From Candidatus Vallotia laricis (GTDB lineage: Bacteria; Pseudomonadota; Gammaproteobacteria; Burkholderiales; Burkholderiaceae), in assembly GCF_020541325.1 (NCBI RefSeq), contig NZ_CP047399.1:930001-994000 (forward strand): a stretch of 64,000 nucleotides of DNA, written 5' to 3'. Under the pieces are notes generated by a model, which made no database searches, was not told where the DNA came from, and saw only the letters and a program-made list of their open reading frames with translations. Positions 1-64,000 of the stretch are shown in pieces. Position 1 is the first letter of the stretch; every line of letters starts with the position of its first letter. A program made the translations under genes and the position numbers.

Positions 1-662
1 TTTGGGGTGATAAATTAATTCAATGTTCGGTCTAATAAGCATTACTTTGTAAGACACCAGAGTGGATTCCCAATGTATAACAAAAGCGCACCTACATATA
101 TCAGTTATTACAAAAGCCACTTTATGAAAAATCAAAAATAACTATAATGCTAAAGGTTTTCTGTCTAAGTTACCTGATACTTTATGCGTGTTAGTAACAC
201 TGTAGAATGACGTATAGATATTTCAATTAATTATCACAATTAATTGAAATATCTATTCAAAGTTGAAATAGTGCTGAAATATGTTATTAAGGATCTCTTG
301 GGATTTAACCTCTTAATATTACTAATACAGACTATAAAATTAGAAAAGCTAGCTCTTATTGTTTAGGGAAATATCCACTGTAGTATAGTATACAATCAAC
401 TTAGTTGATTTAAGAACGCTATTCGTACATAATAAGATCGCTAAATACGCTCTCATAGTAGTAAAATTTATTCTGTTTAAATAAACAACAAGATTATTTT
501 AGATTAAGCTAAGGTACTTAACACAGTTTTATTATAAATAATGTTATATTGCTCACTAACACATTTTTAACAAAAAATATTTATTAAAAATAAATTGCAC
601 TTAGTAGATTATTTTTTTCTACTATATAATAGTAGTTAATCTATTTTAATAGTAAATAGTGT
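1..662. other. Gene-free A+T-rich spacer downstream of erpA
   Basis: No credible reading frame or RNA gene is seen. The stretch is very A+T-rich and lies 3' of erpA on the minus strand. Its only obvious structure is a perfect inverted repeat at 214-256, listed separately. Confidence 0.6.
214..256. repeat. Perfect inverted repeat, 19-bp arms, 5-nt loop
   Basis: Left arm 214-232 and right arm 238-256 are exact reverse complements around the loop ATCAC. The stem is almost all A/T. It lies about 400 nt 3' of erpA and could be a bidirectional transcript end, although no clear U-tract follows. The function is inferred; the symmetry is seen directly. Confidence 0.6.
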
Positions 663-1019
663 TTATATAGAGAATGACGAGCCACAGCCACAAGTAGTGG
701 CCGCATTTGGATTTTTAATGATAAATTGGGCACCACTTAAATCGTCTTTATAGTCGATTTCAGCACCTAGTAAGTATTGATAACTCATCGAATCAATTAA
801 TAGCTGAACACCATTTTTGTTTATTACAGTATCATCCTCGTTGATTTCTTCATCGAACGTAAAGCCATATTGAAACCCAGAGCAGCCGCCACCACGAATA
901 AACACCCGAAGCTTTAGTTCCGGGTTACCTTCTGCATCGATTAGTTTTTTTACCTGATTAGCGGCCGTATCCGTAAAAACGAGTAGTACTGGCATTTCGG
1001 TCAGAGGGATATCAGTCAT
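663..1019 (-). CDS. erpA: Iron-sulfur cluster insertion protein ErpA
   Basis: A-type Fe-S carrier of 118 residues that passes clusters to apo-enzymes such as those of isoprenoid synthesis and respiration. The three invariant cysteines are present: C46 in GGGCSGF and C110/C112 in the terminal CGCGSSF motif. The start chosen is the ATG at 1019 ([10 protein letters not shown]), which matches the usual length of about 120 residues. An in-frame ATG at 1124 would add 35 unlike residues. It lies downstream of rplM-rpsI, as in Burkholderia, and may be cotranscribed with them. Identity is secure; the start is less certain. Confidence 0.93.
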
Positions 1020-1157
1020 AGATTTTATTGAGTTTCCCAAAAATTCTTCAATGCTATTGAGCATTGTGTCATGTATATCGCATGGATATATATGACCTAT
1101 AGTTTTTTTGCCTGACGCCAGCATTTTTATAAAATTTATCGCGATACATGAACCTAC

Positions 1158-1550
1158 TTAGCGCTTAGAAAACTGCTTACGACGACGAGCTTTATGCAAA
1201 CCTACTTTTTTGCGCTCAACTTCACGCGAATCTCGTGTTACAAATCCAGCTTTTGATAAGGTAGATTTGAGCGTTGAGTCGTAATCAATTAATGCGCGGG
1301 TAATTCCATGGCGTATAGCACCAGCCTGGCCAGTTTCGCCTCCACCAATTACATTAACTTTAATATCAAAAGTGTTTATATGGTTTACGAGATTTAGAGG
1401 TTGACATACGATCATTAACGACGTTTCTCGCGAGAAATAGTCAGCAATAAGTTGGTTATTGATCATAATAGCTCCTTTACCGAACTTAATAAACACCCGA
1501 GCTACCGCGCTTTTTCGGCGGCCGGTACCGTAATTCCAATTTCCGATCAT
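1158..1550 (-). CDS. rpsI: 30S ribosomal protein S9
   Basis: Ribosomal protein S9, 130 residues, the normal bacterial length. The N-terminal part has [14 protein letters not shown], and the protein ends in the basic tail [11 protein letters not shown], whose last residues reach the P-site tRNA in the ribosome. An AAGGAG Shine-Dalgarno sequence lies just before the ATG in the short gap after rplM. It is the second gene of the conserved rplM-rpsI operon on the minus strand and is followed by erpA 138 nt later. Confidence 0.98.
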
Positions 1551-1563
1551 TTAATCTGGCTCC

Positions 1564-1992
1564 TTAAATCTCGAGCGTTTTCGGTTGTTGCGCGGTATGC
1601 GGGTGTGTCACGTCTGCGTAGACTTTGAGTTTTTTAATCATTGCGTAGCCAAGTGGACCTCTCGGTAGCATACCTTTAACAGCTTTCTTTAGTACCCTAC
1701 CTGGAAAACGCTCCTGCATTTTACTAAAGATTGTTTCATGGATACCGCCCGGATAGCCAGAGTGAGAGTAATATGTCTTATTAGTTGTTTTTTTTCCGGT
1801 AACCTTCAGTTTTCTAGCGTTCACAACGACGATAAAATCTCCGGTATCGACGTGTGGTGTAAACTCAGGCTTATGCTTTCCGCGAAGACGGCTCGCTACT
1901 TCGCTAGCGATGCGGCCAAGTATCTTGTCCGTCGCGTCAATCACATACCATTCGCGTTTTACCTCATGGGCTTTGGTGGAAAACGTCTTCAT
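1564..1992 (-). CDS. rplM: 50S ribosomal protein L13
   Basis: Ribosomal protein L13, 142 residues, full length. Recognisable family segments are [16 protein letters not shown] near the N-terminus, [11 protein letters not shown] in the middle and the conserved [12 protein letters not shown] stretch around residues 105-116. It is an early-assembling large-subunit protein. It leads the rplM-rpsI operon, with 13 nt before rpsI. GGATC precedes the ATG as a weak ribosome-binding site. Two hairpins (2036-2054 and 2059-2104) sit in the leader and could serve in autoregulation, but that is unproven. Confidence 0.98.
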
Positions 1993-2035
1993 GATTGATC
2001 CAAATGAGATGCTTTACTTTTTCTGTGTACTGATG

Positions 2036-2054
2036 GCTGCACACTAGGTGCAGC
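2036..2054 (-). promoter_or_regulatory. Small hairpin in the rplM leader
   Basis: Seven-bp arms (GCTGCAC / GTGCAGC) enclose five nucleotides, 44-62 nt upstream of the rplM start. It may be part of a 5' UTR structure. No known L13-binding consensus could be assigned. Confidence 0.3.
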
Positions 2055-2058
2055 TTAG

Positions 2059-2104
2059 ACTCTATAATTTTTTCCGCAGGCATTTTCAGAAAAAATTATA
2101 GAGT
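2059..2104 (-). promoter_or_regulatory. Long hairpin upstream of rplM
   Basis: Sixteen-bp perfect arms 2059-2074 and 2089-2104 with a 14-nt loop, immediately 5' of the smaller rplM leader hairpin. Runs of six A or T lie inside the arms. It could be a leader attenuator or a terminator of a lost upstream gene. The symmetry is visible; the role is inferred. Confidence 0.35.
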
Positions 2105-2687
2105 AAATTTTGTAGATAAGCTTTATTTAACTTTAACTAAATTTAAATAGTAACCCAAACGTCTAGATTCGATTTACTAAAGGTACTAAGTAGAACTTAA
2201 GTTAACTAATGTAAGGAATTATAAAGCTTACGCTAAGCAGTCGCAAGGAAAACTATATTCCTACACCTATTAATAATAGGTGACTTATTAATAATATTAA
2301 TCCTTCAATTAATAGCCCTATGGCTCGCTTACCAAGATAGTAACTGAAGCAAGCAATTTCCTAAGAATAGTACATTACTATAAAAATTTGAGCGAAACCT
2401 TGAACCAGCACAGTTTATAGCTACTAAGCTTATTTTACATCAACCGTGTGGGGGGGGTAGGGATCGCTTGATGGTGCTTGAGCGAGCTGATAAACGAAAG
2501 TCAAGCTAGAAACATACGGTATAGTTCACTGAACAAGATTAAAACAAATAAGTTTTATATCTGTACTTTGCATCATCAAGATGATACACCTAATCTGTCA
2601 TAGTTTCGAAGAAATTTATTAGTATAATATCGCGTATGCATTATATTAATGCTTATTTAAGTGCAAATTGCACATTAATAAGGGACA

Positions 2688-3090
2688 CAAAGCAAGCTGG
2701 TAAGCCGGATTCTGTGCGTGCAACGGAACCCGGCACACGTGACAGCCATTCCTCTAGGCTCGACATTACTGACGAGCTCAAGCTTCCCACCCGCAGGCTA
2801 GAACGGGTCCACCCTTGCGCCTTGCTACAGACGCACGCCTGCTTACTTGGAATTGCTCCGGGTGGAGGTTACACTGCCGAAATGCGTTGCCGCAATCGCG
2901 GTGCGCTTTTACCGCACCATTTCATCCTTACCTGATCCTGGCTTGTGCCAGGCCATCGGCGGTTTGCTTTCTGTTGCCCTATTCCGCGTGTCACCACGGA
3001 TGGCCGTTAGCCATCACCCTGCCCTATGGAGTCCGGACTTTCCTCGTTCCCGTGCAATATGCAGAAAACGCGGCTGTCTAGCCTACTTTG
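2688..3090 (-). ncRNA. rnpB: RNase P RNA (catalytic RNA, bacterial type A)
   Basis: Catalytic RNA of ribonuclease P, which matures the 5' ends of tRNAs. Read on the minus strand, it carries the universal blocks GAGGAAAGTCCGGACTCC, ATAGGGCAG, ACAGAAAGCAAACCGCC, AGGTAAGGATGAAA and GGTAAAAGCGCACCG in the expected order. The ends were set by the P1 helix: CAAAGTAGGCT at the 5' end (from 3090) pairs with AGCTTGCTTTG at the 3' end (to 2688), giving about 403 nt. Apparent reading frames on the opposite strand are shadows of this RNA. Confidence 0.95.
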
Positions 3091-3613
3091 TATACGCCTA
3101 TATTAGCACAGAGTACCAACTATGTCAGCCGATGAGTAATATTTTAGTGTCTAAGCTGAATTGCTAGCTAGAAAGTCCACAAATGCTGACATGGCTTTCT
3201 TTTGAAGCAAGCAGTGCTTCAGCTAGTGAAACATCAGAGGCATAAAAATTGCATAACTTCTCGTTAAAACAAGCAACTGTAAACTATATTAATAGAATTT
3301 TTTTTATTATTACTTAGCCTAAGCACTCTCTCCCGTTTAGTAATTTGAAGCTGCATAATTTCTTATTTAATTAGAAAAATTAAAACTAATTTATTGAAAA
3401 TCGTTTAGATTTTTACATGTAGGAATCCAATTTATGGCTTTAATAAAAGTATTTGTGATAGCTCGTAGCGCCGCGACTCCGATTTTACATTGCTCAAATA
3501 AGTCGATCTTATTAAAAATTTATTTCAGAGCATAGCTTTGCTATCCTAAACAACTAGGGACGTAATTATACGTCACCTATGTATCAGCGATAGTAGTATA
3601 AACTAACACGATT
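3091..3613. other. Spacer between rnpB and pyrC
   Basis: Apart from the rnpB promoter at 3100-3128, nothing is recognised. It is A+T-rich sequence downstream of pyrC. Confidence 0.5.
3100..3128 (-). promoter_or_regulatory. Sigma-70 type promoter of rnpB
   Basis: On the minus strand CTGACA (3128-3123) and TAATAT (3105-3100) are separated by exactly 17 nt. The -10 element ends 9 nt before the inferred 5' end of RNase P RNA at 3090. Each hexamer departs from consensus at only one or two positions. Confidence 0.7.
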
Positions 3614-4705
3614 TCAGCGAAGCTTCCAGCTTAAATCCTTGCTCATCTTAAACACCACCACACTCATTCCGTCTATGTCAATATTTTCAGGTAATGTCCA
3701 ACTAGAGCGCTCAAGAGTTACTGTGTCGATAGAACGCGGTAATCCGTAGAAGTCAGGGCCATGAAAGCTTGCGAAGCCTTCTAAGCGTCTTAGAGCGCCA
3801 GCTTCGTCAAAGGTTTGCGCGTATAGCTCCAAGGCATGTAGTGCTGTATAGCACCCAGCACAACCGCATGAACTCTCCTTGAAGTTTTTCAGGTGTGGTG
3901 CGCTATCGGTGCCAAGAAAAAAGCGTGGATGACCCGAAATAGCTGCCTCGACGAGTGCAGCACGGTGTACTTCGCGCTTAAAGATGGGGAGGCAGTAATA
4001 GTGTGGTTTAATGCCGCCGACTAGCATAGTATTGCGATTTAGTAATAAATGATGAGCGGTTATGGTGGCGCCTAGCATGCCTAATGATGTATCTGCGTGG
4101 CGCACATACTCCACTGCGTTGCGGGTTGTAATATGTTCAAATACCACCTTAAGTGCAGGGAAATCACGCCGCAATGGCTCGAGTACTCGGTCAATAAATA
4201 CTTCTTCACGATCAAATACATCGACTACCGGATCCGTTACTTCGCCGTGCACTAGTAACGGTAGGCTAGTTTTTTGCATTGCCTCTAGAGTAACTGCACA
4301 ATGGCGCAAATCCGTAACACCAGCATCTGAATTAGTCGTTGTGCCAGCCGGATAAAGCTTAATACCATGTACGAAGCCACTTTCGCGAGCTCGCCAAATC
4401 TCATCCGGCGACGTATTATCAGTTAAATATAGCGTCATTAGAGGTTCAAATGCAGTTCCAGGACCCTGCGTAGGACGCGCGGCAAGGATCCTCTTCCGAT
4501 AGGCGGCAGCCTGCTCAGTCGTGGTAACTGGTGGCTTCAGATTCGGCATGATGATCGCGCGACCGAACTGCTGAGCGGTATGTGGTAGCAATGCCTTAAG
4601 CAGCGCGCCATCACGCACATGTACATGCCAATCATCAGGGCGAGCAAGAGTCAGCGCATCTATGCCAAATGAGTTAAATTCGGTAGATTGGTGGAGGATA
4701 TTCAT
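3614..4705 (-). CDS. pyrC: Dihydroorotase
   Basis: Zinc amidohydrolase that closes carbamoyl-aspartate to dihydroorotate in de novo pyrimidine synthesis; 363 residues. Metal ligands are visible: H27 and H29 in the WHVHVRD motif, the carboxylated lysine K116 in GIKLYPAG, H153, H191 in FEHITT, and D267 in GTDSAPH. The protein is PyrC-type (E. coli and Burkholderia class I monofunctional) and full length. It stands alone between rnpB and a decayed region, with no strong Shine-Dalgarno before the chosen ATG, so an alternative start is possible. Confidence 0.96.
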   Translation of the reverse strand: MNILHQSTEFNSFGIDALTLARPDDWHVHVRDGALLKALLPHTAQQFGRAIIMPNLKPPVTTTEQAAAYRKRILAARPTQGPGTAFEPLMTLYLTDNTSPDEIWRARESGFVHGIKLYPAGTTTNSDAGVTDLRHCAVTLEAMQKTSLPLLVHGEVTDPVVDVFDREEVFIDRVLEPLRRDFPALKVVFEHITTRNAVEYVRHADTSLGMLGATITAHHLLLNRNTMLVGGIKPHYYCLPIFKREVHRAALVEAAISGHPRFFLGTDSAPHLKNFKESSCGCAGCYTALHALELYAQTFDEAGALRRLEGFASFHGPDFYGLPRSIDTVTLERSSWTLPENIDIDGMSVVVFKMSKDLSWKLR

Positions 4706-5909
4706 ATCGATCGAAAGTTAAGCATGCGCCAGCATATACGTAACCGTGAAATATACGTCGCCGTTTCATCTTTAGTTTTCCCGGACCGGGTCTGAGTTAT
4801 TTTAATAACGCATTATTTTAATGGGCGATAAGTATGCGAGTGAACTATTATATTTACAATATCCGGCTACTGCCCAAAAAATTATATAACGTTTTTAGGG
4901 GGTTTTTGCAAGTCGCACTGTAATTATAATGACATATTCGGTAACACGTTTTTAAACGTACAAGTTTGATGTATCTGCATCAACTAGCAGGCGACAGAGC
5001 TTTCTCGAGTTAGAGAAAAATTAAAAATTATTTATTATATTAAAGGAGCTTGATTAAACACATTTGTAAAACTATTAGTTAGCTTGTGCTAAAAAATACT
5101 ATTTATTCCGACGCGATTTATTAGGCCCAGATATTAAATCTGGAGGAAAATTATGATAGTCTATAAAATATTAGAATTTTCTATGTGTATTAGTTAGTTA
5201 GTGTGAAATAACTTCTACATAAGATTATATAGGCACCCGCGTATAAGAAATTTTTTAATCTACTTATTTTAGAATTGCATATTTAATCTCCAAATATTAA
5301 ATAAATAGATATTTTAATATATTCATTGCTTCGTGCAATATGGTGTATTAAAGCGAGCATTTAATCTATACAAACATTAGTACCATGAAAACTAGGGAGG
5401 AAAGGATCTTTTATCGACGGTATAACACCGGTTATATAACCATAAAATTGTAAACTTTGCTCGCTACGAAATTTTTTAAATTTAATCAGATAGTTTTTAC
5501 AAAATTGCTCTCAGGCTTAGCATCTTCTACATATTACTGACAAAATGTTCTCCAGATAATATCAATACAGCCCCGGTATCACTAATCACGTAGAAATTTT
5601 TCCCTATGGCCTAGCGCATAGTTAGTATTGCTTATGATAGTAATAGGCAACTGCGTTGAGGCTCACAGCTCTAAGACTAGAAAGGATTGGTAATTACGCA
5701 GTAAAATTCGTGATCTGTTAGTGTATGCACACTACATAAATAGATGATTAGCATACATGCATCATTTATGTGACGATCTTAGGCTACTCAAAATTAACAC
5801 CTTGCTAAGAAAATTTCCGTTTAGTGTCCAGTAATTGTCTCAACGACTCAGTATTTATTGATGCACTCGCGTTATTGCGCTTATCCGAAATACACTGAAA
5901 ACACAACGA
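4706..5909. other. 1.2-kb spacer without a recognised gene
   Basis: Both strands are full of stops and no family could be recognised. It lies between pyrC and the gltL pseudogene and is probably eroded coding sequence plus the pyrC upstream region. Confidence 0.5.
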
Positions 5910-6612
5910 TTAATGTAGGATTTTATCTAGAAAATCTTTAGCGTGATCAGATTTTAGATGTTCGATGAAGTTTTCTTTGAAATTATCCTTAACGATTACT
6001 TCTCGATTTATAAAAATAACTCGATGCGCCATCTTTCTTGAAAAGCCAATTTCATGAGTTACGCACATTCTTGCCATCCCTTTGCATGCTAGTGCGATAA
6101 TTACATCAAAGATTTTATTGGTCATCTCTAGATCAAGCGCTAAAGTCGGTTCATTGAACAGCATCTTAATCGGGTTCATCAATAAAGCTCGCAAAATTGA
6201 CATGCGCTGCTACTGATTGCCGGATCACTGTATAAGATATTTATTAGCCCAGTACCTTTGAGCTAATACGATCGAGTGGCAATCGCCTAATTTTTCAATC
6301 TACCAAGCATCTTTATTTGCAAAAGTGTAAGATTCTCGGTGATCGATAAGTATTAGAGTGGTTCGAAATACTAAAATACCATCCCTATTTCTATAGGTAG
6401 TTTAAACAAATTTATTTTAGAATCAGCAACTGACTGCTCATTAATTCTAATTTTTCCCTTCTATTTTATTAGACTTTTTAATAGATATTTACTTATTGAG
6501 CTTGTCGGGCTATATATAACTAACACCTTGCTTTTTCTAACCTCCGTAGAACAATTTTCCAGCACCTGGAAAGTGCTATACTTTTGTGAAGAAAGCTTAA
6601 CTTCACTATAAA
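5910..6612 (-). pseudogene. gltL: Decayed glutamate/aspartate ABC transporter ATPase (gltL)
   Basis: A nearly full-length fossil of the 241-residue GltL ATPase. The last 97 codons are open and contain FNEPTLALD (Walker B/D-loop), MCVTHEIGF (H-loop) and the C-terminus DFLDKILH. Reading upstream, the signature LSGGQQQR survives as SGNQ*QR with TGA and TAG stops. The Q-loop region reads IGMVF*YFEPL*YLS. The Walker A GPSGSGKST has become SPTSSISKY, with another TAG shortly after. At least one frameshift lies near 6260. It is not functional. It lies downstream of gdhA, where Burkholderia carries gltIJKL. Confidence 0.9.
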
Positions 6613-6735
6613 AATTTATAAATCAATCAATTATATTAATAGTCTTCTAATCGTTTTGAAAAATATAAAAATTATATTGCATACAGGATATACTAAGACT
6701 TAAGTAAAAATATTACTTTTACTATACGCCATCCC

Positions 6736-6813
6736 CAGATAATGACCTAGATAATCTTCTCAAATACTCGCCGCTCTAAAATATGGAAAAATTAATCTTG
6801 TTAATACAGGATT
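6736..6813 (-). pseudogene. gltK: Fossil of glutamate/aspartate ABC permease (gltK)
   Basis: The minus-strand frame reads LIFPYFRAASI*EDYLGHY, which I align with the permease segment (I)SLADFFRTASNIGDRDGT of GltK near its C-terminus. A stop codon interrupts it. The segment is short, but its position directly upstream of the gltL fossil on the same strand supports the call. Confidence 0.45.
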
Positions 6814-7914
6814 CTTAATTGAGGAAACACGTTTAGGAGCTCAACAGCAGTATTGTGACCCTATAATGTCCGAAAAATAGAAGTTACATATCCTTCGCAT
6901 TACTCTCAGTTTGCTGCACATCGATAATTAAACTGGTTTAAATAATAAATTATTTCTATTTAATGTGGTTTGATGGATGCTTTTATTTTAGACTTTATGA
7001 ATAAAATCATCACGCTTAGTTTATATAAAATAAATACAAGTTTAACTAAGATGCTACATGCCTATAAAACGTAATAAACCACTCTGAGTACTATGATCAT
7101 ATATCGAGAAGACTTAATATTTAACGCTACGTCTAATTACTTAAAAGCTTTAAAAAAGTTGAAAGATCTTTAGTAATGTAGAAATATATAAGGTTAAGCT
7201 AACTCCGTAGAGAGTGCAGACTTAAGCCATCATAAATATTTTCAGAAACAGAATGATATCGAAAGAAATCTCACATACAGCAAAAAATATTTAAATTACA
7301 TAATAATTAACAGTAGTAAAATTTCTGAGAGAATATGGTACCGGAATCTAAAATTTTATATTAATAGGATGTTTCAGAAAACTTTAATATAAACTAACCA
7401 CATGCACGAGATAGTATTTGTTTATTCATTAATACTTTAATTAGCATGTGAAAAGCGCCAAAAATATTTTATAAAAAACAACATTATATTTATATATTCG
7501 GCATTAGCCGTTTAATCATATTTAGAAGCTTGCTAGTTAAGATTAGCGTCATGAAAATGTGCAAATTTAAATGATAACTTTATTATCTGACTTAACGTCG
7601 CAAACAAAATAAGGTAGCTCTTAGATATGGCACTTTTCCCTTAGTTTATATTACTAATAAATAATGCGATTTAGCAGATCTGCCCCCTATATTCATTGTG
7701 TTAATAGTGGGGGCAGAAACTTTTACGAACATTTATGTTGTGATATCTACCAGCATAATACAAGAACAGGGGGAAACGAATCTTCTAAGTATACCAGCGT
7801 AATCGCATCTAAATCGTGTACTTACTATGCTTTTCGCTTGAGTGGTCATGTAAACTAGCATAAATAATTATGATTTTTTTCGAAAAAATTTGTCATTTTA
7901 GCAGAATAGAAGTT

Positions 7915-8035
7915 AAAAGCATTAATATAAAAATTTTTCACGTTTGTGATTAAATCGCTTGCGCTGTTTTGCGCATACACAGTCATACTACTAGTAGCTA
8001 ACTTTAATGATAGCAATAAAGAGCCAGAGATTTAC
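7915..8035 (-). pseudogene. Possible gltI (periplasmic glutamate-binding protein) 5' fossil
   Basis: Just 3' of gdhA on the same strand, one frame reads like a signal-peptide end plus the start of a mature domain (SLLLSLKLATSSMTVYAQ, then NSASDLITNVKNF). Its position is where gltI should begin. The resemblance is weak and depends on synteny. Confidence 0.2.
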
Positions 8036-8038
8036 AAA

Positions 8039-9358
8039 TCATGGATATAGGCCGCGCATCTCACACGCCATTAGGATGCGTTTACACGCAATGATATAAG
8101 CCGCAGTACGGATAGATACAGTATGTTCCCGCGCAACTTGCCAAACACTAGCAAACGCCTCTCGCATTACATGCTTTAATCGTTGATTTATTTCATCTTC
8201 AGTCCAAAAGAAACTAGAAAAATCTTGAACCCATTCGAAGTAAGAGACTGTAACACCGCCGGCATTGGCAATCACGTCAGGAATCACTAGTATATTGTTT
8301 TCGCGCAGGATATCGTCAGCATTCGGCGTTGTTGGGCCATTTGCCCCTTCTATCACGATTTTTGTACGAATCCTCGACGCATTTTGCTCGTTAATTTGGC
8401 TTTCGAGCGCGGCAGGAATTAGAATATCGCTTTCAATACCCCAAAAATCGTCGTTGGCGAGCGACTCCGCACCGGAGAAGCCGGTTATGCCACCTTGCGC
8501 TGAAACATGCTCGAGTAATGCGTATACATTAATACCAGATGGTTTATAAATTGTGTCAGTATGGTCTTGGACTGCAACTACTTTCGCGCCTGCATCGACG
8601 AATAACTTTGCAGCAATTCCACCAACGTTTCCAAACCCTTGCACCACTACTCTCGCTGATGCAATATCTAATCCGATGTGCTGTGCTGCTTCGCAACCGA
8701 CGGTAAATATCCCACGACCCGTCGCTTCTCGCCGGCCTAGAGATCCACCTAGCGAAACCGGCTTACCAGTTACAACGCCTGTTGCCGCTTGACCAATATT
8801 CATTGAGTACGTGTCCATCATCCACGCCATCACCTGCTCATCAGTATTAACGTCGCTTGCTGGAATATCGATGTTTGGCCCAATAATAATAGCGATCTCG
8901 CTCGTATACCGTCGCGTAACTCGTTCGAGTTCATTTCGCGAAAACTTACGTGGATCAATACGGATACCACCCTTCGCGCCTCCATACGGCATGTTAACTG
9001 CGGCATTTTTAATCGACATCCATGCGGAAAGCGCCATTACTTCGGATAGCGTTACATCTTGGTGATACCGCACGCCACCCTTTGCGGGTCCGCGTGCTGT
9101 ATTGTGCTGAACTCGGTATCCCTCAAAATGCCCTGTCGTACCGTCGTCCATTTTAATGGGCACATCGACAATTAGAATGCGCTTGGGTCGCTTAAGTGTC
9201 TCAATCCATCGAGAAAGCGAACCTAAGTAGGGCGCTACACGATCAATTTGCTGTAAATAAGAGCCCCATGGACCCAAGGAATCGGCATGTAAATAGGAAG
9301 GAAGGGGGTGCTTAGAAGGCATTGATGAATTGTTCAAAACAGTTTGCTGCGCGGACAT
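8039..9358 (-). CDS. gdhA: NAD(P)-dependent glutamate dehydrogenase
   Basis: Glutamate dehydrogenase of 439 residues, interconverting glutamate and 2-oxoglutarate plus ammonia. The dimerisation/catalytic domain carries K93 in [11 protein letters not shown]117 and the catalytic K129 in [13 protein letters not shown]. The Rossmann domain has GFGNVGG at 241-247. The length and sequence are those of the Burkholderia enzyme. AGAGAA lies before the ATG as a weak ribosome-binding site. The adjacent gltIJKL import genes are dead, so this enzyme may be a main link between ammonia and glutamate here (inference). Confidence 0.96.
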
Positions 9359-12300
9359 GAATGGTTCTCTTCGGTTAAATAGTCGCCACTATAAAAGTGG
9401 AGCAAGACTGAATCTAACGCGAATTATCATTCTCTATTTTTCTTGCAATAATGTGCAGTATCGTATCATTCTAGGCACGGGGCACGATAGCAGCATATTA
9501 CCATTAGCTGCGACTGCATCCCTATATAACAAACGCGCTAGCTTGTTGCAATATAACCAAGTCTCTATTAAAAATAGCGTTAACTGGTTAACTATTGCAC
9601 CCTTACAAAAGCCAGCCGAGCAGCGTGAGCTGCTTGGTCACTACTGAATGTCTAGTAGGAACTTGCTGTTATACCTAGTTAGTATTACTGCCTTAAGCTT
9701 ATTGACTATATCGGTTTGTACACTCACTAGATAAATTTAATCAACTATACGGTTATACCTAACAGTATAGAAACACGTGATTACAGTATACCAGCTAATC
9801 ATGATTAATTCCCGGCATAAATATGCTATTAGCATACAGAATCGGGTTCAACTGAAATAGGTTATCGTTAAGTCATAGTTACCTCACTTAGTGACAGTAC
9901 TGTGTGCTATACGGGTTCAACGCAATTGAGCTCAATAAGGAAACTTAATTGTAGTAACTAACACTCGCTATAGATAATAATAAGTATTAGATAAGCTTCG
10001 TAATAAGCTGGCTTTATTAATCCTGCACCCGCAAGACACTTTCTTGCGCTATTTATGTAAACCCGTCAGATACTTATGTTGGATTACTGTAAAACTGCCG
10101 CCACTAAACATTAGGATATGTGACGCACAGATTTTCTATCTTCAATTTTATTGAACACCTCATTAGTAAAATATTTAGGCTTTAAATACTTTAGATTGTA
10201 GTCATGGCACAGCGCACATCATGATTGTAATGCTCAGCGGAAATCACGTCACTAATGCCTACATCTAGAACTTGTAACTACCCTAAAGAATATGAGCGTA
10301 TGAGACTATTGCATAGCAGTATTAATAGCTACACTACACATAAAATATTATCAGCAGCTTAATTTAGTACTTTATCGTCAAAATAGATAATTGTTTTACT
10401 CCTGATCGCGTCCAGTAGCTGTATACCGGTGCAATTGGTCTAATGATATAATTATCACGATTAGAATGTTTCTATTAAGGTTAAAAAATAGGAAAATATT
10501 AAACACATGTGACTTTTGTGTGTATAAAGCAACATCTAAAGTAATAGATTTGCTCTGAGAGTATTGAGTGCATATTTGTTCTCAACAAACAGTTCGCATC
10601 ATGCACTACTTTAGTATTACTAGTCACGACCTTATAGTTCAAATTAAAATCGCCAGTATGCTGCCGATATCGTCGTGAGTAAACCATTGTGTTGTCACAG
10701 TCATAGTAATTTTTTCAACTTTATCGCCCGATATTCATCAGTAATCTGCTCTACTACTATATAAATTTAGATTTTATCTAACACTCCATCTTTTGAGGAG
10801 GGGTAATATGATTTACTGTAATATAAAGTTAGCGAAGAGATCAAAGGCATCGAATATTGCCGATTTATAACGGGGCTAGTTTGTGATGCGATTGTGCGAG
10901 CACTGCTGGTTGTTATTTAGGTTAAAATAATTAACTGATATTTCCCGAGCGTGTCAATTCTCTTTTGAGTTAAATCAAACAATTTTATATCCGCAATAAT
11001 CTAGTAGATGTTAGCTACGTATCGAATTTCATATCCGAAGAGATTGATATTTGCTATCCCAAAGCTTCTAGACTATCAGAAGAAAGCGCTGACTAACTAT
11101 ATCGGCTAGCGTCATTATGCTATACCTATCATTGACATACATTACTTTAACGTTGAGATGGATCTTAAATATCTCGGAGAGAGATTAGTTGCAGCAAAAC
11201 AAATATGCTAGTCATTGTTTAAGAGAGGGTAGCTAGTAATCGGTAATCTGCCTAGATCATACTATCGTGATGCTAAATTGTCTTTTGACGTGGGAATGAT
11301 TATTCTCTTTCTCATTCTTACCTATTTAGATTATACATTAGTTAAATGTCATTACGATGCCCTAGGCTCGTACAAATGCATCGCTATCAATGTTGCTACC
11401 ATTATCGATGATTGCTTAGAATCATGTTCCTTAAGATTGAATAGTACATACTCTCAGACGCTAATACGACATTAAATATTAATTAATACTAACAGCATCA
11501 CGTATACCATGGCGGGGTCTGCTACTATAATAATAGCGCCTGCTATCGGTAATTGAGACAATAATATTGTAATCTGGTAGAGGTACGGCTAGTATTTAAC
11601 GAAACTTGTTAATAAGATATCCATTAATGTGCATAACGTATACGTGCGGCGCAGGTTTAAGTACTAAAATAGGCCCCGCGTTCTAGTAGAAGAGGCTGAT
11701 CCATTAATATCTATATATAATCGGTAATATCTAAGTCTAGAGTTATAGTGAGTCCTATATGACAGTGATCATAATGGCTTTACGCCTACTTATCGCTAAA
11801 TAAACTAATCCAATACCCACTCACTTTCTTGTATAATTAAGTGCGATGGCTTTAATTATTTCTCATTTACTTAATTAAACAGTCGGGTCAATTATTAATT
11901 GATTATGGCATCCTTTTCCCCGACTTCTAGGTTAGAAGTAACATTCAAAATCAACGCATGACTGACACATCTTTTCTACATGGCTATATAACCATGTCTA
12001 CTATGCGTTTATTGTGACGAGCAATAAAACTTTTTTGTATAATTAGAGTTGACTAATCTGGAAATATTTTACAGACGATTGTACCGAGCAGTGCGATCAT
12101 TAATCATTTAATCTAGCGTCCGCCCTCTTCCATATATTATGGACACTAAGTAATAAATATCTCTTAGCTTATAATCTAGTAATTTTAAATATTTTTTTGA
12201 ATGCGGTTAAAAATTATTAATAATGCAGAATAAGTTGATAACAAACGAGAATTATACTCGCAAATTCTGTAAGGGAAGTAGCTCGACATTAACAGATATT

Positions 12301-12659
12301 TAGTATATATCACTCACCAAGTGAGGTTTTGAACGTAGTGCTACAGATCACGGGTATCCTGATATTACTACTCAAGACGAATCGCACATGCTTATAACGT
12401 CATTGTGGGAACAACACAAGCTTTTTTTATAACAAGCCAGCAGCGAAAGCCTATCAAGGCTAAATATTATTTTTTTCAACATGTGATGAGCTGTATATTG
12501 GTAAATATAAGATTTGTACTAATATTGTCTATTAAAGCGCATCAAACTGCCGCCGATCTAAAAGTTGCTACATCATATAATCAAAGCCGCAATAGCTCGC
12601 GCAGCATTGTCATTCCACCCAAAAGACAATGAATCGTATACACCACTGTAATACCTCAT
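9359..12659. other. 3.3-kb gene-free region, longest in the window
   Basis: No protein family, tRNA or rRNA could be recognised. Short open frames exist (for example 9330-9647, 11278-11475 and 12405-12632 on plus, 10499-10687 on minus), but none resembles a known protein. An imperfect 8-bp hairpin sits at 9616-9637. It probably contains decayed genes now beyond recognition by eye. Confidence 0.5.
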
Positions 12660-13130
12660 TTAACTCGCATCTAGTCGCCCCGGTAACTGTAGGATTGCAT
12701 TACGATTTGATTCTGAAAAACAAAGTGCAGCGGCGTCTTGATAGGGCAGCCATGTATATGAGACGTGTTCACATGGCTCAAGTATGATGTCAACAGTTTC
12801 TGGCATGCAGAGGCTAAACCAGTGCTCGGTATTAAGTTTGACGCTAGACGCATAGCGATAACGCCATTGCGGGTAGATCCCATATTCAATAGAATGCCCC
12901 CAATCAAGAAGTACGTTAGTAGATATCTGCTCTGTATTCACTATAATGCCAGTTTCCTCGAAAACTTCGCGTTCTGCAGCTAATAGAAGCGGCTCATCAA
13001 AAGCGTTAATTGAACCGGTTACCGATTGCCAAAAATATGGGAAATCTGCGCGCTCGATCATTAATACATCAAGCATAACGGTATGAATTACCACTAATAC
13101 CGACTTTGGTATCTTGAGCGGATAAGACAT
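12660..13130 (-). CDS. nudB: Dihydroneopterin triphosphate diphosphatase (Nudix)
   Basis: Nudix hydrolase of 156 residues that removes pyrophosphate from dihydroneopterin triphosphate in folate synthesis. The Nudix box spans residues 39-62, with G39, the glutamates of EREVFEETGI and correct spacing. The ATG overlaps the aspS stop by one base (TAATG), so translation is probably coupled. The aspS-nudB pair is standard in Burkholderia and many other beta-proteobacteria. Assignment to NudB rather than another Nudix enzyme rests on this context and overall similarity. Confidence 0.9.
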   Translation of the reverse strand: MSYPLKIPKSVLVVIHTVMLDVLMIERADFPYFWQSVTGSINAFDEPLLLAAEREVFEETGIIVNTEQISTNVLLDWGHSIEYGIYPQWRYRYASSVKLNTEHWFSLCMPETVDIILEPCEHVSYTWLPYQDAAALCFSESNRNAILQLPGRLDAS

Positions 13131-14956
13131 TAATAATCCTCGATGAGATCCGTGCTAGTATTTTCGAGCTTGGTACTCTGTAACCGAATATGCAAATCAT
13201 GTAACTGGCAGTCATCTACTCGACTGGGAGCTTTCGTGAGAAGACACTGCGCACGCTGCGTCTTAGGGAATGCAATCACATCCCTAATAGAATCCACGCC
13301 AGCCATAATAGTAACAATCCGATCTAGACCAAAAGCAATACCACCATGCGGTGGAGCGCCATATTGCAATGCGTCTAAAAAAAACCCAAATTTCTCTCTA
13401 GCCTCCTCAGAACCGATCTTCATTATTTGGAATACTTGGTTTTGTACATCTTCACGATGAATGCGAATTGAACCACCGCCAATTTCCCATCCGTTCAGGA
13501 CCATGTCGTACGCCTTTGCAAGGCAACGGCCGGGATCATCTTTTAGATATTTGAGGTATTCGTCTTTTGGGCTAGTAAACGGATGATGTGCAGCAACCCA
13601 GCGATTCTTCTTATCATCGAATTCGAACATTGGAAAATCTATAATCCATAACGGCTTCCAACCTTCCTCGAATAACCCGACAGCCCGCCCAAACTCTGAA
13701 TGACCGATTTTTAATCGTAGAGCACTCAGACTGTCATTAACAATCTTAGAATGACCAGAACCGAAGAAAATGATATCGCTGTTCTGCGCGCCAGTGCGCT
13801 CTAGGATGGAAGCAATACACTCATTATGTAGATTCTTTATAATCGGGCTTTGCAGGCCGTCGCGTCCTTTATCTACTTGGTGAACGTTAATCCACGCAAG
13901 CCCTTTCATACCATAAACGCCTACAAAATTTGTATAGCTATCAATATCTCTGCGAGTTAACTCTGTCCCGCGTGGTACTCGTAACGCAGCCACGCGACCA
14001 TTTTTCATATTCGCTGGTATACTAAATACTTTAAAATTGACATCTCTCATCACATCAGTTAACTCGGTGAACTCCAGCTTCACACGTAAGTCAGGCTTGT
14101 CTGAGCCGAATCGGTGCAATGCTTCCGCGCACCGAATAACCGGAAATGGATCGGTAAGCCGAACCTTAATCGTTGCCTGGAACACATGACGAATCATCGC
14201 CTCAAACAGATTACGGATTTCTTGTTCGTCTAAGAATGAAGTCTCACAGTCAATCTGTGTGAACTCTGGTTGCCGATCCGCTCGTAGATCTTCATCGCGA
14301 AAGCACTTTGTGATTTGATAATACCGGTCAAAATTCGCTACCATTAGCAGCTGCTTGAATAGCTGCGGCGACTGAGGCAATGCGAAAAACATCCCAGCGT
14401 TCATGCGTGACGGTACCAGATAGTCTCGCGCACCTTCTGGCGTGCTCTTCGTGAGCATCGGCGTTTCGATATCGATGAACCCCTGTTCATCAAGGTACTT
14501 GCGAGATTCCATCGCAACACGATATCGTAGACGTAGGTTACGCTGCATTTGAGGTCGGCGTAGGTCTAGCACGCGATGCATGAGACGTGCAATTTCCGAC
14601 AAATTTTCGTCCTCTAGTTTCACCGGCGGCGTAATCGATTTATTCAGCACAATCAGTTCGTGGCACAGGACCTCGATCTGACCATTCATTAGATGTGTAT
14701 TAAGAGCGCTTTCTGGGCGCTCTAGAACAATACCAACCACACGTACACAAAACTCATTCCGTAATCCCTCAGCGATCTTAAACATGTCCGGCCGATCTGG
14801 GTTACATACTACCTGGATTAACCCTTCACGATCTCTCAAATCAATGAAGATAACACCACCATGATCGCGGCGGCGATGCACCCAGCCACATAGCGATACA
14901 AATTGGCCTAGAAGTTTTTTGGTTACTAGACCGCAATATTCAGATCTCATTGACAT
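13130..14956 (-). CDS. aspS: Aspartyl-tRNA synthetase
   Basis: Class IIb aminoacyl-tRNA synthetase, 608 residues, the normal bacterial length. In order: the N-terminal OB-fold anticodon-binding domain ([19 protein letters not shown]), the catalytic core with motif 2 ([19 protein letters not shown]), a bacterial insertion domain, and motif 3 ([10 protein letters not shown]) near residue 550. Two near-adjacent ATGs (14956 and 14950) could both serve as the start. It is followed by nudB with a one-base overlap. About 1.2 kb of decayed spacer separates it from ubiB upstream. Confidence 0.98.
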
Positions 14957-16140
14957 AATACTCGTCTTTCATTCGTAATAATGAACATGGGATATGCTCG
15001 CAATAATTAGATTAGCAGATGCCTAAGCTAAAATTAGCGACCTTATCAAGTAGTTAGCTAGTTTTATACCTATTAATATGATCTATTTATTAATCCTCAG
15101 CCTTATTTAATGTGCGTAGCCTCATCAAACCCACGGAGTAGTCAGTACACACATAGACACCTATATAATGTCTAATTAAATATCGGGCCTATGCGCGGAT
15201 ATTTATATTTAAATAAAAACGTTTATAGCATACATTGCTGTTTTACAATGGCAGAGTACTAAATTACCCCTTCTTAATATAATTTCACAGATTTTCCTTC
15301 GAATTGCGGAGGTCCGACTCTAGGCCAGAGATATATATAGAATCTAATTAAATTGTTAGCTATCACGCATACATATATTACATGCCAAGATAATTAGTCT
15401 TAGAACCTATATAAAGTATGGATCTTGATTTTACAGATCGATATTCTATTAGAATTTATATAATAACCGCATCGGTACGATGCCATATCCCCTACACTAC
15501 TCATACTAGGTTTCTTCATATTATTCTACCGTATGATTTACTGTTACCACTCACGCTAATGTCTTTAAAATCACTTATAAACTAGCACCAGACTTTTCCA
15601 TCTAAGCTTGAGATACAGATACTTTCTACAGTGTCTTATAGACGTACGATAGACATCAACACAAAGGCTACTACGTTTGGGAATCTGAAGAGATCTATAT
15701 AAATCGGTATTTCGCCATCATCTATAAAATATCTCACAAAATTATGGCTTATAATAACTTTGCTATTTTTAGGGTACTAAAGCTAGCTTATCTATTAGAT
15801 CCTACATTAGATTTTACATTAGATAAACACCGACCACTGGCAGCAATCTACTAATAGATATCTGTTCACTTATTCGAACAACGGGTTTGGTATCACTTAT
15901 AGTACTTATTATTTTGTCTTAAACAGTAGTCTTAATAAATGAAAAAAACACAATAAGAAATATCGTAGCCGTGCTTATATCGCCATTTAAACCAAGATAC
16001 TCTCACTAGAATTTAGGATAGGGTACCCCTCATATACTTCATCGCAAGGTCTAGTCTGTAACCTTATTCAAGGACCCCGCGCTAGGAATCTTATGCTGCT
16101 CTTACAGTGCAAATTATTGCTTGAGATCTCATTGATATCT
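14957..16140. other. Spacer between ubiB and aspS with probable gene remnants
   Basis: In Burkholderia I expect small FmdB-type and DUF502 genes here. A fossil consistent with DUF502 is visible at 15095-15285. A 12-bp near-exact tandem repeat lies at 15803-15826. Nothing else is recognised. Confidence 0.45.
15095..15285 (-). pseudogene. Probable fossil of a DUF502 membrane protein gene
   Basis: Minus-strand fragments ILRRGNLVLCHCKTA and then VSMCVLTTPWV, in neighbouring frames and with stops, resemble the conserved YPRRG-W-(I/L)-F-TG and VSV-VPTTPNPTSG blocks of DUF502 proteins in the right order. That family commonly precedes aspS in beta-proteobacteria. The match was made by eye from memory and is tentative. 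Confidence 0.4.
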
Positions 16141-17721
16141 CTAGATATACAACCTAATATTACCCAGAGATGTTAGCCCGAATTGAGTTAGCAACATACC
16201 AACAGCGATCGCCACCCCAAATATTAGCAACCCCTGTATCAAACGGTTAGTCCGGCGCTGTTCGACAAGTATTTGCAACATCGTATCCTCGGTAAGATGA
16301 TTATTATTTCTAGACAGCATCTGATGAATTAGGCGCGGTACTTGCGGCAGAGTCTTGCTCCATTGAGGGGATTCAATTTTTAGTCTCTCCATCCAACCGC
16401 GCCAGCCGATCTGATCATTCATCCAGCGCTCTAAATGCGGCTTAGCTGTCTTCCATAGATCAAGTTCTGGATCAAGAAGTCGGCCTAGACCCTCGACATT
16501 AAGCATCGTTTTTTGCAGTAGTACCAATTGCGGTTGAATTTCAACGTTAAAGCGCCGCGACGTTGAAAATAGTCGTATTAGCACTTGGCCAAGCGAAATA
16601 TCCTTGAGAGCGCGCCCGAAATAGGGCTCGCACACTGCTCGGATCGCACCCTCTAATTCCTCAACCCGCGTATCTAAAGGAACCCACCCAGACTCTAAGT
16701 GCAACGTCGCAACCCGATGATAATCGCGTTTAAAAAACGCAAGGAAATTCTGTGCTAAATAGTTTTTATCGAAATCCGAGAGCGCACCGATAATCCCGAA
16801 GTCTAGAGCGATATAACGACCGAAATGATCTGGGTCTAAGCTTACCTGGATGTTACCGGGGTGCATATCGGCATGGAATAATCCATCTCTAAACACCTGT
16901 GTAAAAAATATTTCTACACCTTCCCGAGCAAGCTTCTGGATATTAACACCAGCTGAGCGTAGCTCCTCTACTTGGCTGATCGGCATTCCAGTCATCCGCT
17001 CCATCACGATTACCGTCGATGTGCAATACTCCCAGTATATTGCCGGTATTAGTAGTAAATCCAGCGTAGAAAAGTTGCGGCGCAGCTGACTCGCGTTTGC
17101 CGCCTCGCGTATCAAATCTAACTCGTCGTATAAGTGCTGAGCAAATTCAGCGATTACCTCGCAGGGTCGTAGTCTCTTACCGTCGATCCATAGTCGCTCT
17201 ATCCAGAGTGCAATATCTCGCAATAAAGCGAGATCAGAATTAATTACCGGCAGTATATCGGGGCGTAGTACCTTGATTGCTACGGGTTTTCCAGCGTGCG
17301 TACCACTTTTGAGCCTCGCAAAGTGCACCTGCGCGATCGAAGCGCTTGCTATCGGTACTCGCTTGAATTCGTCGAATAGCACATCAACTGGCTGTCCTAA
17401 CGAGTTTTCGATCAACGAAATCGCTACCGCAGAATCAAATGGCGGGACTTGATTCTGCAGCTTCGATAGTTCGATCGCAATATCTATTGGTAACAAGTCA
17501 CACCGAGTGGATAGGACTTGGCCGAACTTCACGAAAATCGGCCCAAGGCTTTCTAATGCTAGACGTAGCCGCTTCGTACGAGGAATCGACATCAAGCGGC
17601 CAAACGTTATCATGCGTACCAGCAGCCTCACACGCCAGTCGATAATATAGTCGAACACTATTTCATCGAGTCCGAAGCGATAGACGGTAAATAATATTTT
17701 GAATAATCGAAGAATTTTCAT
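16141..17721 (-). CDS. ubiB: Ubiquinone biosynthesis accessory ATPase/kinase-like UbiB
   Basis: ABC1/ADCK family protein of 526 residues needed for ubiquinone synthesis. Visible are the KxGQ-type motif KFGQ (65-68), ASIAQVHFA, the VAIKVLRP lysine, the catalytic-loop-like HADMHPGNI and the LDFGIIG motif in place of DFG. A C-terminal hydrophobic segment of about 20 residues (around 498-518) probably anchors it in the inner membrane. In Burkholderia ubiJ usually lies between the Tim44-like gene and ubiB. Here that position is a 0.5-kb gene-free spacer. Confidence 0.96.
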
Positions 17722-18210
17722 GGGCGACCGAAGCAGTGCGAGTCGTCAGCTGCATTTAGGGGTGCTTTTATAGATAGCAAAACTATACTCGGGTGTCTTT
17801 TGACAATATATGCGACACACTTTTATATAAGCAAACATGGCGCATATACTCTGAAACTCAGATACTATGATATTTAGGTGCGGTAGTTTTTAGCACTCTG
17901 ATCTGCATTTCAAACAAAATAGTAGACTTTACTAGTGCAGCTACCTTTACTAGTGCAGCTGCAACAAGGTTGGCAAGCTTAAGAAGTTGTGTGGAGCAAC
18001 GACTGTACTATTGTCTCGAATAGCTAACTTGAGAGCAGCTAGAAATAAAACTAGCCGCGCAGTTTTCTATCGTACGAAGCAGGCACTTGCGTGCCCACCT
18101 TCGTGGATTAGCACTTAGTTCACAAGGGTCAATAGAGATTTAGCGGCAATAGTTATTGATAAGCGGCGCTCACTTGTTGAATAATATTCAACGCTTTTTC
18201 GACACTGCCC
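17722..18210. other. Spacer between the Tim44-like gene and ubiB (ubiJ position)
   Basis: No gene is recognised. It contains an 18-bp tandem duplication (17927-17962). A short near-palindrome centred near 18184 lies just after the Tim44-like gene. An ubiJ/SCP2 gene would be expected here, but no remnant was readable. Confidence 0.5.
17927..17962. repeat. 18-bp tandem duplication
   Basis: CTTTACTAGTGCAGCTAC (17927-17944) is repeated at once as 17945-17962 with one mismatch (A to G at the 17th base). It is the same type of short tandem duplication as the one that breaks ubiK at 55498-55531. Confidence 0.85.
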
Positions 18211-19251
18211 TCAGGCCCGATTGCAGTCAGGCAGTTGCTGAATGCCAGCTAGTACCCAGTTTTTACTGCTATGCAGATTTTGGCTGAAATTCCATATTTC
18301 AGAAACTTGCTCAGTCGTGCCACCCTGGACCTCACGCAGCAGACTACAGAACCGTACTGATGCAGTAAACTCATTGTTACCGCAATTTTCAACGCCTATC
18401 AGATCAGCCTTCAGCTGTACTATATCAGTGCGATTTTCGCCATTTCGTGCATAAAGATCTCGCTTAATCTCAGAGAACATTTCAGTCGTTGTAAACTCTC
18501 GGATATCGCTAAGATTACCAGTGTCCCAGGCTGCTTGCAACCGCAGGAACCCTGCCTTTGCTTCTCTTATAAATGCATCGACATTAAAATCAGTGGGCAT
18601 TATAGAAATATTAAGAATGCTAGAGGAACCCGCGGCAGCGTACACCCCGCTATTAGGTTTAATGCTCGCCTGGTTCATACCTTCCGTCATAGAAAACTGT
18701 ACTGGTGTTTTATATTGATCTAGTGATTCGTCGGAAGCTAGATTAAAGGTACTATGAGCATAGGCTGGAGTAGATCGCGCGTTTCGATTCGAAAACTTAC
18801 GAAATAGCCATAGACCAGCGAATGCAACTAGGACAATAAGAACCGAATTGGTCAGCACGCTGACTAAGCCCCCTCCGAATCCAGATTGTGATAGTAAGGC
18901 TGCTAGCCCAAAACCAGCTGCTAATCCCGCAAGTGGGCTGAGCCAATCACGCTTGGGTGGAGGTGCTAAGGAATGTAGTGTTTGAGCATGGGGAGACGCC
19001 TGCGCACTTTGTGCTGGCGTGTTTAGTTGAATAGAAGGCTGCGCCTGTTGCTCGATATGAGACTGCCTTCCGATCGAGCGGCCGCTCCCTATACGCTTTG
19101 CTTCGGCACTACATGCGCTAAATAAACCGATAGCTAATAAGCTGGCTACCGCAATTGCTCCCAATCTAGGGCTTATAAGCGCACTGAAGAGCCGCGTAAT
19201 AGAAGTTAGAAAATAGAAAAAATTACTGCGAGAATTGGAATAGGCTAACAT
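18211..19251 (-). CDS. Tim44-like domain membrane protein
   Basis: Protein of 346 residues. There is a hydrophobic N-terminal segment (about 30-50) ending in a small-residue region, then a low-complexity Q/S/P-rich linker (60-100). A glycine-rich hydrophobic stretch and a transmembrane helix follow (about 105-150). The C-terminal Tim44-like domain runs from about residue 215 (AFIREAKAGFLRLQAAWDTGNLSDIREFTT). Such genes occur beside ubiJ-ubiB in Burkholderia; their biochemical role is unknown. SACSAEA near residue 46 could suggest a lipobox, but its setting is poor. Confidence 0.85.
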   Translation of the reverse strand: MLAYSNSRSNFFYFLTSITRLFSALISPRLGAIAVASLLAIGLFSACSAEAKRIGSGRSIGRQSHIEQQAQPSIQLNTPAQSAQASPHAQTLHSLAPPPKRDWLSPLAGLAAGFGLAALLSQSGFGGGLVSVLTNSVLIVLVAFAGLWLFRKFSNRNARSTPAYAHSTFNLASDESLDQYKTPVQFSMTEGMNQASIKPNSGVYAAAGSSSILNISIMPTDFNVDAFIREAKAGFLRLQAAWDTGNLSDIREFTTTEMFSEIKRDLYARNGENRTDIVQLKADLIGVENCGNNEFTASVRFCSLLREVQGGTTEQVSEIWNFSQNLHSSKNWVLAGIQQLPDCNRA

Positions 19252-21782
19252 CTGATTTCCTGGATGGGTTGCTAGTATTTGGCGGTGACATGCAGTGAAA
19301 TAACACCATATATCAGATCGTAATATCTAACGTTGTCCAGTCCGACTGCCTCTATCATAGTTTTATCGCCTCCCGACCCGGATGCAGCCAAATCGATTCG
19401 GCCAGATACCGATTACTCTCCAGGGGTATGAGCTACTTTTTTGCCGAGCCGTGGTAGAAGTTTAAATAAACATATATTATATGTTTATTTAGCAGCTGAT
19501 ACACTTTAGAAAAATCTAGAATTAATAGCTGCTGCCTAGCATAAATGCGTAGCACACTCCAGCAAGAGCAACCTTCTAGTTAGTTATACATGCGGCCAAA
19601 CGCGATATTTACTACGCTGAAGTAATAGTTTGAAAATAGCAATTTTCCGAATCGTCTAATATCGTAGGCATGTCTTGTTGGGCTACAGAACTAACTATTG
19701 ATAGCAGCATGCTATACTATTCAGGACAACCTTGCTTTGGTTGAATAAACATTTTAGCCCAGCCGTCAGCATATTACCAATTAATTTAACATATTTCGGC
19801 CGAGGCGTATGCCGGATTTATTAATACCGAAGGTTTTCCACGGGGGGGTGGAGTTTATTCGTAGTTCGATAACTACAATAAGTTTTCTCTATAATAAAAG
19901 TTCCTTGCTTAAAAGGCGTGATATATACCGTAGTAATATGCGCAGCAATCCATGATTGTAAATAACATATGAGTAACTATGTTTATTAGCGCGGCTCGTT
20001 CACACTATCCCTGCAAAATAGACTGACTAGTATTCTTTAGAAGTTCGGGGAACATGTGGAAATCTTACATATAGATATTAGAACTGTGCCTGTCGAAAAA
20101 TGCTAGCTGCTAGAGAATAGTGGAACTAGGCATTATTAAATGCATCTTAGGTAATATAAAACACGCCATGGATATGTGACTGATATAAGCTCTATATTAC
20201 GTGATATACACGGATCGTTACCAGCATATCAAAAAAATTTAGCGATCGACAACGCAATTTTAGTATTGCTTAATACATAGCGAAAAGTAGAAACAATAAA
20301 CAGTGTATAAAGTTTTAGAAAGTACCAAACATTGATTAGAGAATAGTATTTCTGTATTGGTAAGTAACTATCGTCCCGAGACGCACTGTTAAGCATGCCT
20401 TGATTTAGTAAGATCTGTATTTACCTGTAAAGAATAGGTAATATTACCATTAAAATAGCGTGTAAACTAGGTTTCTTCCTTTCAGAATAAATGCGGGGTA
20501 ATCACCAAAGTCCTGCCTAATTGGCTACATTTTTGTCAATCTGGCTGTTAATAAATAACTATATTTATAGAATCTGTATTCTTAGTGAGCATGTAAAAAA
20601 GTTTGCACTTATAATACACGTGGCCTATGCTACGCTATTCAATTAATAATAAGGAAATAGTGAACTACCGTAGTTTATAACAAGCCTCTTCTAGAAAAAT
20701 CTTAGTAGTGAAGTATTTTCACACTTGGTAGCCTAATGCATAGTTATTAGGATAGTTTCCATGCTATAGTCGTACTATCTAATAGTATATTTCTGGTGAT
20801 CGAATTACAAATATCTACAAAATCAGGATTTAGAGATGATCTCTGTCATCTCATGATTACTCAAGTACCTCGAATCGTCTATAAAAAATTGGTCGCATAG
20901 AAACAACTTTCCTATGGGGCTTGAGCGAAATTGAGTAGTTCTACTACTCATATTATATGAGCCCATAGTGGTTACAGATTCAGTAAGTGCATAGTTATAT
21001 TTTCTAATACTGGATTTATACACCGTTCTGCTACATCCCATATAAAATCTTTTGTAGCAGCAACGTCGCTAAAATCTTATTACGCTAGTTATATAGCAGC
21101 TTTGCACAAAATACGTATTCCGCGCATAAAGATCTAAATTTACCGTAAGATAGCAATATCAAAAAATTACTACTCACATTATGTCGATCTGCTTGTGACT
21201 CAGAATTTGCAGTTCCTAGATCCGCCATGCAACATATACACACGAGTAGATCCATATCACCAAGAGCTTAGTCTCATTGCATCTACTCTGAAGGTTTATT
21301 TCACGCTTAGGTCTATAAAATTCAATTTTGGTATTGGTGAGAAATACTGGCTAGTAATACAAATTCCGTTCCGGCAGGGGATATTACTAAAGCGGTGTAT
21401 CATTATAATACATGCTACCACTCATCTAGTACTTACTTAGGTGAGCCGAAAGTATGCTAACCATATTCCGCTGCTATATGGAATATGGTTAGCACTGATT
21501 GTGCATCTAGATTATTTCTATATACTTATATATAGATTCCAAATAATATCTTATTCTGGTGAGTTAGATTAGTATTAATCTAACTCAAGTTTATTTATAG
21601 GAAAACTAAATTAGTTTTACTCAAATTTATAGTTATAGTTCTAGCAACTAATATTATTTCTAGAATGTTTTTCTTAATACAAATAAGAAAAAACGCAATT
21701 CTTATCAAATTAGGATTTGACATAAGTATAAATCGAACTATAAGTTTTATAGTTGATTTTTGTATACATGGAAAAGCATTAT
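19252..21782. other. 2.5-kb gene-free region between ssb and the Tim44-like gene
   Basis: No gene recognised. It contains a G7 tract at 19842-19848 and an inverted repeat at 21456-21493 downstream of ssb. Open frames at 20823-21041 (minus) and 21195-21440 (plus) match nothing known. Confidence 0.5.
21456..21493. repeat. Perfect inverted repeat, 14-bp arms, 10-nt loop
   Basis: Arms GCTAACCATATTCC (21456-21469) and its exact complement (21480-21493). It lies about 290 nt 3' of ssb on the minus strand and may end that transcript, but no U-tract follows. Confidence 0.55.
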
Positions 21783-22289
21783 TTAAAATGGAATATCATC
21801 ATCCATCTCATCGAATTCGCTATTGATAGGTGAGCTTTGGCGGTTAGTACTACCGCCCGCACCCTTCTGAACATTACTCGCCCCACCTCGGGAAGGGGCT
21901 ACAATTTCGCTGCGCCGGGATCCACTAGAAGTCGCGCTACTCTGGTTATCCCCTCCACGGCCACCTAACAACTGCATATTGTCTGCAATAATTTCTGTCG
22001 AGTAACGGTCTTGGCCACCCTGGTCCTGCCATTTTCGGGTACGGATACGTCCCTCAAAGTAAACAGATGAGCCTTTTTTTAGATATTCGGCAGAAACTTC
22101 TGCTAAACGTCCAAAAAGAACCACACGGTGCCATTCAGTCAGCTCCTTTAATTCACCAGATGTTTTATCTTTATATCGCTCCGTTGTTGCTAGACGAATA
22201 TTAGTTATCGCATCACCGCTTGGCAAATAGCGAGTTTCTGGGTCAGCTCCAAGGTTTCCCAGGAGAATTACTTTGTTGACGGATGCCAT
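21783..22289 (-). CDS. ssb: Single-stranded DNA-binding protein
   Basis: SSB of 168 residues. The OB-fold occupies about residues 1-110 ([22 protein letters not shown] start, conserved [13 protein letters not shown]). A glycine/serine-rich linker follows and the acidic tip DEMDDDIPF ends the protein, the docking site for replication and repair partners. A GGAG sequence lies 5' of the ATG. It follows the MFS gene on the same strand at a 56-nt gap. The ssb-MFS pair is next to uvrA in Burkholderia, and here that uvrA is dead. Confidence 0.98.
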
Positions 22290-22345
22290 ATTAACTTTGC
22301 TCCAGTTTAATTCGATACGCTTTACACGAAGTGTCGGATATAAGG

Positions 22346-23554
22346 TTAATGAACCTCGCTATAGCTATTCACTGTTAGTGGTATCCTCATGGGGATAGCG
22401 ATTATAAGCCATGAAAACACTAGAATAAAACAAGCATAAAATACGGCTGTATCACTATACAGCTTAAGCAACCAACCTCCCATTACACCACCCAGAGCAA
22501 ACCCAAGAGCCTGCGCCGTATTGTAGATACCCATTGCAGCGCCCTTGCGCGTACCTAGAGCGAGCCTCGATACGAGCGAGGGCTGCGACACCTCTAAGAT
22601 GTTAAACCCAGTAAAGTAGATAAGCAGGGCCGTAGCTACTGCTATCGCCGTATGTCTAACTTGGGACAGAACAATCGGGCTAATTAGAATAGCGATGATG
22701 CTCCAGAGCATCATGGACTTCATCCGACCCCGCTTCTCGGCTATGATAATCGCCGGTATCATCAACATAAATGCTAATACCATAACTGGTGTATAGATCT
22801 TCCAGTGCGACGAGATCGGCAATCCGGCACCGACTAGAATCCGAGGAACAACAACGAATAATGCACTTTGCGTCGCATGTAATGCAAATACACTAAAGTT
22901 CATTCGTAGAAGTTCGCAGTGATGAAAAACCTCATTAAAATGCGCTTTAATATGGAGAGGCGGTAATTTAGGATTAGGGACAATCCACAGTACAACTGCA
23001 ATTGCTAACACTGATAGTATTCCGATCGCTGTAAACAAACCACTCATGCCAATTACTGTATATAGTAGTGGAGCGACGACAATAGCTACCCCAAACGAGG
23101 CCCCAATACTGCCTCCAACTATCGCCATTGCTTTTGTGCGATTAGATTCAGTTGTTAAATCGACGATAAGTGCAAGCACAGCCGAGGAAATCGCTCCGGC
23201 ACCCTGCAATGCACGTCCAGCAATGATCCAGTAAATATTATTTGCACATGCGGCTACCGCACAGCCGAACGCGAAAATCGCTAATCCAGAGACAATTACC
23301 GGCTTGCGCCCAATACAGTCAGATAACCATCCGTAGAAGATATACAGCGCCGCCTGTGTAAGGCCATAGATGCCGACTGCGACTCCGACAAGCACTGCGT
23401 TATCGCCCCCGGGTATCGTTCGTGCATAGACCGAAAACACCGGCATAATCATAAACAAACCAAACATGCGTAAAGCGAAAACTGAGGCAAGTGAAATGGT
23501 TGCACGCAGCTCTAGCGTATTCATTATGGATGGAGGTGGGGAGGATGTGGACAT
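22346..23554 (-). CDS. Major facilitator superfamily transporter
   Basis: Integral membrane protein of 402 residues with about 12 hydrophobic segments. The MFS loop 2-3 motif appears as [13 protein letters not shown] near residue 75, with a related GRMKS turn after the sixth segment and a C-terminal GGVMGGWLL helix. Substrate unknown; Burkholderia annotates the orthologue beside ssb simply as an MFS transporter. An in-frame ATG 30 nt downstream is a possible alternative start. It is divergent from the uvrA fossil, sharing about 130 bp. Confidence 0.9.
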
Positions 23555-23685
23555 GAAAATATTCCATCCATTTATACATTTTTATTAAACAGCAGAATTA
23601 CCGATTGGAGTCTAGTACAACAAATTAACCAATTATAGTATCGAATCTAACAGGATTCTAGCGGAGCTTCTGGTGCTATTGCTCA

Positions 23686-26347
23686 ATGGAGAAAATTTGT
23701 ATCTGTAGAAAGCAATCCACATTTTTAAAATATCAGTCCTGACCTGTGGAACTTTAGACTAATTATGTCGCTGAGTTAAAAGGTTCAGGCAAGTAAGTCG
23801 TTACTCATTTTGATATACCTCCTAGAGGAACGTATACGCTATGTCGAGAGCCCATCTGCGCATAGTCGGCAGTCCCTACAATTCATAGAAAATCTCATGT
23901 TTGATTCAGAACTTGTCCCCAGATTTAGGCAAAAAGCTACGCATTCTATACCCCAAGCTCCACAGTTAATACCGATTATAGAATCGGACTGCCCTCCGGC
24001 TATTTTATATGGTTAGAGTACTAACTATACAGATCACCGCATAGCCACATAGGTATAACGAGTATCTCAAATAGTCGATACCACGCCAGCACTGCCCGAG
24101 AACATGAGGTTAGTAATTTTCGCGACGATCCCGATTGTGATCAACCGAAATGGCAAGCACACCGACGCATTCGGAAAATTTAGGCGCAAGGTTTTGTCAG
24201 ATTCTAGATTCAATCCGAAAGCGGTATCGCACATGAAGGCACTGTGAAAATCTTTGAGGTTGACACCACTACCTAAGTTGCAAAAGAGTGATAAACTATG
24301 ATCAAGGTCGTCGTAGATCGGCTAAAAGTGCGGACCCAAATGAATCGGGTCTTGCGGAGTCTTCTGAAATTGCAATCTAGCTTGCCGATGGGAGCCCATC
24401 TCACTAGAAATGAACAGTAACACTGAGCATCAGTTCAGTGCGAAGAACGCATACTGGCTACCTCTTACCCACCGCAAGAACTCAAGCCGCGCTTGTTCTC
24501 ATTTAATAATTTGATAGGTGTGTGTCGAAATGCGATGGTCTAGGGAAAATTACCTTTGAACCCGCAAGTGACTGCGCATTTTTTAAATACTATAATATAG
24601 CTGCATTTTGCGCATTCGATATTGAAATGACTGTTGAAAATCTACCCCATCTGATACGTAAATTTATATTTATAATATTTTAACGAACAAGTTATTTAAT
24701 TCTCGTATATGAAGGGGCGCGGCAGAGCAGCTGTACAGAGTGTCTCACTTAAAGGCATTATTCACAATTTAGATCGCCGCTACTTCGATACAGATTTAGC
24801 ACATGTGCAAAAAGAACTAGCTTTAGATACTAAGATAACCCGGTATGACCTAGTGTAGGGGTGCTGGATTACGACGTGAGGAGCATCCGTATTAATAAGA
24901 TCAGCAAGATTATCTCCGATAGTAATGCATAAGCAATTTGCAGGGTAATCTGCCATCTGCTGTAGATGCACTCGATTATTTATTACTAGATAACGGAGCA
25001 AATGCTTTCTTGTGTGAGATGCAGTGCATCCATCTTATGTCACAGATCGGCTCATAGAAACCGGCGTGATGCATGTCTTGATAATTTATCGATCGAGCTA
25101 CATTAACGCGACAATAATTGGTTAATCGGAAGATTAAAGTATTTTCGAGATCTAAGCAACTCACTTATCAGCTCGAAGCACATCGATTTTATAATCAAGA
25201 CAAAGATTATGTAGTAGATATGGGCTAGGACGCTGGCGAGCGCGGCAGTAAGTAGTTGCGGAGTGGCACGCTGAAGAAAATCGAAGATACCACCGATGCA
25301 GTTACCTGGAAGTATCTTTATGGTGAGCAACGGATCGCGGTACATCTGCGGCCTTATGCACCAAACGAGCGATGGTTGCGAAGTACGTAAGCTTACGGCA
25401 AAAATCTCAAGCGTATAACGTTAGATTTATTGGGAGGTTTATTACTAGTAAAACCGGTATATCTGGATTAAGTAAGTCTACCTTGAGCCAAGATACTGTT
25501 TGTAGTACTAGTACTACCGTGTGACATCTGTACAGATTAGATGTCGATCCTACTCTGCACGATTCTATTAATGCACCAGATATTTCGACAAAGTAATCGA
25601 CGGGGTAATCTATGCTAATCAGACCCCAAGATTAGCTGTGCGACACGCAAATTCACTTACTGACTGCAGAATTGTTCACCTTGGCGGGACTTATTCGCTA
25701 GTGTGCCAGCATCTATGGAACTGGATTATGATTTAGGACAGTTTTCGTGAATATTAAAGGTGAGGTCATTGCGAGTCTTACTTAGACGATAGAATATACA
25801 AGGTGTAAATGTACCTTACAGGATATTTACATGCTTGCAATGTATATTACGGCAACGATATAACCGAGATATATTGAAAATCCAATACACAGGAAAATAT
25901 CAACTAACTTCTTGATACGACAGTTGAAAATGCGTATCAGTTTTTTCGTTTGGTACCAGTGGTCTCAACTTAAGATACTTCTCGATACTGAACTAAGCTA
26001 CATCCGGCTAGATCAGCTAGAAACTATATTGTCTAGCTGCGAAGCTCAACAAATTAAGTTTGCACCAGAACTGAACAGGGTGACACTGGTCACACGCCTT
26101 ATATGCTGGATAAGCCGACGATAGGCTCACACTCCAATAATATCGCGCTTCCTATAGAATTCATGTACTCATTGCGCTATCGTAGATAGACGCCTGTCGT
26201 CGTCAAGCATATCTCGCCGCAATCAGGGCAGTGGATTTATTATTGATTTTGGACCCCAGAGATATCGGGAGTCAAACGATTGAGCAAGGAGCGCTCAAAT
26301 ACGAGGCATAATCGCAAATAAGCTTTACTGGAAAATACCTGGTATAG
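23686..26347 (+). pseudogene. uvrA: Nearly full-length fossil of excinuclease ABC subunit A
   Basis: Ordered UvrA segments can be read over 2.66 kb, close to full length, with many stops and frameshifts. MEKICICRKQSTFLKY is at the start. RYVESPSAHSRQSLQF then matches RYVESLSAYARQFLQL. ALPENMRLVIFATIPIVINR and LKPRLFSFNN follow. RAAVQSVSLKGIIHNLDRRY comes next, then DYVVDMG*DAGERG and NLKRITLDLLGGLL. Walker A is altered to GISGLSKST, followed by LSYIRLDQLETILSSCEAQQ, and SFTGKYLV* closes it. Divergent from MFS-ssb, as in Burkholderia. No functional product is possible. Confidence 0.95.
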
Positions 26348-26448
26348 TTGCGTCATACACTCTTGTATCGCTGAAACATACACTAAATGTAGGCGTGACG
26401 CATGCGTCATACAATTGCTGATGCGCGTGTAGACACATAGGATTGAGT

Positions 26449-27531
26449 ATGGCAACAGAATATGAAACAGCTCAGCTGAGAAATAACCAACATGACTCAG
26501 TACACGGACAGACTTCAGTAGGTTATTCATTGCCTAAGCTTGCTGTAGTAGATATTGTCAGCTATCTGTTTATGATCGCTGCCATGATACTGATTATTGA
26601 GTTAAAACTGCTCGGTGTTCTGCTTTCTGGGCTATTAGTTTATCAAGTTATACACAAGACATCGCCTAGCTTAGAGTGTTACTTGTCTAGCCAGAGAGCT
26701 CGGTGGTTCTCGGTCGTATTCGTCACATGTATTGTGGTCGTTAGCTTTATCGGCATCTCTCTGGGAATCGCACAGTATATCGTAAAGAATGTTACTAGCG
26801 TTCAAGCACTATTTGAGCATGTGATATTGCTCTTTGAGCAGAGGCGTTCGCAACTTCCAGTCTGGATATTGACATATCTACCCAGCAATGCTGCCGAAAT
26901 CGAATCGAAAATTAATATCCTGCTATCTGCTCATGCAACTCAGATTCAGGAGGGCGGTAAGACTGCAATGCGGGGTATCGCGCATGTTCTGATCGGCATA
27001 GTTCTAGGCGCGATTGTAGCTATCAGTGCGCAGCATCGCGCAACTCGTGCACCGCTGCTTGCGGCACTAGTCATAAGAATATCGCGCTTTGCTGACGCAT
27101 TTCGTCGAATCGTGTTCGCGCAAGTTAAGATTTCAGCACTGAATACGTTTTTTACTGGGCTTTACCTGCTTGTCGCATTACCGCTATTCCATTCGAGCTT
27201 ACCTCTATCCAAGACATTGGTGATTTTCACGTTTCTGGTTGGATTATTTCCGGTTGTCGGAAACTTAATTTCAAATACCGCGATCGTGCTCATCTCATTG
27301 GCTTCTGGGGTTGGCGTCGCTATTTCCTCATTTGCTTTCCTGGTTCTAATTCATAAGCTGGAATATTTTTTAAGCGCGCGCATTGTCGGCGGCGAGATTG
27401 AGGCTAAAGTATGGGAACTGCTAATCGCGATGCTAGTCATGGAAGCAGCATTTGGATTGTTCGGGGTAATTGCCGCACCGATCTTCTATGCTTATATCAA
27501 ACGTGAGTTAGTGCTCTCTAACCTAATTTAG
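26449..27531 (+). CDS. AI-2E family transporter (PerM/DUF20 type permease)
   Basis: Membrane protein of 360 residues with paired N-terminal helices, a central cytoplasmic-type stretch (about 100-165) and a C-terminal cluster of helices with the family segments LVGLFPVVGNLISN and a G-rich AAFGLFGVIAAPIFYAY end. Family members export diverse solutes, and the true substrate is unknown. The start chosen is the ATG at 26449, preceded by AGGA at 26439-26442; a TTG two codons earlier overlaps that site and is less likely. A 24-bp inverted repeat just downstream may end transcription. Confidence 0.88.
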   Translation: MATEYETAQLRNNQHDSVHGQTSVGYSLPKLAVVDIVSYLFMIAAMILIIELKLLGVLLSGLLVYQVIHKTSPSLECYLSSQRARWFSVVFVTCIVVVSFIGISLGIAQYIVKNVTSVQALFEHVILLFEQRRSQLPVWILTYLPSNAAEIESKINILLSAHATQIQEGGKTAMRGIAHVLIGIVLGAIVAISAQHRATRAPLLAALVIRISRFADAFRRIVFAQVKISALNTFFTGLYLLVALPLFHSSLPLSKTLVIFTFLVGLFPVVGNLISNTAIVLISLASGVGVAISSFAFLVLIHKLEYFLSARIVGGEIEAKVWELLIAMLVMEAAFGLFGVIAAPIFYAYIKRELVLSNLI

Positions 27532-27544
27532 AAAAATGGTTTTC

Positions 27545-27594
27545 GCACCTAGCACATAACGCCTAGCCCAGGCTAGGCGTTATGTGCTAGGTGC
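27545..27594 (+). terminator. 24-bp perfect inverted repeat, likely transcription end
   Basis: Arms 27545-27568 and 27571-27594 are exact reverse complements with only CA between them. It starts 13 nt after the transporter stop codon and is followed by ATATTTTC. This is longer and more perfect than a usual intrinsic terminator. Terminator function is inferred from position. Confidence 0.6.
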
Positions 27595-27659
27595 ATATTT
27601 TCTTGATAGTAAAATCAATAGCGTGTCATTGCAGCTAGCTGCATATATTCGATATCTAA

Positions 27660-27958
27660 AGCAAATGCTATCCGCGGATTGAGTACTCATCTAAATTTCG
27701 AGTGTAATATCTCTATATTAAGACAAGAAGTTCAATTGCTAACAGGGCTCGATCAACCAGGAATTGACTTTATTTCTGCCTCACCGCCAGTATCTGTCTA
27801 AGTGGCTGCCATATCATCGAGATGATAATTGCGCTTACCTGACTATATCAATCGGCTGCACCGGCGGACGGCGGCATCGCTCTGTTTATATTGCTAAAGT
27901 GCTAGCTGAACGCTTTGTGCATAAGGTGAACGGCTAGTACGACATCGAGAGTCTCTAG
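27660..27958 (+). pseudogene. rapZ: Fossil of RNase adapter protein RapZ (C-terminal half)
   Basis: The frame from 27715 reads [19 protein letters not shown], matching the RapZ segment before the C-terminal domain. A shifted frame then gives [19 protein letters not shown] followed by [20 protein letters not shown], the RapZ hallmark (AIGCTGGQHRSVY). Frameshifts and a stop interrupt it, and the N-terminal P-loop half is gone. RapZ tunes glucosamine-6-phosphate synthase mRNA decay in enterobacteria and sits next to hprK in Burkholderia. Neither gene is intact here. Confidence 0.9.
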
Positions 27959-28299
27959 CTCTAATAGCAATAGTAAGTCAGCATATACCAAAAGTAAGTA
28001 GTTATCCAACTAACATATATTAGCTTTAATACTATCTCAAAGATTTAAGAATAGCAGCAAAAAGTAATAGGTAAAGCGCGCAGCTGATGCGAGCGAATAG
28101 AGATCGATCCAGGCCCAGAATTAGACCAAGCTTGATAATTCATAACTATAATTTTCTAACGCAACCGCACCCCTCTGAGAAGCAAATGATCGCTTCTCTA
28201 TTTTGGTATTTTGGTGTAACTAGCAGCCCGGGATCTCGTAAATACGCATCCCGAAGACAATGTTTGTTACTAAATACCTATACGAACCACTATCATAGT
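27959..28299. other. Short spacer between rapZ fossil and mutY
   Basis: No gene recognised in about 340 bp. The two flanking genes converge here. Confidence 0.5.
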
Positions 28300-29454
28300 T
28301 CAGATTACAACAAGGCTTTTTAGTAGCTTTCGTATCGGTGCAGGTAATCCATAGGTACTAATATCGTCAAGGCATACCCATGCCATGTCCACGCGAGCAG
28401 CGAGCTGGGGTTCATTAGATAGTTTCGCAAACTTCACTTCAATTTCTAGGCGAAAATGTGTAAACGAGTGTATCAGAGAAGCAAGCGGTGCCAGCACGAC
28501 GGCTTGACCACTTAGTTGTTCTGCCTGCTTAGTGAGTCTATTTACATCATCTGCTTCAGGTAAACTCCAGAGCCCCCCCCAGATACCAGCCGGGGGTCGT
28601 TTTTCAAGTAGCACTCGATCAGCACTGCGCAACACTAGCAGCATTATATGGCGCATTGGTGCGGGTTTCCTGAGCCTAGAAGCCGGTAACTCGCGTTGTC
28701 GATTCGTTAAATTAGCTACGCATACTAGTGCAAATGGGCAGCGACTACAATCCGGGCGGTTGCGTAGGCAGAGCATTGCCCCGAGGTCCATCAGTCCTTG
28801 CGTATACGGAATGATTGGTTCAATCAGTACGCTAGCGCATCGCTCTATATTATTCAATACTCTTTTTGAGATTTCGTAGTCTGTTGGAAGTAATGATTGA
28901 GCTAGCGTCCACATCGCAGTCTCTATATGTTTATCGCCTGGAAATCCCTCAATCCCAAAGATTCGTGCAAGTACTCGCTTAACATTTCCGTCTAAAATAG
29001 GGGATCGTACGCCGAATGAGAATGCAGCAATTGCGGCCGCTGTTGATCGGCCGATTCCGGGTAGTAATACAAGTTGTTCAATAGTTTTCGGAAACACACC
29101 GCCATACTGCTTCTGTACAATGATCTGCGCACACTTGTGTAGATTTCGCGCCCTGGCATAGTAACCTAAACCGCTCCATAATACCATTACGTCGTCAGAA
29201 GAAGCAGATGCTAAAGCGTAAACGTTAGGAAAACGCTCAAGAAACCTTAAATAATACGGAATCACTGTTGAGACTTTCGTCTGCTGCAGCATTATCTCGG
29301 ATAACCATACTCGATACGGATCTCGGCTGCGCTGCCATGGTAGGTTATGCCGTCCATGCGTAAGCTGCCACGTAATTAGATGCGATGCAAAGTTAACTGG
29401 TTCTATATAACTCCCACTCATCTGTCGATTAATCGCTAGCAGATTTGCAGTCAT
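28300..29454 (-). CDS. mutY: Adenine DNA glycosylase MutY
   Basis: Base-excision repair enzyme that removes adenine opposite 8-oxoguanine; 384 residues from the ATG at 29454. Catalytic E53 (SEIMLQQTKV), the HhH motif LPGIGRSTAAA and catalytic D155 (ILDGNVKRV) are intact. The 4Fe-4S ligands C229, C236, C239 and C245 have the classic C-x6-C-x2-C-x5-C spacing, and a C-terminal Nudix-like domain follows. About 16-20 extra residues lie between the catalytic and Fe-S regions. An upstream ATG at 29631 would add 59 unlike residues; 29421 is another option. An 8-nt C tract (28573-28580) lies in the gene. Confidence 0.93.
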   Translation of the reverse strand: MTANLLAINRQMSGSYIEPVNFASHLITWQLTHGRHNLPWQRSRDPYRVWLSEIMLQQTKVSTVIPYYLRFLERFPNVYALASASSDDVMVLWSGLGYYARARNLHKCAQIIVQKQYGGVFPKTIEQLVLLPGIGRSTAAAIAAFSFGVRSPILDGNVKRVLARIFGIEGFPGDKHIETAMWTLAQSLLPTDYEISKRVLNNIERCASVLIEPIIPYTQGLMDLGAMLCLRNRPDCSRCPFALVCVANLTNRQRELPASRLRKPAPMRHIMLLVLRSADRVLLEKRPPAGIWGGLWSLPEADDVNRLTKQAEQLSGQAVVLAPLASLIHSFTHFRLEIEVKFAKLSNEPQLAARVDMAWVCLDDISTYGLPAPIRKLLKSLVVI

Positions 29455-31540
29455 AGGCAAGGCTTTTTCATAAATGAAATACGAATACTTAAAATTAGTG
29501 CTGCTACCATATTCTTCTAACAAAAGCCATAAACAGGCTTTTAAATATATAGAATAAATAAATCTACTATTCGTATTAACTTTACCATTAATAATAGGCC
29601 TTACCGCATCGACTGTATACGCATACAGCACTGCACCTTCAAAGATTCGACTCCAGGTCGAGTCAACGGTTAATGCTTAAATGCGGTACTCGACAAGTAC
29701 GGACAGTAATTATTAGAAAGTTGCGCAGAAATCTACGGTATCTAGATATTCGAGGGGCGTTCTAAGTTATTGATCTTCAAGTTTGAATTCGGATACCCAC
29801 CCCACTTTAGAACTACACTTATGTCAGAATGACTGGCGCTAGCCGTTGCTGAACGAATTTCGCATTTCGACGCACCGCAAGCCGCATTCAGCGCTGATCG
29901 TCAAATTTATCTATTGAGTGCGAGCATTACTACGTTGAGGTGAGGGCAGTTAACGGATGTTGTCTAACTAAGCATAAACTTAAAGCTGTACAAATCGCCC
30001 CTCCCTTGTGAGGGACTGTCAATATGCTAAAGCTAAATATAGCTATTTTTACAGCATATATATCCGATAGCTGGCTATATACATAATCTCTCTGCCTATT
30101 ACTGTCTCGAATAGACATAAGACTTAGATTTCTATATCTATTCGAGGCAATAATACACTTAACTTTCGATAAAGTAGTGCGCCAGAATTCTAATTGCAGT
30201 CATACGGAATACACACTAAATAGTAAGCCTCCTTACCATACTTACCCAGCTAAACGAAGCATAGGTCAAATATATACGACTAACTAATAGTTATATCTAA
30301 TACTGTTAATATTTCCTGCGCTGATTAATCTTGAGCAAAGAAACCCTGATCCAGGTTAAGCAACTACTAAAATCACAGAACTTCGTGATGACTAGAAGGT
30401 GAGAAAACATCAGCCTAAGTCAGATACATCTCTAGCGGGCGAGATATATAGTAATAATTATATGCGCACGGATCATCCGAAAAACCTACTCATCGAATTT
30501 AAGCTGGCCGCACCGATCGAAGTACCGCCAACACGTATATAGAAATGGCTTGGTTCCTGTCTACGCAAAGCGATATGACAAATACTGAGGGTGTTGGAGC
30601 ATACGCAAAAGCACCAAAACGTTTTATGACGAACTGAATGGAGTTTACAGTAACTGATAATTGTCGAGCTCGACAGGGCATTTTCTGGGAGAAGATGCTA
30701 AGTGCTAATAATCTCATGAAGAAACTATCTTCGTTTCTACAAAATAATATTTCATTATAAATATTGTTAACTAGATTAAGACTAGCGATATAGCAATATG
30801 GTAAACGTGATACACGGAGCTCCATCTTTTTACTAGAGACCAGTTGTGTTTAAAAGCAATTTAAATAGGTTCAAGTTATTATAGTAGGCAGTAAGATTCA
30901 CCGAAGCCCAAATTGCATAACGATATGCTATTTAGAGTACCAAAACGGTGCAATATAAATAACTGCGATTTATAAAAATCTGTTAGATTTTTATCGCTCT
31001 TACTACTCAAAGTGGGTTTTGTATCGTCGCTACTAACGGCTTTAAGAAATTGATTACTATGTACTATTGATGTAGTACGCTCAGTTTCTTCATTCTATCA
31101 CAAGCCACTTGCCCACCCCCACCACAACAGCCCACTAAAATAGTTTCCGATATAGGAAGCTATATAACCGAGGAATATTGTGCGTGCGCACCATAGACGA
31201 TTATTATATATAGATCAAGCCTTAGTACCTTCGATCTACATAAAGAGATGCTACAAATAGCACCAATCGTATCGGAACTATTGCGGGATAGACGTCTCTC
31301 ATACTACAAGATAAGTAAATAGACTACGGTACTAGTTGCGAGCATTGGTATCTCTATACGCGCATGGCGCTGCACCGACCGACGATGCTAACCGCTTCAG
31401 GTCCATCAAATAAGACGATTGGAGTATTAAATATTTGGCTACATAGAGGCGCTAGAAAATCATGTGAAGCTCATAAATATGGTGCAGAAATCTCTGGGGC
31501 TATCAACTAAGCTCATATTAGACTAATAAACCGAGCACAG
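29455..31540. other. 2.1-kb region between mutY and ispE without a recognised gene
   Basis: In Burkholderia I expect mutM, a TPR protein gene and lolB here. None could be read with confidence. The first 180 bp continue the mutY frame in the open but look non-homologous. A small inverted repeat is near 30000-30015. Confidence 0.45.
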
Positions 31541-32458
31541 ATGTCTACAGTAAAAACTCCCATGACTGAAACTGAAGAAATGCTGCGTAACTGTGTAGCC
31601 CCAGCAAAGCTTAATCTTTTTTTGCATGTGACTGGTCGGCGAGGTGACGGCTACCATGAGCTGCAGACCGTGTTCCAGTTGGTGGACTGGGGTGATATAT
31701 TGCATTTTAGGCGCCGTGATGATGGGAAAGTACGACATCTGCAGCCACTAGATGGAATTCCTGGGCAGACTGATCTTAGTATTCGAGCAGCAAATCTGTT
31801 GCAACAGCACAGCGGTTGCCATTATGGTGTAGAAATAGACATCGACAAGCGTTTACCGATAGGAGCAGGAATGGGCGGGGGCAGTTCGGATGCGGCAACC
31901 ACCCTGCTCGCATTAAACCGACTATGGCGTTTATATTTGCCCCGTACGACATTACAAGCCCTAGCTCTAAAACTCGGTGCCGATGTCCCGTTCTTTGTAT
32001 TTGGTCGAAATGCATTTGCGCAAGGCATAGGAGAGCAATTACAAGCAGTTCAGCTTCCAATGCGCACTTTTCTAGTAGTGAAACCAGCAGTACATGTACT
32101 AACTGCTGAAATTTTCCGCTCTGAGGCGTTGACAAGAGACACCAAACGAATAAAAATTACAGACTTTCTTGCGCATCGAAAAACTGCTTATGCAAATAGA
32201 GCATGCGCAGGAAAGTGGCCAGATAATTTTGGCCACAACGATATGCAAGATATTGCCTCCAAAAAATACGTAGAAATAGCAAAAGTATTAGATTGGTTTT
32301 CACCAATAGGACCGGCACGTATGACTGGGTCGGGTGCTAGTGTGTTTGCAGCATTTCCTAGTGGGGTAAAAGTAGCACAAGCAAGGCTTCCTGGTGGCTG
32401 GAAGAGTGCGGTAGTATCAAGTCTAGACTACCATCCGTTGTACACTTTCGCCTTGTAA
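31541..32458 (+). CDS. ispE: 4-diphosphocytidyl-2-C-methyl-D-erythritol kinase
   Basis: GHMP kinase of 305 residues in the MEP pathway of isoprenoid synthesis. Visible are catalytic K23 in [10 protein letters not shown], the ATP-binding loop [14 protein letters not shown] (about 106-119), catalytic D148 in [10 protein letters not shown] and the C-terminal [12 protein letters not shown] motif. The start is uncertain: ATGs at 31541, 31562 and 31580 all fall before PAKLNL. It is followed by tRNA-Gln and prs, the conserved beta-proteobacterial order, on the plus strand. Confidence 0.96.
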
Positions 32459-32521
32459 TCGTTTCATAGAAAGTTTCGCTACGTCAGGCATAAGAATCTT
32501 GACTGCGAAAATGATGTGTAT

Positions 32522-32595
32522 AGGGGAGTCGCCAAGTTGGTTAAGGCACCGGATTTTGATTCCGGCATTCGAAGGTTCGAATCCTTCCTCCCCTG
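32522..32595 (+). tRNA. tRNA-Gln (anticodon UUG)
   Basis: Cloverleaf of 74 nt. Acceptor AGGGGAG pairs with CTCCCCT, the D-arm region is GCCAAGTTGGTTAAGGC, and anticodon stem CCGGA/TCCGG encloses loop TTTTGAT with anticodon TTG. The T-arm is GAAGGTTCGAATCCTTC and the discriminator is G. CCA is not encoded (CCC follows). The first pair is A1-U72; I recall U1-A72 in most bacterial tRNA-Gln. Its place between ispE and prs matches Burkholderia. Confidence 0.96.
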
Positions 32596-32679
32596 CCCAT
32601 TACCAATGTTATGGGTGTAGCGCTCCATAAGTGCTACACACTCCATCTAATGCCGCGCCCACCGAGTAGCAGATGCACG

Positions 32680-33633
32680 ATGAACAGTGACGGCCTTATG
32701 GTATTTACCGGAAACGCAAATCCATCGCTTGCACAGAAAGTTGTTAAGATATTGGGCATCCCTATTGGTAAGGCTATGGTTAGTCGCTTCTCGGATGGGG
32801 AAATTCAGGTTGAGATACAAGAAAACGTCCGAGGAAAAGATGTATTCGTTTTACAGTCGACCTGCGCACCGACAAACGATAACCTGATGGAGTTAATGAT
32901 TATGGTCGACGCACTTAAGCGCGCATCGGCCGGACGGATCACGGCAGCTATTCCATATTTTGGTTATGCTCGACAAGACCGTCGACCCCGCTCGGCGCGT
33001 GTTGCAATTTCTGCAAAAGTTATTGCTAATATGTTAGAAATAGCCGGTGTAGAACGAATTATTACTATGGATCTGCATGCTGATCAGATTCAAGGTTTTT
33101 TCGACATTCCCGTTGATAACATTTATGCAACGCCAATGCTACTCAGTGATCTGCGTAAGCAAGCATATGATGATCTTCTGGTCGTATCACCGGACGTTGG
33201 TGGCGTGGTACGCGCACGCGCTTTGGCAAAACAGCTCGACACAGATCTAGCAATCATTGATAAACGCCGCCCTAAAGCAAACGTCGCTAAAGTGATGAAT
33301 ATCATCGGTGAAGTTGAGGGTCGCACGTGTGTGATTATGGATGACATGGTTGACACTGCTGGAACACTATGTAAGGCAGCGCAAGTTCTGAAGGAGCGTG
33401 GGACGAAGAAAGTATTTGCGTATGCGACACACCCAGTGCTATCTGGTAGCGCGATCCAGAGAATCGCAGACTCAGAACTCGATGAGCTAGTCGTTACAGA
33501 TACAATTCCGTTAAGTAAGCATGCCCTGCAATGTCTACGGGTGCGTACCTTATCATGCGCCAGCCTACTTGCTGAAACTTTCTCACGAATTCGCCGAGGC
33601 GAATCAGTAATGTCACTGTTTACCGAACATTGA
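32680..33633 (+). CDS. prs: Ribose-phosphate pyrophosphokinase
   Basis: PRPP synthetase of 317 residues, making phosphoribosyl pyrophosphate for purine, pyrimidine, histidine and NAD synthesis. The ATP/flexible-loop segment [10 protein letters not shown] (about 98-107), the catalytic K/R region DKRRPKAN and the PRPP-binding loop [12 protein letters not shown] are intact. The ATG at 32680 ([12 protein letters not shown]) was chosen because it gives the family length; an in-frame ATG at 32611 would add 23 residues running back almost into the tRNA. It lies between tRNA-Gln and rplY. Confidence 0.97.
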
Positions 33634-33726
33634 GACTAGCCCCTTTTAGGATAGCTTTGTTCTAAATAACTCAGGAAATTTTCCCCTGACTCACTGTCAG
33701 TTATGGGCAATTATTGGAGAGACAAC

Positions 33727-34344
33727 ATGAAAGTAGTCGCTTTTTCGCGTAGTCATAAAGGAACTGGTGCAAGCCGCCGCCTACGTAATTTAGGAAAAAT
33801 GCCGGGTATTGTGTATGGTGCGGGCACTGAACCAAAGTTGATTGAGTTAGATCATAATGCTTTGTACCACGCAATAAACAAAGAAGCATTCCATTCGTCG
33901 ATTCTTGATCTAGAAATTTCCGGTGTAACTGAAAAAGTTTTACTGCGCGATGTCCAGTATCATCCATTCCGCCGGAAAGTGCTTCATGTAGATTTTCAAC
34001 GTGTCGACGAAAAGAAAAAGATTACCGTAAGAGTTCCGCTTCACTATATGAACCAAGAAGGATCTCCCGCAGTGAAACTTGGGGGCGGCGTGATTATGCA
34101 TGTGTTAAACGAAATTGAAGCGTCGTGCTTACCGAGCAACCTGCCTGAGTTTATTGAGGTAAACTTAGCTAACCTCGAATTAAACCAATCTTTACATGCT
34201 CAGGATGTTAGTCTACCGGCTGGCGTCGAACTAACACCTCACTGCGAGCAGGAAAACCCAGTAATTGTATCCGCAACTCTGCCTGCTAGTGTAGTATCAG
34301 ATAATGGGTCTGAGCCCCCAGAGGGCAACATGACAGCCACATAA
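33727..34344 (+). CDS. rplY: 50S ribosomal protein L25/general stress protein Ctc
   Basis: L25 of the long Ctc type, 205 residues: an N-terminal 5S-rRNA-binding domain (about 1-95, containing [12 protein letters not shown]) and a C-terminal beta domain ending in an acidic tail. The start at 33727 has GGAGAG at the proper distance; an in-frame ATG eight codons upstream is not supported. It follows prs at 93 nt and precedes pth, the usual prs-rplY-pth order. Confidence 0.96.
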
Positions 34345-34506
34345 TGTATGGACACTTGCTACAAATATCAGAAATTTACTAGAAAATAGTCTTTTATATA
34401 CACTAGTACGATGCGATACAGTTGAATTAGTTATTCTGAGCCAATCTTCTGGAGTTGTGCTGAGAGGTAGCAGTTTTTAACTAAATTCATGAATAGCAAT
34501 ACTATC

Positions 34507-35148
34507 ATGATTAAATTAATTGTCGGAATCGGCAATCCAGGCATCGAATATGTAGCTACTCGGCATAATGCAGGATTCTGGTTTATCGATCAGCTTGCGA
34601 AAAAAATAGGCGTTAAGCTGCATGATGACCGCCGATTTCACGGCGCCTATGCACAAGCGTGTCTGAGCGGTGAAGAAATTCACTTGCTAAAACCAGACAC
34701 ATTTATGAACCGGTCCGGATTATCTGTGATAGCGTTGGCAGAATTCTTTGGAATTTTGCCAAAATCTATTCTCATCGTTCATGACGAGTTAAGTTTTCTA
34801 CCGGGTATTACTAAACTAAAGTTAGGCGGTAGCAGCGGCGGCCATAATGGCTTAAAAAATATTGCCGCGCATCTGTTAACTTGGCAATATTGGCGTCTGC
34901 GCATCGGTATTGGTCATCCACGAGACTTAATGCCAGAAAGTGAGCGAGTCAAATCTAAATTTGATGTAGTGAATTTCGTTCTAAAAAACCCGCGCTCAGA
35001 GGAAAAAAATCTTATCGATATAGCTATAGATAAAAGTCTAGATCTAATACCATTAATTGTTAGGGGGGAATTCGAAGTTGCAATAATCAAGCTACGAGGT
35101 TGTATCGCACATAGAAAATCTGAATATCAGACAGAACGATTATATTAA
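34507..35148 (+). CDS. pth: Peptidyl-tRNA hydrolase
   Basis: Recycles peptidyl-tRNA released prematurely from ribosomes; 213 residues. With the ATG at 34507 the catalytic set falls on the E. coli numbers: N10, H20 (TRHNAG), N68 (FMNRSG) and D93 (HDEL), which decides this start over the in-frame ATG at 34489. No strong ribosome-binding site is visible for either. It converges with fdx, leaving 24 bp between the stop codons. Confidence 0.95.
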   Translation: MIKLIVGIGNPGIEYVATRHNAGFWFIDQLAKKIGVKLHDDRRFHGAYAQACLSGEEIHLLKPDTFMNRSGLSVIALAEFFGILPKSILIVHDELSFLPGITKLKLGGSSGGHNGLKNIAAHLLTWQYWRLRIGIGHPRDLMPESERVKSKFDVVNFVLKNPRSEEKNLIDIAIDKSLDLIPLIVRGEFEVAIIKLRGCIAHRKSEYQTERLY

Positions 35149-35172
35149 GGTTTCTCAAAGCGCGCTGTCAGC

Positions 35173-35427
<255 letters not shown>

Positions 35428-35455
35428 TTATGAACTTTCCAAGTAAATTTGGACA

Positions 35456-36121
35456 TCATGATTTTTTGAGGTTAATCTCTTGGCTTAGTAACGTATGAAT
35501 ATTTGATCTATGCAAAGCAGAAATATTCATTTGACGTGATTCTGAGCTAGATATAATATATTCTGCTACCTCAATAATCTGCATTGCCGTGGCATGAGTA
35601 AGTAATCGTGGTTTTGGGCTGCTAACCTCAGTATGAGAAGTTTGGGAAAACTTTTTCTTAAGCCACTTCTCAACCGAAGGAAATACGAACTTACTAACAT
35701 CCCCCCCCAATTGGGCGATTTCTCGAACAATAGTTCCTGAAATAAATTGATATTGATCCGATGGTGTCATAAACATCATTTCAACGTCTGGCAGAAGATA
35801 GCGATTCATTCCTGCCATCTGGAACTCATATTCAAAGTCTGATACCGCACGCAAGCCACGAACAATCACTCGGGCATTATTAGTATGCACAAAGTCTTTG
35901 AGCAACCCAGAAAAACTTATTACTTTTACGTTCGTATGATGACCCAGCACTTCCTGTGCGATTTCTAGGCGCTCGTGCAACAAGAAAAATGGCTTTTTAT
36001 TTCGACTATCAGCTACCCCAACTACCAGAGTATCGAAAATACCGGAAGCACGGCGTACCAGATCTTCGTGACCACGGGTAATCGGATCGAAAGTACCGGG
36101 ATAGACAGCGACTATCATCAA
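35456..36121 (-). CDS. coaD: Phosphopantetheine adenylyltransferase with C-terminal extension
   Basis: Penultimate step of coenzyme A synthesis. The nucleotidyltransferase core has [12 protein letters not shown] with the T/HxGH motif at about residues 15-18, the [16 protein letters not shown] segment and the [10 protein letters not shown] motif. The family protein ends near residue 160-165; this one runs to 221, so about 55-60 residues are extra and look non-homologous, as if an ancestral stop was lost. An 8-nt C tract (35701-35708, read as G8 in the coding strand) lies in codons for AQLGGD. Two adjacent ATGs begin it. Confidence 0.95.
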
Positions 36122-36276
36122 TATTTCCCCTCCATGAAGAATCTAGCGGCACTATGGAAGTTAGTAGTAGTATATGAGCGGTTATGTAAAGCAGCTCGCT
36201 GGTAAGTTGGTACTTGATAATCGTAGACAGCACTATATCGCTAGTAAAAACAGCTAGTCCGCTTAGTGAATACGCA

Positions 36277-36993
36277 TTATTCACTATTTTTACGTCGCAG
36301 CAAATGATAATAAACCGCCCCAGCACGACCGTAGCGTACGATACGCCACTCTCTTAAGAATGGCTGGTCGAGTATAGAACTGCAGATAGGCTGCTCTTGA
36401 GCCCCCCATACCCCAGATAGTGATCTATTAGATTCGATATAGATTGCTCCGCCAGGCGCTATAAGCGGTAATACAGGCGGTAAGGAACGTTCTAGCAGAT
36501 CACTATCAAATGGTGGATCAAGGAATGCGATGTCAAACTCTGCCGGGGCTAGACCGGCCAGCAGCTGTAATGCGTCAGCACGCACTATTGCAATTGATTG
36601 CGTATTCAATTTTTTTCGAATTTCGCCCATTTGTGCAGTAATTCGTTCATCGCGATCAACCATTACCACACGCTTTGCGCCACGCGAGGCGGCTTCGAAG
36701 CCTAGAGCTCCAGTGCCAGCAAATAGATCTAAGCACACAAGACCATCTAGTTTTTGACCAAGCCAGTTAAATAGGGTTTCACGCACAATATCTGGTGTGG
36801 GCCTTAATGCCACTAGGTCGAGGACCGGTAACCGTGTACGCTTCCAGATACCGCCAATAAGTCGAACTTGATGCGGCGCATGACGTACTACAGTAGCATC
36901 ATATCGTAATCCCGTGTAATCTGAGAGGCGCTTATGAGGAGGAGTAGAAGCAGCAAAAGGCACGGGGCGGAGTGTACGGCATATATAGCTCAT
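36277..36993 (-). CDS. rsmD: 16S rRNA (guanine966-N2)-methyltransferase
   Basis: RsmD, 238 residues. It has a variable 40-residue N-terminus, then RLIGGIWKRTRLPV, LRPTPDIVRETLFNWLG, the SAM-binding LDLFAGTGALGFEA and the catalytic DPPF motif (FLDPPFDS). It modifies G966 of 16S rRNA during small-subunit assembly. It lies upstream of coaD on the same strand with 155 nt between. In Burkholderia M16 peptidase genes often sit between rsmD and the divergent ftsY; here only 220 bp remain. Confidence 0.95.
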   Translation of the reverse strand: MSYICRTLRPVPFAASTPPHKRLSDYTGLRYDATVVRHAPHQVRLIGGIWKRTRLPVLDLVALRPTPDIVRETLFNWLGQKLDGLVCLDLFAGTGALGFEAASRGAKRVVMVDRDERITAQMGEIRKKLNTQSIAIVRADALQLLAGLAPAEFDIAFLDPPFDSDLLERSLPPVLPLIAPGGAIYIESNRSLSGVWGAQEQPICSSILDQPFLREWRIVRYGRAGAVYYHLLRRKNSE

Positions 36994-37213
36994 CGATTTA
37001 TTCCATTATCTGTCGGGGCGCGAAAAATATACATGATCTCAGCATAAACTAATCATCTTCCCGAGAAATGTTTTAAGAGAGGCGGCCTCACTATAGTTAA
37101 TATCAAACTAAGAAAGATATTCGGCATTCTGCTAGAATGCAAGGTTTGGCGATAGCGCTCTGTTTCCGGATATAACGTCCCTCGACTATAGTATAGATAG
37201 TCTTATATGAACT

Positions 37214-38569
37214 ATGTTCAGTTTTCTAAAGCGACTTAGAAAGAGTAATACACCTGCTCAACAGCAAGATGTATCCACATCGAACTCTACCCAAATCCTG
37301 AGCACACCTAGAACGCCAATACCAGCGCTTTCTAGGCCAATATCAGTAAATCCTGTCGTCTCATTAGAGACAGAAACCTTATCCCAAGCTGGAGTCTCAC
37401 AAACGCTCACCCCTACTTTGCCAATAGCGCATGCTATGTCGCCGCTGCCCCCCCCAGACGTTACGGCTACTGAGGTATCCACTGCCTTGCCAAATACCAT
37501 AAAGCGCATGGTCTCGGAGCCCCTTTCAGAGGTGTCGATCCAATCTGCGTTCGGTGGCATATCGCAGGGCATTCATCTCAAAACCGCTGAAACCCCTACG
37601 CAAAAGCCTATTCGTGGGATAAACGAAAGGATTATTGGAACTGTTCCGCCCCCCGCTTACAATCCAGATACGAATCGCTTATGGCTTATACGATTGAAAT
37701 CAGGGCTCAATAAAACTAGCGCAGGCCTAAGTGGCATTTTTTCTAGTGTAAAGTTTAATGAGGCGTTATTTGAAAAGCTCGAAAGCGAGTTATTAATGGC
37801 TGACGTCGGCTTAGATGCTACGACTTATCTACTTAATGCCCTAAGACAGAGGGTACGCAGCGAGAAACTAACTGATACAAAACAGATTAAGCAATCATTG
37901 CGTAGGCTGTTGATCGAGTTGCTTATGCCGCTTGAGCTATCTATAGTTCTTGGCCGCGCACAACCACTAGTAATAATGATTGTTGGCGTTAATGGGGCTG
38001 GCAAGACTACAAGTATTGGTAAGCTAGCTAAGCACCTGCAGTTATTGAATCAATCAGTAATACTAGCTTCTGGCGATACGTTTCGTGCCGCTGCGCGTGA
38101 GCAGTTGGTAATCTGGGGCCAACGCAATAACATCACCGTAATTCAGCAGGAAAGCGCTGACCCTAGTGCAGTGATCTTTGACGCAGTCCATGCAGCGCGA
38201 GCTCGCCGTATGGATGTGCTAATAGCAGACACCGCTGGACGCTTACCAACCCAGCTTCATTTAATGCAGGAGCTTCGCAAGGTCAAGCGAGTAATCGGAA
38301 AAGCGATGGAGGGTGCTCCTCATGAAATACTACTAGTGCTTGATGCAAATACTGGTCAGAACACGCTAGCCCAAGTAAAAGCATTCGATGAATCACTAGG
38401 GTTAACTGGACTCATTATCACAAAGTTAGATGGTACTGCCAAGGGTGGAGTTTTAGCTGCAATCGCTCGACAACACCCGGTGCCAGTATATTTTATCGGC
38501 GTTGGTGAGAATATTGAAGATTTGCAACCTTTCGTTGCCGATGAATTTGCTGACGCCTTGCTCGGGTAA
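37214..38569 (+). CDS. ftsY: Signal recognition particle receptor FtsY
   Basis: SRP receptor GTPase of 451 residues for co-translational membrane targeting. A variable P/S/T-rich A domain (1-150) precedes the NG domain: N helices (about 165-240), G1 VNGAGKTT at 259-266, DTFRAAAREQL (289-299), G3 DTAGR (339-343), G4 TKLDGT (403-408) and a GVGE closing loop. A C8 tract (37448-37455) lies in the linker codons. It is divergent from rsmD and upstream of rpoH, as in many proteobacteria, but with no ftsE/ftsX between. Confidence 0.97.
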   Translation: MFSFLKRLRKSNTPAQQQDVSTSNSTQILSTPRTPIPALSRPISVNPVVSLETETLSQAGVSQTLTPTLPIAHAMSPLPPPDVTATEVSTALPNTIKRMVSEPLSEVSIQSAFGGISQGIHLKTAETPTQKPIRGINERIIGTVPPPAYNPDTNRLWLIRLKSGLNKTSAGLSGIFSSVKFNEALFEKLESELLMADVGLDATTYLLNALRQRVRSEKLTDTKQIKQSLRRLLIELLMPLELSIVLGRAQPLVIMIVGVNGAGKTTSIGKLAKHLQLLNQSVILASGDTFRAAAREQLVIWGQRNNITVIQQESADPSAVIFDAVHAARARRMDVLIADTAGRLPTQLHLMQELRKVKRVIGKAMEGAPHEILLVLDANTGQNTLAQVKAFDESLGLTGLIITKLDGTAKGGVLAAIARQHPVPVYFIGVGENIEDLQPFVADEFADALLG

Positions 38570-39283
38570 GCGTGCATCATAACTCCCGCTTCTGCAGTTG
38601 ATTATCTGATGCTTGGATCGGTACAACTCAATCTATCACTTTGGTAATACACATGCTCTAGATTAGCGTCTAGATTAGCGATCAGATTTCGACGACTATC
38701 TTGATATCATTATTGATAATAGTAGCTTATACATAAGGTGCACGCTTGCCTAGCATTAACTCGATCTTAAAAAATGCCAACAATTTTATTGTAACTGATT
38801 TTGAAGCTCACTAATGCCCTATAAACAAAACATAGCAAAATAATCTATTTTAGATCAAATTATCAGAAAAATTAGGTCGTGGCTAAATTAGCGGATAGGC
38901 GATTGCTTATTGATGTGGAGACTTTTTAGCTATCTGCGTGTATCTTTAAGACACATCAATCCTCATTATTTCTTAAGTGCTTTAGAAGATCCGCAACACG
39001 TGCACACATAAACCAGGTACCATGAGCAATGCTGGTAAAATCAGATGATTGCCATGAATTGGCCAAACAAACACCCTGAGCTTTCTAGAATCAATCCCGG
39101 TGTATTAGGAAACATATGTCAATAAAATAGCACCTATTAGATATGCTCTAAGAGCCACTCTTTGCGTCTCCACGCGTTAAATTAATAAGAGCTATTGTAG
39201 CTACAATAGTATTGAGTGCTAAAATGCCGGGTAGCTCCGTGTTCGTAGCAGCACGTAAAGCTGTCCACACAAGGAATATACGA
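38570..39283. other. 0.7-kb spacer between ftsY and rpoH
   Basis: No gene recognised. It contains a perfect 12-bp tandem repeat (38657-38680) and presumably the rpoH promoters, which could not be assigned by eye. Confidence 0.5.
38657..38680. repeat. 12-bp perfect tandem duplication
   Basis: TCTAGATTAGCG occurs twice in direct succession (38657-38668 and 38669-38680), followed by ATCAG. It is of the same type as the 17-18 bp duplications elsewhere in the window. Confidence 0.85.
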
Positions 39284-40210
39284 GTGTGTAATGAAATAAC
39301 CCTACCGACTACGACCTCTGAAAGCCTAGTGCCAGCGAGAGCTCGGGCGCTTTCTGCAAAGTCAATGCTTCCGGGTGCATTGGGCAATCTAGATTCCTAT
39401 ATCCAGGCCGTTAATCGTATCCCGCTGTTATCGCAAGCTGATGAAACGCGTCTTGCGACCGAATATCGCGAGCAAAATAATCTAGATGCCGCACGCGAGC
39501 TTATTCTATCACATCTTCGGCTAGTCGTATCGGTCGCACGCAACTATATGGGTTACGGTTTACCGCATGCGGACCTAATTCAGGAAGGAAATATTGGCTT
39601 GATGAAAGCCGTAAAGCGCTTCGACCCGCGCCAGAATGTACGACTAGTGTCTTATGCGATTCATTGGATTAAAGCCGAAATTCACGAATACATCCTTCGT
39701 AACTGGCGAATGGTAAAAGTCGCGACGACAAAAGCGCAGCGCAAGCTGTTCTTTAACCTGCGAAGCCATAAACAAGGCATTCAACCTTTTACACCGGACG
39801 AAATCGCAGGACTTGCGAAGGAGCTAAACGTTAAATGTGAAGAAGTAACTGAGATGGAGAGACGACTAGCTGGTGGCGATATCGTGCTCGAAACACGGTT
39901 CGAAGACGGTGAGGAATCATTCGCACCTATTGCCTACTTAGCGGACTCGCGTACTGAGCCAACTGCAGTGCTCGCTTCACGACAGAGTGATCTTCTGCAG
40001 ACAGAGGGTCTGGCTGATGCACTTAAATCACTTGATACACGTAGCCGTCGTATTATAGAAGCGCGCTGGCTGCATGTGCAGGATGATGGTTCGGGCGGCT
40101 TAACGCTTCATGATCTAGCGGACGAGTTCGGGGTCTCTGCTGAGCGAATTCGCCAAATTGAGGCGAGCGCAATGAAAAAAATGCGCGGGACGCTACTGCA
40201 CTACACATGA
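39284..40210 (+). CDS. rpoH: Heat-shock sigma factor RpoH (sigma-32)
   Basis: Alternative sigma factor of 308 residues. Region 2 (DLIQEGNIGLMKAVKRFDP, then VSYAIHWIKAEIHEYILRNW), the RpoH box AQRKLFFNLRSHK and the region 4 helix-turn-helix (LHDLADEFGVSAERIRQIEA) are all present. The GTG start at 39284 is chosen: AAGGAA lies 7 nt upstream and the first residues, (M)CNEITLPTT, then resemble MSNALTLPTT of Burkholderia. The open frame continues up to a TTG at 39212 and an ATG at 39224, which are possible but less likely. It should direct chaperone and protease genes. Confidence 0.95.
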   Translation: MCNEITLPTTTSESLVPARARALSAKSMLPGALGNLDSYIQAVNRIPLLSQADETRLATEYREQNNLDAARELILSHLRLVVSVARNYMGYGLPHADLIQEGNIGLMKAVKRFDPRQNVRLVSYAIHWIKAEIHEYILRNWRMVKVATTKAQRKLFFNLRSHKQGIQPFTPDEIAGLAKELNVKCEEVTEMERRLAGGDIVLETRFEDGEESFAPIAYLADSRTEPTAVLASRQSDLLQTEGLADALKSLDTRSRRIIEARWLHVQDDGSGGLTLHDLADEFGVSAERIRQIEASAMKKMRGTLLHYT

Positions 40211-40421
40211 GTTTTTCGAAACTCGCTAGAATTAGCCAACCCAGCGTTTGGTTTATGCTGTGATACGTCTATAGACAATAATACATAGATACCCAAGGTA
40301 ATGTAGTAAAACTGCAGAAGTTTAGCGAGTCTAAGTCATTGCTTCTTACGTACCCTGTCTATAAAATAAGTTTGTTGAAATCTCGTTTTCCAACGAAGAA
40401 CATGAAAAATTAAGTCTAGTC

Positions 40422-40435
40422 ATGACATTTGTCAT
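40422..40435 (+). promoter_or_regulatory. Palindromic candidate operator upstream of the cyd operon
   Basis: ATGACATTTGTCAT is a perfect 14-bp palindrome 42 nt before the cydP start, where an activator or repressor of bd oxidase could bind. It does not match the FNR consensus TTGATNNNNATCAA. The regulator is unknown. Confidence 0.35.
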
Positions 40436-40477
40436 AGTACCGATACTAATTACACCGCCCTTGCGCAGCAGCCTAGT

Positions 40478-40675
40478 ATGCTAGCATGGATACTGCAACG
40501 CCCTAAATTAGTTCGAGAGCTAATTGGGGTAGTAATAGCTAAATTCGTTATTTTGCTGATCTTTAAGTATACGTTATTTAGTTATCCTCAGACATTGCAC
40601 ATGGAACTGCCACCAGCTCAGGTCGCTCAGGCGCTGTTGTCTATCCCAGCTTTACATTCTGCCAGCTTCAGGTAA
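40478..40675 (+). CDS. cydP: Putative small cytochrome bd oxidase subunit CydP
   Basis: Small protein of 65 residues: a basic N-terminal stretch (RPKLVRELIG), one transmembrane helix (about 17-33, VVIAKFVILLIFKYTLF) and a C-terminal tail with MELPPAQVAQALL. This is the layout of the CydP proteins encoded just upstream of cydA in Burkholderia and relatives. The stop lies 5 nt before the cydA start, so the genes are probably cotranscribed. Identification rests on position and pattern because the protein is short. Confidence 0.75.
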   Translation: MLAWILQRPKLVRELIGVVIAKFVILLIFKYTLFSYPQTLHMELPPAQVAQALLSIPALHSASFR

Positions 40676-40680
40676 TTATC

Positions 40681-42240
40681 ATGATCAGTAGCGAAGTCGT
40701 TGACCTTTCACGGCTACAGTTCGCCATTACTGCGCTGTACCATTTTCTTTTCGTTCCTCTGACGCTGGGTTTATCTTGGTTATTAGTCATCATGGAAGCT
40801 CTTTATGTGATGACACGAAAGCAAGTCTATAAGGATATGTCCCAGTTCTGGGCTAAGTTATTCGGTATTAACTTTGCGATGGGCATAGTAACCGGAATTA
40901 CTCTAGAATTTCAGTTCGGTACGAACTGGTCTTACTACTCTCATTATGTCGGAGACATTTTCGGAGTGCCATTAGCGGTAGAAGGTCTGATGGCGTTTTT
41001 CCTTGAATCAACTTTCGTGGGGCTAATGTTTTTTGGTTGGAACAGACTATCGCGCGTTGGACATCTGATCGTTACTTTCCTTGTGGCACTTGGCTCAAAC
41101 TTATCAGCATTATGGATTCTGATTGCTAACGGCTGGATGAATCATCCAGTTGGCGCCTCGTTCAATTATAAGACCATGCGCATGGAACTCACGAGTCTTA
41201 CTGAGGTGTTATTTAATCCAGTCGCTCAGCTTAAGTTTGTTCATACCGTGTCTGCGGGCTATGTAACGGCGGCGATGTTCGTGCTTGGCATATCTTCTTG
41301 GTACTTGCTGAAAAAGCGTGATGTTACTTTTGCATGGAGATCGTTTGCCGTCTCGGCTGCATTTGGTTTAATCTCAACTTTAAGCGTGATTGTACTCGGC
41401 GATGAGTCAGGTTACACGATCGGAAAAGTCCAAAAAGAGAAGCTTGCTGCGATTGAATCCGAATGGACTACCGAGTCTCCTCCAGCCACGTTTACTATCT
41501 TTGGATTTCCAAATCAAGAGGGGCAGTGCACGGATTATGCACTTCGCATACCTTACGTGCTAGGATTAATTGCTACGCGCTCAATCGACAAACCTGTAGT
41601 CGGGCTGTGCGATTTGATCTCTCAGAACGAGCAGCGTATCCAAGATGGTATCGTCGCTTATCGGGCATTACAAAAGATAAAACAAGGTGATACATCCGAT
41701 GCAACACATGCGATATTTGACTCCTATAAAAACAATCTAGGCTACGGTCTACTTGTGAAGCGCTATGCACCAGACGTACTAAATGCGACTAATGCGCAAA
41801 TCTCCGAGACAGCTAAACACTCTATCCCCCCCGTAGCACCAGTATTTTGGTCTTTCCGGATGATGGTTGGTTTAGGGATTTTATTCTTTATAACATTCAT
41901 ATTCGCTTTTTGGTTTTGCGCTACACGCAGTCTAACGCATAAGCGTCGGCGCTGGTTCCTACATTGGTGTACTTTAGCGATCCCGTTACCGTGGTTAGCA
42001 TCTGAGTTTGGATGGATTGTTGCTGAAATAGGCCGTCAACCATGGACGATAACTGGTGTACTACCAACCTTTTTATCAGCCTCTAGCCTAGCACCTTTAG
42101 ATCTGTACCTAAGTATTAGTGGGTTTATCGTATTTTATACAGCGTTATTTATTATCGAGATAACTCTAATGTTCAAGTATGCAAGGCTTGGACCATCATC
42201 CCTACATACTGGACGGTATAGCTATGAGCAACCGCACTAG
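40681..42240 (+). CDS. cydA: Cytochrome bd ubiquinol oxidase subunit I
   Basis: Haem-bearing subunit of the bd-type quinol oxidase, 519 residues, with about nine transmembrane helices. Likely haem ligands are H21 (ALYHFLFVPL, b595), H188 (KFVHTVSAGY) and M394 or M395 (SFRMMVGLG, b558). The quinol-binding Q-loop begins at GYTIGKVQKEKLAAIE (245-260) and is of the long type, matching the presence of CydX. A C7 run (41826-41832) sits in the Q-loop codons. It lies in the order cydP-cydA-cydB-cydX and provides high-affinity respiration from ubiquinol. Confidence 0.97.
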   Translation: MISSEVVDLSRLQFAITALYHFLFVPLTLGLSWLLVIMEALYVMTRKQVYKDMSQFWAKLFGINFAMGIVTGITLEFQFGTNWSYYSHYVGDIFGVPLAVEGLMAFFLESTFVGLMFFGWNRLSRVGHLIVTFLVALGSNLSALWILIANGWMNHPVGASFNYKTMRMELTSLTEVLFNPVAQLKFVHTVSAGYVTAAMFVLGISSWYLLKKRDVTFAWRSFAVSAAFGLISTLSVIVLGDESGYTIGKVQKEKLAAIESEWTTESPPATFTIFGFPNQEGQCTDYALRIPYVLGLIATRSIDKPVVGLCDLISQNEQRIQDGIVAYRALQKIKQGDTSDATHAIFDSYKNNLGYGLLVKRYAPDVLNATNAQISETAKHSIPPVAPVFWSFRMMVGLGILFFITFIFAFWFCATRSLTHKRRRWFLHWCTLAIPLPWLASEFGWIVAEIGRQPWTITGVLPTFLSASSLAPLDLYLSISGFIVFYTALFIIEITLMFKYARLGPSSLHTGRYSYEQPH

Positions 42241-42270
42241 TGTGACACTATAATAGCCTACGAAAGCTTC

Positions 42271-43440
42271 ATGGACAAAGTCTTTGTTATATTACAATCT
42301 ATGATTGACTATCCAACTTTGAAGGTCATTTGGTGGGCACTAATTGGCTTCTTGCTGCTTGGATTTGCACTTACCGATGGATTCGATATGGGTGTCGGCA
42401 TACTTCTACCGTTCATTGGTAAGACCGATACCGAACGTCGTGTCATAATCAATGCAATTGGTCCGACCTGGGAGGGTAACCAGGTCTGGCTAATCACAGC
42501 CGGCGGCGCAATATTCGCTGCATGGCCGTTAGTTTATGCCGCCTCCTTTTCCGGCTTCTATTTTGCAATGCTATTGGTATTGTTTGCACTTTTTATGCGA
42601 CCCGTGGGCTTTGAGTACCGTGCTAAACGCGACGATCCACGGTGGCATGCAAGCTGGGACTGGGCCTTGTTTGCCGGTAGCGCAATTCCAGCACTGGTAT
42701 TTGGTATCGTGTTTGGCAACTTGCTTCAAGGCGTTCCATTTTATTTAGACCCAGAGATGCGTGTAACTTATCATGGTAGCTTCTTCGGGCTTTTAAACCC
42801 ATTTGCACTACTATGTGGTACGATCAGTCTCGGTATGCTAATCGCTCACGGTGCAGCGTTTCTGCGCATAAAAACTGATGGGGCAATAGCTCACCGTTCA
42901 TCGTATGTGTTATTTATCGCGGCACTAATTACAGTTGTATTATTTATCATAGCAGGCATCCTCATAGCTACCCAGATCACGGGCTTCAAAATTACTCAGG
43001 CAGCACCACTAGACGCAGCGGCTAACCCACTGCTGAAGCGCGTAATTACTGCACCTGGTCTATGGATATCAAACTATGCTGCATATCCGTGGACTATGCT
43101 TGCGCCTGCAATTAGTATTGCAGCTGGTATGCTGGCACCATTGCTTGCACTATCGAGTCTTACCATATTGAATTTTATTATGACGGGGCTATTAGTGATT
43201 GGTATAATCCTGACCGCGGGTATTTCAATGTTTCCATTTGTTATGCCATCATCAATAAATCCAATTAGTAGCCTGACGTTATGGGACTCGACATCGAGTT
43301 ACCTTACACTAAGCATTATGCTGTTTATCGTAATTATATTTATGCCACTAATAATTTTATACACTGGATGGGTCTATCATGTAATGTGGGGTAAGGTAAC
43401 CGAACAAGGGGTAAAAGGTAATACGCACTCGATGTATTAA
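42271..43440 (+). CDS. cydB: Cytochrome bd ubiquinol oxidase subunit II
   Basis: Partner subunit of CydA, 389 residues, about eight transmembrane helices. Typical family segments are [23 protein letters not shown] near the N-terminus (DGFD motif, residues 37-40), [15 protein letters not shown] (67-81) and a C-terminal [11 protein letters not shown] segment. The gene starts 30 nt after cydA and is followed by cydX 34 nt later. No defect is seen. Confidence 0.97.
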
Positions 43441-43474
43441 ATAGTGCTTACTTCAACAAACTAATTAAATAAAA

Positions 43475-43591
43475 ATGTGGTACATGATCTGGATATTAAG
43501 TGTTAGTGTCGCACTTTCTTTTGGCATTATTAATGGAATGTGGCTTGAGATGGATTACGACGCAGAAGAGATGAAATCGTCTAAAGAGTAA
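43475..43591 (+). CDS. cydX: Cytochrome bd oxidase small subunit CydX
   Basis: A 38-residue single-helix protein: MWYMIWILSVSVALSFGI, then an N-GMWLE-type segment and an acidic tail (EMDYDAEEMKSSKE). This is the CydX/YbgT pattern, with the conserved N-terminal MWY and the W-E pair after the helix; the protein stabilises the CydAB haems. It lies 34 nt after cydB and closes the operon. It is shorter than the usual cut-off for gene finders and easily missed. Confidence 0.93.
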   Translation: MWYMIWILSVSVALSFGIINGMWLEMDYDAEEMKSSKE

Positions 43592-44665
43592 AAAATATAT
43601 TGCATAGTAACTAATTAATATATAGCTATTTATAGATTATTAATAGCTAATCAACTTCCAATACGTTTTTTAGGTTGTTTTATCTGCAGATGTTTAAACA
43701 CTTAGGTTGTTGTTATTTCGTCGTACATTGCATATAGGTTTCATTCTTAAATACGATACTAAAAACATATCAGTAGTAATCTATGCGTGCTATAAAACTA
43801 AAAAATTAGACAGCCTGAAAAGCATTAAATAAATTATCACTAAATAATAGTATGCGCTTCGATTTAATATTTAGTAATATTACGTTTAATATATTGTATT
43901 ATGTAGTACTCAGAAAACCAACGGACTAAAATAAGAAATTCTTTATCTATTACACTTAAACTAATCTAAAAACTGTAATGCTTAGATATCTTACAAAAGA
44001 TATTTGAGTTAATTACATTACACGCTTATCCAACAAATAAATTAAAATTTAAATTTTTTATAAACGAACTTATTTTTTAACTGGTAATCTTTCTATGTAT
44101 CTTAACAGAAAGCGATATGACATGTACTGATTTATATGTACTTATCTCTTTACCGAAAGTGTTTATATAATTAAGTTCCGCATAATACTAAGCGAAATAT
44201 AAACAAAGAGATCTACACCGCATTATTGTAATAATTCAATTTATTAAATACTTAATAAGGTAAAAAATTACCGATTTTCTAAAAAATATATAGTATATAA
44301 AACATATTTTAGTATTAATTAAAATCTATAGTTATCAGATAATACAAAGAAAAAATATATCTTATTAGGATATTTTAATAGTTATTATTTTAATGTAAGG
44401 GTTGTCTTTTTTCTTGGAAATGATATTAAATTGATATTTCAAACTTTCACTCTAAAGTCATAGATTAATATTTATTAATTAGAGCACTATTTAAATAACT
44501 TTATTGTTTTTTGTAGCCGTACGATTGATATTGTTTATAGCTATCTAGTACTTTTAAAGTACCCTAAAATTTTTACATAACAATATTTATTTTTCATAAA
44601 TTATTATGTGCCGAACTTTAAAAAATACTTAAATACTAGTTTGCATATCTAAATATTTAGATGCA
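43592..44665. other. 1.1-kb very A+T-rich spacer after cydX
   Basis: No gene, RNA or clear repeat recognised. Base composition is the most A+T-rich of the window. The cyd operon and bioC converge on this region. Confidence 0.55.
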
Positions 44666-45685
44666 TTAGAAAGATCTCTTGCTCGCACCATATGATTTAT
44701 AATCAATTTCGTTAACACGAATAATATTATGACCTTCAGGTGTCATTTGATCTATCGCTTTCCGCGCATAACCGTAGAGTATCTCAAAGGTAAGTGGTAT
44801 CCGGCCGTCAGGCCGGCGTTGTGTTTCCAAGGCATCAAGTATACGATAATATGTACCTCGTGAAATCGATTTGCATAATGTATCACCGTTGGACACACCC
44901 CGCTGCGGTACTGCCCCCCATATACGCACATCCTCTAGTAGAGATTTCGGAGACGAATACATAACTGTCAGTGTATCCATATCTATTACTGGAATCTCAA
45001 AGCCGCTAGTAACTAACATATTACCTATGTCATGCATATCAAAAAAGTTGCGCATATTCTGGGAATTACTACCATCTGCGGCTGCTCTTGCACTACGCAA
45101 CTCTTGCAGCGTATCCGGGCCGAGTGTGGAGAACATTAATAGTCCACCGGTTTTTAGTACCCGTTTCCACTCTAGAAATACTAGGTCAGGATGTGCGTGC
45201 CATTGCAGCGCAAGATTTGACCATAATAAATCAAAGCGCCCCGGCGCAAACGGTAATGCACTAAAGTCAGCTTGTATACGATTGCCTGGTTGGATATGAC
45301 TTGTCGAGAAGTAACGCAGTACTGATAGCAAAAAACGATGCCAACCGGAGATATTACCACAACCTATAGAATACCCTGAATGCCCCGCACTAAGCATCGC
45401 CCGTGATAGATCTACACCATAGATAGTTGCCTGAACGCAGAGCGTTCGTAGTACATCGATATCTTCGCCCGCGCCACACCCCGCGTCGAGTACACAAGCT
45501 GGTTGAGACTTTATATATAGCAACCGCTTATGCATACGCCGTGCGACCTCGCGCGGAAGAAATGCCACATTCCGGAATTGTGCCGCATGACGATCAAAAA
45601 CCCGCCTGAGCTGGCGTAACTTTAGGGTGGACTCCAAATACAAATTTGTATCTTTGTTTGTCGTATAGTCGCGATTGATTGACAT
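44666..45685 (-). CDS. bioC: BioC-like SAM-dependent methyltransferase
   Basis: Class I methyltransferase of 339 residues. The N-terminal RRVFDRHAAQF precedes the SAM-binding motif VLDAGCGAGEDI (65-76), then come motif II-like DLLWSNLALQWHAHPD and LKTGGLLMFSTLGPDTLQELR, all as in BioC, which methylates malonyl-ACP to start pimelate synthesis for biotin. The Burkholderia gene in this setting (near comF/trmL/gpsA/secB) is annotated similarly. Activity on malonyl-ACP is inferred; another methyltransferase role cannot be excluded. birA is also in the window. Confidence 0.8.
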   Translation of the reverse strand: MSINRDYTTNKDTNLYLESTLKLRQLRRVFDRHAAQFRNVAFLPREVARRMHKRLLYIKSQPACVLDAGCGAGEDIDVLRTLCVQATIYGVDLSRAMLSAGHSGYSIGCGNISGWHRFLLSVLRYFSTSHIQPGNRIQADFSALPFAPGRFDLLWSNLALQWHAHPDLVFLEWKRVLKTGGLLMFSTLGPDTLQELRSARAAADGSNSQNMRNFFDMHDIGNMLVTSGFEIPVIDMDTLTVMYSSPKSLLEDVRIWGAVPQRGVSNGDTLCKSISRGTYYRILDALETQRRPDGRIPLTFEILYGYARKAIDQMTPEGHNIIRVNEIDYKSYGASKRSF

Positions 45686-46353
45686 GAAAGCAGATTTACT
45701 AGAGGGGTCGAATTATACTCATTCTACCGCTACGAGCTAGTACCACCTTTATTCCTTCTAATAAAGTAGGATGTTGTTTAGTGCTCTATTCTCTAGGCAA
45801 GTGAGCTTTGATTACAACTGCGAATAGAATCTTAATCTTGCAGTATCTAATACTGATTTAGTATATCTGATTCATGTAGCAATATATAGCAATGTAGCCA
45901 AACGCTCACTGAGCATGCTCCTGGATGTTAGTTAGAAACTAACATCCAGGAGCATGCAAAATAGTGGATCTTAGCTACCCAGAGATTACCTAACCCGGTC
46001 ATCAAATCATAATTTATGTCTTAGGACTAAGATAAAGGTGCTTTATAATAATTACGTGCATATTGTGGACTACATATTATCGTTCTCAACATTGATAGGT
46101 CTAGTTTAATCCTCTATATAGACGCGCATTAAGCTATACTAAGATAGTGCAATACTGTAGGCGCCAATATCAAATGCTATTGATGGTTAGTAGAACTAAA
46201 GTGACTAGATAATTTTGTAAGCCCAATCATGCTTTAAAACATTCCGAAACTTCAGTTAGCGCTCAGAATATTAGCAAAAAACTGTTTACTAAATTAGTAT
46301 TTAATGTGCGTATAATAATCTAAGATTTATCGGTTATCGTATCGATACTGTAT
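45686..46353. other. Spacer between secB and bioC (expected gpsA/trmL/comF)
   Basis: Synteny with Burkholderia would place gpsA, trmL and comF here, but under 0.7 kb remains and no fragment could be read. A 21-bp perfect inverted repeat (45913-45957) is the only clear structure. Confidence 0.45.
45913..45957. repeat. Perfect inverted repeat, 21-bp arms, 3-nt loop
   Basis: Arms 45913-45933 and 45937-45957 are exact complements with loop AGA; AAAATAG follows on the plus strand. It lies about 400 nt 3' of secB and 230 nt upstream of bioC. It may be a terminator, but the stem is unusually long and perfect. Confidence 0.6.
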
Positions 46354-46845
46354 TCATGCTTCATGCGTGATCTTAGAGCTTTCATTCACTATGCTATTGC
46401 CGTGCTGCTCATTAATCCGTGCTAGATGTTGATCGTATAGCGCCTGAAAATTTATTTCAGCTAAATGAATCGGTGGAAAGCCTGCCCGAGTAATTACGTC
46501 AGCGATATTTGCGCGTAAGTATGGAAAAATAATCGTTGGACATGTAATACCTATTAGTATATCGATTTGCTCGTTTGGAACGTTGCCGATGTCGAAGATT
46601 CCAGCTTGCTTAGCTTCGACTAGAAAGGCAATCTGATTAGAAATTTTTGCTGTTACAGTACTTGTTAAAACTACTTCGAACATATTATCAGCAAGCCGGC
46701 CTACGCTTATATTAACTTCAATTTCAGTACCGGGTATTTCCTGCTCCAAAAAAATTTCTGGAGAATTTGGCTGTTCGAGTGACAGATCTTTTAAGTAAAT
46801 ACGCCGGATGTTAAAGCGTGGTTGCTTGTTCTGTTGAACAGACAT
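46354..46845 (-). CDS. secB: Protein-export chaperone SecB
   Basis: SecB of 163 residues, a tetrameric chaperone delivering unfolded preproteins to SecA. Family signatures are [14 protein letters not shown] near the N-terminus, [13 protein letters not shown] in the middle and [24 protein letters not shown] around residues 110-133. The ATG at 46845 is chosen because AAGGA lies 6 nt upstream; the open frame extends 16 codons further to 46893 without support. It lies downstream of grxC on the same strand with a hairpin between them. Confidence 0.97.
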
Positions 46846-46930
46846 GAGCTTTCCTTCGTAAAAGAGGCATCTATAGTCGATACGAGCCATCACTGCTCGC
46901 TATGTGAATAAGTATAGTGAGGTAAGTTAG

Positions 46931-46961
46931 ACGCATAGGCATAATACTTATGCCTATGCGT
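46931..46961 (-). terminator. Hairpin between grxC and secB
   Basis: Fourteen-bp perfect arms (46931-46944 and 46948-46961) around loop TAC, in the 150-nt gap between grxC and secB. It could limit readthrough into secB. The U-tract is weak, so termination is only suggested. Confidence 0.45.
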
Positions 46962-46996
46962 AGAGGAAAAAGCAAAGTTATCAAGTCTCAGGGAGA

Positions 46997-47257
46997 CTAA
47001 ACTACCTTAAGTAATGACCTTAATTCACCAGTACGATCGAGGGCGGATAGGTCAGCGTATCCGCCAACGTAAGTCGGCCCTATAAATATTTGCGGCACTG
47101 TACGTCGGCCTGTACGCTTCATCATTTCTATCCGATGCTTAGAGTCATGCTCGATTAGCACTTTCTCAATATGTACAACACCATATGACTGCAACAACTG
47201 CGCGGCTAGTTGGCAGTACGGACAAACCTGCGTGCTGTACATCACCACTTTTCTCAT
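46997..47257 (-). CDS. grxC: Glutaredoxin 3
   Basis: Glutaredoxin of 86 residues with the redox-active C12-P-Y-C15 motif, the cis-proline segment TVPQIFIG and the GG turn YVGGYADL that binds glutathione. It reduces disulfides using glutathione, whose synthetase gene gshB is also in this window. It starts 10 nt after the rhodanese gene and lies upstream of secB, the usual rhodanese-grxC-secB order. Confidence 0.96.
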   Translation of the reverse strand: MRKVVMYSTQVCPYCQLAAQLLQSYGVVHIEKVLIEHDSKHRIEMMKRTGRRTVPQIFIGPTYVGGYADLSALDRTGELRSLLKVV

Positions 47258-47267
47258 TTCGCTATCC

Positions 47268-47681
47268 TTACTTAACGATTGGCATGCCGGCCTGCTGCCA
47301 GGCCTTAATACCTCCCCGTAAAGTGAATACTGCTACATAACCAACCTCTTGTAATATATTCCGTGCTCTAGAGGAATGCTTACCATTTTGACAAACTAGT
47401 AGTACTGGTGTTTTTTTATTCTTAACTGTCTGGGTAATTTTGCTCTTTAACTCATTAAATAGCAGATGACGCGCCTGCGGTAGGTGGCCCCGGACGAATT
47501 CATCATCATAGCGAAGATCAATAATGACGGCGTTATGATGATTGATAAGTTGTATGGCCTTCTGAGGAAGATAGGAGTCGGTCTCGATAAGCGATAACCA
47601 CACTGGCCATAGTAATAGCCCCCCAGAGACGACAGAAGTGGCGATCAATATAAGGTTAGCTGGTTCGGTGAAAAACTTCAC
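47268..47681 (-). CDS. Membrane-anchored rhodanese-like protein
   Basis: Protein of 137 residues: one N-terminal transmembrane helix (about 9-30) and a single rhodanese domain (38-137) with the active-site loop [11 protein letters not shown], cysteine C97. It resembles the YibN-type proteins next to grxC-secB, and the sulfur substrate is unknown. The start is a GTG at 47681 without a clear ribosome-binding site. It is divergent from gpmA, with 98 nt between the starts. Confidence 0.9.
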
Positions 47682-47779
47682 GGATAAATTTAATTGAAAG
47701 AAGATGGGCTAGTTATTATAAAATACATCGTCTAGTGCAAGATAGCGGTTTACCGCTCCCTTACTGTCTATCTATATAT

Positions 47780-48514
47780 ATGTATACGCTTGTTTTCATC
47801 CGACACGGCCAATCAACATGGAATAACGAAAATCGTTTCACTGGTTGGGTTGATGTCGACCTTACTAACAAAGGCATAGCCGAGGCTAAAAAAGCCGGCG
47901 TTCTTCTTAAGCGGGCCGGATATACGTTCGACGTCGCATACACGTCTATGCTCAAGCGTGCTATTCGTACGCTTTGGCATGTGCAGGATGAGATGGATCT
48001 AATGTATATTCCAGTCGTGCATTCATGGCGCTTAAACGAACGGCACTATGGCTCGCTTTCCGGACTAAACAAAGCCGAAACAGCAGATCAGTATGGTAAC
48101 GAACAGGTGCTAATATGGAGGCGTAGCTATGATACATCCCCGCCAGCACTCGATCCAGATGATCCGCGAACGTCGTACTATGACGCACGCTATGCTAACG
48201 TGCCACGCGAACTTTTGCCCCTTACGGAGAGTCTTAAAGACGCAGTAGTGCGCGTACTACCGATCTGGAATCAATCTATTGTGCCGACGATTCGGGCGGG
48301 CCGAAACGTTTTAATTACTGCACATGGCAATTCAATCCGAGCACTAGTCAAATACCTCAATGAGATATCAGATATCGATATTATCGGGCTAAATATCCCG
48401 AACGGTGTACCACTTATTTACACGCTCGACGCATCGCTTAAACCCATTAAGCATTACTATCTGTCTGATACCTTAGAAAACTGTGATGCGCAGCAGCTTC
48501 CTATTTTTTTATAA
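47780..48514 (+). CDS. gpmA: 2,3-bisphosphoglycerate-dependent phosphoglycerate mutase
   Basis: Glycolytic/gluconeogenic mutase of 244 residues. Phospho-histidine H9 in [10 protein letters not shown], the [13 protein letters not shown] segment, [11 protein letters not shown] and the second catalytic histidine in [14 protein letters not shown] are intact. The start at 47780 ([10 protein letters not shown]) gives the family length; an in-frame ATG at 47735 would add 15 residues. The C-terminus is a few residues shorter than usual. Downstream genes ctpA and moeB/hesA, expected in Burkholderia, are pseudogenes. Confidence 0.96.
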
Positions 48515-48612
48515 TTAAATTACCAATAGCCTATCCAAGATCCCGGCATCTGTCCTAGTGACTTAATTACATAGATCTACGATAGGTCGGTGTGCTTTGT
48601 GACACTTGATCA

Positions 48613-48642
48613 TGCGGTCACCACATATATGTGGTGACCGCA
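48613..48642 (+). terminator. 30-bp perfect palindrome downstream of gpmA
   Basis: TGCGGTCACCACATA (48613-48627) is followed at once by its exact complement to 48642, with no loop. It lies about 100 nt after the gpmA stop and may end that transcript. The G+C-rich arm bases are striking in this A+T-rich spacer. Confidence 0.5.
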
Positions 48643-48719
48643 CAGCTAGTTACGCCAATATTTTATTATAAGAGCGATGCATGCATATTCCAAAGCACTA
48701 TTACCTGAGCGATAATGAA

Positions 48720-49560
48720 AGTTAAATGTATGCAAGCTAAAACCGTACAACTCCCTTATGTATGCGGTGCGCATTATTAGTTTCCAAGGGTGCGCCATAA
48801 AGATTGGCAGATAAACTCACAGAAATTGCATGTCAAGAACCGAAGCTGAATGGTTTAATTCTTGACTTGCATAATCATATTAATGATTTATGGCGCAGTG
48901 TAATCTGGATGGCCGAAACTCCGGATTCGATAGTCGTATCAACTAATAATGGATGTCTAATGCTAAGCAGACCCGTTAAAATACGTTTAAGCGCTATCAG
49001 TTAGTTGTCGACCTGCGGCAATGTACCCTCTTAAGAATCTACCAGCTATATATAAGACGGTGCCAATAGTAATGCTGGTGAATGCGTATTCAGAATTAGC
49101 ATCCAAGATTGTCTCGGATGCATAGCGGGACCGGTATCGCTCGATTTATCAAGAAATCGGTGGAACCGTATGTCCGATAACTACCGATACCGCACTACGC
49201 CACATGCTGCCTATTACTATACACTCAGTATTTACTCGATCTAAAATAATGGCATCTCCCCAGAAATTTCAATTAATCAACTCAAGAGTGGTAATCTAGA
49301 TAATGCTATAGCAGATAGATTATTCGCATTACTTAGATAATAAGCAGAATAATGCATGATAGCTCAGCAGGAAAAGTACGAGTAGAACCAGATCGAGCAG
49401 TTTCTTAAGCTCGCAAGACACAATTTAAGAAAAACGCTTGAACAATGCGAAAAAACGTTACAAATTACTAATTGTATTCATGAGAGCAATAACTTTGTGC
49501 TACACTAAATTAAAGACAAACCAATTCAAATTTCTTGCTTGCGGACCGAACAAAAAATAT
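48720..49560 (+). pseudogene. ctpA: Fossil of C-terminal processing peptidase (S41 family)
   Basis: Ordered CtpA-type segments are readable with stops and frameshifts. AVRIISFQ comes first, then ADKLTEIACQEPKLNGLILD (KLKGLVLDLR region). SIVVSTNNG and LPAIYKTVPIVMLVNAYSEL (the catalytic SxS region, altered) are followed by PITTDTALRHMLPITIH. Next comes a charged helix QQEKYE*NQIEQFLKLARH, then the C-terminal NNFVLH*IKDKPIQIS. The N-terminal PDZ portion is missing. It sits between gpmA and moeB as in Burkholderia. It cannot encode a working protease. Confidence 0.9.
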
Positions 49561-49731
49561 CCGAAAATAAGTCACGCACTACCCCATGTCCGAGTGCATC
49601 TCGGTTAGTTATATAACATATCCCCCTACATCAGCGCTTCTGGTATAGGTTAATTAGCGGTAGGCTAACCATGTGGAGTATTAAGATTACCCGCAATATG
49701 GGATGAAGGAAGTACGATGCATACTGCATGA

Positions 49732-50480
49732 ATGAACGATCAACTGTTACGCTATTCGCGCCACATCCCACTCGATGAAATCGGCGTAAAGGCGCAGCAG
49801 CGTTTTCCAAGCGCACACGTATTAATTATCGGAATTAGTGGTCTAGGTTCGCCAGCAGCAATGTACCTAGCTTCAGCTGGCATTGGGACTCTAACCTTAG
49901 TTGACGCTGATACTGTGGAATTAACAAACCTGCAATGACAAATCCTGCATTCCAGTGACAGCATCGGACAGACAAAGGTCGCTTCGGGACATGCAACAAT
50001 TTCTCGTCTTAATCCGGATGTATATGTTAATGCAATCAACTCGCGCGCAGATGATACGCTACTACAGAAATAGGTGCTCCGCTCCTACATCGTGCTCGAT
50101 TGCACCGACAATTTTACGACCCATCACATAGTAAACTGAGTGTGTGTACAACATTGTGTGCCATTAATATCTGGTGCGGCGCTAGGCTTTAACGGGCAAA
50201 TTAGTACATTTGATACGCGCGACTCAGCCTCACCATGCTATGCATGCCTTTTTCCGCCAGACCAATCGTGTGATGAGGTCGCGTGCTCGACACTTGGTGT
50301 CTTTTCCACATTAGTTGGTATTTATCGGCGCGATGCAAGCAGCCGAAGCATTGCGCATGATCGCAGGGGTTGGACATACGCTAGTTGGACGGCTGATGAT
50401 TCTTAACGCAATGACTATGCATTGGCAGACAATACGTATTAGCCGTCAATCTGATTGACTCGTATGTGGTTCGATTCCAC
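49732..50480 (+). pseudogene. moeB: Recently inactivated MoeB/HesA/ThiF-family adenylyltransferase gene
   Basis: Reads through an almost complete MoeB/HesA protein (MNDQLLRYSRHIPLDEIG, IIGISGLGSPAAMYLASAGI, GFNGQISTFD, SPCYACLFP, RMIAGVGHTLVGRL). It is interrupted by in-frame TGA (49936), TAG (50071) and TGA (50137). A one-base insertion near 50322 follows, and a TGA at 50456 stands where a C-terminal zinc-ligand cysteine codon is expected. The first stop replaces an arginine codon (LQ*QILHS; LQRQILH in relatives). High residual similarity suggests recent loss. These proteins activate sulfur-carrier C-termini. Confidence 0.92.
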
Positions 50481-50483
50481 GCG

Positions 50484-52229
50484 TTACGCCTGCAATAAGC
50501 GCTCAAGTGCCCCCTGGATTTGTTCTGGCTCATATGATGCTAGAACGTCCTCGATCGGCTTTCTCAAATTTTTCAACCGAACACGCAGTACCTCTTGCTT
50601 AACTAGCAGTAACTGGCTCGGATGCATCGAAAACTCGGTGAGCCCCATCCCTAAGAGTAACCGCGTCAGCGCTGGATCGCCAGCCATTTCTCCGCATACG
50701 GATACTGGCACGCCGGCACGCTTTGTTTCGCGCAGTGTAATGTTAATCAGTTGCAGTACCGCTGGATGTAGTGGGTTATACAAATGCGCAACTGCGTTAT
50801 CCGATCGATCAATTGCTAAGGTATATTGAATCAAGTCATTAGTGCCAATTGATAGAAAGTCGAGCCGCTTCAAAAATATAGGCAGCGCGATCACAGCAGC
50901 TGGGATCTCAATCATTGCGCCAACCTGTATATTCGGATCGAATGCTAGGCCCGCATCGTCGAGTTGTTGCTTGGCTTTCTCGATCAGGTCTAGCGTTTGA
51001 TTTATCTCAAAAGTATGAGCAAGCATCGGGACAAGAATCCTTACAGGTCCGAAAGCTGATGCACGTAGAATAGGCCGTAACTGGGCGAGAAATATCTGCG
51101 GTTTAGATAGGCTCCAGCGAATAGCGCGCAGTCCAAGTGCCGAGTGGGGTGTTATCTCTAACTCCTGGGTCGCATCTATTAGTTTATCAGCACCAACATC
51201 GATTGTTCGTATTGTAACTGGCCGACCATTCATCGTCTGGACAACGCGGCGATAAAAGTTAAATTGCTGTTCTTCTTGAGGAAACTCGCCGTACGAGTTC
51301 ATAAACAGAAATTCGGTACGAAACAGCCCAATTCCGACTGCACCAGCATCTAACGCAGCGCATGCATCATCTGGCATTTCAATATTTGCTAACAGATTAA
51401 CCTTGGTTCCACATATAGTCCGTGTTGGCAAAGACTTCAAGCACTGTAGATTATGTTGCACAAGCTGTTTTTCACTTTGCCGGTATGTATACTTTTCTAA
51501 AATAAGCGGCGCTGGATTAACGATTACCATCCCACGGTCTCCATCCACGATAAGCATATCATTCTGTCGAATGAGTGCGCTTGCTTTCTGTATACCCACT
51601 GCGGCTGGAATGTCTAAGCTGCGTGCGACGATCGCAGTATGCGACGTACGCCCACCAAGGTCTGTAACAAACCCGAGCAACTTCTGCGCCTTAAAGTGCA
51701 GTATGTCGGCCGGTGAGATATCATGCGCGACGATAATCATCTCACTAATGTCGTGCTGCATGCTCTTAGCCATTATAGCGATTGTTGATAATCCAGCTAA
51801 GGCCCTTAATACACGCTCAATAACTTGTTCCAAGTCTGCCTTGCGTGCACGCAGATACTCGTCATCAATATTGTCAAAATTCTTAGATAGTCGCTCCAGT
51901 TGATCAGTAAGTGCCCATTCAGCGTTAAAGCCCCGTACCCTCATTAGCTCAATTACAGCTTCGACTAGAAGATCATCGCCCAAGATTAAGCCCTGAACAT
52001 TAAGAAGTGCTCTTATTTCGTTTGGCGTATCCGACGGTAGCTTCGCATGCAACGTAACTAGTTCGTTATGAACAGCCTGCTGTGCAGCGACAAAGCGAGC
52101 CACCTCAGCCTCAATATATTTAGGCTTAACTAGATAATGATTAACGTCTAGCATAGCAGGCGCAATTAAATACGCCCGACCAATCGCGATGCCACGAGAT
52201 ACAGGGATTCCATGCAGCGTAAATGACAC
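50484..52229 (-). CDS. ptsI: PTS Enzyme I (phosphoenolpyruvate-protein phosphotransferase)
   Basis: Enzyme I, 581 residues, transferring phosphate from PEP to HPr. The N-terminal phosphohistidine is H197 in GGRTSHTAIVARS; the C-terminal PEP-binding half has GIGLFRTEFLF, DKLIDATQE and the catalytic cysteine in VSVCGEMAGDP. The GTG at 52229 is chosen since AGGAGG lies 5 nt upstream and the product begins MSFTLHGIP; the GTG two codons earlier overlaps that site. It is preceded by ptsH on the same strand. No sugar EII genes are seen in this window. Confidence 0.96.
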   Translation of the reverse strand: MSFTLHGIPVSRGIAIGRAYLIAPAMLDVNHYLVKPKYIEAEVARFVAAQQAVHNELVTLHAKLPSDTPNEIRALLNVQGLILGDDLLVEAVIELMRVRGFNAEWALTDQLERLSKNFDNIDDEYLRARKADLEQVIERVLRALAGLSTIAIMAKSMQHDISEMIIVAHDISPADILHFKAQKLLGFVTDLGGRTSHTAIVARSLDIPAAVGIQKASALIRQNDMLIVDGDRGMVIVNPAPLILEKYTYRQSEKQLVQHNLQCLKSLPTRTICGTKVNLLANIEMPDDACAALDAGAVGIGLFRTEFLFMNSYGEFPQEEQQFNFYRRVVQTMNGRPVTIRTIDVGADKLIDATQELEITPHSALGLRAIRWSLSKPQIFLAQLRPILRASAFGPVRILVPMLAHTFEINQTLDLIEKAKQQLDDAGLAFDPNIQVGAMIEIPAAVIALPIFLKRLDFLSIGTNDLIQYTLAIDRSDNAVAHLYNPLHPAVLQLINITLRETKRAGVPVSVCGEMAGDPALTRLLLGMGLTEFSMHPSQLLLVKQEVLRVRLKNLRKPIEDVLASYEPEQIQGALERLLQA

Positions 52230-52454
52230 GCGCACCTCCTATAGTTGTGTTAGAGCGACTGGGGCAGTCTAATTCGCGCTTAACAACTAACTCATGCTAG
52301 ATTCTATTACCTAGCCTAACAGATATCTAATACAGCTTTAGATAGTATGATGACTATAGGTTTTACTCTATATTTTTTGAAACCTTTGATTTCAAAGCCA
52401 GGAAACGTAGATTTCTATATAAGAAAACCGTTATTGCTGATGAGCTTGGCATTA

Positions 52455-52721
52455 TTAATGCTCCCCAAACTTGTCCGCAATTAGCGCAAGAATCTTATCC
52501 ATTGCCATTTGCTCATCCGGACCTTCTGTCTCGATGCTAACCGAGCTACCAATACCCGCTGCGAGCAGCATAACTCCTATAATGCTTTTTGCATTAATCT
52601 GTCGGCCGTTACGCGATATTCGGATCTCACAATTAAATCTGTTAGCTAACTGTGTTAGTTTAGCAGACGCTCGAGCATGAAATCCTAATTTATTAATGAT
52701 CGTTGCTTCTTTTTGAATCAT
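52455..52721 (-). CDS. ptsH: Phosphocarrier protein HPr
   Basis: HPr of 88 residues. The phosphorylated histidine H15 (KLGFHARASAK) and regulatory serine S46 (NAKSIIGVM) are both in place, with the family C-terminus ADKFGE. The ATG at 52721 gives the usual length; the frame is open 20 codons further upstream without support. It is followed by ptsI after about 230 nt. The Man-type EIIA gene that usually lies between gshB and ptsH in Burkholderia is absent. Confidence 0.96.
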   Translation of the reverse strand: MIQKEATIINKLGFHARASAKLTQLANRFNCEIRISRNGRQINAKSIIGVMLLAAGIGSSVSIETEGPDEQMAMDKILALIADKFGEH

Positions 52722-53225
52722 ATTCTGGTTATGATTAAAATCATAGAGAGTCAGATCGAAAGAAAGCCCGGAAATCCCCACCGTATAGCGTTAACGTAGA
52801 CTCATTAGTCGCATAGAGCGGAATGAGGGCACCTTGCGAAGAGTTTTATGTTATATAGGATATACCTATATTTTCATGAATGCCTCTCTAGGCACTTTTC
52901 GGTACGTTTTATTAGCTACATGTCAATAGAAGAAGCAATGTGTACACACTTCGCGCACTAACATCGACAGACTGATATCTTATATCAGTCGAACATATGA
53001 CAATATATACTGTAGTTATGCGTACGAGTCGGTAGCACCGTTACATCAGGTATCATATCTAGTGCGCCGATGTTCGGCGGTAAATAGAGCCATAAGGCAC
53101 GACACAATCTTGTGATTCGACTCTAGTAGTGCATAGGCAATGAACGGCCCCATATTAGCCCTACATAAAAATCGCTAGGAACTTTATTAGTTTACTAAAC
53201 TGATGCAGATTATTCCGACCAGGTA
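52722..53225. other. Spacer between gshB and ptsH (EIIA position)
   Basis: About 0.5 kb with no readable gene where a PTS EIIA-Man gene is expected from Burkholderia synteny. It contains a 9-bp perfect hairpin (52970-52990, loop CTT) that could be the gshB terminator. Confidence 0.45.
52970..52990 (-). terminator. Hairpin downstream of gshB
   Basis: GACTGATAT and its exact complement around CTT. It lies 235 nt after the gshB stop. No U-tract is apparent, so this is a weak candidate. Confidence 0.3.
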
Positions 53226-54176
53226 TCATCTAATCGCATACTCTAGAGCGTCGACAAACATTGCCGCAATATCAAGCCCTGTTTGTTCAGTAAGCTCGCG
53301 GAAACATGTCGGACTTGTCACATTAATCTCTGTTAGCCAATTGCCAATCACGTCTAATCCAACTAAAAGAAGGCCGCGCTCAGACAGAACTGGGCCGAGC
53401 ACGGTAGCAATCTCGCAGTCACGCAACCCCAGCAACTGTCTACGCCCAACTCCACCGGCGGCTAGATTACCTCGAATTTCAGTGCCTTGCGGAATCCTCG
53501 CGAGTGCATAGGGCACTGGCTTTCCACCGATTAGTAGAATACGCTTATCGCCGTTTTTGATCTGTGGAATATATTTCTGTGCCATCACATTGCGCGAACC
53601 ATTATCGCTAAGCATCTCAATTGTTGAGCCTAGATTCATGCAGTCCTTGCGTATGCGGAATACCCCTCTTCCACCCATACTACCCAATGGTTTAAAAATC
53701 ACATCTTGGTTTTCGCTGTGGAATGTCTGAAGACGTACCATATCGCATGTAACGATCGTAGGCGCAGCGAACTGTGTAAATTCGCTAATTGAGATCTTTT
53801 CGGAATGATCACGAATTGCACGTGGTTTATTAAAAATTCTTGCGCCTTGCCGCTCGGCAATCTCTAAAAGCCAGGTTGATGTCACATACTCCATGTCGAA
53901 TGGGGGGTCTTTTCGCATGAGCACAGAACTAAAGGTGTTTAAACAGCGATTTTCTAAGCGTTCTATGTTGTACCACTGGCCCAAATTTGTATAATCGCCG
54001 ACAATCGAAAAACGCTGTACCCTGGCCTCGATACCACCCCCCGTATATACAAGGTGCCGAGGCTCACACGCATAAAGCACATAACCGCGCCGTTCGACCT
54101 CGACCATCATCGCGTATGTTGTATCTTTATAAATCTTGAACTGGGGCAGCGAGTCAGCAATAAATAGAATATCCAT
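53226..54176 (-). CDS. gshB: Glutathione synthetase
   Basis: ATP-grasp ligase of 316 residues joining gamma-glutamylcysteine and glycine. Family segments MDILFIADSLPQFKIYKDTT at the start, DPPFDMEYV, KPLGSMGGRGVFRI (ATP loop), GDKRILLIGGKPVPYALAR and the C-terminal GLDVIGNWLTEINVTSPT are all present. The ATG at 54176 is preferred to an upstream TTG (54191) because the usual sequence begins MDILFIAD. gshA, commonly upstream in Burkholderia, is not found in the adjacent 1.3 kb. Confidence 0.96.
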   Translation of the reverse strand: MDILFIADSLPQFKIYKDTTYAMMVEVERRGYVLYACEPRHLVYTGGGIEARVQRFSIVGDYTNLGQWYNIERLENRCLNTFSSVLMRKDPPFDMEYVTSTWLLEIAERQGARIFNKPRAIRDHSEKISISEFTQFAAPTIVTCDMVRLQTFHSENQDVIFKPLGSMGGRGVFRIRKDCMNLGSTIEMLSDNGSRNVMAQKYIPQIKNGDKRILLIGGKPVPYALARIPQGTEIRGNLAAGGVGRRQLLGLRDCEIATVLGPVLSERGLLLVGLDVIGNWLTEINVTSPTCFRELTEQTGLDIAAMFVDALEYAIR

Positions 54177-55486
54177 GGGTTGTTCCGGCAATATCGGCTA
54201 TTCAGGGTGTATTATCGAGGTACTGCTGTACTCTAGTAAGTTACGCAAGGCGCGCCTCTTCGTTATCCTACTAATTTACCTGATGCAGCTAACAGTTCAA
54301 GGAAAGTAATAGTGCAATACTTATGCTACATGTGACCTTCAATTCACAGAAAGAACTTGAGCTCACGGCCACTTAAATCCTGATAGCTATAATCTAGCGA
54401 AAACTGGATATTCAGATTTTTGGGAAGGTAGGTTTAATACCATATTTATTTTTATTGAAGTTACACATAGGCTTGTGATTGTATCTGAATCAATGTAGTG
54501 TCCATCAGCTTCTTAGCCACAGTATCACGACACTATCGCTGCTGCCAATATCTTTAATTGAGCATATACTAGTATAAAGTGCTACGTAATTTATACTAAA
54601 GTGCCAGATTATAAATCTAATAGGATTAAAAAGTGTCTTAGCGCAGCCTATTTTGGGGCTAAATTGCCAGCATAAGTCTTCTACTACTATCGTATACAGC
54701 ACCTAATAATCAATAGTTTACTTTCAGCTATTTATGGAGCGCACTGCAATTCAATCGACTCTAATACGTATTCTGAATATTATTATCTAAACATAGTTAT
54801 GTTAAAGATAAAAATCAAAATTCCTAATAAATACAGGTAGTTTCTTACTATTTATTCTAATTTATTTATATACACCGTACAATTTTAGTCTATTATGTCT
54901 AATTCTATCGGGATGTTTCGTCAGTATATGCATAAGTGTACATAGTTTTTTTACCGAAACTAAAATAGTTTCCATATTATGATGCAGTCATTACTTTAAT
55001 TACTTTCCTAATTCTAACTACAGTAGCTACTAGCTATTAATCGCAATTCGAAGGTCATTATCGGTTTCGCAATACAGCAGGAACTCTCTTTCTAGCAATC
55101 AAAGTTATAGCCTCGATCATTACAGTGTTTAAAAGATATGATTGTTATCATAGAGCACATTATGCATCTTTACCTTATCTAGGTTAATTAATTTAATGAG
55201 CACAGCAATACGTTTCATAGCATTGAATTATCTCAATAATAAGCCGCTGCGACTTAAGCTACCTATAGTGATAATTGTACAATATAGTATGTTTACAGTA
55301 CTTCAAGCAGTGCAGAAGTATTACGATCAATATCGTCGATACAGCATGCGAAAATCTTGGTTAGAATCACCTAACAGCCTCACTGCGCGGTTGAACATAC
55401 TATATCCCTTATCGCCCGCGTGACCATAGTGATAGACTGGAGCAATGCATAAACTTTATGCTGTATTTTAGATTTAGGAAAAAATA
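54177..55486. other. 1.3-kb region between gshB and ubiK without a gene
   Basis: Burkholderia carries gshA, amtB and glnK in this interval as I recall. None could be read, and the interval is far shorter than those genes. Open frames at 54505-54702 (minus) and 55196-55423 (plus) resemble nothing known. Confidence 0.45.
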
Positions 55487-55734
55487 ATGAAACAGTCTAA
55501 TGGAGTGTTAGACATAATGGAGTGTTAGACAATTTGAAGTCTAACTTTAGCAAAATGCTACAAAATTCGCTTGCAAAAGATGTCGAGCGCAACATCAAAG
55601 CGATGTTTTCGCAAAGCTTCTCTAAATTAAATCCAGTCACGCGTGAGGAATTTGACGCACAAGCTAATATTCTAGACCGCATTCAGCTGAAGCTCGAAGG
55701 GCTAGAGCGACGCGTATATCAGAACTTTAATTAA
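55487..55734 (+). CDS. ubiK: Ubiquinone accessory factor UbiK (BMFP domain), 5' end broken by a duplication
   Basis: The original start appears to be the ATG at 55487 (AGGA at 55476-55479). It encodes MKQSNGVLD and then hits a 17-bp tandem duplication (55498-55514, 55515-55531) that shifts frame to a TAG at 55526. The rest of the gene is intact from an in-frame GTG at 55522: 70 residues with the UbiK core NSLAKDVERNIKAMFSQ and the C-terminal coiled coil LEGLERRVYQ. UbiK helps ubiquinone synthesis with UbiJ. Removing one repeat copy restores a continuous 76-codon frame. It may survive through GTG reinitiation or be a new pseudogene. Confidence 0.75.
55498..55531 (+). repeat. 17-bp exact tandem duplication inside the ubiK 5' end
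   Basis: TAATGGAGTGTTAGACA occurs twice with no spacer. A 17-nt addition shifts the frame by two. The second copy supplies the GTG at 55522 that is in frame with the UbiK core. Confidence 0.95.
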
Positions 55735-56276
55735 AGAAAAGGCTGCCTCAAGAAGGCTGTCCGCGCATCTAAAAGAGCCCTTTGCTCATGCCCGCTGCTC
55801 GTTACAATATACGAGTGATAATTAGACTCTAGCTATATTAATCTATCTAAGTTTAATCGTTAATTCTACTCTACTTTACTTGTAGAACTCGCGTGGCATA
55901 TTTGGACTATTATAGTAATTTGGATACGATCATAGCAATCTGTATCGCACTCGATTTATATGTACAGTATGCTTTTAAAATATTTTCTTATCGTATAAGG
56001 GGTATATCAAAGTGCAGCACGTAATCTTATTTCTGGAAAGAAGTGTCCTTCTTTAAATAAATCTACCTAATTTAGTGTGTTTATTGCAACTCTAGAAAAG
56101 AAAATACACTTTAACAACAATTGTATTATTACAATCTAGCCGTATTAGATTTATCTAGTTTATACTTAGATTTCGTTGGCAATTATCCCAAGAGAGTTGC
56201 AAATTGACCCGAAGAGTCCTGTAAAAATCCAGGTCTTATCCCTGAAGAGTTCTCCCGCTCTGCTGTTTCAGCACTC
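55735..56276. other. Spacer between ubiK and lipA
   Basis: No gene recognised in about 540 bp. The ubiK and lipA genes converge here. Confidence 0.5.
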
Positions 56277-57290
56277 TTATTCTGTAATAACGCCCGCACC
56301 TAACGCCTGTACGTCTGCATAATAGCTTGAGCGCACCATTGCACCAACAGCTGCATGTGAGAAACCCATCATATAAGCTTTTTGCTCATACATTTTAAAA
56401 CTGTCTGGGTGCACATAGGTACGCACAGGAAGATGATGCTTCGATGGTTGAAGATACTGGCCAATTGTTAACATGTTAACATCATGTTCCCGTAAATCAT
56501 GCATAACCTGTAAAATCTCCTCTTCAGTTTCGCCAAGCCCCACCATTAATCCAGACTTTGTTAAAACGTCTGGATGTAGTGACTTAAAATTCTTCAAGAG
56601 ATTTAAGGAGTGAGCATAGTCTGAGCCTGGCCGTGCTTCTTTATATAGTCGCGGTACAGTTTCAAGATTATGATTCATGACGTCCGGAGGCGCTGTGTTA
56701 AGAATGGTTAAGGCGCGCTCTAATCGACCCCGAAAGTCTGGGGTTAGTATCTCAATCTGAGTTTTTGGCGAAAGATCTCTAATTTTCCGGATACATTCTG
56801 TAAAATGTCTAGCACCACCATCGCGTAAATCGTCTCGATCTACACTGGTAATCACCATATAGCGCAATTTTAGCATGGCAGTGATACGTGCCAGTTTGAT
56901 CGGTTCGTCTTCATCTAGTGGGTGTGGTCGTCCATGCCCAACATCACAGAATGGGCAACGACGTGTACACCTATCCCCCATAATCATAAATGTCGCAGTC
57001 CCTTTGCCAAAGCATTCGCCGATATTCGGGCAACTACCTTCTTCGCAGACTGTATGCAGATTGTTCTCGCGCAGAATGCGTTTTATCTCATAAAATCTAG
57101 AGTTACTAGTTGCAGCTCTCACACGAATCCAATCTGGTTTATTTAATTTCTCAATTGGTACAATCTTAATTGGAATTCTCGACGTCTTAGCCCAAGATTT
57201 TTGTTTTGTACCTTGATTAATGGTAGAGCAAGAGATATGTATCTCAGATTCAGCGAGAGGAACAAATAAATTAGGAGGCGTCGTCGTCAT
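56277..57290 (-). CDS. lipA: Lipoyl synthase
   Basis: Radical-SAM enzyme of 337 residues inserting two sulfurs into octanoyl groups on lipoyl domains. The auxiliary cluster ligands are C82, C87 and C93 ([13 protein letters not shown]), the radical-SAM ligands C108, C112 and C115 (CTRRCPFC), and the conserved RSSY serine segment is near the C-terminus. The length is slightly above E. coli's, as in Burkholderia. It follows lipB by 33 nt on the same strand. With LipB it gives self-sufficiency in lipoylation from octanoyl-ACP. Confidence 0.98.
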
Positions 57291-57323
57291 ATTGAATTCT
57301 ATGCAGTAGCAACTATATCCGGC

Positions 57324-58022
57324 TTAGCCGTCCACAAAGTTAACATTCTCGCTCGCCACATCGGACGATGGAAAAACGGCGATCGGAGGTAGATTAAACA
57401 TTAGTCGCTCGGCAAGTATCTGTGCTACTTCATGCCAATTTGCTAATACGCCAAGTGAAGCCATATCAACCGTTTGGAGACCTACATAACCACATGGGTT
57501 AATATTGTAGAATGGTTTAAGATCCATTTGGAGATTAAGACTCACGCCGTGATACGAACAACCATTGCGGATTTTTAAACCAAGCGCTGCAATCTTTGCA
57601 ATAATATTTTGATTAGAAGATCTAACTTCTACATAGATGCCTGGCGCGCCAGCTTGTCGCTTACCAACAAGATTATACGTCGCCAGAGTATCAATCACTG
57701 CTTGCTCAATGCACGTCACTAAATCACGGACCCATATCCGTCGGCGCCGTAGATCAGTCAAAAGGTAAGCGATGACCTGACCTGGACCATGATAGGTAAT
57801 CTGTCCACCACGATCGACCCGGATAAGTGCTATGTCATTATTTTCGGTCAGCAAATGCGCGCTATCGCCTGCCTGACCTAGCGTATAGACCGGAAGATGC
57901 TCAACCAGCCAAATTTCGTCGGTGGTAAATAACGTGCGTTTAGCAGTAAATACACGCATAGCGTTAAAGCTTACCTCGTAGGATTCAACACCACGCCAAC
58001 GCAAAATTATATCATTAAACAT
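57324..58022 (-). CDS. lipB: Octanoyl-ACP:protein octanoyltransferase
   Basis: LipB of 232 residues, transferring octanoate from ACP to lipoyl domains. The conserved [12 protein letters not shown] (71-82), lysine K143 in [13 protein letters not shown] and the acyl-accepting cysteine C177 in NINPCGYVG are intact. It lies directly before lipA. In Burkholderia ybeD is usually adjacent upstream; here 0.9 kb of spacer separates them. Confidence 0.97.
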
Positions 58023-58920
58023 CTCAGCTCAAGCGGCCGGCTTTGTGCTAAGGTCAATCGACGGCACAGACATCATCCCGTTAGTTTGTCGGTAAATGTT
58101 ATTACTACTAGGCGACTACGCAGATAAAGCTGACAACGACTTTTAGTATATCATCTGCTAACTGTGGAATATTGTATCAACTACTAGAGAATAATTTGTT
58201 TATTTATTGTATAAATACAACTCCGATGGCCAATCTTTATCAGACATCATGCTTATCTCCCAAAATATTCGGATAAATAGTAGGTCTATAATATAAATAG
58301 CGTATTTTAGGTGGCTCATACAAATAATTAATAGAACCTGCTAGTAGCATTAGAAATTAACAACGAGATATTAGTAAGTCTACTATAGACGAGCTTTACT
58401 ACACTAATCTAAGTGCATTAATGCCTTCAAGTGCCTCGACCCTAAACCTTTATAAAAAACGCAAGAACCATGTACGACGGTCTACGCTGCTATTTACTAA
58501 ATAAATCTGCACATTGGAGACTTAAGCCAGCATGTCTTTGATTGATCTGTATAATTTGCGTAACGATAATAGAGGGTCTTTGTTTCTAAGTAATCGGATC
58601 TCAGAAGATGGATCTTATAGGATGTTATATGTAAGCCCGTCAGTTATATTGTAAACTCTGCTGGAGACATAAGAAGTTATTACTTACAAAAAATAATTAA
58701 TAGACTAGCGCGTTAGTCTATTAATTTAGAGACCTAAAAGCCCCCCCCGATAGATTATTCATTTGTCTATCTAAGGATTTTTCTAGGAAAAGACAGTTAT
58801 TCTGCATAAAATAGTCCCCATGACTCGTACGCACGTGAGACACGATGTGATCCTCTAATGCCCGGGACATATAGATACTATATTACATATGTAGTTGTGA
58901 GACTGCTATATATCCGGCTG
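58023..58920. other. 0.9-kb spacer between ybeD and lipB
   Basis: No gene recognised. It holds a 13-bp inverted repeat (58695-58726) and a C8 tract (58741-58748). The spacer must contain the lipB promoter if lipB is no longer read from ybeD. Confidence 0.5.
58695..58726 (-). terminator. Inverted repeat downstream of ybeD
   Basis: AATTAATAGACTA and its exact complement enclose GCGCGT. It lies about 195 nt 3' of ybeD on the minus strand. A transcript end is plausible but lacks a U-tract. Confidence 0.4.
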
Positions 58921-59202
58921 TTATAGCACAATCCTTACCATCGGGTGGCTAGTGAGCACATAGTAAAGAGCGTCTAATTGCGCACGGCTAATTGCACGCA
59001 CAGTCACTGTGACACTAATATAGTTACCATTGCTGGAATTCTTACTCTGCACTTTAATATTGTCGAACTCAAAACCAGAATTTTGAATTACCCCAACAAT
59101 AACCCGCTCAAATTTCGGATGCCACTTGCCAATCACTTTTATTGGAAAGTCGCATGGAAACTGTAATAGTGGTTTATTCAGCGAATTTATAATCTCGGCC
59201 AT
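58921..59202 (-). CDS. YbeD/DUF493 family protein
   Basis: Small cytoplasmic protein of 93 residues with an ACT-like alpha/beta fold. The family segments LQFPCDFPIKVIGK, a central SSNGNYISVTVTVRA and the C-terminal LYYVLTSHPMVRIVL are visible. It is commonly encoded next to lipB, and its exact role is unknown. It starts 64 nt after the dacC stop and is probably read with it. Confidence 0.92.
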   Translation of the reverse strand: MAEIINSLNKPLLQFPCDFPIKVIGKWHPKFERVIVGVIQNSGFEFDNIKVQSKNSSNGNYISVTVTVRAISRAQLDALYYVLTSHPMVRIVL

Positions 59203-59266
59203 TTAGTCCCCAAGTTTATACATCGCACTCTTGGTAACTACGGTAGCTAATCACTTTATTTTCACG

Positions 59267-60505
59267 TCACGCCTTCTTAGAAAACATCATGAGTACTGTA
59301 TCACACAAGCGTCCAAAGATTCCAGCTTCTGGCATAGCTTGTAGGGCCACAGCCGGAAACTGCGTTAGCACATTATCTTTGACGGTAACCTTTACCGCAC
59401 CCACTATTTGTCCATCAGAAATGGGGCCAACAAGCGGGCTATAGCCTTCTAGCACTGGTGTAATTTTCTCTCCCATACCATGTGGAACCGTTATGTACTG
59501 GTCTTTCTTAACTCCGATCGGTATCGTATATTTTTGGCCTTTGTACACACGTAGCGACTCAACAACCTGGTTGGCCTTATACAATAGTATTGTGTCATAC
59601 GCTTCGTAGCCATAGTTGAGCATATTCAAGCTATCTTGCGTGCGATCACTCTCTTTTGGTTCCCCCATCATCACACTTACCATCCGGCGCGACGCGTTTG
59701 AAAACGCCCATGGCAAGGGCCGTTTTGCACTAGCAATAAGGCAATAGCCTGCTGCTTTAGTATAGCCAGTCTTAAGTCCATCTACAGAGGGATCTATCCA
59801 CAACAATCGGTTGCGGTTTAGCTGCTTAATCTTATTATATGTAAAATCTTTGACCGAAAAGATTGAATAATACTCGGGATAGTCTAACATCAGGTGCGCT
59901 GACAGCACAGCAAGGTCAGCTGCACTTGTATAGTGCAGCTGATTAGGCATGCCACTGACATCAATATAGTGCGTATTTTTCATGCCAAGTTTTTGTACCG
60001 CTTCGTTCATCATCTCTACGAAGTGTGCCTCGCTACCACCAATAAGCTCAGCTAACGCAATAGCTGCGTCGTTCCCAGACTGCACGATCATCCCGTACAC
60101 TAAATCATGTACGGTTACGGGCTTTTTTGCCTCGATAAACATGCGCGATTCATCTGTATGCATGCGACGGATCGACTGGCTTGGTACTACAATTTGCTCC
60201 ATCGAAATTTTTTTAGTCTTCAACATATCGAAAACTAAGTACGCCGTCATTAACTTGGTTAATGATGCAGGCTCCACTCTTTTATCGGCATTATTCGACG
60301 CAAGCGTTTGCATGCTACTAACATCGACCAGCACCCAGGAGCGCGCATTAACCGCAGGAGGTGGAATTTGTGCGAGCACATCGCTAGAAACGATCAGGGC
60401 AGATGCGGAGAGTATGGTAGGTAATACACATGAAGGTTTCAAGACGCGTGTGATAACGCGCCAGATAAAGATCAAACTCATAGCAATCGAATGAATGTTA
60501 AACAT
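59267..60505 (-). CDS. dacC: D-alanyl-D-alanine carboxypeptidase (penicillin-binding protein 5/6 family)
   Basis: Serine DD-peptidase of 412 residues that trims peptidoglycan pentapeptides. A long N-terminus ends in a signal peptide with probable cleavage after A45 (VLA-QIPPP). Active-site motifs are S81-x-x-K84 (ASLTK), S143-G-N (VQSGND) and K245-T-G (LKTGYT), followed by the C-terminal PBP5-type domain and a short amphipathic tail. The choice between dacA and dacC symbols is uncertain. An in-frame ATG at 60481 is an alternative start. Confidence 0.93.
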   Translation of the reverse strand: MFNIHSIAMSLIFIWRVITRVLKPSCVLPTILSASALIVSSDVLAQIPPPAVNARSWVLVDVSSMQTLASNNADKRVEPASLTKLMTAYLVFDMLKTKKISMEQIVVPSQSIRRMHTDESRMFIEAKKPVTVHDLVYGMIVQSGNDAAIALAELIGGSEAHFVEMMNEAVQKLGMKNTHYIDVSGMPNQLHYTSAADLAVLSAHLMLDYPEYYSIFSVKDFTYNKIKQLNRNRLLWIDPSVDGLKTGYTKAAGYCLIASAKRPLPWAFSNASRRMVSVMMGEPKESDRTQDSLNMLNYGYEAYDTILLYKANQVVESLRVYKGQKYTIPIGVKKDQYITVPHGMGEKITPVLEGYSPLVGPISDGQIVGAVKVTVKDNVLTQFPAVALQAMPEAGIFGRLCDTVLMMFSKKA

Positions 60506-61726
60506 AAAAGTTTGGTCAGCGACTGCTATAACAGGCGCAATACTAACCGATTAAACTACAAGTAAACTAAACTCCATACGCCGAAGCAGAGAGTAGTATT
60601 TATTGTACACGCCAACTTTCAGTACTGCATAAATGCGGTTATGCTATTGTGACTTGTCGAATAAACTAAGGTGCATAAAATTTATGAGACTCCCTGGTTA
60701 AACGAAATCAAGGGGTGTTTATTCGTACCTCGATGACTACTTTAGTGGTCGTTATTGAATAATTGGTTTTCAATCGACGAAACCTGTTCTCTCTCGCACA
60801 ACTAGACAATAATAACGAAATATTGTATCTAGGTTACTCTTTCACTGGGCATGCTAAACTACACGCTTGTGTTCAGGCGAATTTAAATTCTCTACCAGCT
60901 GTTGGTATAACATTCAGAAATGACAGAATGAAAAAACCGCACCGTTAATGTTAAACGCCAGTTGCGCAGTCAGAATATTGCTATGTAATACGAGATTGCA
61001 CTCAAAAAATTACTGGAGTCGTTTACAATTTCTATTGTGCTCAGTAAAGGGCAAGCGCTTATAGTTAGGGTCCAAACCTAAGAATCTCTTACATATAATT
61101 AAGCCCGCTCTAGATAGGATTTAATGACATAGGAGTTTTACTTCAATCTTGGTTCATAAGACATAGATAGAATCGATCAATAGAGAAGCACCCTATAAGT
61201 TATCTATTATAAGGATGCTAAGTATCCTAGCGTTAGCGCCACAATTATTCCATCTAAATATAGCAAACTGAACAATTTGAATCATTCCCATGCCTTCTTG
61301 GTATATTCGGACGCTACCTAAAGCGGCATAATCTGATATATGGTCAAGACCATATATCAGAAATTTTAGTCAAGCTGAGACCGAGCGGGAAAAGCTATTC
61401 TTTATACTACACCCATGTACCGACGACAGGGTTTCCTAGACCGAATTAGCAATCAAGTACTACAGCACATCATCGTTAGTAAATATATCGCGTATCATGC
61501 CTGGATTGATTACCATGCCCTCGCCGACTTAGCAATCCGGCGGCGAAAATTGTTCTGTTAGCGACTATAAAAACCTCATGTTCTATTGGCATAGAACTAG
61601 TGCTGTTTAGCGACATTAATAGTAATTCAATGGGCAGTGCTTTTCACTACCCATTAGGTACAACAAGGTGTCAACTTTTGTATCATTGTATCGAAAGGCA
61701 CAGCACAGCCTCACTACAATCTCAAA
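60506..61726. other. 1.2-kb spacer between dacC and birA
   Basis: The flanking genes are divergent, so promoters must lie here, but none could be assigned with confidence. A 14-bp perfect inverted repeat (61332-61361) is present. Open frames such as 60763-60948 and 61600-61791 resemble no family. Confidence 0.5.
61332..61361. repeat. Perfect inverted repeat, 14-bp arms, 2-nt spacer
   Basis: TCTGATATATGGTC (61332-61345) and its exact complement (61348-61361) around AA, followed by AATTTT. It is intergenic between divergent genes, where a terminator is unexpected, so it could be an operator or the relic of a lost gene's end. Confidence 0.55.
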
Positions 61727-62851
61727 ATGTCCTATCATTCTTCCTTCCAAGATCTGCCCAGCATCCCAGAAAAAACCGATGCTGGTTTTGAATCGCTTGC
61801 AGCAGTAGCTGATGGCATCGAATACAAACGGCTCCTCGAACTACTTGACCCACAGCCTTCGCGCTGGACACTCGAAGTAGTCTATGAGACCGGATCAACT
61901 AACGCGGATCTAGCTGCATGGCTAAAGTCAGCACGCTGGATACCGTTCGATCCTCGTGTACGCGTCGCCTATTCTCAAACGGCAGGACGAGGCCGGCATA
62001 GCCGGCCGTGGTTATCCACTCCCGGAAATGCTTTGCTGTTCTCGCTAGCTCACTTGATACCGCGCACTCCGAATCGACTCTCCGGTCTAAGCCTAGCTGT
62101 CGGCGCGACGATCGTAGAAGGGCTGCGCACCCTACCACTAGATGATAACCGACAGATTTTAATCAAGTGGCCAAATGACATCCTGTTAGATGGCGAGAAG
62201 CTGGCTGGAGTACTTGTGGAAACCGTATGGAGCACGCAAGACGCTACTGCACTCGTGGTCGGCGTGGGACTTAATATTAATAGCGCCGACAGTTTGGTGA
62301 AGCAAATTGAATCGTCACACGAAATATTACGCGCCGCTTCTCCACTTATGCCTAGCGCATTATCGAGCGCGTGGCCGCATGTCGCTCTGACCCCTGTACT
62401 TGGAGCGGTACTCAATGCGTTAGCGGTTGGATTGGAGCGCTTTGGCCAGCATGGCTTCGAGCCATTCCGTAATACCTGGATCTCCGTAAATGCCTATGTG
62501 GGCCAGGAGGTGGTCATTTTTGGACATAGAGGAGAAGTGGCGCGTGGTATTGTGTACGGCGTTGATGAAAAGGGACAACTGTTAATACGTACGCCTCAAG
62601 AAATCCGGGCGATTGCCACAGGAGATGTATCATTGAGGCTCTCCGAAAACATTCCTACGTCAGCGAAGCCGGTATCGAGTGCGTTTTCTTATGAAGAACG
62701 CCTCAATAAACTATCAATAGCCAATACCTCCGTAATAAAACGGTATTTACCTAATTGCCTACCGGGGATACGCCTGGATCCTACTCATCCGTCGCCGCGC
62801 TCTTCAAGCTCTAGCACGCAGCCAGCCGCTGAATGCTCGCATAAACAATAG
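61727..62851 (+). CDS. birA: Biotin--[acetyl-CoA-carboxylase] ligase with C-terminal extension
   Basis: BirA class I (no DNA-binding domain), 374 residues. The biotin/ATP motif GRGRHSRPW (87-95), [19 protein letters not shown] (147-165), GVGLNIN (179-185) and the C-terminal SH3-like domain ending at TGDVSLRL (298-305) are intact. About 69 further residues follow, ending in a Ser/Pro-rich tail, and resemble nothing in BirA; a lost stop codon is likely. It is followed 28 nt later by coaX, as in Burkholderia. Confidence 0.94.
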
Positions 62852-62879
62852 CCGTACAACGACGACGCTAAATCCACTC

Positions 62880-63725
62880 ATGATCGATCCCGACATTGCT
62901 GGCATGACCAGTTACCGCTTAGTGATCGATGCTGGCAATAGCCGCACTAAATGGGCTCTGGTATACGCTGATGGTAATTTACGGAAACTAGGTGTGTTCT
63001 CATATGAAAATGAGCAGGTCAACCTCCCGGCACGTGTGACAGGACTACTAGCAGTCGATTTTCCGGAGCCAGCCGATATCTGGATCTCTAACGCTGCTGG
63101 CCAGCACGTCGCCGCGCGTTTGTCGGAAATGCTTGATATAAGATGGCCGGACATTTCACGTACGACTATTATGTCGCGAGCAGCGCAGTGTGGGGTAAGG
63201 AATGGATATAGCGAACCAACACAACTTGGTACGGATCGGTGGGCCGGTATGATCGGAGCACGAGCAGCTTACCCGCATGAGCATCTACTGATCGTCACTC
63301 TCGGCACTGCAACGACAATCGAGGCACTACACGCCGACGGCATTTTTGTCGGTGGCCTGATTGCACCAGGATGGTCATTAATGATGCGCTCTCTCGGAGA
63401 ACATACTGCGCAGTTGCCGACGCTGACACCGGCAGGCGCACGATCAGCTCTAGCCGGAAAGCTAGATCTAATGTTCGGTACGAACACACCAGCGTCTCTA
63501 TCTACCGGATGTGCTCTTGCGCAAGCTAGCCTTATAGAACATGCTTATGTGAAATGGCGCGCTGAACTAGGTGGAGCGCCTGTACGTATGATTCTTGGCG
63601 GTGGCGGTGGAGACGTGGTGGCGAAAACGCTAACTATTCCACATACTCGTCACGAGCATTTAATATTATCTGGGCTCGCGCTGATTGCGCAGGATGAGGT
63701 AATAGCGCATAAGCACAGTTCTTGA
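62880..63725 (+). CDS. coaX: Type III pantothenate kinase
   Basis: First enzyme of coenzyme A synthesis from pantothenate, type III, 281 residues at most. The ASKHA-fold phosphate loop [14 protein letters not shown], the [11 protein letters not shown] segment and [11 protein letters not shown] are present, as is the C-terminal [11 protein letters not shown]. An ATG at 62904 ([12 protein letters not shown]) is an equally plausible start. With coaD at 35.5 kb it gives two steps of the pathway. The birA-coaX pair is typical of beta-proteobacteria. Confidence 0.95.
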
Positions 63726-64000
63726 CACAGCACGACTTTATAGTAAAAACAAAATCGCAGATGATACTCTAGTTGATTATCAAGACCTAAGTGGACAGGC
63801 GATCGCCCCTATTATCAAGTGGCTGAGCCGAGGCATCGTTATTGACTCTTATTACTAAAGATGCGCCCAACGCGGGGGGGCGTTCTCTAAATATGTTGTG
63901 CCCGCACTACAAAATATCAAACACACCAACACACCATTAGTCAATAAAAGAGGCGAGCGAATAAGGTCCGGCGAGCAAGCAAGGTCTACCAACTCGACGA
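63726..64000. other. Window end after coaX
   Basis: No gene recognised. It holds a G7 tract at 63874-63880. The sequence stops before any downstream gene can be identified. Confidence 0.5.

Follow-up and report, generated by a model that had tools for sequence, protein, structure and literature searches.

A frameshifting 17-bp duplication in ubiK of Candidatus Vallotia laricis, probably a late step of gene decay

The closest described organism is 'Candidatus Vallotia tarda', of the same genus-level group of adelgid symbionts (GTDB lists Vallotia under Mycetohabitans according to the accessible part of PMC12696581). In the accessible part of PMC8692619 it is described as unable to make ubiquinone, with six pseudogenes in the pathway, and both the loss of synthesis and the pathway pseudogenes resemble what we report here. 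The closest described protein is UbiK (YqiC), an accessory factor of ubiquinone biosynthesis from the BMFP family (PF04380), whose C-terminal coiled coil binds UbiJ in E. coli according to the accessible part of PMC9499169. The gene considered here lies in a 64,000-nucleotide stretch of the Candidatus Vallotia laricis genome, positions 930001-994000 of contig NZ_CP047399.1 and hereafter the window, and shares with UbiK its sequence family and its position beside lipA. It differs from UbiK in being broken near the 5' end and in its shortened tail, its alterations at 7 of 24 conserved columns and its eroded partner UbiJ. It also differs from the same locus in one genus relative (G003), where no ubiK is recognisable, whereas in the window a single fresh duplication breaks the gene.

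Termination-reinitiation is a known form of translational coupling. The window ubiK likewise has a stop codon that nearly overlaps a potential start codon, but this configuration comes from a frameshift inside one gene, not from the junction of two, and translation downstream of it is hypothetical. No description of this ubiK allele was found in the accessible parts of the literature on Vallotia and on the loss of ubiquinone in symbionts. The loss of the pathway is already in print for the sister species (PMC8692619), and the ubiK break is ordinary in kind.

The duplication and the reading frames of ubiK

The 5' end of ubiK carries an exact tandem duplication, two copies of a 17-bp unit that together span 55498-55531 (Table 1), as the original prediction had it. 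The copies match over precisely one unit and no further, hence there is no microhomology at the junction. Among 100 windows of 64 kb simulated with a first-order Markov model, only one contained any exact tandem duplication with a unit of 12-80 bp, and this single case was of 12 bp. The real window contains two, of 12 and 17 bp, the 12-bp one being located at 38657-38680. When the window genome (G000) was aligned with G002, G004 and G005, the frameshifting insert was confined to G000, so that the duplication is derived in the window's lineage. The 17-bp duplication is real, arose recently as a derived state, and disables ubiK.

The ancestral frame was proposed to be shifted by the duplication, and reading of the frames confirmed it. 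From the start common to G004 and G005, the frame translates as MKQSNGVLDIMEC and meets TAG 55526-55528 after 13 codons, so that no intact UbiK frame runs from the conserved start. The core of the protein is open from an in-frame GTG, also as proposed, and the corresponding frame matched the Pfam BMFP profile with 62.9 bits (cut-off 37.2). Upstream, this frame is bounded by TAA 55498-55500, and it ends with the stop at 55732-55734; its GTG (55522-55524) begins four bases before the TAG of the short frame. The NCBIfam UbiK model (NF047835, cut-off 100 bits) was discarded as a criterion because open homologues also fail it (45.7 bits for the GTG frame; 60.9, 71.8 and 72.9 in G005, G007 and G004). 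Programmed -1 frameshifting was ruled out, no XXXYYYZ heptamer starting between 55487 and 55529.

Table 1. Features of the ubiK locus and of the ubiB-ubiJ-ubiE region in the window.
Feature	Position	Strand	Basis
Short frame opening at the native ubiK ATG, 13 codons + TAG	55487..55528	+	start common to G004 and G005 (alignment)
AGGA 7 nt upstream of the native ATG, likely its ribosome-binding site	55476..55479	+	AGG kept in G004 and G005 (alignment)
Repeat copy 1, 17 bp	55498-55514	+	sequence identity
Repeat copy 2, 17 bp	55515-55531	+	sequence identity; missing in G002, G004 and G005
UbiK core, open frame from GTG, 70 codons + stop	55522..55734	+	frame reading, Pfam profile
ubiB, full length, 526 aa	16141..17721	-	above NCBIfam UbiB cut-offs
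ubiJ remnant with stops, remainder of gene unrecognisable	18001..18156	-	tblastn with the G007 gene, E 5e-04
ubiE pseudogene, fragmented over two frames and interrupted by stops	19275..19840	-	sequence search

ubiK and the ubiquinone pathway in related genomes

The genus set comprised eight genomes, four of 3.3-3.8 Mb and four reduced ones of 1.1-1.2 Mb, the latter being the window genome (1.126 Mb in two contigs), G002, G003 and G005. We obtained a tree from eight proteins (3,152 columns with much missing data), leaving out four rows that were broken or partial (lipB of G004, ubiB of G002 and tim44 of G002 and G003). G005 branched outside the group formed by G000, G002 and G003 with a support of 100, and the branching order inside this group received a support of 58.

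Matches to PF04380 were recovered in six of the eight genus genomes, including two of the four reduced ones, and in 36 of 41 genomes of a wider set. At the lipA locus, ubiK is open in G005 (74 codons), freshly broken in the window genome, decayed in G002 (L043:12716, where the start is changed, stops have appeared and the core is lost) and unrecognisable in the 880-bp gshB-lipA spacer of G003. In G005 a search for gshB returned nothing; in the other members of the genus that were searched, this gene lies close to ubiK or lipA. In the larger genome G004, lipB (L044:15970-16672) seems to be split over two frames, by either a break or a sequence error.

The neighbourhood was originally said to keep ubiB and to have no readable ubiJ, and both statements held: tblastn with the G007 gene adjoining ubiB recovered an eroded ubiJ remnant upstream of the full-length ubiB. 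The Pfam profile PF02036 (SCP2) was useless for finding UbiJ, as it matched in none of five genomes, including G007 with its UbiJ-like gene beside ubiB. Elsewhere in the pathway, searches of the window genome gave no match for UbiA or UbiD and no FAD hydroxylase of the UbiH/I/F type at full length (there were three FAD_binding_3 matches, the longest of 210 bp, compared with full-length ones in G007). The UbiJ partner and the Ubi enzymes that UbiK would accompany were thus not recovered intact in this genome.

The other reduced genomes displayed related losses. Remnants of UbiA with stops were present in G002, G003 and G005. UbiE was broken in G003 and G005 and not found at its usual place in G002, and UbiJ was broken in G003, in pieces in G002 and open in G005. 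For UbiG, all four reduced genomes gave solely matches below the cut-off, some with stops, and G007 one above it. Heme-copper oxidase subunit I (PF00115) was matched in none of these four genomes, while G007 has one. UbiB was broken in G002 and intact in G000, G003 and G005, being full length in these three genomes despite UbiA and UbiE being dead or not found there; it keeps its kinase-like motifs in all three. A Tim44-like gene located between ubiE and ubiJ (18211-19251, minus strand) was open in the window and in G005 and broken in G003 and G002.

Selection and conserved residues

Identity to G007 at codon positions 1/2/3 was 0.71/0.83/0.53 for the UbiK core of the window and 0.86/0.91/0.44 for lipA of the same genome. 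The corresponding values were 0.56/0.55/0.39 for ubiJ and 0.61/0.67/0.50 for ubiE, both from forced alignments, which contain 8 and 13 indels that break the frame, respectively. The clearer coding signature of the ubiK core indicates that UbiK was constrained for longer than these partners and outlived them.

Selection was further estimated with a codon model that assumes constant base composition, although composition differs among the genomes compared; several branches also approach saturation. Under this model, the dN/dS check foreseen by the original prediction gave an omega of 0.475 for the window's ubiK branch, and neither constraint (0.2; 2 delta lnL 1.8) nor neutrality (1.0; 2 delta lnL 1.2) was rejected with these 68 codons. 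Fixing the ubiK branches of both the window and G005 at an omega of 1 cost 2 delta lnL 8.0 (2 degrees of freedom), so that ubiK evolved under constraint during some of this period.

Constraint on ubiB in the window is relaxed though not absent: omega was 0.33 on its branch versus 0.08 elsewhere (two classes versus one, 2 delta lnL 24.0), and neutrality was rejected on this branch (2 delta lnL 7.2). No comparable shift was observed for lipA (2 delta lnL 1.5). Given the intact UbiB and the rejection of neutrality on the window branch, some quinone-related function may remain. The retention of UbiB was not taken as proof that it serves a role when ubiquinone is no longer synthesised: the ubiE losses in G003 and G005 look recent (pseudogene identities at positions 1/2 of 0.75/0.84 and 0.79/0.88, respectively), and the low ubiB omega in these genomes may thus predate them.

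At the 24 columns at least 90% conserved among 30 homologues, the UbiK core of the window differed at 7 and G005 at 5, the homologues themselves differing at 0-5. With an 80% threshold, the window differed at 8 of 29 columns, G005 at 6 and one homologue at 9. These departures speak weakly for relaxed constraint, because the count for G005 is nearly as high and, with the 80% threshold, a homologue exceeds the window. Two earlier counts, on 13 of 30 homologue loci and on 22 of 30 (8 of 23 columns in G000, 4 in G005), were replaced because their signature filter favoured the conserved motif; once all 30 loci were counted without filter, the difference between G000 and G005 was smaller.

Explanations for the disrupted frame

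The original prediction hesitated between a very fresh pseudogene and a natural case of termination and reinitiation. The former is favoured by the perfect repeat, the otherwise open core, the dead pathway and the state of ubiK in the other reduced genomes, where it is decayed or unrecognisable in two of three. We consider it likely that ubiK became a pseudogene recently, as one of the last components of a dead pathway to go. Ribosomes starting at the native site would make a 13-residue peptide and stop. Ubiquinone biosynthesis is already defunct in this genome (pseudogenes of ubiE and ubiJ, unmatched UbiA and UbiD, no full-length hydroxylase found), which would have left UbiK without a pathway to serve, and the break would have been tolerated for that reason. 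The perfect repeat points to a recent event, which may be why the core remains open. Starts at GTG 55522, TTG 55534 or ATG 55555 may still yield some truncated protein, probably without a needed function.

We regard as unlikely the other possibility, namely that ribosomes reinitiate at GTG 55522 (or start afresh at TTG 55534) and that a UbiK deprived of its six N-terminal residues works. The geometry allows it, the stop and the GTG lying within seven bases and the UbiK core being open. The GGAGTG of the repeat is also predicted to pair better with the anti-Shine-Dalgarno sequence than the native site does (-6.7 versus -4.2 kcal/mol), which somewhat favours a fresh start within the UbiK core, and the GGAG of copy 2 lies 11 nt upstream of TTG 55534. 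The stronger constraint on UbiK than on ubiJ and ubiE points in the same direction. However, the GGAG of copy 2 overlaps GTG 55522 and that of copy 1 lies 16 nt upstream of it, conserved residues have been lost, and the tail that would bind UbiJ is shortened, as it is in G005. The five sigma-70-like sites found between 55000 and 56300 (4.7 expected) were all on the other strand, leaving no promoter-like site on the plus strand of this interval, and UbiJ and the tested Ubi enzymes are dead or undetected. Reinitiation at GTG 55522 is mechanically possible, but a rescued UbiK would have little to serve.

An assembly error, or a minority variant of the sampled symbiont population, is very improbable. 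The duplication is known from a single assembly, but its 34-bp tract has no long homopolymers and fits within a single read of the usual types, and ubiK has been lost independently in relatives. We give scant credence to the idea that UbiK and UbiB were kept longest for handling a quinone acquired from the host or from a co-symbiont, with UbiK working by reinitiation at a start that the duplication placed next to the new stop. That collapse of the duplication toggles ubiK off and on as a reversible switch is hardly conceivable: the copies are exact and in tandem and their unit is not a multiple of three, but there are only two of them, no related repeat is present in the aligned G002, G004 and G005, and the gene would be of little use in a dead pathway.

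In all likelihood, the fresh break of ubiK is therefore an ordinary step, late in gene decay, and no new mode of translation. It provides a snapshot of a gene caught at its first disabling step. It also suggests an order of losses in one lineage, with UbiA, UbiD and the hydroxylases not found any more, erosion in ubiJ and ubiE, a new break in ubiK and an intact ubiB whose constraint is relaxing. Such an order bears on the life of bacteria that keep respiratory genes after the loss of ubiquinone synthesis.
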